From assembly GCA_021201815.1 (NCBI GenBank), contig JAJQEC010000148.1, positions 1 to 38,913 on the forward strand: a stretch of 38,913 nucleotides of DNA, written 5' to 3'. This document shows, in pieces, positions 1 to 38,913 of this stretch. Each line of letters begins with the position of its first letter. Position 1 is the stretch's first letter. The position numbers were made by a program, and so were the translations under genes. Source of the DNA: Candidatus Azobacteroides sp. (GTDB lineage: Bacteria; Bacteroidota; Bacteroidia; Bacteroidales; WRGA01). The notes beneath the pieces were generated by a model. It searched no databases. It saw only the letters and a program-made list of their open reading frames with translations, and had not been told where the DNA came from.

Positions 1-160
1 GGCTTTTTACATATTTTAGACAAAGAATGATTCTCATGCAAACGTACGAGGGGAATACCTTTCCCTCCGGGAATTCGAAGAATCGACATAGTCAAAGGGG
101 AGGGGGTTAGTTATAACCATCCTCTTTTATACTTCTCCAAAAAGGGGAGGGGTCTGATAG

Positions 161-217
161 TAACCAAATAAAAGAAAAATGACCGATCTGATCGGTCATT
201 TTTCTTTTATTTGGTTA
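161..217. terminator. 57-bp perfect palindrome, bidirectional terminator
   Basis: The arms 161-188 and 190-217 are perfect 28-nt reverse complements around a single central base at 189. The core is GACCGATC/GATCGGTC, flanked by an A-rich run on the left and a T-rich run on the right, so it can terminate transcription from either side. It lies 40 bp beyond the stop of the minus-strand membrane protein at 258. A gene entering from the left of the window would also end here. The preceding 1-160 holds no gene that I can support. Confidence 0.8.
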
Positions 218-257
218 TCCATGAAATAAGTATTCTTTATCCTATAATAGATAAAGA

Positions 258-1274
258 TTATATTTCGTATCCTTCTTTGATTTTGTCTGCACCATAATGG
301 CCGGCAAAGCCTGCTAGTGCAGCTCCTACCAACAGTGCAAGGAAAGACCAGATCGCAGCCCATGCGGCAGAATTAGCCACTTCTTCCGATTTTACAAGCG
401 CTTCCTGCTTTGCTTCTTCCCACTGTTGTTTGGCATCATTAATTTTTTGTTGAAGATCCTCAAGACTACTGCGTCCCTCGTCAATAAGAGACATATATTG
501 ATCTACGGTACTTTCAGCCTGTTCACGGGATACTTTTTCGCTGTTCATAATTGCTGTTACAGCTTTTTCCCGGTCAATATTCGAACCGTAATTATCAAGT
601 CTGTTCTGTAACCTGTTGCTGAATCCGTCAATCACATTATCTGCATTTTTCGGATTCAGGGCAAGCTGTTTTAAGCTCCTGTTGAAATCTGCTTTAACTC
701 CTGAAATCTGGTTTTGAATATACCCCGGCTGGAATTCTTTTACTCCGGTTTTTCTCAGATCCTGACGAACGTCCTGTTTGATGCCTTTTCCATCTCCGTC
801 AATATCTATATTTTCAAAAAATGAAGCAATATCCGATGAATTATCTGCAACGGCAGAACCAACTCCTGAAAGAATGCTTCCGGTAACAGAAGAAACCGAA
901 CCCAGCAGATTAGCTGTCATTTTCACGGCAGAAGATGCCACCATAGCACCCAGGATTACCGCTATAATTAATGAACTTGCCCAGGTGAGGAATCCATGAA
1001 TGATTCCATCGCGGCCTGCCAGTTTCCCGGCAACGAATCCACCGGCTGCAAGACTGATAAGCAGAGAAAGAACTGTCCATATTCCTACTGAAGTTCCTAC
1101 CCCTCCGAAGGGCTTATCATCCATCGGATCATACATAAATAGTCCGATACTGGTGCCGATAAGTGATAGTAAAAACGATACTGCCAGTACAGTTACTACA
1201 CCACCGATTATGCTTCCCCATGAAACTTTGGAGAATCCTTTTTTAACTATGTCTATTCTTCTTTCTATTTCCAT
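258..1274 (-). CDS. PhnA-like multi-pass membrane protein
   Basis: This is a 338-aa membrane protein of unproven function. Three hydrophobic segments are visible near the N-terminus (about residues 18-45, 64-88 and 92-116), then a long polar, partly coiled-coil middle rich in Glu, Lys and Gln (about 150-300), and one more membrane helix near the C-terminus (about 306-327). The opening VSWGSIIGG followed by small-residue-rich helices resembles proteins often annotated 'PhnA-like'; that name implies no phosphonate role. It lies 51 bp downstream of the Cys-rich gene on the same strand and ends at the 161-217 terminator, so the two may be co-transcribed. A stress or envelope role is only a guess. 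Confidence 0.75.
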   Translation of the reverse strand: MEIERRIDIVKKGFSKVSWGSIIGGVVTVLAVSFLLSLIGTSIGLFMYDPMDDKPFGGVGTSVGIWTVLSLLISLAAGGFVAGKLAGRDGIIHGFLTWASSLIIAVILGAMVASSAVKMTANLLGSVSSVTGSILSGVGSAVADNSSDIASFFENIDIDGDGKGIKQDVRQDLRKTGVKEFQPGYIQNQISGVKADFNRSLKQLALNPKNADNVIDGFSNRLQNRLDNYGSNIDREKAVTAIMNSEKVSREQAESTVDQYMSLIDEGRSSLEDLQQKINDAKQQWEEAKQEALVKSEEVANSAAWAAIWSFLALLVGAALAGFAGHYGADKIKEGYEI

Positions 1275-1325
1275 AATTTATTTATTGTTTTTGGTTAGTT
1301 ATATTGTTATATAGGATTGACAATT

Positions 1326-1688
1326 TTAATTACTTCCGCATCCGCAGTCTTCCGGATAATAAGAAGTTATAAAATCATCGCAGACAGTGGCACAGTCTTT
1401 ACAGGCCTGGTAACATTGCTGACAATGATCCATAGGAAACTTTTTACATTCCAGTTTGCACGTAATGCAGGCATTCCTGCAAAGCATAAGGGTTTCTCGA
1501 ATCAACCGAGAGTTTTTGTAAAGCATGGGAAGTGTCATGGTACAAATGTTTACACAATCTTTATCTAGGCGGATACAATCTGCCATCGACTTTACATCCT
1601 CTTCTTCCAGACAGGCATCATGGCAATTGTTACATGCTATGATACACATGGATATTTTTTGTATTAGTTCATTTAATTTCTGTTCCAT
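1326..1688 (-). CDS. Cys-rich four-helix-bundle copper-binding (DUF326/Csp-like) protein
   Basis: This 120-aa protein has 18 cysteines, most spaced as CxxxC or CxxC pairs (for example C15, C19, C22, C26; C70, C74, C77, C81; C89, C92, C96, C99, C103) on predicted amphipathic helices. That is the pattern of the four-helix-bundle copper storage family (DUF326, related to Csp1/Csp3), in which Cys residues line the bundle core and bind many Cu(I) ions. No signal peptide is visible, so a cytosolic Csp3-type location is likely. The tail ends CGCGSN, a possible extra metal site. It is the first gene of a probable two-gene unit with the membrane protein at 258-1274. Copper binding is inferred from the family, not shown here. 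Confidence 0.85.
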   Translation of the reverse strand: MEQKLNELIQKISMCIIACNNCHDACLEEEDVKSMADCIRLDKDCVNICTMTLPMLYKNSRLIRETLMLCRNACITCKLECKKFPMDHCQQCYQACKDCATVCDDFITSYYPEDCGCGSN

Positions 1689-1782
1689 AGATAAAATGTT
1701 TTATTCTGGAAAGTTATAACATAAAATAAAGGTTTAATGTTCAGTGTGGTAATGACTTCTTCCGCTTTATTTTTATGAAAAA

Positions 1783-1812
1783 GGCACAAAGAAAAAATAA
1801 TTTCTCTGTGCC
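1783..1812 (-). terminator. Rho-independent terminator
   Basis: The sequence GGCACA(A)AGAAA pairs with TTTCT(C)TGTGCC across a short A-rich loop. On the minus strand the stem is followed by a U-run (plus-strand A-run at about 1778-1782). It lies about 110 nt beyond the stop of the reductase gene at 1922, so that transcript would have a moderate 3' tail. Confidence 0.6.
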
Positions 1813-1921
1813 CTCTATCCTGAAAAGAAGAAGAATCAACCGGCTGTATCTTTTCTCCGTGAAAAGTACCTTTCCTGATTTTTTACCTAGATCAGCATCA
1901 TGTGGTATTATTTACAATAGA

Positions 1922-2572
1922 TTAATACCCGATTGTAAAACGCTCCTGATGGTGTTCCGGATTTTCCAGTTCATCAATCATCGCTTTTGCGTAATCCTGA
2001 ACGGAAATGCTGCTTTCTCCTTTATCATTTACAATCAGGTCATCCTTACCGAGCCGGTAATTTCCGGTACGCTCTCCCGGTTTTATATTTCCGGCCGGAG
2101 AGAAGAATACCCAGTCAATCTCTTTTTCATTCATTAGGGTATTCAGGTAAAATTCTCCCAGAGATTTTACACCGCCCATAATCTCTTCGGGAAGTGATCC
2201 GGTATCCACTACCCTTGTTCCGGGAGCAACAAATAAAGTTCCTGCTCCTCCTACAATCAACAATCGGTTTACGCCGGCTTTCTTTGTTCCTTTCAGAATT
2301 GCAGGATATACTTTCAATGTTTCCTGGTAGATATCCGGATTTTTCCAGCCAGGGTTATAAGCACTGATCACTGCATCTTTTCCTTTTGCTAATTCAGCTA
2401 CTTTCTCACTGGAAGATACATCTGCTTTTATTACTTCCAGGTTCGGATGCGAGATGTGGATCTTTTCCGGATTACGTACCACAGCAGTGACTTCAATACC
2501 TCTGTTCAATGCCTCATTCAGGATAGCCGATCCTACGAATCCGCTGGCTCCTATTAATAGAATCTTTTTCAT
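1922..2572 (-). CDS. NAD(P)-binding NmrA/SDR-like oxidoreductase
   Basis: The 216-aa protein begins MKKILLIGASGFVG, the glycine-rich Rossmann loop of extended or atypical short-chain dehydrogenases, followed by VVRNPEK for the cofactor 2'-phosphate region and KADVSS/AVISAYNPG downstream. The length and the lack of a clear YxxxK catalytic pair fit the NmrA-like/YwnB-type NAD(P)H-binding proteins, which act as reductases or redox sensors. The substrate is unknown. The gene follows the AraC regulator on the same strand with a 107-bp gap that contains a possible promoter of its own (TACTTTTG at 2610-2617), so control by that regulator is possible. Confidence 0.85.
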   Translation of the reverse strand: MKKILLIGASGFVGSAILNEALNRGIEVTAVVRNPEKIHISHPNLEVIKADVSSSEKVAELAKGKDAVISAYNPGWKNPDIYQETLKVYPAILKGTKKAGVNRLLIVGGAGTLFVAPGTRVVDTGSLPEEIMGGVKSLGEFYLNTLMNEKEIDWVFFSPAGNIKPGERTGNYRLGKDDLIVNDKGESSISVQDYAKAMIDELENPEHHQERFTIGY

Positions 2573-2609
2573 TGTTATACTTTTAAAATGGTTTATATGT
2601 TTTACAACA

Positions 2610-2617
2610 CAAAAGTA
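2610..2617 (-). promoter_or_regulatory. Candidate -7 element of the reductase gene
   Basis: On the minus strand this reads TACTTTTG, matching the Bacteroidota -7 consensus TAnnTTTG, 38 nt before the start codon at 2572. I see no TTTG at the expected -33 spacing, so this is a partial match. Confidence 0.35.
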
Positions 2618-2679
2618 CGGTCAATGGTTAAAAGGATAGCGATAAAAGTCCGTCCGAAAATGGTAAATCACCGCCGGAA

Positions 2680-3519
2680 TCAGGTTTTAATTGTACTACG
2701 AAAAAGGGTAGGAGTTAGGCCGGTATGTTTATGGAAGTATTTGGTAAAGTTTGTCGGTTCATCAAAACCCAGTTCAAATCCGATTTCCTTTGCCGATAAA
2801 CGGCTGTAAGCCAATAGTCTTTTTGCTTCCAGAATAATGCGGGAATCAATGTATACCTTCGGAGTTTTTCCTGTCAGGGATTTGATTTCTTTCGATAGGT
2901 TCTTTTCATTTATTCCCAGTAATTGCACATAGTACTCTGTACTACGGTTTTCCCGGAAATGCTGTTCTACAGCATTGAAAAACCTTCTTCCCAGGTTATT
3001 CAACGGGTAATAGCTGCGGGAAACCTTTCTTTCGGTTTCAAACAGAATGACTCTCAGGTAACTTTGTGCAATATTTGTCTGAAAATTATCCGGAGTTTCG
3101 TTTAACTTATTTTCCAGCAAAGAAATTAAATTACCGGTTAATTCTTTGTCGGTTGAAACTGCTTTATTAAGGTTAATCGGGTTGAATATTTCGGAAGTAT
3201 ATAGGAAATTAGAATCAGATTCCGTAATTGTAAAAAAAGAAGTCGTGAATAAAATAATTTTTCCTGCATAATCCGATGTCGTATCAAACTGACATACCTG
3301 CCCTGCCGAAATGATCAGAATTTCATTTGCTTTTACCGGTATTTCCCGAAAATCTATCCGGAATATGGCTTCTCCTTCTGTCAACCATATAATCTGGTAG
3401 AAGGTTGCCTTATGAGGTTGTCCGAGAAGTTTCGGTAATTCTTGCACAAACCTTATATCCTTAATCTCTATCTCAATGGGTAGTGTTTTGAAAGTAAAAG
3501 TTTTAATGAGGTCTTCCAT
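2680..3519 (-). CDS. AraC-family transcriptional regulator
   Basis: This is a 279-aa protein with an N-terminal cupin-like sensing region (about 1-160) and a C-terminal double helix-turn-helix (about 185-279). The C-terminal part shows the family pattern: YVQLLGINEKNLSKEIKSLT in the first helix pair and SAKEIGFELGFDEPTNFTKY followed by GLTPTLFR in the second. It would act as a cytosolic DNA-binding activator or repressor. It starts only 2 bp after the VOC-like gene's stop, so the two form an operon, and it lies upstream of the reductase gene. The inducer is unknown. Confidence 0.9.
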   Translation of the reverse strand: MEDLIKTFTFKTLPIEIEIKDIRFVQELPKLLGQPHKATFYQIIWLTEGEAIFRIDFREIPVKANEILIISAGQVCQFDTTSDYAGKIILFTTSFFTITESDSNFLYTSEIFNPINLNKAVSTDKELTGNLISLLENKLNETPDNFQTNIAQSYLRVILFETERKVSRSYYPLNNLGRRFFNAVEQHFRENRSTEYYVQLLGINEKNLSKEIKSLTGKTPKVYIDSRIILEAKRLLAYSRLSAKEIGFELGFDEPTNFTKYFHKHTGLTPTLFRSTIKT

Positions 3520-3521
3520 CT

Positions 3522-3941
3522 TTATAAAGATAAGTTACCGGTATTCAGATCCGGCTGGGTTTTCACTTTCCCCCATAATTCATGGGGAAGGAGAGATGTT
3601 TCAATCAATTCTACCGGAATGCCATGGTCGTTTATAACTGCTACTTTATAACCGGGAATCGGTTCATAAGGCTCCAGTAATATTTCATATTCCTCTATGG
3701 CAGATAGTAAGTTATCTACCTGCAGGGCTACATGGGGTATTGTTTTGAGCAGCGGATGTAGCGGACTGTCTTCTTCAAACCGGTGATATTGAATCCGGAA
3801 ATCACCCTCCACGTCGGAGGTGTACATCTTGAATTTTTCACTGTACTTTTCATTGGGATGCACTTCCCGGGTGGGAATGCCCATGTGGTGGTAGCGGTAA
3901 GTACGGTTGAATTTATCTGTTTGGTTGTGCATAACGGACAA
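3522..3941 (-). CDS. Glyoxalase/VOC-like small protein
   Basis: This 139-aa protein has HHMGIPTREV near the N-terminus and IPHVALQVDNLLSAI in the middle. These two 'HxGI/HVALxV' strands resemble those of the vicinal-oxygen-chelate (glyoxalase/dioxygenase) fold. GYKVAVINDHGIPVELIE toward the C-terminus carries a Glu in the usual metal-ligand strand position. The substrate cannot be told. An alternative start exists at Met4. It is the first gene of a tight pair with the AraC regulator (2-bp gap), which suggests that the regulator responds to something in this pathway. Confidence 0.7.
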   Translation of the reverse strand: MSVMHNQTDKFNRTYRYHHMGIPTREVHPNEKYSEKFKMYTSDVEGDFRIQYHRFEEDSPLHPLLKTIPHVALQVDNLLSAIEEYEILLEPYEPIPGYKVAVINDHGIPVELIETSLLPHELWGKVKTQPDLNTGNLSL

Positions 3942-4085
3942 TCTGTTTAAATAAAAGTAAGGTAAAGATAAGATATAAAAAATCAGAAACCAAAGAGGGG
4001 GGTACAGGCTGTAATAGAATGATATTTATATTCTGAGTAAATGATATTTATTTAAATAGATGAGGCAGGAAAACTTTCCACAATT

Positions 4086-4114
4086 AAAAAAGGTCCTGTT
4101 GAAGGACCTTTTTT
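4086..4114 (-). terminator. Rho-independent terminator of the protease operon
   Basis: AAAAAAGGTCCT pairs perfectly with AGGACCTTTTTT around the loop GTTGA. It lies 13 bp beyond the protease stop codon and has a U-run on the minus strand. It is symmetric and could also work on the plus strand. Confidence 0.85.
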
Positions 4115-4126
4115 AATAAATGATTT

Positions 4127-6979
4127 TTAAAAATCTTTTTTGATAACTTTCCGGATTATATTACCATTTCTTTTCTTTATCTTAACAAAGTAAACTCCGA
4201 TCGGATACTCATTCGTATTAATATGAGTCGTATATCCAATAGCGGAATCTTCCATGAAAAACCTTTGCCCTATTGTATTGAATACTTCTATGGAAAGAAC
4301 CTCTTCCGGATTTTCCAACTCTATATTCAATACATTAATTACCGGATTCGGATAAATAAATATACCGTTATTATGCTCAGTTTCACGGAATCCTGTTGTA
4401 TCTTCTTCTCGTTGAGTGCTTTTGTTAACAGGCGTGCATCCGCAATCATTGATCAAAGGACAATCTAGCGCTTTCGCTGAGAAATTGGCTCCGGATTTGA
4501 TATGTACACCTGGTTTTAAGGTAATGCTTTTATAAGCTTTAAGATTTTTGGTTTCTCCGCTGGAAATAGTAATGCTACTTGTAGGAGCAACCTCTAGTAC
4601 TCCCCAGGTTACAGTTTCAGTATCTTTAGGTAAATTGGTTGCAGTAGTTATCTTCTTTTCACTGTCACAATCCACAACAAAAAACTCTTTTGCAACAGCG
4701 GCGTCTGAGTCAGAGATGCCATTTAATGGTGGTTCCAGTCTAGAACTCGTTACATTCAATATGCCAGGACGGACAGAAAGCCTGACCCGAATCTGTTTCC
4801 CGGCGTGTTCTTTGTTTACCTTAATACAATAAGAATTTTTTCTTGGAACATAATATTTTGTATATTTTGAATTTACTAGAGAAGATTCAAATGTACAGTT
4901 ATATTCAGTGATTTTAGTAGTGTTCGGAATGGTAACAAATCTATTATTACTATCTCTGTAATCATAATACCAGGAAAGAAATTTAACGCCATCATATTTC
5001 GGATAATAGTTTGAAGAAAACGGATGTTTTCTTGTGTAACAATTATTGTAATAGGGATAGTACCCGTTGGGAATATATACATCATCTATAAAATTCAAAT
5101 TACTTCCTGCTGCAACGATATAATGCTCTATTCCACAACTTTCCTGTCCGAAATTTACACTTACGCATGGATCTGCTACCACATAGAAATAGAAAGTAAT
5201 TTGCGACTGATTGTACTTTTCATCAAATGCCCATACCTTTACTTTATATGTTCCTGACTCTGTAAATTTTAACGCCTCTGTTTCTGATTCTTTATTTGTG
5301 GAGGTTTTTTCCCAATAAAAGCAATTTGCTCTATCATCTCCATTGTAATCATTGAAATCATGAGCTTTTTTATTTATCCACCATTGCCAGGTAATTTTTC
5401 CATGACCATTACTGGCTGTTACTTTGAGTGTGAAATTTTCCCCTTTTATCACGTTATTTCCTCCTATACTTCCTCCTCCTACTACCTGTCCGGATAAGTT
5501 CATATCAGAAATATCGAATGTAGGAGTATAAGAATTGACTGAGTTAATTAAATTGTTATTATTAGATAGATAGGCTTTGAAATTCCCATCTTCCCATGCT
5601 GATGAAAATTGGCCATAGTAATCCGGAGATTTAGGTCCTTCAGTTTTTCCATTTACTACTCTGTCAGTACAGTAAGACTTACCTCCATGTAAAAAGCCAA
5701 TCACACGTTGATTCCAGTCAAATAGGGGAGAACCGGAGGAGCCGGGAGCGGTTACTCCATCATCCCAAATTACTTTCCAGTAATTTTTAGGACCGGTTTC
5801 ATCCAGATAAGAGCTTATAACCGGAGCTTTATTACTGACAGACATTTTTTTTATATCTCCCTTTGGATGATGGATGCCATATACTTCCTTGGAGCTTGTT
5901 CCCTGAGATTGAGTATTATTCCATCCTGCAAAAGAAATATCGTAATATTTGATGTCATTTACTGTATTTTTTAATTTTAGTAATAAATAGTCGGATTTTT
6001 TGGAATTATGATCATTAGCTATTACTGTAGCCCCTACAGCAGAGGCATTTGTGGTGTAATCTACGGGTGTTGTACTGCCACAGGTCCCACCCTCATGACG
6101 AAACAGGAAAACCCAGTCTGCAGGATCAGAAATAATTTCATCTTTTTCCTGATAACAATGATTTGCAGAAAGAAAATAAGGCTGGTCTGTTCCCTTATAA
6201 TTTCCTGATATATTAATTAAAGCACCGGAACAATGTCCCCAATATTTTTGTTTTTCAGTATCCCTTAGCAATATCAGAGCGACTGATCTCTTTGCCGCAT
6301 CCCATTCGGACCCTCCTATACAAATTACATTTTTCATACAGGATTCGGCTCCTCCGTCCGAACTATGCGGTCCTGCCCGGAAAGCGTTTTCATTGAATAT
6401 ATACACTACTTTCTCTAATTCAATTTCTGGGATTTCTGTTATTCCATTCGGTTCAAAATATTCTATATAAATGCTACTCTCAAGGATATATTGCGTAACA
6501 AAACGCTGATCTTCCCTGTGGTTGTCACTTGTAAAAGCACCCAACGTCATACTTTTATCCTCATTATATATAAATAGACTGCTTCCTTCAGGTAATATAA
6601 ATTTATTAAATAATAACTGATAGCCGTATGCTCCTTCGGATACCAGGTTCAGGAGCCATATCGTACCCCCCTGAACTTTACTTGGAGTTGCCTCTTCAAA
6701 AAATGAGACGAAAACATCTACTTCTTTTTCGTAGTATTTGTCCTGCCTGCAACTGGCACAGTCGTCTTCTTCCAGATTAAGTTCTTTTTTTATCACATCC
6801 ATGTCCAGATCCGGAATGGTTACACTGGAGATGCTTTTTGTTGCCCGTAACATTGTTTTTCCTTCTTCTGAAAATGAAAAAGGAGTTCCTCCTTTGTTTA
6901 TCTGAGCAAAAGAAGGTGTTAGAAATGTAAATGCCAGTATTGTGGATAATAGTTTTTTTCTGATTATCTTTGTTTTCAT
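4127..6979 (-). CDS. Secreted lysyl-endopeptidase-like serine protease with T9SS tail
   Basis: This is a trypsin-fold (S1) protease of 950 aa from the chosen start. That start (MKTKIIRKKLL) opens a clear signal peptide ending near SFAQ; 13 in-frame codons upstream are ignored. A propeptide-like region follows. The protease domain then shows the triad: SANHC (His ~274), SDYLLLKL (Asp ~330) and PGSSGSPLF (Ser ~415), the last followed by GFLHGG. PYFLSANHC and PGSSGSPLFD are close to the Achromobacter lysyl endopeptidase pattern, but specificity is not proven. The middle (~470-780) looks like Ig/PKD-type modules. A segment with ITLKPGVHIKSGANFSA precedes the T9SS type-A sorting domain (~875-950: FIYPNP, IEVFNTIGQ, GVYFVKI). 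It is the last gene of a four-gene operon with three fibre-like proteins. Confidence 0.92.
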   Translation of the reverse strand: MKTKIIRKKLLSTILAFTFLTPSFAQINKGGTPFSFSEEGKTMLRATKSISSVTIPDLDMDVIKKELNLEEDDCASCRQDKYYEKEVDVFVSFFEEATPSKVQGGTIWLLNLVSEGAYGYQLLFNKFILPEGSSLFIYNEDKSMTLGAFTSDNHREDQRFVTQYILESSIYIEYFEPNGITEIPEIELEKVVYIFNENAFRAGPHSSDGGAESCMKNVICIGGSEWDAAKRSVALILLRDTEKQKYWGHCSGALINISGNYKGTDQPYFLSANHCYQEKDEIISDPADWVFLFRHEGGTCGSTTPVDYTTNASAVGATVIANDHNSKKSDYLLLKLKNTVNDIKYYDISFAGWNNTQSQGTSSKEVYGIHHPKGDIKKMSVSNKAPVISSYLDETGPKNYWKVIWDDGVTAPGSSGSPLFDWNQRVIGFLHGGKSYCTDRVVNGKTEGPKSPDYYGQFSSAWEDGNFKAYLSNNNNLINSVNSYTPTFDISDMNLSGQVVGGGSIGGNNVIKGENFTLKVTASNGHGKITWQWWINKKAHDFNDYNGDDRANCFYWEKTSTNKESETEALKFTESGTYKVKVWAFDEKYNQSQITFYFYVVADPCVSVNFGQESCGIEHYIVAAGSNLNFIDDVYIPNGYYPYYNNCYTRKHPFSSNYYPKYDGVKFLSWYYDYRDSNNRFVTIPNTTKITEYNCTFESSLVNSKYTKYYVPRKNSYCIKVNKEHAGKQIRVRLSVRPGILNVTSSRLEPPLNGISDSDAAVAKEFFVVDCDSEKKITTATNLPKDTETVTWGVLEVAPTSSITISSGETKNLKAYKSITLKPGVHIKSGANFSAKALDCPLINDCGCTPVNKSTQREEDTTGFRETEHNNGIFIYPNPVINVLNIELENPEEVLSIEVFNTIGQRFFMEDSAIGYTTHINTNEYPIGVYFVKIKKRNGNIIRKVIKKDF

Positions 6980-7027
6980 ATTTTTGTTTATTATTTGAAA
7001 GTAAAAACGTTCTACCACAAAGATCTT

Positions 7028-7768
7028 TTATTTCTTTGTTTCGGTATAGGTTTCTATGTGAGATATTTTCTGATTCAGGATATGGATATTTTCTTCCTGA
7101 CTTGTTATTGCCTGTTGCTGTTGTTTCATTATCTCCGCTTGGTTTTCGATTGTTTCCTGTTGTTGGATAGCATATAAAGTAAGTTCTTCTACTTTTTGAA
7201 GTAGCTTTGCTGTCATATCACTTACATTAATCCCGTTTTCCAACACTTCGCTTTCTGATGGAATACCCGGTAAGTGCCTGTTTTCTTCGATATGCGATTT
7301 TACTTCTTTCAGGGATGGTAGTGTGTAAGAAGGATCAAATACGAAATCAGACCAGACATTTGCTTTTACCTGAATTTCATGACTGATTATTTTACTTTCG
7401 ACTCTTACTATATTATAAACCGTAATCTCCCCTGCCTGATTCATTGCTAATACATTTTTTAATGTAGAAGAGCTATTTCCAACACGAAAAAACAATTGAC
7501 TGTAATAATCAATAAAGTTACGATTTACACCATCTACCTGATAAGATCTCATCGATAAGCGATATCCTCCATCTATGCTTGAAGAAGGATTTGCACTTCC
7601 CAAAACAAATGCAGAATTCGGTTTAATTTTAATATGATTATTAAAATACTGAATTGCATTAAACGTGTTTGTACCGGTAAAGATATTATTTCCGGACAAT
7701 GTAGGATACTGAGAATAAATACTACAGGAGAAAAAAGACAGAATGACTGTTAGGTAAATTGTTCTCAT
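7028..7768 (-). CDS. Secreted fibre-like protein, paralog 3
   Basis: The protein has 246 aa with a signal peptide (about 1-20, ending IYSQ) and a short conserved PTLSGNNIFTG start. The variable middle, about residues 30-135, is predicted beta-rich. The C-terminal module is shared with the two upstream paralogs: VWSDFVFDPSYTLPSL, ENRHLPGIPSESEV, then KLLQKVEELTLYAIQQQ running into a Gln-rich coiled coil. That module is common at the C-terminus of Bacteroidota surface proteins annotated as tail-fibre or cell-wall-anchor-like, and probably drives trimerisation or self-assembly. No T9SS tail or enzyme motif is seen. It lies 19 bp from paralog 2 and 48 bp before the protease. Confidence 0.8.
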   Translation of the reverse strand: MRTIYLTVILSFFSCSIYSQYPTLSGNNIFTGTNTFNAIQYFNNHIKIKPNSAFVLGSANPSSSIDGGYRLSMRSYQVDGVNRNFIDYYSQLFFRVGNSSSTLKNVLAMNQAGEITVYNIVRVESKIISHEIQVKANVWSDFVFDPSYTLPSLKEVKSHIEENRHLPGIPSESEVLENGINVSDMTAKLLQKVEELTLYAIQQQETIENQAEIMKQQQQAITSQEENIHILNQKISHIETYTETKK

Positions 7769-7787
7769 AAAAAATTGTGATTATATA

Positions 7788-8732
7788 TTATTTTGTCTCC
7801 TTGTTATCTTTCATATCTTTTAATTCCTTTATTTCCTCATATAACAAGTGTATGTTTTGTGCCTGTTGCAGCATAAATTCCTGTTGTTTTTCTATCGTCT
7901 CCTGTTGTTGAATAGCATATAAAGTAAGTTCTTCTACTTTCTGAAGTAGTTTTACTGTCATATCGCTTAAATTGATTCCGTTTTCAAGTACTTCGCTTTC
8001 GGTAGGGATGCCCGGTAAGTGCCTGTTTTCTCCAATGTGTAATTTTACGTCTTTCAAAGGAGGTAATTTATAAGAGGGATCAAATACAAAATCTGCCCAA
8101 ACATTTGTTTTTACCTGAATCTCATTGGCTGTAATAGTACCATTGACAGTTAACTTCCTTTTATTATCAGGAGAACTGCTAAAACCTATAGATACGTTTC
8201 CTCCGGCATCAAAAGCAATAAGAGATTCCGTTTTTCCGGCAGGCCTGAAATATAATTTCCCCCCATAGTCAATATAGGAGTCTCCATTGGTGGTTCCGCT
8301 AACGAAAGATATTTTTATCCTTCTGGCAGCCTCTCCCTCATGTCCTAAATACAAGGATTTGTTTGCCGCTATGTGTTGGTTTTCTTTGAAAAAGTTTGTT
8401 TTTCTTGTTGCTAATTCAAACCATTCATTATTTCCATTGGGGTTTGTAGAATTTACTACAACTTTTCGGAAAAATAACCTGTCATCATGTGTGTAGGCTG
8501 ATGAGATCTGAAACAGGTTAGAGGCATTTCTCAAATTAATGAGGTGCTTAAGGGGCCATGCAGTAACTTCATTCGGATAATTTACCTGGGCTTTATCAGT
8601 ATGATACATGCCAGTAGGAATAACTGTGTTGAAGTTTGTGATAGAGGTAGTGCTACCTGTTCCTATTTGCTGCGCATGGCTACCTGACAAAGAAGCTACG
8701 AAAATCATTAAAGAGAAAATTGTTTTTTTCAT
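7788..8732 (-). CDS. Secreted fibre-like protein, paralog 2
   Basis: This 314-aa protein has a signal peptide ending near SHAQ. The N-terminal ~95 residues (VIPTGMYHTDKAQVNYPNE, LINLRNASNLFQISSAY, NEWFEL) resemble the knob domains of phage and pyocin tail fibres. YIDYGGKLYFRPAG follows and is shared with paralog 1, then VNGTITANEIQVKTNVWADF and the common C-terminal module with its coiled coil. It is the longest of the three, and its extra N-terminal domain sets it apart. Surface display and binding to something outside the cell are inferred. It is the second gene of the operon, 38 bp after paralog 1 and 19 bp before paralog 3. Confidence 0.8.
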   Translation of the reverse strand: MKKTIFSLMIFVASLSGSHAQQIGTGSTTSITNFNTVIPTGMYHTDKAQVNYPNEVTAWPLKHLINLRNASNLFQISSAYTHDDRLFFRKVVVNSTNPNGNNEWFELATRKTNFFKENQHIAANKSLYLGHEGEAARRIKISFVSGTTNGDSYIDYGGKLYFRPAGKTESLIAFDAGGNVSIGFSSSPDNKRKLTVNGTITANEIQVKTNVWADFVFDPSYKLPPLKDVKLHIGENRHLPGIPTESEVLENGINLSDMTVKLLQKVEELTLYAIQQQETIEKQQEFMLQQAQNIHLLYEEIKELKDMKDNKETK

Positions 8733-8770
8733 AAGGTTGAAAATTGGTGATTAATAATGGATATTACTTA

Positions 8771-9424
8771 TTATTTACTTTCTAACTCATTTATTCTTTT
8801 ATTCAGGTGGTCAATAAGACTTTGCTGTTTTTCGGCATTTTCATGTTGGTCAATAACATATAAAGTAAGTTCCTCCACTTTCTGAAGCAGTTTTGCTGTC
8901 ATTTCCGACAAATTGATTCCGTTTTGCAAAACTTCGCTTTCGGAGGGAATACCTGGTAAGTGCCTGTTTTCTTCGATATGCATCTTTACATCTTTTAATG
9001 ACGGTAATTCATAAGCAGGATCAAAAACAAAGTCTGCCCAAACATTTGTTTTTACTTCGATTTCATTAGTAACAATTTTACCATTAACAGTTAGTCTTAA
9101 CTTATTCTGGGAAAAACTACTCATCCCAAGACTTAAATTTCCATATTGATCCATATGTATTGAAGTACTGGTGTTGCCGGAAGGCCTGAAATATAATCTG
9201 CCTCCATAATCAATATAAGAATCACCTCCTGAATGAGCAAATCTTACTCTTTTGCCTGAATCATTTTTATCCCCCATATATATTGATTTATGAGTAGCAA
9301 TATATGTGTTTTCATTAAAGGTTTGCACTCCGGTAAAAGTGTTATTTCCACTTAATGTTGGGTATTGTGAATAGAGACTAAAAGAAAAAAGCCCTAAAAC
9401 GGCTGTTAAGTAAATTGTTTTCAT
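8771..9424 (-). CDS. Secreted fibre-like protein, paralog 1
   Basis: This 217-aa protein has a signal peptide (about 1-20, LYSQ) followed by PTLSGNNTFTG, almost identical to paralog 3. Its middle (SYIDYGGRLYFRPSG, RLTVNGKIVTNEIEVK) matches paralog 2. The C-terminal module (VWADFVFDPAYELPSL, ENRHLPGIPSESEVLQNG, KLLQKVEELTLYVI) ends in a short coiled coil. The three paralogs thus look like shuffled combinations of a few modules. It is the first gene of the operon, and its promoter should lie in the AT-rich DNA above 9424. Confidence 0.8.
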   Translation of the reverse strand: MKTIYLTAVLGLFSFSLYSQYPTLSGNNTFTGVQTFNENTYIATHKSIYMGDKNDSGKRVRFAHSGGDSYIDYGGRLYFRPSGNTSTSIHMDQYGNLSLGMSSFSQNKLRLTVNGKIVTNEIEVKTNVWADFVFDPAYELPSLKDVKMHIEENRHLPGIPSESEVLQNGINLSEMTAKLLQKVEELTLYVIDQHENAEKQQSLIDHLNKRINELESK

Positions 9425-10116
9425 AATAATTTAATTAGTGTTTGATGATTTATTATTAGGTATTGTTAAATGTAAATTTATTTATTTCTTAATGGTAAAA
9501 TCGGATTGGAAAAAGAAGAATGAGCAGAAATTGTCTGAGAGATTTTTCATATTCTATTAGCGTATGTAAAGTTTTTCCAATAAACAATCTCCTGTAAATA
9601 TATATTGATAGAACAATTAAGGCCTTTTAAACAAGTTGTAATTGCTTATAGATAAATTTTTTATATCATTCCTATACTATATTTTCACAATATAAAATGA
9701 GATTATTCCTTATAAGAGAAAAAAGGTTTCTGTTTTTTTATGTGAGGATTAAAAATTAATTGTTTATTAATGAAGGCAAATATATTAATAGAGATAGGTC
9801 TTTAATATGTGTATTTATATTTTTAACTTCTTGTTTATTATTTATTATTAATATAATTTTATGTTAATAATAATAGAACCTTATAAATTAATAGTATACA
9901 TAATTTGTATTTCTGAAGAAAATAAAAAAATAAGTTATTATTTATACTTTTTCTCTTTTAATAATTTATTTATTTCATTTCAGTAAGATGAATTTCCTAT
10001 GAAATAATACCGAAAATATATTTATAAAGTATATTTGCCAGACTTATTATTTTAATATAATAATACATAATTCCTACTTTCGCTAAAAATAAGTATCATC
10101 CGAATTAATACGAAAA
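9425..10116. other. AT-rich gene-free gap
   Basis: About 690 bp with very high A+T between divergent units. I see no ORF of note and no REP-type repeat. It must hold the promoter of the fibre/protease operon (minus) and of the small membrane protein (plus). No element matching both halves of the TTTG/TAnnTTTG consensus was found by eye. A single half-site TACATTTA lies just above 9424 on the minus strand. Confidence 0.6.
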
Positions 10117-10428
10117 ATGACTTTATACAACCCTTATATCGGTTATTTTGATTTGATAATTATTGTTATCATCATTCTTTTAAATATTTTATACCGGAAA
10201 TATAAACCTGAATATCTGGAAGCATGGTGTGGTTGTCTGGGACAAATAGTTATTTTTCTTTTTTATCTGCTTGTTTTACCTTTTTTATCTATTACTGTAG
10301 AAATAGATATCGTTTGTAAAGAGGGAAATTGTATGGATAGCTTTACATTATTATATACCCTGTTGCGTTTCCCTCTATACTGGGGACTAGGAATTATCCA
10401 GATAGTTGTGAGTAAATACATTCTTTAA
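10117..10428 (+). CDS. Small hypothetical membrane protein
   Basis: This 103-aa protein is strongly hydrophobic. One helix lies near residues 10-28 (LIIIVIIILLNIL), a second near 41-62 (CLGQIVIFLFYLLVLPFLSI), and a probable third near the C-terminus (79-100). A short extracytoplasmic-looking loop contains two Cys (VCKEGNCMD) that could form a disulfide. I do not recognise the family. It is the only plus-strand gene between the two large minus-strand clusters and converges on the duplicated cassette, sharing the terminator at 10522-10561. Confidence 0.55.
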   Translation: MTLYNPYIGYFDLIIIVIIILLNILYRKYKPEYLEAWCGCLGQIVIFLFYLLVLPFLSITVEIDIVCKEGNCMDSFTLLYTLLRFPLYWGLGIIQIVVSKYIL

Positions 10429-10521
10429 AAGTCTTCCTGTAAATTTTTTCACAAATCAGCATATTTCATTTATTAAACAATTAATATTCTTTTTATTGAA
10501 TAGTAAAAGGATGGTTTATTC

Positions 10522-10561
10522 AAAAAGCCCCGGCAATCAAAACTAATTGCCGGGGCTTTTT
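10522..10561. terminator. Strong bidirectional terminator
   Basis: AAAAAGCCCCGGCAAT pairs perfectly with ATTGCCGGGGCTTTTT across an 8-nt loop. It sits between the convergent small membrane protein (ends 10428, plus) and the end of cassette copy A (10614, minus) and can terminate both. Confidence 0.9.
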
Positions 10562-10613
10562 CGCTGATCTTAATAAGAGGTATAATTACTGGTTTCCGAT
10601 AAAAATAAGAGAT

Positions 10614-11015
10614 TTAATTCAGACATTTGCTTCCATGATAGGATAGGTTCTTCTTTTTATGAACCTGGTTCTTTAATTTATACATCGCAGAGGTAAATAA
10701 AAACAGGAGAAAGTATATCAGGATTTCCAATTTCCCTACCGATACTTTCTGTGGTGGATCGGACACTCCGGGAGGAGGTGCTGATAGAGAAATATCGTCG
10801 TCTTTGCCCAAGGATAAATTATTTTCATACTGGTGGGATGTAAAGAATACATTTTCTTTTAATTTTTTGTTTTCTGTGACTACCGGTATGCCTTTTATCC
10901 ATATTTCTCCCGGAGAAAATGTTTCTTTGTCTGATTTCTGTTCTGCCTCATATCCATATGTAAAACATGTCGCAGAAAACAGGAGTATTGCGAATAATAC
11001 AATTTTATCTCTCAT
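10614..11015 (-). CDS. Cassette A small protein with Pro-rich motif and C-terminal membrane helix
   Basis: The protein has 133 aa with a signal peptide (about 1-22), a polar middle, then the motif SLSAPPPGVSDPPQK (77-90) and VGK, a single hydrophobic helix (about 96-113), and a basic tail. It aligns without gaps over about 115 residues to the 118-aa protein at 17946-18302. The conserved parts are the signal peptide, the SxGxIW segment and the PPPG-DPP-helix end. Copy A runs 18 residues further after the basic stop-transfer region. The motif-helix-basic order recalls C-terminal sorting signals such as PEP-CTERM or GlyGly-CTERM, but no known signal matches. It is the last gene of a three-gene operon; the function is unknown. 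Confidence 0.75.
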   Translation of the reverse strand: MRDKIVLFAILLFSATCFTYGYEAEQKSDKETFSPGEIWIKGIPVVTENKKLKENVFFTSHQYENNLSLGKDDDISLSAPPPGVSDPPQKVSVGKLEILIYFLLFLFTSAMYKLKNQVHKKKNLSYHGSKCLN

Positions 11016-11107
11016 ACAAATAGTTTTATAGAAAGTTGTTTCTATTTTTAATTAAGGGAGTGAATACCTGTTTCTTTTTATTAAAACCGGTACACTTCCT
11101 TTGTCTT

Positions 11108-11974
11108 TTATTTAATGAATCTGATAACTCTTTTCTGACCATCAGGTGTTTCTCCATATACCAGATAAGCACCCGTAGGAAGATCTGCGGTGGAAGAATA
11201 TTCAGTTCTGTCTTCTTCTTTTATTAATATTCCGGACGGCGTATAAATTCGGATCCGGCAAGGAGTACTGCTTTTGATCCCCTGCGAGCTAATATTCAAC
11301 TTCAGGGAGTTGGGGATGGTATTTTCTATGCCGGTTGTTACATAACTTATTCTTACCTTCAGATCCTTCATAGTTACTCCTCCCGAAGCCCCATTATACT
11401 GTATCCCTGCGAAGTTGTTGCTGCTTACCAGCCGGATGCTTTTTATTTCCTTCCCGGAAGGGGCAGATATACTATGACCTGTGCAGGCACCCGAATAAAA
11501 ACCCGCCAGATACCCATCTTCGTAGCCTGTTCCGTCTGTTGTAGTACTAAATCCTGCGGTACATACATTCCCTCCGCTACTCACTCCGGTACCGGTTAAT
11601 TCTATAGCCTTTAATTCGGCATCTCCTGTAACGGTGATATCAATCCAGGTAGAACCATCTTCGTATCCGGTGATACCATTGAATACTCCTTCCATTTTCC
11701 ATACCGGGAAACTTCGGGAATTGGGCATGCTTAACCCGCATCCGCTGTGTGTCCAGCTAAACTGCTGTGTTATGGTTGTAACAGAAGCTCCTGAAATACT
11801 AAAAGCCGTGGCTAGCCCTTCATTATAAGATATGGAAAATCCTTCATTAGAAAGGTTTGCCGGTTCGGAGAGGTCTATTTCAAACTCATACGTATTTCCT
11901 ATGGCATGAAAGGATATCAGAAAAGCTGCCAGTACGGTAAATAATGCATTGAAAATGTGTTTTTTTCTTCTCAT
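11108..11974 (-). CDS. Cassette A 288-aa secreted protein with T9SS sorting domain
   Basis: This 288-aa protein has an N-terminal signal peptide (MRRKKHIF, hydrophobic to about residue 26). Its body is beta-rich, with conserved patches such as FSWTHSGCGLSMPNS, FPVWKMEGVFNG, GYEDGSTWIDITVTGDA and SSNNFAGIQYNGASGGVT. The end is a T9SS type-A domain (about 225-288: CRIRIYTPSGILIKEE, LPTGAYLVYGE, RVIRFIK). The body has no enzyme motif and could be an adhesin or carbohydrate-binding-like sandwich; that is inference. The partner at 18345-19211 also has exactly 288 residues. It lies between the giant gene (100-bp gap) and the small protein (92-bp gap). Confidence 0.82.
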   Translation of the reverse strand: MRRKKHIFNALFTVLAAFLISFHAIGNTYEFEIDLSEPANLSNEGFSISYNEGLATAFSISGASVTTITQQFSWTHSGCGLSMPNSRSFPVWKMEGVFNGITGYEDGSTWIDITVTGDAELKAIELTGTGVSSGGNVCTAGFSTTTDGTGYEDGYLAGFYSGACTGHSISAPSGKEIKSIRLVSSNNFAGIQYNGASGGVTMKDLKVRISYVTTGIENTIPNSLKLNISSQGIKSSTPCRIRIYTPSGILIKEEDRTEYSSTADLPTGAYLVYGETPDGQKRVIRFIK

Positions 11975-12074
11975 TGTTCTTTTGTTTTAGTTTTATAATT
12001 GTATCATATTTTCCAGAAAGAGCAACTCTTTCCCGGAAAAAGGAACAATTCCTTTTTCCGGTAGGAAAGGTTGT

Positions 12075-15000
12075 TTAATAATAGATTTTAAATACTTTAT
12101 TCGTTGTCCGGGTATTGCAGCGTACCAGATAAAAGCCGGTTGCAGGCATGGCCGGTTGCAGGATTACTTCCGGGTTGTTGCAGTCTGTTTTCCGGAAAAG
12201 CACATAGCCCTGCAGGTCAGAGACGATGACTTCTTCTATATTTTCTCCTGTGGAACTTACCAGACGAAGACTATTCCCCTCACGGTAAAACCGGATGTCA
12301 TTTTCTTTTTCCGGCAGCTGTTCCAATGACATAGGCGAACTGGTCAACCGGAGGTATAACCTGTCATTGATAAACACATCCTCTTCTTCTTTTTCAAACT
12401 CATACCAGGGCTGTGTCGACAAGTTAACACATTCGGTAAATATCCCTCCTTTATTATCTATCAGGTAAAGGGAAGAGAAGGAAGAAAAGCGCTGCACGCC
12501 TTCAAAAGATAACCTGACAGTACCTTTCTGCAATGTGCTTATTCCGATAGGTATTACTATATCTTCTTGAGGGTTTACCGTTTGTATATCCAGCATTGTT
12601 CCTTGCCCCGAGAGAGTGTAAATACTAACCGGATAGGGATAATCATAAATAATATTCCCTTCGTTATCGGTTTGATAGGAAAGATTCTCTTTCAGTAATA
12701 CTTTCAATGCATTTCCTTCTTTTCCGAAACTGTCATCTTCATCCATTAACAGAACCGTACGATTCGTGTGGCCGTTGATGGCAGCATCTATATACAATGG
12801 CCTGATATCCGGAACTTTTGTTGCTGCCCGGAGCTTGCTGCCGGGGTTTTGCTCTACATGCGTAACATGCGTGGACAAAGAAGAGAAGGCAGATGTGCTT
12901 TCCACAATAATACTCTGCATGGGAGGAATATATTCATCCAGTGGCGGATTGGCAGTGGTAATAGTAATAGAAGGATCATTAATGCCTCCTGTCCCGTACT
13001 GGAAATAGGTGCTGAAATTTTGTCCTGTCCCATCCAGTACCTGGTAATGATTCTTTATCGGATTCGCTGCCTGAAAGGATGCAAAATTCCAGTGGGCCAT
13101 AAACGGATTTCCTACAATTACCTTTGTGTCAGGTGCCGAAGCGGTTATCGGTAACGTGATATTACCTGTTCCCGGATCCCATACCCCATCATTCTCATAA
13201 ATAAACCGGTGATGTTTTTCCCTGCTTGCCGTATGGGTGTGCAGGTAGTTTCCTTCCCAGGAATAGAGCATATATCCGGTATCGTATTTCGGAAAATGGA
13301 AATCAAAAGGAGTATGCACGGAATAATCCGGTAATTTATCATCCACCCATACGGCAAATCCCATTCCGGGAGTAAATTTAATACCCGGCGTATTAAATGT
13401 TCCGGTCCATTCTCCTTCTATATAGGTACCATTCTGGGGATTACTCTGTCCGAAGAATCCCGTATAGATATATACATCATCCAGATGCGGATTCGGGTTA
13501 TGCACATAATAATCTCCCGGATAAAAATCTCCTAACGGAGCGGATAACATATACCAGCGGTTTCCGAGTAATTGCTGATGGATATACACTCTGTCATAAT
13601 CCAGGCTGTCAGTACGGATTACTTCCCCTCCGTGTTCAAACGTGATATTTGCACATTCTGATGTAGGATAATAGTAATAAGTCGTAGAAGAGGAGGAAAG
13701 ATCCGGGTAATGGACCAATCCGTCCGGTATCAGCACGTTGGTACATTTTCTTGGGACTTTGGAAGTCGGGTTGACGGGATGGGCCGGGTCCGCTTCCTTA
13801 GGGTCCAGCCAGTTACCATAGTTATGCCAGTCGGCGCTTTCATATCCGGTCCAGATAAGCGTATCCGGAGTCAGGTATACACAAACCGAATCCAGGACCA
13901 TGCTGACCGGGTTTCCATCAAGGTCACACAACATCAGGTAGAATTTCTCTACTGGGTCCGGATTTTTTTTAATTTCCATTGTTTCTCCGTTTATACCGAT
14001 TCGGCATTCTCCTCCGTTGGAGGTTGGCAACCATGTTCCTTCCGTAAGGGGATTATACATCTCCGAAACTTCATCGTATAAGAACCAGAAGTATTTATAT
14101 ACTCCTCGCGGATAAAGCTCAATAGTTTCTGTATCTCCTTCACATATAATCCGTTCATCGGGAGAAAACATTTTCCCTTTTGTGTAGTTGTTTGCTGTCA
14201 GGCATTCATCAAAAAAGAATACTCCTTCTTTTTCATTCAGTCTCAGTTCAAAATCTGAGTATTCATCCGAAGGATTAAGGATAAAAGGGAATGTAAATGA
14301 TATTTCCTTTTGTTCGTTGGGTTGTAGGGATATGTTCACTTGCTGGGTATGTAACCAGGTATATGTTCCGTCTTTTTTTTCAGCGTAGACAGACAAATAT
14401 AAAGGCTCGGTAGTAGGTGCGTTTCCTTCATTCCCTACAAATATGTCTACTTCTATTTCACCGTCGGCCTGCCTGTAGATGGTGTATGCCGGATAACCGA
14501 AGACAAAGGTTACATCGGCAGCAAGGTTCAACGGCTCTCCTTCGTCATTCAGCATGGTAGCCTGTTGGAAGAAATTATTATAGGGCTGATGGCGTTTCCC
14601 GGTTTTGGTAATAAATTCGGTAGCCGGACTTAATGGGTAAGGAGGTACCGTGAGGTCTTCATTGATGTTCACAGGGTTGAATGCATGCTGATTCCATACT
14701 CTCCGTGCAGGGGCCCATGGGCTGGTATCAGGATATTCCGATTTAAAGACCCATAGTGGTCCTATGGATGCACTTGTCCCACTAATACTGCTATGTGCGC
14801 CTACAATTAGTATTTCCGCCTGTCCGTCGCCGTCTATATCAGCGATTACGGGATATTCATATCCGGTACCGGAGATATTGGAAAAAGAAGCTAAGTTATA
14901 AGGTTGGGTAGGAAGACCGGTCTGGTGGTGGATTCCACTTCCATTGATAATACGCAGGTCGGTTTCATCCCGGTATACTAACTCGGAAATTCCATCCTGG

Positions 15001-16520
15001 TTAAAATCAAATAACGTGATACCGGTACAACCCGACCGGTCGGAGTGAGTAAAACTCCAGAATTGTTTGAAAACAGGATTTCCTTTTTCATATTTGTAGG
15101 CCAGAACAACCGCCTCCGCTGATGGGGCAATGGCTCCATTTGTCGTATTTTTAATTAACACTATTTCGGGGTGTCCGTCGCCGTCAATATCTCCGACGAA
15201 AGGATAACTTCTGGTGGCTGCATTAGGAATATATTTGGAAGCTTTGATCTCTCCGGTTTCCGGATCTGCAACGTATAAAAAGGTATACCTGGAAGGTATA
15301 TCACATATGGTTACCAGCAAATCCAGTTTACCATCATTGTCTATATCTACCAGGGAACACCAGCCTCCGTCAGGTAACGAAATATTTCCTGCAGGTTTAT
15401 TAGGATCCGAAGCATGAATAGCCGGTGTGATTTTCCGGATAAGAGTCAATGTACTTAGATTTTCGTCCGGCTTATATATATAATTGCCTGTTATGAAATA
15501 AGCATTTCCATCATTAAAAACATCAGCAACAAGAGGGGTCGGTGTGTTAAGGCTACTTATATTATTATCATGATTGACAGGTGCCTCACACAATCGTTTC
15601 CCGGTGGTAGAATCAAAAATACTTCCGCAAATTATAATTTCCGGAATCCCATCCTGATTAAGGTCTGCTATGATTAATGAGATTTCCTGGTAATTGGTGG
15701 GATGATATTTTTCATTACTTGTCCAGATTAAATTGCCATTGTGGTTATAAGCTCTTACATAAAAGTCTCCTTCTGCAACAACAATCAGGGTAGAATCTTT
15801 TTCCGCTAACGTAGTTTTTGCAATGGCATAGAGCGTAAATCCGGTCCAACTGTATGGAGAAACAGTATTTATTATTTGGGGAGGTTGTTGAATATCATTT
15901 CCTTTATAAATTGCAATTTGCGATGAAGGGCGTACAATACCGTTGACCGGATTACTTCCGGGATTTGCGGAAACCAGTATTTCTACTATACCGTCTCCGT
16001 CAATGTCTCCGACAATGGGGATCTGATAAGGAGAAAGATTGATTTCATTCGTTCTGGTACTGACAATTCCCCATTCCTGAGGAAGAGGAGTGGTCGTACA
16101 CATATCCGTATAGAGGTTGTCCGGTTGGTTGGCTACATTGATATATACCCATGCCATTTTCGTTTCACCGGTGGCTGGGATATATACCGAATATCTCAGG
16201 GAATCCCGTCCCCGGAATCCGTCTTCCGGAGTATACCGGATCAGGTTCATAGGTGGCTCTACGCTTACTGACCCTGCTTCTGCATAATGGGGAGTGGTTT
16301 CAATGGTTACTATTACCTCAGACCAGTGGTATAACCCTAACTCATCATTGGAAAGCACATTCCATCGTGCACTTCCTCCGGGATTGACAAATACATTATC
16401 CGGATTAGGCTGGAATGTCTGCGCTTTCAGCCCGGTTATCGTAAGGAAAAGTAATATCAGGTAAAATGTGCTCCGCCTTACCCGGAGATCTCTTGAAAGA
16501 TAAAATCCTTTTCTTCTCAT
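12075..16520 (-). CDS. Cassette A giant FG-GAP/VCBS-repeat T9SS protein
   Basis: The protein has 1481 aa from the start MRRKGFYL, chosen because a signal peptide follows (to about residue 34) and because copy B begins MRRNYFYL; 89 upstream in-frame codons are ignored. A cadherin/Big-like domain comes first (SNDELG, YTPEDGFRGRDSL). Six DxDxDGxxE-type calcium-binding FG-GAP motifs follow near residues 173, 289, 393, 447, 507 and 563 (GDIDGDGIVE, ADLNQDGIPE and so on), suggesting a beta-propeller. A CARDB-like region comes next, then a TLIWTGYESADWHNYGNW segment near 880, and finally a T9SS type-A tail (about 1405-1481: EVIVSDLQGYVLFRK, GFYLVR, KVFKIYY). It is likely exported and surface-bound or released. 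It is the first gene of the operon, with a ~640-nt leader. Confidence 0.88.
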   Translation of the reverse strand: MRRKGFYLSRDLRVRRSTFYLILLFLTITGLKAQTFQPNPDNVFVNPGGSARWNVLSNDELGLYHWSEVIVTIETTPHYAEAGSVSVEPPMNLIRYTPEDGFRGRDSLRYSVYIPATGETKMAWVYINVANQPDNLYTDMCTTTPLPQEWGIVSTRTNEINLSPYQIPIVGDIDGDGIVEILVSANPGSNPVNGIVRPSSQIAIYKGNDIQQPPQIINTVSPYSWTGFTLYAIAKTTLAEKDSTLIVVAEGDFYVRAYNHNGNLIWTSNEKYHPTNYQEISLIIADLNQDGIPEIIICGSIFDSTTGKRLCEAPVNHDNNISSLNTPTPLVADVFNDGNAYFITGNYIYKPDENLSTLTLIRKITPAIHASDPNKPAGNISLPDGGWCSLVDIDNDGKLDLLVTICDIPSRYTFLYVADPETGEIKASKYIPNAATRSYPFVGDIDGDGHPEIVLIKNTTNGAIAPSAEAVVLAYKYEKGNPVFKQFWSFTHSDRSGCTGITLFDFNQDGISELVYRDETDLRIINGSGIHHQTGLPTQPYNLASFSNISGTGYEYPVIADIDGDGQAEILIVGAHSSISGTSASIGPLWVFKSEYPDTSPWAPARRVWNQHAFNPVNINEDLTVPPYPLSPATEFITKTGKRHQPYNNFFQQATMLNDEGEPLNLAADVTFVFGYPAYTIYRQADGEIEVDIFVGNEGNAPTTEPLYLSVYAEKKDGTYTWLHTQQVNISLQPNEQKEISFTFPFILNPSDEYSDFELRLNEKEGVFFFDECLTANNYTKGKMFSPDERIICEGDTETIELYPRGVYKYFWFLYDEVSEMYNPLTEGTWLPTSNGGECRIGINGETMEIKKNPDPVEKFYLMLCDLDGNPVSMVLDSVCVYLTPDTLIWTGYESADWHNYGNWLDPKEADPAHPVNPTSKVPRKCTNVLIPDGLVHYPDLSSSSTTYYYYPTSECANITFEHGGEVIRTDSLDYDRVYIHQQLLGNRWYMLSAPLGDFYPGDYYVHNPNPHLDDVYIYTGFFGQSNPQNGTYIEGEWTGTFNTPGIKFTPGMGFAVWVDDKLPDYSVHTPFDFHFPKYDTGYMLYSWEGNYLHTHTASREKHHRFIYENDGVWDPGTGNITLPITASAPDTKVIVGNPFMAHWNFASFQAANPIKNHYQVLDGTGQNFSTYFQYGTGGINDPSITITTANPPLDEYIPPMQSIIVESTSAFSSLSTHVTHVEQNPGSKLRAATKVPDIRPLYIDAAINGHTNRTVLLMDEDDSFGKEGNALKVLLKENLSYQTDNEGNIIYDYPYPVSIYTLSGQGTMLDIQTVNPQEDIVIPIGISTLQKGTVRLSFEGVQRFSSFSSLYLIDNKGGIFTECVNLSTQPWYEFEKEEEDVFINDRLYLRLTSSPMSLEQLPEKENDIRFYREGNSLRLVSSTGENIEEVIVSDLQGYVLFRKTDCNNPEVILQPAMPATGFYLVRCNTRTTNKVFKIYY

Positions 16521-16631
16521 CTTATTTTTGTTTATTATGAAAAAATATGCTGTTTTGATAATGCGCCAATTTGATAATGTACCGGTGTGCCAACGCAAGC
16601 AGGTAAGTCGGGAAAAGAGGATAGAATATAA

Positions 16632-16667
16632 AAACCGGGGGATACAAAAAATATATCCGCCCGGTTT
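16632..16667 (-). promoter_or_regulatory. Covarying leader hairpin, copy A
   Basis: AAACCGGG (16632-16639) pairs with CCCGGTTT (16660-16667). An inner stem GGATA/TATCC follows, with one unpaired base (16659) between the stems on the right arm. Copy B has the same architecture with different bases at several pairs, which supports a real RNA structure. Confidence 0.55.
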
Positions 16668-16954
16668 GTACATGAAAAAGCCGGAAGAAGTCATGGAAGA
16701 TTTCTGCCGGGACAAAATAAATGAAGGGACAATCTTCCATCGTGCCTCCATTAAGGTAAGGTATATATTAATTTGATAATTTGCCAATTTGCCAATTTGC
16801 CAACATGATAATAGGGTGATGGCAGATGAAAAAGCAGTGTATGAGTTAAAAAGGATAAAAGAAAAACAGGCAGCTTTCCCTTTTTCTTTCTTTATCAGGG
16901 GAAAGAAAAAACAGGGTAAAAAGAAAATAACGGAAAAAAAAAGGAAGAATGCTT

Positions 16955-16983
16955 GCGTAATTAAAGAAGATTTCGTATTACGC
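16955..16983 (-). promoter_or_regulatory. Attenuator-like leader hairpin, copy A
   Basis: GCGTAAT (16955-16961) pairs with ATTACGC (16977-16983). On the minus strand a run of nine U (plus-strand A-run at about 16936-16944) follows about 10 nt later. It starts 16 nt after the stop of the leader ORF. The stem is short, so termination strength is uncertain. Confidence 0.4.
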
Positions 16984-16998
16984 GCACAGGTTAATAAA

Positions 16999-17106
16999 TT
17001 ACTTAATGAGTGGTAGTCTCTCTCTCTCTAATAGAATTCGGTTAACTTCCAAATTATCAGAAGAAAAAGTGGTAAAATAAAACATATTTTCAAGAGAGAA
17101 ATCCAT
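16999..17106 (-). CDS. Leader small ORF, copy A (35 aa)
   Basis: The ORF encodes 35 residues beginning MDFSLENMFYFTTF and continuing SSDNLEVNRILLERE. It lies at the 5' end of the long leader, about 60 nt after the predicted transcription start. Copy B has the same ORF (33 aa) with one silent and two replacement changes before the ends diverge at a TC-repeat tract (17017-17029). The DNA is nearly identical anyway, so conservation alone does not prove translation. It is too small for most gene callers. A leader-peptide role is inferred from position. Confidence 0.35.
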   Translation of the reverse strand: MDFSLENMFYFTTFSSDNLEVNRILLERERLPLIK

Positions 17107-17170
17107 CAAGTCTTACCTGTTTTTAGGAGATGTAATGAAATTGTTAATTGTATTAATTAAAAAGATGCTG

Positions 17171-17201
17171 TAAATTTAAGTAAATATTTTATAAAAACAA
17201 G
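17171..17201 (-). promoter_or_regulatory. Candidate promoter of cassette A (weakened)
   Basis: The -7 element reads TAAATTTA and, 19 nt upstream, the -33 element reads CTTG. Copy B has TAAATTTG and TTTG at the same places. Copy A thus departs from the Bacteroidota consensus at one base of each element. Confidence 0.5.
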
Positions 17202-17414
17202 CCGGAAATTTCTAACGGAATGTTTTTTTATAAAACCTGTCATTTCTTTTATTTATGACTAGTATCTGGAATGCAAAGAAAAACTTCCTGATAAAATAAG
17301 AAAGGAAATGATATTTATCTGAACAGGAGAAAAAGAAACCGAAGTACTTATCTATTTTATATGTAATTTCCCGGGATTCCTGCCGATAGCTTTCCAATGT
17401 TATTAATTTAAGCG

Positions 17415-17461
17415 CCGTGTGCTGAGGCCTCACGGCTAGTGATATGGCGCCACTCCGTGGC
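17415..17461 (+). repeat. REP-like 47-bp element, copy 1
   Basis: It begins CCGTGTGCTGAGGCC and ends GCCACTCCGTGGC. The first half can fold through CCGTG/CACGG and the second through GCCAC/GTGGC. It is followed by an ATTATC/TTGGCA-rich tail. Confidence 0.85.
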
Positions 17462-17598
17462 TTGTGGATGAGAAGCCATACACAGATTAATATATTCCCA
17501 CCTTATCTTATTATTTCATTGGCATATTGGTTATCCCAAAGGCTGTCTGACTCCGTCATTTCTTAGAATCGTAACAAAAATCTCCTTTTATAAAATCC

Positions 17599-17631
17599 CT
17601 TTCCAGTAGGGAGGGACTCCCTACTGGAAAG
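17599..17631. repeat. Perfect 33-nt hairpin
   Basis: Arms of 15 nt (17599-17613 and 17617-17631, CTTTCCAGTAGGGAG and its complement) flank the loop GGA. No U-run follows, so it is more likely a REP-type palindrome than a terminator. Confidence 0.7.
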
Positions 17632-17817
17632 CAGTAGCAGCTGCGTAGCCATGGGGCTCAATCCATGGTCGAAGGGTAATATCACGCACTAATGCACTGC
17701 AGCACAGTGCCACATTATATATTTTACGGCACAGCTCTGCAGTCGGCAGGAAAACAATTGTGGAAAACAGATTGGAGAAAAGGAAGGTAGCCTTACATTA
17801 ACGACCTTACCCTCAAA

Positions 17818-17864
17818 GCCGCTCAGCGGCGACATATCCCTAGCCGTGCTGCATCAGCACACGG
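17818..17864 (-). repeat. REP-like 47-bp element, copy 2 (compensated stem)
   Basis: This is an inverted copy. Its second hairpin reads GCCGC-TCA-GCGGC where other copies have GCCAC-GGA-GTGGC (as read on the plus strand of inverted copies). Both sides of the stem changed together, keeping the pairing. Confidence 0.8.
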
Positions 17865-17945
17865 TTCTCTCATTCAATCCATTGGTTATCCATCCGCAAA
17901 GAATCCGGGAAAAAACAAACTCTCCTGCTTTTTACCTTCTACTTT

Positions 17946-18302
17946 TTACCTTTTACCTTTCAATGTATATACCGTAAAAGTCCCTAAACACAACATAACG
18001 TAGACCATCATTTCCTGTCTTCCCAGGGGAACTTTCTGCGGTGGGTCAGTAACGCCCGGAGGAGGAGCGGAAAGGGAAGGGTCTTCCTCGTCATTGAATA
18101 ACAAGCTGCCCTCCTGTTTAACAGAAGAAAACAATCGGTTTCCTTTCCCCTCTTGCTCTTCTTTCACATCCGGCCTCCCACCTGCCCATATATCTCCGGA
18201 AGAACGGACCCTCCCGATGGATTTTCCTTCTGCTGTGTATCCGTACATACCATAAAACGGAGATAGCAGAAGAAATACACATACGATTATTTTACCTCTC
18301 AT
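17946..18302 (-). CDS. Cassette B small protein with Pro-rich motif and C-terminal membrane helix
   Basis: This 118-aa protein has a signal peptide (about 1-22), a charged middle, SLSAPPPGVTDPPQK (77-90), VPLG, one hydrophobic helix (about 97-113) and the very short basic end KGKR. It aligns without gaps to the first ~115 residues of the copy A protein at 10614-11015. The shorter end makes the tail look even more like a cleavable or anchoring sorting signal: motif, helix, then a few basic residues. It is the third gene of cassette B, 42 bp after the 288-aa gene. The function is unknown. Confidence 0.75.
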   Translation of the reverse strand: MRGKIIVCVFLLLSPFYGMYGYTAEGKSIGRVRSSGDIWAGGRPDVKEEQEGKGNRLFSSVKQEGSLLFNDEEDPSLSAPPPGVTDPPQKVPLGRQEMMVYVMLCLGTFTVYTLKGKR

Positions 18303-18344
18303 AAAAATTGTTTTATCTTTAATGAATGAAAGAACATGCTTTCT

Positions 18345-19211
18345 TTATTTGATAAATCTCATTACTTCTTTCTTCCCATCTGCTGTTTCCCCGTGGACAA
18401 TATATATCCCCGGCGCAAGCTCTGAAATAGAAAGTTGTTTTGTGTCCTTCCCTTCCTTTACCAATATACCGGAAAGGGAATACAACCTGATTCTACAGGC
18501 TGTGCTGGCAGTAATGACGTCTTCGGAAGCCGACAATTCCAGGGAGGTGGCTTTGACCCCTTCCATAGCGGTTGAAATATAACTCATAATCACTTTCAGC
18601 TCTTTAATGGTTACCCCTCCCGAAGCCCCGTTGTATTGCAGTCCTGCAAAATTATTGCTGCTTACCAGGCGGATGCTTTTGATTTCTTTACCGGCAGGGG
18701 ACACCAGGCTGTAACCGGTGCATCTTCCTGAAAGGAAAGTGGCCATCTCCCCATCCTGATACCCGGTCCCGTCTGTTTCGGTGCTGAATCCGGCTGTAAA
18801 CACATTGCCGCTGCTGGTTGTACCTGTGCCTGTCAGTTCTACGGCTTGCAGCCTGGCATCCCCTGTCACGGTGATGTCAATCCAGGTGGAACCATCCTCA
18901 TATCCTGTCATTCCATTAAAAATCCCTTCCATCTTCCACACCGGGAAACTTCCGGAATTAGGCATGCTTAACCCGCACCCGTTGTGCGTCCAGCTAAACT
19001 GCTGATAGACCGTTGTGATAGCTCCCCCGGATAAGTCAAAAGCCGTAATAAGCCCATCGTTATAGGAGAGGTGGAAACCAGAAGCGGTAATCCCGCTTAT
19101 ATCCGTCAGGTCTATCTCCACTTCCTGGGTAGTAGCATAAGCATTTACTGTTGCTGTGATACAGGCGATGACCATACAGATTGCAATGAACGTGTTACTT
19201 TTCCTTCTCAT
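18345..19211 (-). CDS. Cassette B 288-aa secreted protein with T9SS sorting domain
   Basis: The protein has 288 aa from the start MRRKSNTF, which opens the signal peptide and gives the same length as copy A; 11 upstream codons are ignored. The body has FSWTHNGCGLSMPNS, FPVWKMEGIFNGMTGYEDG, DITVTGDARLQAVELTGTG and SSNNFAGLQYNGASGGVT. The last ~65 residues form a T9SS type-A domain (CRIRLYSLSGILVKE, LAPGIYIVHGE, EVMRFIK). Identity to copy A is high throughout the body and falls in the linker before the T9SS tail. It sits 65 bp below the giant gene and 42 bp above the small protein gene. Confidence 0.82.
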   Translation of the reverse strand: MRRKSNTFIAICMVIACITATVNAYATTQEVEIDLTDISGITASGFHLSYNDGLITAFDLSGGAITTVYQQFSWTHNGCGLSMPNSGSFPVWKMEGIFNGMTGYEDGSTWIDITVTGDARLQAVELTGTGTTSSGNVFTAGFSTETDGTGYQDGEMATFLSGRCTGYSLVSPAGKEIKSIRLVSSNNFAGLQYNGASGGVTIKELKVIMSYISTAMEGVKATSLELSASEDVITASTACRIRLYSLSGILVKEGKDTKQLSISELAPGIYIVHGETADGKKEVMRFIK

Positions 19212-19276
19212 TTGAATATTGTTTTTAGTTTGTTTGTTATACATTTATTTATGTTTGCCGGGCATCTCTTTTTTCC

Positions 19277-22200
19277 TTAATAATATACTTTAAATACGCG
19301 GCTGCAGCTCCGGGTATTAGCCCGTACCAGGTAAAATCCTTCTGCCGTAGCCGAAGGTTGGATGGATACTTCGGAATTGCCACTGGTAGTACTTTTGAAG
19401 AGAATCCGGCCATGCAGGTCCGTTACCACTATTTCTTCTATGTTTTCCCCGGCCATACTTTTCAAATACAATGTGTTCCCCTGCCGGTGAAGACAAATAT
19501 TGCTTTCATTGTTTATAACCGGATCCATTGAAGTGCCCTTACGCAGGATGGTGAGATAGAACCGGTCGTTTAAGAACGCCTCCTGGTGTTGTTTTTCAAA
19601 CTCGTACCAGGGCTGCTCTGACAACTTTATGTTTTCTGTGAAAAAGCCCCCTTCTTTGTCCACCAGGTACAGGTCATAGCGGGCCGATATATCCTCCATC
19701 CCCTCAAAGGACAGGCGCACCGTCCCTTTTTGCAGGGTACTTATACCGATCGGAATGCTGATCCCTTCCTGCGGTATGCTTTGCACATCCAGCAGGGATC
19801 CATCCCCGGAGAGAGTGTAAATACTGACCGGGTAGGGATAATCCGTTATAATGTTTCCCTGCTTGTCCACCTGGAAAGAAAGGTTTTCTTTAAGCAATAC
19901 CTTTAACACGTTCCCTTCCCCGTTGAGTGTGTTTCCGGGGTCAAGGAGCAGGACGGTACGGTTGGTATGCCCGTTTATGGCCACATCTATATAAAGGGGT
20001 TGTATGCCTGGCCCGGCAGCAGCCCGTAGTTTTACTCCGGCACCGGAGGCCACATGGGAGACATGGGTGGAGAGTGAATTGAAAGCAGCGGTACTTTCTA
20101 TCAGGACACTCTGCATCGGGGCGATGTATTCATCCAGGGGCGGGTTGGCAGTGGTAATGGTAATGGAAGGATCATTGGTAGCCCCTGTGCCGTACTGGAA
20201 ATAGGTGCTGAAGTTTTGTCCTGTGCCATCCAGTACCTGGTAGTAATTCTTTATAGGGTTGGCAGCCTGGAAGGATGCAAAATCCCAGTGTGCCATAAAG
20301 GGGTTCCCCACAATCACTTTTGTATTGGCAGCCGACACGGCCACCGGCAGGGTAATCTCCCCGGTTGCCTTGTTCCACACGCCTTCCTCTTCATAGATAA
20401 AGCGGTGATGGATATCCCTTGTGGAGGGATGTGTGTGGAGTACATTTCCCTCCCAGCTGTAAATCAGGTACCCCGTATCATACTTCGGGAAAGAAAACAG
20501 GGTGGGGGTGTGGATGCTTAAGTCCGGTTGCTTGTCGTCCACCCATACGGCAAATCCCATTCCTGCATTAAACTTTATGCCCGGGGTATTGAAAGTCCCA
20601 GTCCATTGCCCTTCGACATAATTGTTGCTCTGTGGGTTGCTCCGACCGAAGAATGCGGTGTAAATATACACATCATCCAGGTGCGGATTGGGATTGTGCA
20701 CATAATAATCCCCCGGATAGAAATCCCCGAGTGGGGCGGCAAGCATATACCACCGGTTGCTCATCAGTTCCTGGCTGACATAAGCGCGGTCATAATCCAG
20801 GCTGTCGGTACGGATTACTTCCCCTCCGTGTTCAAAAGTAATATTGGCACACTGTGATTTTACATATTCATAATAGGTAGTGGAAGATGGGGAAAGGTCA
20901 GGATAGACCATCAATCCATCCGGTATCAGTACGTTGGTACATTTGCGCGGTATCTTCGAAGAAGGATATACCGGGTCATAAGGATCCGTTTCAGTCGGGT
21001 CCAGCCAGTTTCCGTGGTTATGCCAGTCGGCACTTTGCGCCCCTGTCCAGATCAGGGTATCGGGAGTCAGGTACACGCAAACCGAATCCAGGTCCGAACT
21101 CAGCGGGTCACCGTTCTGGTCTAAGAGCAATAGGTAGAATTTTTCCACAACCTCCCCGTTTTTGGTAATTTCCAAAGTTTCCCCGCCAGTCCCTATCCGG
21201 TACTCCCCTCCATCGGCGGAAGAAATCCAGGAATTTTCGTTCAGGGGTCCATCATAGCTTCCGGTACCTTCATCATAAGTAAACCAGAGGTAGGTGTAAA
21301 TCCCCTGCGGATATAGCTGGATGAGTTCGGTACTTCCTTTGCACATAATGCGTTCATCCGGGGAAAACATTTTTCCCCGTGTGTAGTTATTTGCCGTCAG
21401 GCATTCATCAAAGAAGAACACCCCTTCCTTTTCGTTGAGCCTGATTTCAAAACCCTTGTAATCATTTTGTGGGGTATAGGGAAAGGAAAACGTTATTTCC
21501 AGTTGCCGGTTAGGGGCTATTACCGTATCTGTTTCCTGCGTATACAAATATACATAACTGTCATCGTCTTTTACTGCATAAACAGAGATATATAACGGGG
21601 AAGTAGTAGGGGCATTGCCTTCATTCACGGTAAAAACCGTTACCTCTACTTTCCCTTCTGCAGGTTTATAAATCGTACTTGCCGGATATCCGAACACAAA
21701 AGAAATATCGGGCGCCAGGTGTAAGGGCTCTCCTTCGTTATTGAGTTCGGTTGCCTGCTGCAGGAAGTTATTATATGGTCGGTGTCGTTTCCCTGTTTTG
21801 GTTACAAACTCGGTTACCGGGCTTAGCGGGTAGCGGGGAACAGTAAGGTCTTCATTGATATGGACCGGGTTGAAGGCATACTGGTTCCATACCTTCCGGG
21901 CAGGAGCCCAGGGGCTCTCATCAGGGAATTCGGACTTAAAAACCCATAAACATCCGCGATGTCCGTTGGTGCCAGCAATGTCACCATGTGCTCCGACGAT
22001 CATTATTTCCGCCTGTCCGTCTCCGTCCACATCAGCGATTACAGGATATTCTGTTCTGGTTCCCGATATACAATTAAACTGGGCAAGGTTATATACAATA
22101 GTATCCTGGCCTGTAATGTGGCTTTTTAAACTTCCGTTAATAATTCGGAGATGTCTCTCATCTCTGTACACCAGTTCCGAAATCCCATCCTGGTTAAAGT

Positions 22201-23707
22201 CAAATAGGGTAATGCCGGTATTTCCGGAATTATCCGTATGGTCCAGCCGCCAGAATTCTTGCAGGACAGGATTGCCCGGCACGTATTTGTAAGCCAGTAT
22301 CAGCCTGATACCAGCCGGAGTCGTAGAGGTGTCCTTATTTTTAATGATAACAATTTCCGGAAAGCCATCCCCGTCGATGTCACCGACGAAAGGATAACTG
22401 CTTTCCCCTGCGTCCGGAATATATTTGGAGGCTTTTATCACCCCTGTTTCCGGATCAGCAATATAAAGAAAAGTGTATTCCGCAGATGCGAAGTTAAGTT
22501 TGCCTATCAGATCCGGTTTTCCGTCATTATCCATGTCTACGGCAGACATTGACCCTCCGTCAACAAGTGTTGGTAAAGTGGCGGGCGCATCCGGGTCAGT
22601 GGGTTCCACTGCCGGTATAATCTTACGGACAAGGGTCATCGTACTCAAATCCGAACTGATTGAATAAATGTAATTCCCGTTAATTATATTCATATTTCCG
22701 GTGCCGTAAAGGTCTGCCACAACCGGTATGCTGAGATTATATCCCGTAGCAAGTTCAACAGGCGCGGCACAAAGCAGTTGCCCGGTTACCGAGTCAAACA
22801 CTTTTCCACAGCAAAGAACTTCCGGAATTCCATCATGGTTTAAATCGGAAAAAACCGGGGAGCCATACTCTTGGGAATTGCTTACGGAATGATAAGTATC
22901 ACTACTGGTCCATATCAGGTCCCCGTTGTAATTATAGGCCCGGAGATATAAATCCCCTTCCGCTACCACAATCAAGGTCGAATCCTTTTCATTGATCCGG
23001 GTTTTAACAATTCCGTATTTAGTATAAAAATTCCAGCTATATCTTTTTACCGTATTGATTATCCGGGGCGGAGCAGACAGGTCATCCCCCTTATAAATCG
23101 CAATCTGTGGAGAATGACGGTATACTCCATCCATTGTTCCATCTACCGGATTCATGCATACAAGTATTTCAGGAATACTGTCTCCGTCAATGTCCCCGCA
23201 AATTGCGTTCTGATATGGAGACAAATTAATCTCATTTGTCCGGGTGTCTTTTATTCCCCATACCTGCGTAGGAGGTGTTGCTGTACATACATCTGTATAC
23301 AAATTATCCGGCTGGCTGCTTACGTTGATATATACCCAGGCGGTTTTGGTTTCCCCGAGTTTGGGGGCATAGACGGAGTATTGCAGGGAATCACGTCCCC
23401 AAAAACCATCCTGCGGCGTGTAATGGACCAGGTTCATCATACCTTCTACAGAGACCGTTCCCGGCTTGGCATGCTGCGGATTGACGGTAATGGCTACCGT
23501 TACTTCCGACCAGTGGCAGGTTCCCAGTTCATCATTGGAGAGCACATTCCAGCGGGCACTTCCAGCGGGTTCCACAAATACATTATCCACATGCGGCTGG
23601 AATAGTTGTGCCCGCACAGTCACTGCCAGAAAGAAAAAAATCACCAGACAGCCGATGCTTCTTTTTGCCGGAAGCGGGCTGATAAGATAAAAGTAGTTTC
23701 TTCTCAT
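19277..23707 (-). CDS. Cassette B giant FG-GAP/VCBS-repeat T9SS protein
   Basis: This 1476-aa protein is the partner of the 1481-aa copy A protein and shares the whole layout: a signal peptide (to about residue 34), a cadherin/Big-like domain (SNDELG, YTPQDGFWGRDSL), six FG-GAP calcium motifs (GDIDGDSIPE near 175, then SDLNHDGIPE, VDMDNDGKPD, GDIDGDGFPE, FDFNQDGISE, ADVDGDGQAE), the TLIWTGAQSADWHNHGNW segment, and a T9SS type-A tail (EIVVTDLHGRILFK, GFYLVR, RVFKVYY). The first motif carries Ser in place of the usual Gly. Codon use is visibly more GC-rich than in copy A. It is the first gene of operon B. Confidence 0.88.
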   Translation of the reverse strand: MRRNYFYLISPLPAKRSIGCLVIFFFLAVTVRAQLFQPHVDNVFVEPAGSARWNVLSNDELGTCHWSEVTVAITVNPQHAKPGTVSVEGMMNLVHYTPQDGFWGRDSLQYSVYAPKLGETKTAWVYINVSSQPDNLYTDVCTATPPTQVWGIKDTRTNEINLSPYQNAICGDIDGDSIPEILVCMNPVDGTMDGVYRHSPQIAIYKGDDLSAPPRIINTVKRYSWNFYTKYGIVKTRINEKDSTLIVVAEGDLYLRAYNYNGDLIWTSSDTYHSVSNSQEYGSPVFSDLNHDGIPEVLCCGKVFDSVTGQLLCAAPVELATGYNLSIPVVADLYGTGNMNIINGNYIYSISSDLSTMTLVRKIIPAVEPTDPDAPATLPTLVDGGSMSAVDMDNDGKPDLIGKLNFASAEYTFLYIADPETGVIKASKYIPDAGESSYPFVGDIDGDGFPEIVIIKNKDTSTTPAGIRLILAYKYVPGNPVLQEFWRLDHTDNSGNTGITLFDFNQDGISELVYRDERHLRIINGSLKSHITGQDTIVYNLAQFNCISGTRTEYPVIADVDGDGQAEIMIVGAHGDIAGTNGHRGCLWVFKSEFPDESPWAPARKVWNQYAFNPVHINEDLTVPRYPLSPVTEFVTKTGKRHRPYNNFLQQATELNNEGEPLHLAPDISFVFGYPASTIYKPAEGKVEVTVFTVNEGNAPTTSPLYISVYAVKDDDSYVYLYTQETDTVIAPNRQLEITFSFPYTPQNDYKGFEIRLNEKEGVFFFDECLTANNYTRGKMFSPDERIMCKGSTELIQLYPQGIYTYLWFTYDEGTGSYDGPLNENSWISSADGGEYRIGTGGETLEITKNGEVVEKFYLLLLDQNGDPLSSDLDSVCVYLTPDTLIWTGAQSADWHNHGNWLDPTETDPYDPVYPSSKIPRKCTNVLIPDGLMVYPDLSPSSTTYYEYVKSQCANITFEHGGEVIRTDSLDYDRAYVSQELMSNRWYMLAAPLGDFYPGDYYVHNPNPHLDDVYIYTAFFGRSNPQSNNYVEGQWTGTFNTPGIKFNAGMGFAVWVDDKQPDLSIHTPTLFSFPKYDTGYLIYSWEGNVLHTHPSTRDIHHRFIYEEEGVWNKATGEITLPVAVSAANTKVIVGNPFMAHWDFASFQAANPIKNYYQVLDGTGQNFSTYFQYGTGATNDPSITITTANPPLDEYIAPMQSVLIESTAAFNSLSTHVSHVASGAGVKLRAAAGPGIQPLYIDVAINGHTNRTVLLLDPGNTLNGEGNVLKVLLKENLSFQVDKQGNIITDYPYPVSIYTLSGDGSLLDVQSIPQEGISIPIGISTLQKGTVRLSFEGMEDISARYDLYLVDKEGGFFTENIKLSEQPWYEFEKQHQEAFLNDRFYLTILRKGTSMDPVINNESNICLHRQGNTLYLKSMAGENIEEIVVTDLHGRILFKSTTSGNSEVSIQPSATAEGFYLVRANTRSCSRVFKVYY

Positions 23708-23765
23708 CGTTATTATTTATTTTATTTAGCTGATTTTTAAAGTTTACGGGAAGCAGGATAAATGA

Positions 23766-23801
23766 AAACCGGACGGCATGGGAAACATGTCGGTCCGGTT
23801 T
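23766..23801 (-). promoter_or_regulatory. Covarying leader hairpin, copy B
   Basis: AAACCGGAC (23766-23774) pairs with GTCCGGTTT (23793-23801). An inner stem GGCATG pairs with CATGTC (one G-U pair) around GGAAA, with one unpaired base (23792) between the stems, as in copy A. It ends about 59 nt before the start codon. Confidence 0.55.
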
Positions 23802-24085
23802 ATACATGAAAACCCCGGAAGAAAAGCTCCCTGCTTTTCCCCAGGACAAAATAAATGAAGGGACAATATCCCATCGTGCCTCCACCAAGGTAAGGTATAT
23901 ATTAATTTGATAATGTGACAATGTGACAATGTGCCGGTTAAGCTGGCTTACCTGATCATTGAAAGAATGAATAGGGGATGTTATATCAGGTCCTTTCAGG
24001 AATAATTTGCTGAACAGATATATTCCTATGCGGAATAACATCAGAGAAATAAAGACCGGAATAAAAAAATAAGAAGGAAGATATT

Positions 24086-24114
24086 GCGTAATTAAAGAAG
24101 AATTAGTATTACGC
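24086..24114 (-). promoter_or_regulatory. Attenuator-like leader hairpin, copy B
   Basis: GCGTAAT (24086-24092) pairs with ATTACGC (24108-24114). On the minus strand a U-rich stretch (plus-strand A-run near 24063-24070) follows about 16 nt later. It lies shortly after the leader ORF stop, as in copy A. Confidence 0.4.
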
Positions 24115-24133
24115 GCACAGGTTAATGAATTAC

Positions 24134-24235
24134 TTAGTGAGTGATGCTCTCTCTCTCTAATAGAATTTGGTTAACTTCCAAATTATCAGAAGAAAAAGTG
24201 GTAGAATAAAACATATTTTCAAGAGAAAAATCCAT
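24134..24235 (-). CDS. Leader small ORF, copy B (33 aa)
   Basis: The ORF encodes 33 residues beginning MDFSLENMFYSTTF and continuing SSDNLEVNQILLERE, then SITH. It matches the 35-aa ORF of copy A up to the GA/CT repeat (24147-24158), after which the frame differs by one base. Whether it is translated is unknown; its place at the 5' end of the leader and before a hairpin is that of a leader peptide. Confidence 0.35.
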   Translation of the reverse strand: MDFSLENMFYSTTFSSDNLEVNQILLERESITH

Positions 24236-24298
24236 TAAGTCTTACCTGTTTTTAGGGATGTAATGAAATTGTTAATTGTATTAATTAAAAAGATGCTG

Positions 24299-24329
24299 CA
24301 AATTTAAGTAAATATTTTATAAAACCAAA
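24299..24329 (-). promoter_or_regulatory. Candidate promoter of cassette B
   Basis: On the minus strand the -33 element is TTTG and the -7 element is TAAATTTG with 19 nt between, a full match to the Bacteroidota sigma-ABfr promoter. The predicted start is near 24292, giving a leader of about 585 nt. Confidence 0.65.
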
Positions 24330-24523
24330 TCTTCTGTTTCGGTCCGGTTCTGATTTGAAGGGTTTGTCCGTTTTGTGAGCTTCCCGTAGTTTCCTGTGAG
24401 CGATAAAATTAAAGTATTTATAATAAATGTAGTTTTTTTGGAACAATACTTCGTTTGATATAAATGTGTCTTATAATAGAAAGTAAAGAAGAACTTTTTT
24501 TAAACGGGAAAAAATCATTTGGT

Positions 24524-24531
24524 TATATTTG
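24524..24531 (+). promoter_or_regulatory. Candidate -7 element of the acyltransferase gene
   Basis: TATATTTG matches TAnnTTTG, 77 nt before the start codon at 24609. No clear TTTG occurs at the -33 spacing; only a T-run (24495-24501) is near. Confidence 0.35.
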
Positions 24532-24608
24532 TGCCCATGTATCCCATATTCAAAGAATAGAGACAGATTTCAATTGTATGTAATAAGAAAAATAACCTAT
24601 CTGAAACC

Positions 24609-25673
24609 ATGGAAATAAAACACAGATTATTTGGTCCTGATCGATTAAGAGTGGTTGCATGTTATTTAGTGATACAAGTACATGCCGGAGAATTTTATTA
24701 TATCGGAGAGGAGGGGAATGTGCTTCCCGGATGCGGACCTTATTGGATTGCTCTTTTTAATTCGCTGGGAAGGGCTGCCATTCCACTTTTTATTATGATT
24801 ACCGGATATTTTGTCTTGCCTGTCAGGGATTCTCTGTCGGTATTTTTCAAAAAGCGTTTCACTCGGGTTGCTGTTCCATTTGTTGTATGGTGTATCCTGT
24901 ACGCGCTGTATGGGTTGGTAAAAGGAGAAGCTACAGTAGGGGAAACCGGACTGAATATCTTAAAAATTCCTGTGAATTACGGAACGGAAGTGGGCCATTT
25001 ATGGTATGTATATATGCTGATTGGTTTATATCTTGTCTTCCCCGTGATTTCTCCCTGGTTACAAATCGTTTCCTGTAAAGTGCTTACGTCTTATCTTCTT
25101 ATCTGGGGAGGTACCTTGTTATTACCCTATATCCATCAGGTTTTTCCCGAAGTATTAGGAGAATGTTTCTGGAATCAGACTCCTTTGTTATATTATTTCA
25201 GTGGACTATTGGGATATGCCGTCCTTGGTTTTTATATAAAGAAGTTCTGTACACAGCCTAAAACATCCTGCCGCTTATGGGGAATCCTTCTGCTTCTTTC
25301 CGGCTGGGTCGTAACAGCAGGGGTGTTTTATCATCGTATTTCCACGCAGGAATACGTCTGGGATCTGGAGTTATCCTGGGGATATGAAACGCTCAATGTC
25401 GCTTTTATGGCAATCGGATTATTCTTTTTACTGAAAGATATGTCTGCCGGGAATTCATGGATAAGCAAAAGTATCACCAGTATTTCCAATATGAGTTATG
25501 GAATGTATTTGGTACACATTATGGTATTAAACTTTTTTTATTGGGTATTTAATGGCCGGATTGAAGAAATCTGGCTGCTATTGTCGGTACTTTCTGTTTG
25601 TACCTTTGTCGTTTCTTATTTTATTATTCGTATTCTTTCTTATCTACCGAAAAGTAAATATATCATAGGATAA
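24609..25673 (+). CDS. Acyltransferase-3 family membrane protein
   Basis: The protein has 354 aa with about ten hydrophobic segments. The opening DRLRVVACYLVIQVHAGEF is the family's first helix with the conserved Arg and the catalytic-type His. RAAIPLFIMITGYF and KKRFTRVAVPFVVW are the next signature segments. These enzymes move acyl groups (often acetyl or succinyl) from acyl-CoA to sugars or other carriers at the inner membrane, commonly for O-antigen, exopolysaccharide or lipid modification. Nothing nearby names the acceptor. It stands alone on the plus strand, divergent from cassette B, and is followed by its own terminator. Confidence 0.88.
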   Translation: MEIKHRLFGPDRLRVVACYLVIQVHAGEFYYIGEEGNVLPGCGPYWIALFNSLGRAAIPLFIMITGYFVLPVRDSLSVFFKKRFTRVAVPFVVWCILYALYGLVKGEATVGETGLNILKIPVNYGTEVGHLWYVYMLIGLYLVFPVISPWLQIVSCKVLTSYLLIWGGTLLLPYIHQVFPEVLGECFWNQTPLLYYFSGLLGYAVLGFYIKKFCTQPKTSCRLWGILLLLSGWVVTAGVFYHRISTQEYVWDLELSWGYETLNVAFMAIGLFFLLKDMSAGNSWISKSITSISNMSYGMYLVHIMVLNFFYWVFNGRIEEIWLLLSVLSVCTFVVSYFIIRILSYLPKSKYIIG

Positions 25674-25693
25674 ACATAACTTTTTGAACGTTG

Positions 25694-25727
25694 AAAGTCA
25701 ATTGTTTTTGGAAAATAATTGACTTTT
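25694..25727 (+). terminator. Terminator of the acyltransferase gene
   Basis: AAAGTCAATT (25694-25703) pairs with AATTGACTTT (25717-25726) across a 13-nt loop, ending in a short T-run, 20 bp after the stop codon. Confidence 0.65.
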
Positions 25728-25926
25728 ATCTATAAAAAACAGGAAAGAATTATGGAAATCGGGAATAAAAAACATCTTATATGATGAATGGCCTGATGCA
25801 GCATTTTGTATATTGTTGCATTTATATAAAGAACCGGATGAGATAAAATCCGGGCCCTGCTTTTCAGAAAATATGGGAACAGGGAAAATGGCTGTTCGTA
25901 GTGTATGAATTTAAAAAGATAAAAGA

Positions 25927-26418
25927 ATGAAGAACGTATTTAAAATGGCATGTCTTGCTACCGCTTTGTTATCGTTTTCGTTGGCATTAACTGCGCAGCC
26001 CCGTGTTGAAATTATCAAAGATCAGGCATCTTTGAAGCCTTTTCCGGAAGCAGAGGAAGGAATGGTAAGGCACGTGATCAGCATGGAGGAAAAAGCTAAC
26101 GAGGATCTTTTTAAGGTAGAAATTATTCCGGGAAAAGTAATGAGTGTCGATTGCAACCATCATTTTCTTATAGGGAAAATGGAAGAAAAAAATCTCCAGG
26201 GATGGGGCTATACCTATTATGAATTTATTACTGACGGCAATGCCTGCTCTACCATGATGGCATGTGTACAGCCTAATGAAGATAAATTTGTTTCCGGAGA
26301 AACACTTCTGGTAAGATACAACAGCCGCCTTCCTATCGTCATCTATACGCCCGAAGGATACGAAGTAAAATACAGGATATGGGAAGCCGGTGAAGAAAAA
26401 ATAGCAACAATAGAATAA
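25927..26418 (+). CDS. eco: Ecotin, periplasmic serine protease inhibitor
   Basis: This 163-aa protein has a signal peptide ending near LTAQ (about residue 24). It tracks the ecotin family throughout: PFPEAEEGMVRHVI, VDCNHHFLIGKMEEK, GWGYTYYEF, CSTMMAC, LLVRYNSRLPIVIYTPEGYEV, VKYRIW. The reactive-site loop STMMAC puts Met110 at P1 and Met111 at P1', as in E. coli ecotin. Cys76 and Cys113 match the family disulfide. Ecotin is a periplasmic dimer that blocks trypsin, chymotrypsin and elastase-type S1 proteases. An extra Cys (C107) sits three residues before P1. It is a single-gene unit; the secreted S1 protease at 4127-6979 belongs to the class it inhibits. Confidence 0.95.
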   Translation: MKNVFKMACLATALLSFSLALTAQPRVEIIKDQASLKPFPEAEEGMVRHVISMEEKANEDLFKVEIIPGKVMSVDCNHHFLIGKMEEKNLQGWGYTYYEFITDGNACSTMMACVQPNEDKFVSGETLLVRYNSRLPIVIYTPEGYEVKYRIWEAGEEKIATIE

Positions 26419-26453
26419 TGCGAGGTTGAAAAGAGTGGAAAGATTGAAGCCGA

Positions 26454-26483
26454 GCCTCTTATCGTGAGATAAGAGGCTTTTTT
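26454..26483 (+). terminator. Terminator of the ecotin gene
   Basis: GCCTCTTATC pairs perfectly with GATAAGAGGC around GTGA, followed by six T, 35 bp after the ecotin stop. Confidence 0.9.
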
Positions 26484-26995
26484 AATTTCTTCCGGCTTCC
26501 GGTCAGGAAAGGAATGGTCGACTTATAGAATGAAAAGACAAAAGGAAAGGCAATATACAGGAAATCCTTAACGGATAATTTTTCCTGAAAGAAGTCCTTT
26601 TCAGGGAAACGCACAAAAGAAGTAACATAAGTTGGTTTTTGCTTTATCCCGGGAGAGAAAAGAATTTGTTTTTTCATGATGAATATGTTTTAATTGTTAT
26701 TTCTTGTTTTCCACTTAATAGCTCTTTTTTGTATGCTTTTTTAACCCAAAAGGAAAGAAATTATATAAGCTATTTCTTTTTCTTTATTTACTTTGACCAA
26801 CTGCTATTTCCTTTGAGCTTAAAATAAAAATCTATTTATTTGTTACTTTTATTTCTTTTGAATCCTTTTCTTCATCCGTTTTATCCCAATGCCATCAACT
26901 TAAGGGAAAATCCCTGTTAATGAGACCCTATGTGTAAGAAATAGTCCACCCATCAGACCACGTAGTGGTTACAGCTCGATAACCCCGGGTGTAAT

Positions 26996-27294
26996 CCAGT
27001 CATGTTCGGAAGAGTTGAGAAACCGGATAGACGGGGAAAAAAGAAGGATTTCTATCGGGTAATAGGAGGGATTCTATCAGGAAAACATCCCCCGTAAACC
27101 CGCAGGGTTGAATATTCATAACTCCCGGTGAAGCGTAGCGACCGGGAGAGGGGCAGGTCCTTATCCTGCTGCAACCCCGGAGCGGGTTGAACGATAAAAA
27201 GCCTTTCATTATTGGAACGCCTATCCGGCCGATGTCTCACCGGATGAATAATCAGTTTTGTATGTCATATTTCAAATCTTCCGAACATGACTGG
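26996..27294. mobile_element. 299-bp element with terminal inverted repeats (MITE-like), copy 1
   Basis: The ends are inverted repeats: CCAGTCATGTTCGGAAGA at the left and its complement at 27277-27294. The element has no transposase. Internal palindromes lie around CCCGGTGAAG..CGACCGGGAG and CCCCGGAGCGGG. The left repeat of this copy has a few mismatches. A 69-aa minus-strand ORF runs across it and is probably not a gene. Confidence 0.7.
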
Positions 27295-27648
27295 GTGAAA
27301 CTCGGGGTGATAGAAGTGTCCCATCAGGGCAGCACTCTGTAGGAGTGCCGCAGACAACCCTTGGCTTTTCCGGGTTGCCGTACATGTATGACCCGGCACT
27401 GCCCTGCAGTGCATGGGTGGGTGATATTATCTCCGGACCATGGATTCACACCCATGGCTACGAAGCCGAGACTGCGCTGCAGTCGTAAAGACATCCGTTA
27501 CGGAAAACGATCTGACAGAAGAAGAGCAGCCTTTAGTTGACGGCATTGGGTGCAAAACCCGAGGTAGCCGGAATCCCCGCTTAACACGCAAGTAGGAGTG
27601 ACGGAGGGAATTCTGGGATTTTCCACTTATCCCCATCAATACTTTCCA

Positions 27649-27695
27649 GCCACGGAGTGGCGACATATTATTAGCCGTGCTGCCTCAGCACACGG
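27649..27695 (-). repeat. REP-like 47-bp element, copy 3
   Basis: This is an inverted copy running from GCCACGGAGTGGC to GTGCTGCCTCAGCACACGG. Its neighbouring ~55 bp also match the DNA beside the 31201 copy, so a longer unit was copied. Confidence 0.85.
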
Positions 27696-27755
27696 TACTT
27701 AAATGGACGGCATTGGGTTTTATCCCTCAAAATAAACAGGAAAACCTTTCTTTTC

Positions 27756-28070
27756 TCAGTTATATCCTATCCGGATGGCCTGTTCATGGCACTTGTTTTC
27801 ACACAGGGAACATCGGGTGCATTTTTCCGGTTGCGCTGTAAAAGATTTGTTCTTTCTTTTTATTTTTACTTTCATCCGTCCCAGGAAAGGCATCTCTTCA
27901 ATTTCTTGCTCACTTATTTCCCGTAGGGAAAATACATCTTCCGGACAAATCATCACACAACGCCCACAACCATCACAGGCGTTGATGTTTATTCGTATTT
28001 CTCCCGGAGCAGGAACTTCTTTCCTTTTTATCTTTCTTTTCATCCGGTCTTTTAAACTTAGTCCCATCAT
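27756..28070 (-). CDS. 2x[4Fe-4S] ferredoxin-type protein
   Basis: This 104-aa protein has two cluster-binding motifs: CDGCGRCVMICP (about residues 33-44) and CTRCSLCENKC (about 83-93, followed by HEQAI). Both have the CxxCxxCxxxC spacing for a [4Fe-4S] cluster, although the usual final Pro of the second is His. A Lys/Arg-rich N-terminus and a 35-residue insert between the motifs set it apart from simple ferredoxins. It is a likely soluble cytosolic electron carrier; the partner is unknown. No signal peptide or twin-arginine motif is seen. It is divergent from the EamA/nucleosidase pair. Confidence 0.85.
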   Translation of the reverse strand: MMGLSLKDRMKRKIKRKEVPAPGEIRININACDGCGRCVMICPEDVFSLREISEQEIEEMPFLGRMKVKIKRKNKSFTAQPEKCTRCSLCENKCHEQAIRIGYN

Positions 28071-28085
28071 TTTATTGTTTTTGGT

Positions 28086-28334
28086 TTGTTTTTCTATATA
28101 GGTAGACGGATCAGGGAAAATTATATTTTAACACTCTTTGAAATAATCCCGGTTTCTTCTGCCTCCAATATCCTTCTATCGTATGTGGAAGAAATTTCCT
28201 GTTTCCGTTGCATATTAACTTTTAATAATGGAAATTTGCAGTTGATTATCCATATAAAACAGAAAGCCTCCTATCCCGAAAAAGAAGACGGAGAACAGGA
28301 ATTTCCTTTTAATGGTAAACAGCAGAAAATATGA
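28086..28334 (+). CDS. Doubtful 82-codon ORF overlapping the EamA start
   Basis: It is an open frame of 82 codons whose stop overlaps the transporter start by 4 bp (ATGA), an arrangement seen in coupled genes. The protein (MFFYIGRRIRENY) has no recognised domain, no clear signal peptide and an unremarkable composition. It starts within the divergent promoter region of the ferredoxin. I include it only because of the coupling-like overlap. Confidence 0.2.
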   Translation: MFFYIGRRIRENYILTLFEIIPVSSASNILLSYVEEISCFRCILTFNNGNLQLIIHIKQKASYPEKEDGEQEFPFNGKQQKI

Positions 28335-29242
28335 ATAAAAAAACAGAAGGATTTCTTCCGCACCTGTTGGCTATATTGATTGTAACGATATGGGGCACTA
28401 CGTTTGTTTCGACCAAAGTATTGCTTTATAACGGGCTTACGGCTTTTGAAATTTATATGTATCGTTTTTTGCTCGCTTATATAGCCATCTGGTTTATTGC
28501 ACTGAAAAAGCTGTGGTCGGGAAATATTAAGGATGAGCTTCTTTTATTTGCCGGCGGACTTGCCGGTGGTTCTGTATATTATTTATCCGAAAATATTGCG
28601 TTGCTGTATTCCACGGCATCAAATGTATCTTTGATTGTATGTGCCAATCCTCTGATTACATTGCTTATCATCACTCTTTTCTATAAAAGTGACCGGATGA
28701 AAGCATATCAGATAACAGGTTCTGTCATTGCCTTTGCAGGAATGGTAGTAGTGGTATTAAACGGTCATTTTGTATTTAATATTTCTCCGTTGGGAGATAT
28801 GTTGGCATTGGTTGCAGCTATTTCATGGTCCGTGTATTCCCTGATATTAAAGAACCTTTCCGGCAGGTATCCGATCCTGTTTATTAACCGGAAGGTCTTT
28901 TTCTATGGCCTGATATCCCTGCTTCCTGTTTTTATTTTTCGTTCTTTCCCGGTCCGGCTTTCTCTTCTGAACGAACCTGTCATCTGGGGCAACCTGCTTT
29001 ATCTCGGTTTTGTTGCTTCCATGATATGTTATATTCTGTGGAGTTGGGCGTTGAAGCAGTTGGGTACCGTGAGAACTTCCAATTACATTTATTTTATTCC
29101 TTTAATAACCATGGCCACTGCTGTGATTGTTATCCATGAAACTGTCAATTCCATTATTCTGCTGGGGGCAGCTTTGATCCTGGGTGGGTTATATCTGTCC
29201 GGAAAAAAAGAATTATCCATAAAAAATATAAGGAACCGATGA
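28331..29242 (+). CDS. EamA/DMT-family transporter
   Basis: This 303-aa inner-membrane protein has about ten hydrophobic helices in two homologous EamA halves. The first contains IVTIWGTTFVSTKVLL and SLIVCANPLITLLI, the second SWSVYSLILKNL and SNYIYFIPLITMATAV. The drug/metabolite transporter superfamily mostly exports small metabolites, amino acids or nucleobases; the substrate cannot be told from sequence. Its stop overlaps the start of the nucleosidase gene by 4 bp (29239-29242), so the two are probably coupled in translation, which hints at a purine or thio-nucleoside metabolite as cargo. Confidence 0.9.
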   Translation: MNKKTEGFLPHLLAILIVTIWGTTFVSTKVLLYNGLTAFEIYMYRFLLAYIAIWFIALKKLWSGNIKDELLLFAGGLAGGSVYYLSENIALLYSTASNVSLIVCANPLITLLIITLFYKSDRMKAYQITGSVIAFAGMVVVVLNGHFVFNISPLGDMLALVAAISWSVYSLILKNLSGRYPILFINRKVFFYGLISLLPVFIFRSFPVRLSLLNEPVIWGNLLYLGFVASMICYILWSWALKQLGTVRTSNYIYFIPLITMATAVIVIHETVNSIILLGAALILGGLYLSGKKELSIKNIRNR

Positions 29243-29817
29243 AAAATATTTTAGTAACGTATGCCGTGAGGGAAGAATATATTCCCCTGCAAATAGACGG
29301 GTGGAATAGCTCTTATATCCGGACAAGTGTCGGAAAAGCTTTATCTGCCATGCATGTGACCCGTGCGATTTTATCAGGTAAACCGGATCTGGTATTGAAT
29401 ATAGGTACGGCAGGAACCATCAAACATGCAGTCGGGGAGATCTTTATTTGCACGAAATTTATAGACCGGGATTACCAGGCAACAAAACTGCCGGGACTTA
29501 CCTATGAAATAGAAGGAACGGGTCTGGCAGAAAAAGCAGATTTCCTTCGGCAGCTGCTGGCTAATTACCATAAAACCGCCGTTTGCAGTACCGGCGATAC
29601 ATTCATCACAGAAACCGGATCTTTAACAGAAGATGTGGTAGATATGGAAGCATACGCACAGGCACTGGTATGTAAAGAGTTCGGTATTCCTTTTCTGTCT
29701 GTCAAATATGTCACTGATATAATAGGACAAAATTCCGTGGAAGCCTGGGAAGATAAACTGGCAGATGCGAGAACGGCACTGACTGAATGGTTTGAAGAAC
29801 AAAAAAAATATCTTTAA
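29239..29817 (+). CDS. PNP/UDP-phosphorylase-family nucleosidase
   Basis: This 192-aa protein has the phosphorylase/nucleosidase superfamily pattern: PDLVLNIGTAGTIKHAVGEIF (the glycine-rich strand), VCSTGDTFIT, then VVDMEAYAQALVCKEFGIPFLSVKYVTD, with the Met-Glu pair that binds ribose and an Asp near the end for base catalysis. The family includes MTA/SAH nucleosidase and futalosine hydrolase; at 192 aa it is shorter than typical members (about 220-240). The exact substrate is uncertain. It is cytosolic and co-translated with the EamA transporter, followed by a terminator. Confidence 0.85.
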   Translation: MKNILVTYAVREEYIPLQIDGWNSSYIRTSVGKALSAMHVTRAILSGKPDLVLNIGTAGTIKHAVGEIFICTKFIDRDYQATKLPGLTYEIEGTGLAEKADFLRQLLANYHKTAVCSTGDTFITETGSLTEDVVDMEAYAQALVCKEFGIPFLSVKYVTDIIGQNSVEAWEDKLADARTALTEWFEEQKKYL

Positions 29818-29860
29818 CAGAAGGTATATCTTTTCTAAAGTCATTACAGATTTGAAAATA

Positions 29861-29893
29861 AAAGAGGAGATGATGATAGAATCTCCTCTTTTT
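29861..29893. terminator. Bidirectional terminator
   Basis: AAAGAGGAGAT (29861-29871) pairs with ATCTCCTCTTT (29881-29891), with A and T runs outside. It lies between the convergent nucleosidase (ends 29817) and SGNH lipoprotein (ends 29936) genes. Confidence 0.85.
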
Positions 29894-29935
29894 ATATATG
29901 CTAAGAATCAGTAGGTTGATACGGACTAACTCCGG

Positions 29936-30919
29936 TTATTTTATCTCTTTGATAAATTCATAACACTGCTCCCCTATGGTTTTTATTGCCACTTTAAATC
30001 CTGTTTCCGGATCAATTCTGGTATCCGTATGCGGATGGAGGTCATCTTCCATATTCAACCGGGTGATTGTTTTTCCTGTTTCCGGGTCTATATCCTGTGT
30101 CCAGTTAAGTTTTTCCCACAATTTTAAGAAGGGGAAGTTCCGGTGATGGAATAAACTTATTTGTCCCCGATATACCCTTTCTTTCCTGGCCGATTCGTAA
30201 TGTCCGATAAAAACAATTTTCTGGTCCGGGTCATATTCCCGGATGACTTCAATAAGATAATTCATAGCGCCAATAAAATAATTCCTGTCAGTCTTTGGGT
30301 CGGGGACACGAATCGCATCTTCCTCATCTTTATCATACATGCTTTGAACCAGGTCGTTATATCCATGGTCAAAAACAATAAGATCCGGCTTGACAATAAA
30401 TTCCGGATGGTTCCGGTCCAGGTATCTGGCAACTAATAATGTTTCATAGCTGCTGGCAAGTATTTGTTTTTTCTGATGCTCCGTTAAGGTCTCCGGAGCA
30501 GATAAGCATATATGTTTCCATCCGTATTCTCCTGCTTCACATATATTTCCTTCCTTATCCAGACCGGATTCAAAATACTTAATTAAAAGGAGTTTTTCTT
30601 CTATTGTCTGAGACAAAGATAAAGATAAAGGATTCCAGTGCATGCCTGCCCATTCTCCTTTGTAATTTCCTTTTCTCACCATAGAACTCCCGATTGCTTC
30701 ATTATGGATAATCGCATCCAGCCTTTTTGCTGTGTAAGAAGGATAACATTTTCCTTCCTCTTTTCCTCCCGCAGGAATAGAAGTCCCTAACCAAAGGATA
30801 TGTTTTCCTTTCCAGGAAGGTTCTGGGAGAATAACTTTTTCCTCATTGTCACTACAGGAATAAGAAAAAAATAAAAAAAGAATAAAAATAAAGATAGGTT
30901 TCAGGTTTTCGGTTTTCAT
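29936..30919 (-). CDS. SGNH/GDSL-like hydrolase lipoprotein
   Basis: This 327-aa protein has a lipoprotein signal (hydrophobic helix, then SYSC with Cys22 as the likely lipid site). The SGNH blocks are visible: LGTSIPAG (Ser47 as nucleophile), NEAIGSSMV, DHGYND (the Asn block, about residue 190) and a late DDLHPH that could supply the Asp/His. Such enzymes remove acyl groups from sugars, lipids or polysaccharides. The form here resembles the Bacteroidota SGNH proteins sometimes annotated DUF5040; I am not sure of that label. It would sit in the periplasm or on the cell surface. Confidence 0.75.
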   Translation of the reverse strand: MKTENLKPIFIFILFLFFSYSCSDNEEKVILPEPSWKGKHILWLGTSIPAGGKEEGKCYPSYTAKRLDAIIHNEAIGSSMVRKGNYKGEWAGMHWNPLSLSLSQTIEEKLLLIKYFESGLDKEGNICEAGEYGWKHICLSAPETLTEHQKKQILASSYETLLVARYLDRNHPEFIVKPDLIVFDHGYNDLVQSMYDKDEEDAIRVPDPKTDRNYFIGAMNYLIEVIREYDPDQKIVFIGHYESARKERVYRGQISLFHHRNFPFLKLWEKLNWTQDIDPETGKTITRLNMEDDLHPHTDTRIDPETGFKVAIKTIGEQCYEFIKEIK

Positions 30920-31200
30920 AGAAAAAGAATTTTCTTATATGAACATACACGGGTGGTTATAAGTTTTAAGAATTGCTAACGCTATTCCTTTTCTGAAGAG
31001 AAAATGTCAATTTTAAACCCACAAGTCCGTAGGACTTGAATGTAGATAACCGCGGGTGAAACCCGTGGCCGGGAAAATGCCTGACTGCACATAACCCTGA
31101 TAGGGTTGAAACCCATCCGGGTTCGGGAAAGGGCAGTTTTCTGTTACCACGGTTTTCACCCAATGCCGTCAAACACCGTTCAGCGTAACTGCTTTAAATA

Positions 31201-31247
31201 CTGTGTGCTGAGGCAGCACGGCTAATAATATGTCGCCACTCCGTGGC
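31201..31247 (+). repeat. REP-like 47-bp element, copy 4
   Basis: This is a direct copy, CTGTGTGCTGAGGCAGCACGG to GCCACTCCGTGGC. The second base differs from the usual CCGTG, weakening the outer pair while leaving GTGCTG/CAGCAC intact. Confidence 0.85.
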
Positions 31248-31348
31248 TGTAAAGCATTCATGGGGGCAGGTGGAAAATCCCGGAATTACCTCCGTCACTC
31301 CCACAGAGTGCTGGAGAGGGGAGGATTCCTAAGACCCCGGGTTCACAC

Positions 31349-31647
31349 CCAGTCATGTTCGGAAGATTTGAAAAACCGGATAGAAGGGAAAAAAAGAAGG
31401 ATTTCTACCGGGTAATAGGAGAGATTCTATCAGGAAAGTATCCCCCGTAAACCCGCAGGGTTGAATATTCATAACTCCCGGTGAAGCATAGCGACCGGGA
31501 GATCGGCAAGTCCTTACCCTGCCGCAACCCCGGAGCGGGTTGAACAATAAAAAGCCTTTCCTCATTTGAACGTCTATTTATCCGGTGTTTCGCCAGATGA
31601 ATAATCAGTTGTGCATATCATATTTCAAATCTTCCGAACATGACTGG
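31349..31647. mobile_element. 299-bp element with terminal inverted repeats (MITE-like), copy 2
   Basis: The ends 31349-31373 and 31623-31647 are perfect 25-bp inverted repeats. The length is exactly that of copy 1, and internal identity is about 90% by eye. TTCACAC occurs immediately outside both ends (31342-31348 and 31648-31654), which may be a 7-bp target-site duplication. There is no transposase. Confidence 0.75.
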
Positions 31648-32130
31648 TTCACACCCGGGGCTACTAAGCTGTGACTGCCTTGCAGTCAGAAAAGAATCAG
31701 TCGCGGAAAACGATCTGACAGAAGGAGGTAATACGCGTTTTCTCACATTCGACCCGCTTCGGGGGCCTCTGAGGCTTTGCTGCTCCCGGTCGCTGTGCTT
31801 CACCGGGAGTTATGCATATTAATCTCTGCCGGGATTTTTCTGAGGGCTTTTTAAGAGCGGATAGAAACTTACTCACTCCGCTTTTATTTTCCGGAAACCG
31901 GTGTGTGTTTCTGAAAATATCGATTCTTTAATTCAGTATGGAGGGAAAAATAGCCGATTTTTAATTTCTAAATTATCCTTAAAAAGTATCATTTTTGATA
32001 TTTTTGATGATAATTATTTAAGCATTTTTAATATTTTTATAATTAAATAGTCATTCCGGATGAATCTTTTCTTGGAATAAAAGGAAGAAATCTATCAAAA
32101 TAAGGTTTTTTGACCTTCTTTTTCCGGTAA

Positions 32131-32172
32131 AAAAAGGACCGCCCCTCTTGAGTAAAAGGGGCGGTCCTTTTT
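32131..32172. terminator. GC-rich bidirectional terminator
   Basis: AAAAAGGACCGCCCCT (32131-32146) pairs perfectly with AGGGGCGGTCCTTTTT (32157-32172) across a 10-nt loop. It is the last of three stacked hairpins below the HU-like gene. Confidence 0.85.
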
Positions 32173-32174
32173 AT

Positions 32175-32216
32175 AAAACGGGGCGCCCCGTTTGTGCAAG
32201 AGGGGCGCCCCGTTTT
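32175..32216. terminator. Self-palindromic GC-rich hairpin pair
   Basis: The arms 32175-32189 and 32202-32216 are 15-nt perfect complements. Each also contains GGGGCGCCCC, which is its own complement, so each arm can fold alone or the two can pair. Flanking A and T runs give it terminator character. Confidence 0.7.
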
Positions 32217-32263
32217 GAAGTGTTTTTAGGTGTTATTTATTTAAAAAAAGGGGATTTTAACAT

Positions 32264-32303
32264 GAAAGTCCGCAACTCTTTTTGAAAGAGATTGCGGACT
32301 TTC
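32264..32303 (-). terminator. Hairpin after the HU-like gene
   Basis: GAAAGTCCGCAA and its complement TTGCGGACTTTC form a long stem with an extra TCTTT/AAAGA section, 24 bp beyond the HU-like stop. The U-run on the minus strand is not immediate, so the two hairpins downstream may complete termination. Confidence 0.6.
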
Positions 32304-32327
32304 TGCATAATGGGAATACAAGCTTTT

Positions 32328-32714
32328 TTATTCGGTCTTTTTGTATTCCAGGTTCCGGATCATTTTTTTCAGGTCTTTGCCCGGGTTGAAAGAGACTTTT
32401 GCAGAACGGATAAAATCGGATGTAAATGTTTTTTCCGATATTGCTCCCTGCGAACTCAATGTCATGCGGAGGGAACCGAAATCACCCAGCCGCACAATAT
32501 GGCCTTTTGCCAGGTGGCGTATCAGGATTTTTATCAGGTCATTCAATACGGCTACCGCATCGGTGTCACTGACTGTACTGGAAATTTCGGAAATTTCTGT
32601 TCCCAACTCTTTAAAGGTGAGTTCTTCCCTGCTTTTGGCCTGGGCATAAAACCTTGCCGGTTCCTCTTCTTTGAGAGGGTTGCGGCGTTCTACAACAACG
32701 TATGTTACTGCCAT
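32328..32714 (-). CDS. HU-HIG family DNA-binding protein
   Basis: The protein has 128 aa from the start MAVTYVVVERRNP, the usual opening of Bacteroidales HU-like proteins. It continues FYAQAKSREELTFKELGTEIS, DAVAVLNDLIKILIRHLAKGHIVRLGDFGSL and SAKVSFNPGKDLKKMI, the dimer helices and DNA-binding arm region of the HU fold. It binds DNA as a nucleoid or architectural protein. The reading frame stays open for 105 codons upstream, to an ATG at 33029 that lies just below a strong promoter, so a 233-aa form cannot be ruled out; the extension has no recognised domain and is not used here. Confidence 0.85.
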   Translation of the reverse strand: MAVTYVVVERRNPLKEEEPARFYAQAKSREELTFKELGTEISEISSTVSDTDAVAVLNDLIKILIRHLAKGHIVRLGDFGSLRMTLSSQGAISEKTFTSDFIRSAKVSFNPGKDLKKMIRNLEYKKTE

Positions 32715-33076
32715 CGGATTAAAATTTTTATGATTAATAACTCCCTCTCCGGCTGATGCCGGTCGTCGCAGAACCAGTTCTGTCGCTGTCAGATAACGGC
32801 TTGTTTTTGCAGAAAGGAATGACGGGCTGCCTTGTTTGTTGCCGTTGCATGCGTTTTTTTCTCTTGTTATCCGGCCTGCGTCTTCCGTGAGCGAAAAGGT
32901 GTACATCCTTTCCGTACATGGATAAACTGCTTCGGCCAGCGCGTACAGACAGGTTTCTTTCACGAAAAGAGTCCTGTCCCCGATCGGTGTACTTAACAGA
33001 AAAATAATGTAACAAACAAACCAACCCATCGTTTTTTCTTTAAAAATTAGTTGTTATTCCTTCATCGAAACTTTTA

Positions 33077-33109
33077 CAAAGATAGAGGAGGGGGATACCG
33101 GTTTGCAAA
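33077..33109 (-). promoter_or_regulatory. Promoter of the HU-like gene
   Basis: On the minus strand TTTG (33106-33109) is followed after 21 nt by TATCTTTG (33077-33084), a full Bacteroidota consensus. An 11-bp inverted repeat (33107-33117 with 33127-33137) overlaps the -33 element and may be an operator or an upstream terminator. Confidence 0.65.
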
Positions 33110-33465
33110 AAAAGTGTACATTCTTGACACTTTTTTTTTAATATTGCCCTTTTTATGGGAGCTGCGGAGTTAGGTAACAAAATAAAGGTTGATAGAGTGA
33201 AAAATCAAGGTAATGATTTGATTTTGAATGGGTAAAGATCTTTTGTTTGTATCGTCGTTATTTTTGAAGGGGATATTGTTTTTCCGGAAAGAAAAAAAGG
33301 GGAAGTCCATGGGATGCTGTCAATTATGATTGGTTGTTTCGCATATAAGCCTATGTAGGAGTGTAGGGAATTGTTAGAGGTTTTCCGGGGAAGAAAACAG
33401 AGAGGAAGGTTAGCATGCTCAATTGCCGTGTTTAATGCTATTATTTAATTACCGTTGTTCAATTT

Positions 33466-33512
33466 CCGTGTGCTGAGGCAGCACGGCTAGGGATGTGTTG
33501 CCACTCCGTGGC
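33466..33512 (+). repeat. REP-like 47-bp element, copy 5
   Basis: This is a direct copy followed by a tail with ATATTCCCCTATTATC and CACATTGGCA. The tail resembles those after copies 1 and 6. Confidence 0.85.
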
Positions 33513-33594
33513 TCGTGGGGGCATAGATATAGGCATAGTAGGATATTCCCCTATTATCTTATTATCACATTGGCACATGTTGTCAATTTGGGGA

Positions 33595-33641
33595 CCGTGT
33601 GCTGAGGCAGCACGGCTAATGATATGTCGCCACTCCGTGGC
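33595..33641 (+). repeat. REP-like 47-bp element, copy 6
   Basis: This is a direct copy matching the family consensus (CCGTGTGCTGAGGCAGCACGG to GCCACTCCGTGGC), followed by a longer ATTATC-rich tail. Confidence 0.88.
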
Positions 33642-33775
33642 TTGTGAGTGAGATAGAGATATACAGATTCGTATATTCACACATTATCACATTATTATAT
33701 TATCATATTGGCATATTATCACATATTGTGTTGCGGCCCATGTAGGAAGCAATATCCTGTCATCAGCGCTTTAAA

Positions 33776-33822
33776 GCCACGGAGTGGCGATATATAACTA
33801 GCCGTGCTGCCTTAGCACACGG
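33776..33822 (-). repeat. REP-like 47-bp element, copy 7
   Basis: This inverted copy lies 15 bp beyond the stop of the MFS gene and points the same way as that gene. It may stabilise or end the efflux transcript. A GCACAC-type loop variant (CTTAGCAC) is present. Confidence 0.85.
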
Positions 33823-33837
33823 CTTTTTGAAAAAAAG

Positions 33838-35436
33838 TTACGGATTATATGCCTCTTTTTTCCGCATTCGTAATTCGTGTTTGATAAATCGTCTTATGGA
33901 GCGGAACTTGGGGTGAGGTACGTATTTCGGCCGGAGGTTGCTTTCTTTTACCATAAAAGCCAGCAGGCAGAACAGGCTGATAAGGACCAGCCATCCATAA
34001 AGTTCTTTCATGGAAACCATAAGCGCCTGCTGTTGTAATGATCCGTAAAGCTCATTCAAGGGAATACGTTGGCTATGGGGGTTTACCCGGTCCAGTGTGC
34101 TGCCGAGCAACATGCTGTTCTTAGCCATGGTAATGTTCAGGGCACGTCCTAGTACGGCTGTTCCCATTGCACCCCCGAAGCCGGCGCTTACAAATGACTG
34201 TATGGTAATGGCCTGGGGGAAATACTGGAAGGGAACAAAAGATAAATAGGTGAGGAAGGTAATGGCAATCACTACGTATCCGAAACTTCTTAGAAATAAG
34301 GGTAAGATAAGTGCTTCCTTTGGCAGGTTATAATCGATGGTAAAATAAAGACACATCAGATACCCTGTAATTGCGGAAAAGCCGATCACAGCCATGGTTT
34401 TGTATTTCCATTTGCGACGGGCAAATGCATCATATGTAAAGGCACTTCCGGTAAGGATACCAGCCAGTACTACCCAGTTGAGGGAAATGGCATTCAGTTC
34501 ATCGTATCCCAGGATGGCTTCCATATAAATATGTTCCAGTAAATGGGAGGGGGCAAGCAGCAGATCAATCACCATATATATTAAAAAGGTACTGTATACG
34601 GCTTTAAAGGTCCATGTTTTCAGGGCAATAAAAGGATGCCGGATGAAGGATGCACGCCAGAGGTTAAGCAACAGGATAATGGCTGTTGCTATTAAGGCTG
34701 CCCGCATGTTGACGGAATCAAACCAATCGTAATATTCTCCATATACACAGATATAAATAATTCCTAACAGGGTGAGTGCCCACATGGCAGCTCCCAGCCA
34801 GTCTATTCCCAACAGCGGAAGTTTCCGCATGGAACGGTAACTCCGGAATCCGATGACAGTAACCAGCATGACTATTCCGAGCAGACTTGTTATTACGAGG
34901 TGCACATATTCCCATTTTGTCAGAAAGGCTGTATAAACAGTTAGTAATCCGGATAACTGGATGCAGGTTTGTACCAGTAAATATACATAACAAAAGAAAA
35001 CAGAAAGATCTCTTTTCGGCGTTATCCATAGTTGAATAGTGGAATTACATTCGAAGGTTGCCCACATCCGGAAAACTCCGGCAATAAAACAGGTGACGAC
35101 CAGAATCGGTACGCTTCCGGTATGCATGCAGATGAGATTGCACAGAATAAGGCCGATGCTGCAGGTGAGCAAAGCATTCTTTGAGGCAAACCGGAATTTC
35201 AACCGGAACATAATGGTAAATGTCAGTCCCATGCCTACCATAGAAGAATAGCCAGCCATCATAATATCTTCCTGCAGCAAGGCCAGGGAACCTACCATTT
35301 CACTTACGGCTGCCAGGTAAATTCCTCCGGATAACTGGAAGATAATCACAAAGGCCACTATAATCCATGGTCTTATTTTCTGTGGAATAAAATCCCGCAT
35401 GGCAGGAATAGTAAATGGTCCGGTTTCGTGGTGCAT
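33838..35436 (-). CDS. MFS drug efflux permease (EmrB/DHA2-like)
   Basis: This 532-aa inner-membrane protein has about fourteen hydrophobic helices, the size and layout of the DHA2 (14-TM) major facilitator group. Short basic loops follow the early helices (MFRLKFRFASKN). The first Met (MHHETGPF) is used; Met13 is an alternative. It would drive proton-coupled export of toxic compounds together with the HlyD-type adaptor and a TolC-type channel. It is the last gene of the operon, 3 bp after the adaptor gene, and a REP element follows its stop. Confidence 0.88.
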   Translation of the reverse strand: MHHETGPFTIPAMRDFIPQKIRPWIIVAFVIIFQLSGGIYLAAVSEMVGSLALLQEDIMMAGYSSMVGMGLTFTIMFRLKFRFASKNALLTCSIGLILCNLICMHTGSVPILVVTCFIAGVFRMWATFECNSTIQLWITPKRDLSVFFCYVYLLVQTCIQLSGLLTVYTAFLTKWEYVHLVITSLLGIVMLVTVIGFRSYRSMRKLPLLGIDWLGAAMWALTLLGIIYICVYGEYYDWFDSVNMRAALIATAIILLLNLWRASFIRHPFIALKTWTFKAVYSTFLIYMVIDLLLAPSHLLEHIYMEAILGYDELNAISLNWVVLAGILTGSAFTYDAFARRKWKYKTMAVIGFSAITGYLMCLYFTIDYNLPKEALILPLFLRSFGYVVIAITFLTYLSFVPFQYFPQAITIQSFVSAGFGGAMGTAVLGRALNITMAKNSMLLGSTLDRVNPHSQRIPLNELYGSLQQQALMVSMKELYGWLVLISLFCLLAFMVKESNLRPKYVPHPKFRSIRRFIKHELRMRKKEAYNP

Positions 35437-35439
35437 ATA

Positions 35440-36474
35440 TTAATAAGTAATGATACATTCAACATTCATCCCGGCGCGGAGACGATGCATGTCTTCAGGA
35501 GAATTTTCTTCGGAGAATTCAATATGGATAGGAATACGTTGGGTTACTTTTACGAAATTCCCGGAGGAGTTATCCTGAGGGAAAAGGGAAAAGCTGGCTC
35601 CGGTAGCCCTTGAAATGGCTTTCACTTTTCCTTTGTATATAATTCCCGGTACGGCATCTACCTCAATCTTTACCGGTTGCCCCTGTTGAATATGATAGGT
35701 CTGGGTTTCTTTGTAGTTCGCTACCACCCACTTATGCTGGTTGTCTACCATATCCACGAGCGTTTGACCGGGTTGGACAAGTTGTCCGGCCTGAATTTCT
35801 TTTCTCCCGGTTGTTCCGTCACATGGAGCGGTAATAACCGTATAGGAAAGGTTTAACCGTGCAAGGTCGAGAGCTGCTTCTGCCAGTTTAATTCCCGCAT
35901 CCATTTGTTGGAGCCGCTGGTTGTGTTCCTGTTTTACCAGTGCCGTAGACTGTTTCTGGCGCTGCAGTAATTCGTATCTTGCTTTGGCAGCTTCGTAATT
36001 TGTTTTTACCGCATCATACTGCTGTTTTGTAACGGCATCCTGCTCCAATAGGTTTTTATAACGCCTATATTCGGATTCAGCATTCTCCAATAGGATTTTT
36101 GCTTCCTGTACACCTGCATCCGATACGGAAATATTGTTTTGTGTAGTATGAATGGTAGAGGTAACGACCGTTTTTCCGGATAAGGCATTCTGGTAATCCG
36201 CTTCTGCCTGTGCCAGCCTGAAACGGAACTCCGCATCTTCAATCAGGACAAGGGTATCTCCTTTTTTGACTTCCTGGTATTCATCGAAATATACTTCTTT
36301 GATAAATCCCTGCACACGGGAATTAACCGGGATAATCAGTTGTTTTACCTGTGCATTGTTCGTATGTTCCACATTGCCGAGAAAAACAAACCGGGAACAT
36401 ATCCATGCAAGGCCACATATGATTAACACTCCGACTACTGTATTGTAAGCCAGCTTCTTCGTTTTTCGTTTCAT
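35440..36474 (-). CDS. HlyD/EmrA-type membrane fusion protein
   Basis: This 344-aa protein has one N-terminal membrane helix (about 9-30), then NNAQVKQLIIPVNSRVQGFI and VKKGDTLVLIEDAEF (the lipoyl-like halves). A long coiled coil (about 75-190, rich in Glu, Gln and Ala) separates these from a beta-barrel (LSYTVITAPCDGTTG, IQAGQLVQPGQTLVDMV). This is the EmrA-like adaptor layout. It bridges the MFS pump and the outer-membrane channel in the periplasm. It is the middle gene of the operon, 24 bp after the TolC-like gene and 3 bp before the pump. Confidence 0.92.
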   Translation of the reverse strand: MKRKTKKLAYNTVVGVLIICGLAWICSRFVFLGNVEHTNNAQVKQLIIPVNSRVQGFIKEVYFDEYQEVKKGDTLVLIEDAEFRFRLAQAEADYQNALSGKTVVTSTIHTTQNNISVSDAGVQEAKILLENAESEYRRYKNLLEQDAVTKQQYDAVKTNYEAAKARYELLQRQKQSTALVKQEHNQRLQQMDAGIKLAEAALDLARLNLSYTVITAPCDGTTGRKEIQAGQLVQPGQTLVDMVDNQHKWVVANYKETQTYHIQQGQPVKIEVDAVPGIIYKGKVKAISRATGASFSLFPQDNSSGNFVKVTQRIPIHIEFSEENSPEDMHRLRAGMNVECIITY

Positions 36475-36498
36475 CCTGTTTATGTCGTTTTTGGTTAG

Positions 36499-37812
36499 TT
36501 ACAAGTTTCCTGAAGCTTTCTTCAGTTTGTAATAATGGAATAAGATATTGATCTGTGCATTGACGACTTGTAATTCGGCAGTGAGTTTTGAATTGCTTGC
36601 GTCCAGCATGTCTGTCAACAGCGCCAGTTCATTCAGGTACCGGTTATTGATGACTTCATAGTTCTGATGTGCCAGTTCCAGGCTTTTCAATTGGGTATCA
36701 TAAATAATAAAGGCTTCCTGAAAACGGATAAAGGCATCTTTTACTTCTGTGCGGACATTTTCTTTTACTAACAGATCGTATTCTACTGCTTTTTGTGTAG
36801 ATAGTTTCGCACGTTTTATTTCTTTCCCGGCTTTAAATGTGGATGCGATATCGAATGTAAGACCAATCCCTACATACCAATAGTTCAGGTTTTTGTCGAT
36901 AGGAGGTACTTCAATGGTGATAGGGCCGTCCAGAAAATCTCCGGCAATGATGGCTACGGATGGCAACCTGCCGGCTCTGGCAATTTTTTCTCCGTAGCGG
37001 GATTGTTCGATATGTAGTTCCGCCTGCTGTAAGACCGGGGAAACGGTAGCGGCTGTCTGTTGCCATTGTGCTTCGTCGGACAGGAACGGAAGGCGTTGAA
37101 GTAAACAGGTGTCTACTTGTATAGTTGTTTCTTCCGGGAGACCGAGCACGGTAGTTAGCTGATTGTTTATAATCCGTATGCTGTTCCGAACCTGAGTGAG
37201 GGATAGTTCCAGCGATTTTAGCTGTAATTCGTATCGGGTGATGTCATTTTTAAGGGCAATTCCTTCTTCCTGTCTTGCCCGTATTTCTTCCAGAAGCTTC
37301 CGGGTTTGTTCTATATTTTTTTCATATACTTTAGTCTGGTTTTCCAGTTTGTACATTTCGAGGTAATTGCCGGCCAGGAGAAACCGGATATCCTGTTTGT
37401 TTTTTTCTTTATCCAACTGTGTCAATTGATGTTGTAGCTTTGCAAGAGCTATTCCCGCAGATATGGCTCCTCCGGCATATATTACCTGAGAAGCTTCGAT
37501 AGCAAAGTTATTCCCGAAGTGCGGCATGGGAGCATTTTGTCCATGGGAGAAGTTCCTGTCCGATATCCGGGCATTTCCCAGATAACTGGCAGAAATGGAA
37601 ACATCGATCGAGGGCAGTTGTGCATTTTTGGCAACCTGTACGGCCTGGGCAGCTTCCTGTGTGGCAATATCGTATGTGCGGATGCTCCGGCTTTTTGTAT
37701 CAGCCAAATTAAACATGTCTTCAATACTCATCTTCTGAGATTGCTGACTGAATAAATAAGAACCGTCTGGTAAGAATAGAATTAAAAGGATTGTAAGGGT
37801 TATTTCTCTCAT
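36499..37812 (-). CDS. TolC-family outer-membrane efflux channel
   Basis: The protein has 437 aa from the start MREITLTILLILF, which opens a signal peptide; 30 upstream in-frame codons are ignored. The two halves show the OEP repeats: KMSIEDMFNLADTKSRSI and AAQAVQVAKNAQLPSIDVSIS in the first, KIARAGRLPSVAIIAGDF and LLVKENVRTEVKDAFIRFQEA in the second, with long helical stretches between. It would form a trimeric outer-membrane channel and periplasmic tunnel. It is the first gene of the three-gene efflux operon and diverges from the AraC regulator. Confidence 0.92.
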   Translation of the reverse strand: MREITLTILLILFLPDGSYLFSQQSQKMSIEDMFNLADTKSRSIRTYDIATQEAAQAVQVAKNAQLPSIDVSISASYLGNARISDRNFSHGQNAPMPHFGNNFAIEASQVIYAGGAISAGIALAKLQHQLTQLDKEKNKQDIRFLLAGNYLEMYKLENQTKVYEKNIEQTRKLLEEIRARQEEGIALKNDITRYELQLKSLELSLTQVRNSIRIINNQLTTVLGLPEETTIQVDTCLLQRLPFLSDEAQWQQTAATVSPVLQQAELHIEQSRYGEKIARAGRLPSVAIIAGDFLDGPITIEVPPIDKNLNYWYVGIGLTFDIASTFKAGKEIKRAKLSTQKAVEYDLLVKENVRTEVKDAFIRFQEAFIIYDTQLKSLELAHQNYEVINNRYLNELALLTDMLDASNSKLTAELQVVNAQINILFHYYKLKKASGNL

Positions 37813-37915
37813 ATGTGTTATTATTTCCAACGCTTTAGTGGAGGTGAAAAACTGGTGCAAATGTCGTGGAAAAAGTTCGCCGTTGAAAATCCGAAAAGAC
37901 ACAAAATTGGTTTCA

Positions 37916-37946
37916 TTTGGACTTGAGGCTTATTTTTTTAACTTTG
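37916..37946 (+). promoter_or_regulatory. Promoter of the AraC efflux regulator
   Basis: TTTG (37916-37919), 19 nt, then TAACTTTG (37939-37946) match the Bacteroidota promoter fully, about 22 nt before the start codon. On the opposite strand the best -7 for the efflux operon is only GACATTTG near 37860. Confidence 0.7.
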
Positions 37947-37968
37947 CAGCATTGTTAGAATACCTAAG

Positions 37969-38880
37969 ATGAAAGATAAGTTTCGGATTAAAAACATACT
38001 GGAGTTGCCCCTGGTTAGTAGTCAAACAACGGATATCAGGAAGAAAGTTACCTGTGTTATTATCGGACATGAAGAAATCAGCTCTTATTTTTCTTCTCCT
38101 GTTTATCTGGATGCCTTGCTTATCGGATTGGTTTTATCCGGCACAGGGGATGTTTGTGTAAATTATAAGTCTTATTGTGTGTCTGCCGATTCTTTGTTTA
38201 TCCTGTCTTCTTCTCATTTGTTTTATTTTAATTCCTGCAGTACGGACTTTCGTTGCCGTTGTCTGCTGGTAAGTAAAGAGTTTATGGAAGAAATGGATTC
38301 TACGGATATGATTTGTCAACGGATTAAATATGGGGTAAGAATGTATAATATGCCGGTTCTTTCTTTGGATAAGGAAGATGCAGTTTTATTATCGGAGCGG
38401 ATTTACACGGTAGACCAATCGCTGGATAAGGAGGGGCATTTTTATTATAAGGAGATGGTATTAAACAGGTTGTTTGCTTTTTATCTGGATCTGAGTGATA
38501 TAATCGAGCGAAAAGGATTGTCTTCGGAGAAGGGGAATGTGAATCGGTACGAAGGAATTATTCATTCTTTTATTGAGTTGCTGGCTACCCATTACCGGGA
38601 GGAACATTCGGTAGGGTTTTATGCTTCGGCGCTGAACCTTTCCCCGCATTACCTGACCCGGATCGTGAAACGCATTACCGGACAAAGTGTGTGCGATTTT
38701 ATTTTTGATATGTTATACAGCGAAGCATTGACGTTATTGACTCATTCGGAGTTATCCGTTCAGGAGATCGCCGGAAGGCTGCACTTCTCCGACCAGTCTG
38801 CTTTCGGGAAGTTCTTTAAAAGGAATGCCGGGATGTCTCCTGCGGATTACCGGAAAAGGAATGTGAGAATGCACCAATAA
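37969..38880 (+). CDS. AraC-family regulator of the efflux operon
   Basis: This 303-aa protein has an N-terminal sensing region with a cupin-like pattern (SYFSSPVYLDALLIGLVLSG, SLFILSSSHLFYF) and a C-terminal double helix-turn-helix (about 205-303). In the latter, YASALNLSPHYLTRIVKRIT and VQEIAGRLHFSDQSAFGKFF are followed by GMSPADYRK. It is transcribed away from the efflux operon with about 156 bp between the start codons, so it very likely controls that operon. Its stop is 5 bp before a REP element cut by the window end. Confidence 0.9.
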   Translation: MKDKFRIKNILELPLVSSQTTDIRKKVTCVIIGHEEISSYFSSPVYLDALLIGLVLSGTGDVCVNYKSYCVSADSLFILSSSHLFYFNSCSTDFRCRCLLVSKEFMEEMDSTDMICQRIKYGVRMYNMPVLSLDKEDAVLLSERIYTVDQSLDKEGHFYYKEMVLNRLFAFYLDLSDIIERKGLSSEKGNVNRYEGIIHSFIELLATHYREEHSVGFYASALNLSPHYLTRIVKRITGQSVCDFIFDMLYSEALTLLTHSELSVQEIAGRLHFSDQSAFGKFFKRNAGMSPADYRKRNVRMHQ

Positions 38881-38885
38881 GAGTG

Positions 38886-38913
38886 CCGTGTGCTGAGGCC
38901 TCACGGCTAATTA
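38886..38913 (+). repeat. REP-like element, copy 8, cut by the window end
   Basis: The first 28 bp of the family (CCGTGTGCTGAGGCCTCACGG, then CTAATTA) lie just after the AraC stop. The GAGGCC variant of the first hairpin matches copy 1 at 17415. Confidence 0.8.

Follow-up and report, generated by a model that had tools for sequence, protein, structure and literature searches.

The two gene trios described here are very probably surface-protein operons with a phase-variable leader open reading frame (ORF), in which slipped-strand changes in a dinucleotide tract would determine whether translation of the leader is coupled to the operon. The architecture of this leader is conserved, its tract differs in length among copies, one reading frame downstream of the tract is open under selection, and the arrangement recurs in other families. 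The window analysed is a stretch of 38,913 nt from Candidatus Azobacteroides sp. (contig JAJQEC010000148.1), and the trios in it are two of a much larger set in the same genome.

Gene trios and their relatives in the genome

Both trios are found where an earlier note on this DNA had placed them, in the same order and on the same (minus) strand.

19277..23707, minus strand: unit 1 giant protein, 1476 aa; signal peptide, Big_9, FG-GAP repeats
18345..19211, minus strand: unit 1 medium protein, 288 aa; T9SS type A sorting domain
17946..18302, minus strand: unit 1 small protein, 118 aa; signal peptide, acidic stretch, PPPG..PQK motif
12075..16520, minus strand: unit 2 giant protein, 1481 aa; FG-GAP, T9SS type A sorting domain
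11108..11974, minus strand: unit 2 medium protein, 288 aa
10614..11015, minus strand: unit 2 small protein, 133 aa

The giant proteins (1476 versus 1481 aa) are 67% identical, and the medium proteins (288 aa each) are 62-63% identical. The small proteins (118 versus 133 aa) are 46% identical over residues 1-116, with equal lengths on both sides. Matches to FG-GAP and Big_9 are reported for both giants. The T9SS type A sorting domain model (TIGR04183, cut-off 23 bits) matches the unit 1 medium protein (P0004) at 27.7 bits and the unit 2 giant (P0005) at 23.1 bits. A weak C-terminal match in the unit 1 giant (P0006) falls just under the cut-off at 22.6 bits, and the unit 2 medium protein (P0003) has no TIGR04183 match in the family-model scan. 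AlphaFold yields a poor model of the medium protein (mean pLDDT 49.9) except for the sorting domain. The C-terminal part of the unit 1 small protein consists of a hydrophobic segment followed by a basic tail. No family in Pfam or NCBIfam fits the small protein, and known CTERM models (Loki-CTERM / PEP-CTERM-like) do not match it, the best E value being 0.014, in 3 of 23 members. Searches of Rfam find no known RNA within the window.

The genome surveyed comprises 4.22 Mb in 151 contigs. It contains 27 matches to the leader that precedes each trio, representing 22-27 physical loci; the count is given as a range because some matches lie at contig ends. The window giant has approximately 20 relatives in the same genome. 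Leader, giant, medium and small genes follow each other in that order at 14 of the 15 leader loci that are not cut by a contig end (the exception, on C124, is without the small gene), and complete trios number at least 14. Local arrays also occur elsewhere, with two copies each on contigs C23, C20, C3 and C150. The two window trios had been interpreted as a tandem duplication. This was not borne out: the giant at 12075-16520 pairs with the second copy on C23 (support 100/99) instead of with its neighbour. Because relatives of the leader and the giant are found genome-wide and the window giants are not sisters, the window trios form part of a family scattered through the genome, in which local arrays occur, rather than a private tandem duplication.

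The earlier proposal that the three genes were kept together agrees with the 14 of 15 uncut loci in this genome. In 'Candidatus Azobacteroides sp. Mp193P4bin6', a MAG of the same genus and the nearest named relative, three of the four giants are likewise followed by a medium and a small gene. Rare co-occurrence, which had been named as the result that would refute the proposal, is not what is found. The same note suggested that the three proteins could act together as a complex, with sorting or anchoring as a possible task of the small one. Among the medium proteins, 15 of 18 match PF18962 at E values up to 0.1, and the 23 relatives of the small protein share F..KDED.SLSAPPPG..G.PQK.PL, a hydrophobic segment and a basic tail. 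The host is probably an insect-gut bacterium, and the company of its relatives suggests a termite-gut origin.

Some members of the family depart from the typical form. Three giants and one medium gene (L012 on C80, L013 and L060 on C23, L019 on C36) contain a single in-frame stop codon (TAG or TGA), which hints at silent or decaying members. In the window, unit 1 is separated from the unit 2 leader by approximately 700 nt (17250-17945) that have no equivalent on the upstream side of unit 1. Within this stretch, 17362-17463 and 17816-17917 form an imperfect inverted repeat of 102 nt (71% complementary), possibly a decayed mobile element.

Leader, promoter and AG tract

The elements of the two leaders, from promoter to open frame, are as follows.

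24326-24329, minus strand: unit 1 promoter -33 box, TTTG, at a spacing of 19 to the -7 box
24299..24306, minus strand: unit 1 promoter -7 box, TAAATTTG, pattern TAnnTTTG
24134..24235, minus strand: unit 1 leader ORF as assembled, ATG at 24235, 33 aa, MDFSLENMFYSTTFSSDNLEVNQILLERESITH
24147..24158, minus strand: unit 1 (AG)6 tract
24086..24114, minus strand: unit 1 hairpin GCGTAAT/ATTACGC, 3' of the tract
23583..24146, minus strand: unit 1 ON frame, 187 stop-free codons; 125-nt overlap with the giant gene start, which is read in a different frame
17171..17178, minus strand: unit 2 promoter -7 box, degenerate (TAAATTTA)
16999..17106, minus strand: unit 2 leader ORF as assembled, ATG at 17106, 35 aa, MDFSLENMFYFTTFSSDNLEVNRILLERERLPLIK, OFF phase
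17017..17029, minus strand: unit 2 (AG)6A tract
16955..16983, minus strand: unit 2 hairpin GCGTAAT/ATTACGC
16521..17015, minus strand: unit 2 ON frame, stop-free, same frame as the giant gene

The leader is more conserved than the genes, since the coding DNA of the two units is 70-79% identical and parts of the leader are 89-96% identical (91-96% between the stretches at ~16950-17200 and 24084-24328). In 23 of 24 copies, the leader ATG is preceded at a distance of 65-82 nt by a TAnnTTTG box, compared to 5% in shuffled sequence. Among the 25 inverted-repeat pairs listed, none brackets 17171-17178 or 24299-24306 as a short invertible segment. The start codon lies exactly 77 nt 5' of the (AG)n tract in 24 leader copies, and n ranges from 4 to 12; these length differences are among paralogues within a genome, each species being represented by one assembly. 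All 22 genomic sites with (AG)6 or more in the 4.22 Mb fall in these leaders, and the tract is longer and more specifically placed than expected by chance.

A reading frame that stays open

Two of the three frames stop promptly past the tract, within the conserved stretch, as does the unit 1 leader ORF in its assembled (OFF) phase. The third reads HSLSNLLTCARN.KSSLITQ and then stays open. Of 20 copies scored, 19 have no stop in this ON frame as far as the first structural gene; in one of the 19 it ends 2 nt before the gene's ATG. The exception, C23a, has no recognisable gene start. In nearly all copies the other two frames combined contain 8-23 stops, and shuffled sequence is almost never open in the ON frame. 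In roughly half of the copies, the ON frame and the first gene form one fused frame; in the rest the ON frame ends near the gene's ATG, in some cases as a 4-nt ATGA overlap with it. Gain or loss of AG units would thus shift the reading frame between open and closed. In two variant operons (L083 on C57 and L084 on C14), the small gene comes directly after the leader, in the same frame as the leader's ON frame, and is followed by the giant.

The possibility that the leader encodes a conserved peptide was considered and rejected. Before the tract, comparison of paralogues reveals no excess of third-position change. After the tract, dN is about equal to dS, and paralogues differ by compensated frameshifts. 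Because these changes accumulate in a frame that nevertheless remains free of stops, openness of the frame, or the passage of ribosomes through it, appears to be what is preserved, and not a peptide.

Homologous leaders in other Bacteroidales

The exact window leader is absent from 59 relatives of the order, which at first suggested that it is specific to one lineage. This idea was overturned by looser patterns and by the discovery of an (AC) form. The MAG Gx485_bin3 has 61 AC tracts of 7-52 units, mostly in a homologous leader. A leader ORF, for example, MIVVEMNS..LYLFNENYLDVPNNFVTHTHTH, precedes 52 of the 61 tracts, and its ATG is mostly 75-79 nt upstream of the tract. An ATGA overlap ends 12 of the 33 longest frames. 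In MS502-62, a related hairpin follows the tract. The six copies checked there are all (AC)5 and nearly all in an off phase, so that switching may have been lost or may work differently.

A MAG labelled Prevotella has (AG)28 after MPDNLGITFILLERER. Searching 393 genomes of the order with a loose pattern returned three genomes of family f20 and one of family f91 with ..NLEV..ILLERERER or similar leaders, and control searches with reversed patterns gave near zero matches. The cargo in f20 and f91 includes SusC/SusD-like operons, a likeness judged by length, order and sequence ends, together with other exported proteins; one case is in a single-contig genome. Genome G292 provides a fairly clear case of the AC pattern (MPENLEVSKIRVNTHTHT), and others are weaker. 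The match in G067, which is without a leader ORF, is probably due to chance. Those in G002, G147, G305, G273 and G065 either lack a clear leader ORF of the NLEV type or allow no judgement, and they are not counted as firm.

These leaders have a motif around ATTTGG and encode ..NLEV..ILLERERER or ..THTHTH. It is probable that they represent a portable phase switch used across the Bacteroidales, in which a homologous leader ORF with an AG or AC tract couples ON-phase translation to surface operons, among them those for T9SS giants and SusC/SusD.

Two other arrangements were observed in these relatives. Three giants of Mp193P4bin6 (L133, L134 and L139) share a leader that has no AG tract; a run of ~14-17 T close to its promoter might serve as a homopolymer switch in place of the tract. 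At five loci of MS502-62 (L140, L145, L149, L157 and L158), a single ORF encodes a fusion in which a small tail-helix-like protein precedes the giant, in contrast to the separate downstream small gene of the window genome.

Proposed mechanism and alternatives

In the proposed mechanism, a Bacteroidota-type promoter would give rise to an mRNA with a leader ORF of ~25 codons, followed by the (AG)n tract. The reading frame would shift as AG units are gained or lost by strand slippage. In two of the three phases, ribosomes would stop a few codons past the tract (OFF). In the ON phase, they would continue for ~70-250 codons and reach or enter the start of the giant gene. Translation in the ON phase would raise expression of the operon, most likely because translation is coupled and polarity along the leader is relieved, and cells would display different members of the surface-protein repertoire at random. 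From comparisons of sequence we infer replication slippage at the tract, its effect on expression and its biological role.

A 7-bp hairpin lies ~15-20 nt past the OFF stops in nearly all copies, and a T-rich stretch follows it. Divergent leaders at the start of L082 (C3) and in L089 (C34) are without the GCGTAAT/ATTACGC stem. L089 has a different stem at the same place, which suggests that the structure of this element matters rather than its sequence. The same repeat switch could operate by transcription attenuation of the pil1 type, wherein an early ribosome stop allows the hairpin to end transcription and a ribosome that reads on melts it. The conservation of the hairpin, the T-rich stretch after it and the replacement stem in L089 all favour such a role, and the mechanism has an experimentally tested precedent (PMC3894217). 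However, as an intrinsic terminator the hairpin is weak (-6.4 kcal/mol) and its T-run is not adjacent. Attenuation also has no need for a frame that is open for a further 250-640 nt to the gene start. Because the frame is open far past the hairpin, all the way to the gene, coupling and relief of polarity are preferred, and attenuation is judged a serious contender that is nonetheless unlikely.

The phases found in the assembly bear on how the tract acts. Among 23 scorable copies in the window genome, the two closed phases account for 17 and 5 and the open phase for one; both window copies are closed. If all phases were equally likely, one or fewer open copies among 23 would have a probability of 0.001. 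Selection for a mostly OFF state, or shared phase ancestry, could explain this scarcity. ON is likewise rarer than one in three in Gx485_bin3, where 7 of 39 scorable copies are ON and 32 are OFF, with both OFF phases present. The rarity of ON in both genomes is counted in favour of the switch. The single ON copy of the window genome, C95, is at a contig end, which counts against a phase-variable leader, as does the unevenness of the OFF phases (17:5), which simple drift does not predict. Positions 1-55 of the window are identical to the outward end of contig C95, and both contigs end in the same unresolved repeat. Joining the two contigs was rejected, as the common 55 nt are this shared repeat.

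Uneven phases (17:5:1), and the concentration of MS502-62 copies in one off phase, would also be compatible with programmed ribosomal or transcriptional slippage at the tract, by which a fixed fraction of ribosomes enters the ON frame without any change in the DNA. Such a device is improbable given that tract length varies from 4 to 12 units here and from 7 to 52 in Gx485_bin3, that ON and both OFF phases are present, and that no usual slippery heptamer or stimulator was noticed.

Leaders that are more alike than their genes are what gene conversion would give. The trios might then be an ordinary multicopy T9SS operon with a conserved 5' untranslated region, and the AG tract a by-product of conversion. 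This account has little chance of being correct, as it leaves unexplained the stop-free third frame, the swap from AG to AC at the homologous place in other families, and the lack of long AG tracts elsewhere in the genome. Promoter swapping by recombination between near-identical leaders (expression-site switching) would make use of the leader, which is the longest near-identical stretch between copies. It is most improbable because every copy comes with a promoter and a downstream frame of its own, and recombination is needed for neither.

A phase-variable leader coupled to the operon remains the best reading, and three further observations count against it. In the roughly half of copies where the ON frame is fused with the gene, the signal peptide would become internal to a longer protein, except where translation begins at the start codon of the gene itself. 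The six tracts checked in MS502-62 are all (AC)5. Finally, some ON frames in family f20 end 50-200 nt short of the next gene.

Comparison with known phase-variable systems

The closest known mechanism is that of Streptococcus gallolyticus pil1. In the pil1 and pil3 loci, repeats reside in a leader ORF upstream of a surface-protein operon, and repeat number sets the extent of leader translation and thereby the ON or OFF state (PMC3894217). Short repeats occupy the same position here. The pil systems use GCAGA pentamers at two described loci, with a strong terminator hairpin at which the leader ends (PMC3894217). In contrast, the leaders described here have dinucleotides, 22-27 (or ~60) loci per genome, a weak hairpin and a frame that is open to the gene start.

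Dinucleotide repeats near a 5' end also shift the frame of a surface protein in Helicobacter pylori oipA, where the repeat is CT (PMC10564699). That tract lies in the 5' region of the gene itself (PMC10564699). The tract described here belongs to a separate leader ORF, with a T9SS operon or, in other genomes, SusC/SusD as the cargo. The large paralogous surface families with one repeat tract per member resemble Neisseria opa (PMC11868660) and Mycoplasma gallisepticum vlhA (PMC6258824). They differ from both in that the tract gates a leader ORF. In opa, the repeats are within the part that encodes the signal peptide, and the GAA repeats of vlhA act at the promoter.

Phase-variable genes for surface structures and nutrient uptake are familiar in the Bacteroidales from the invertible promoters of Bacteroides, which switch by recombinase-mediated DNA inversion (PMC11868660). 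None of the inverted repeats listed brackets the window promoters, and switching would instead occur by repeat slippage. Repeat-gated leader peptides and dinucleotide frameshift switches are already known; a homologous, many-copy version that spans several Bacteroidales families and feeds T9SS and SusC/SusD-type operons was not found in the literature searched, which covered few subscription papers. Nor did that literature describe phase variation by repeat tracts for this leader, for T9SS operons or for SusC operons.

Phase variation in Bacteroidales has been described mainly as DNA inversion, and a 2025 review poses the question of why genomes with many phase-variable loci seem to be restricted to pathogens (PMC11868660). 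Under the model, one likely insect-gut symbiont would have 22-27 repeat-switched surface operons and another ~60, with a similar leader before SusC/SusD nutrient-uptake systems in another family. If it is correct, non-pathogenic insect-gut symbionts would have repertoires of 20-60 repeat-switched loci, and random surface diversification would serve symbiosis, protist attachment or phage escape besides immune escape. Such large sets of surface switches that turn on and off at random would be of a type familiar chiefly in pathogens.
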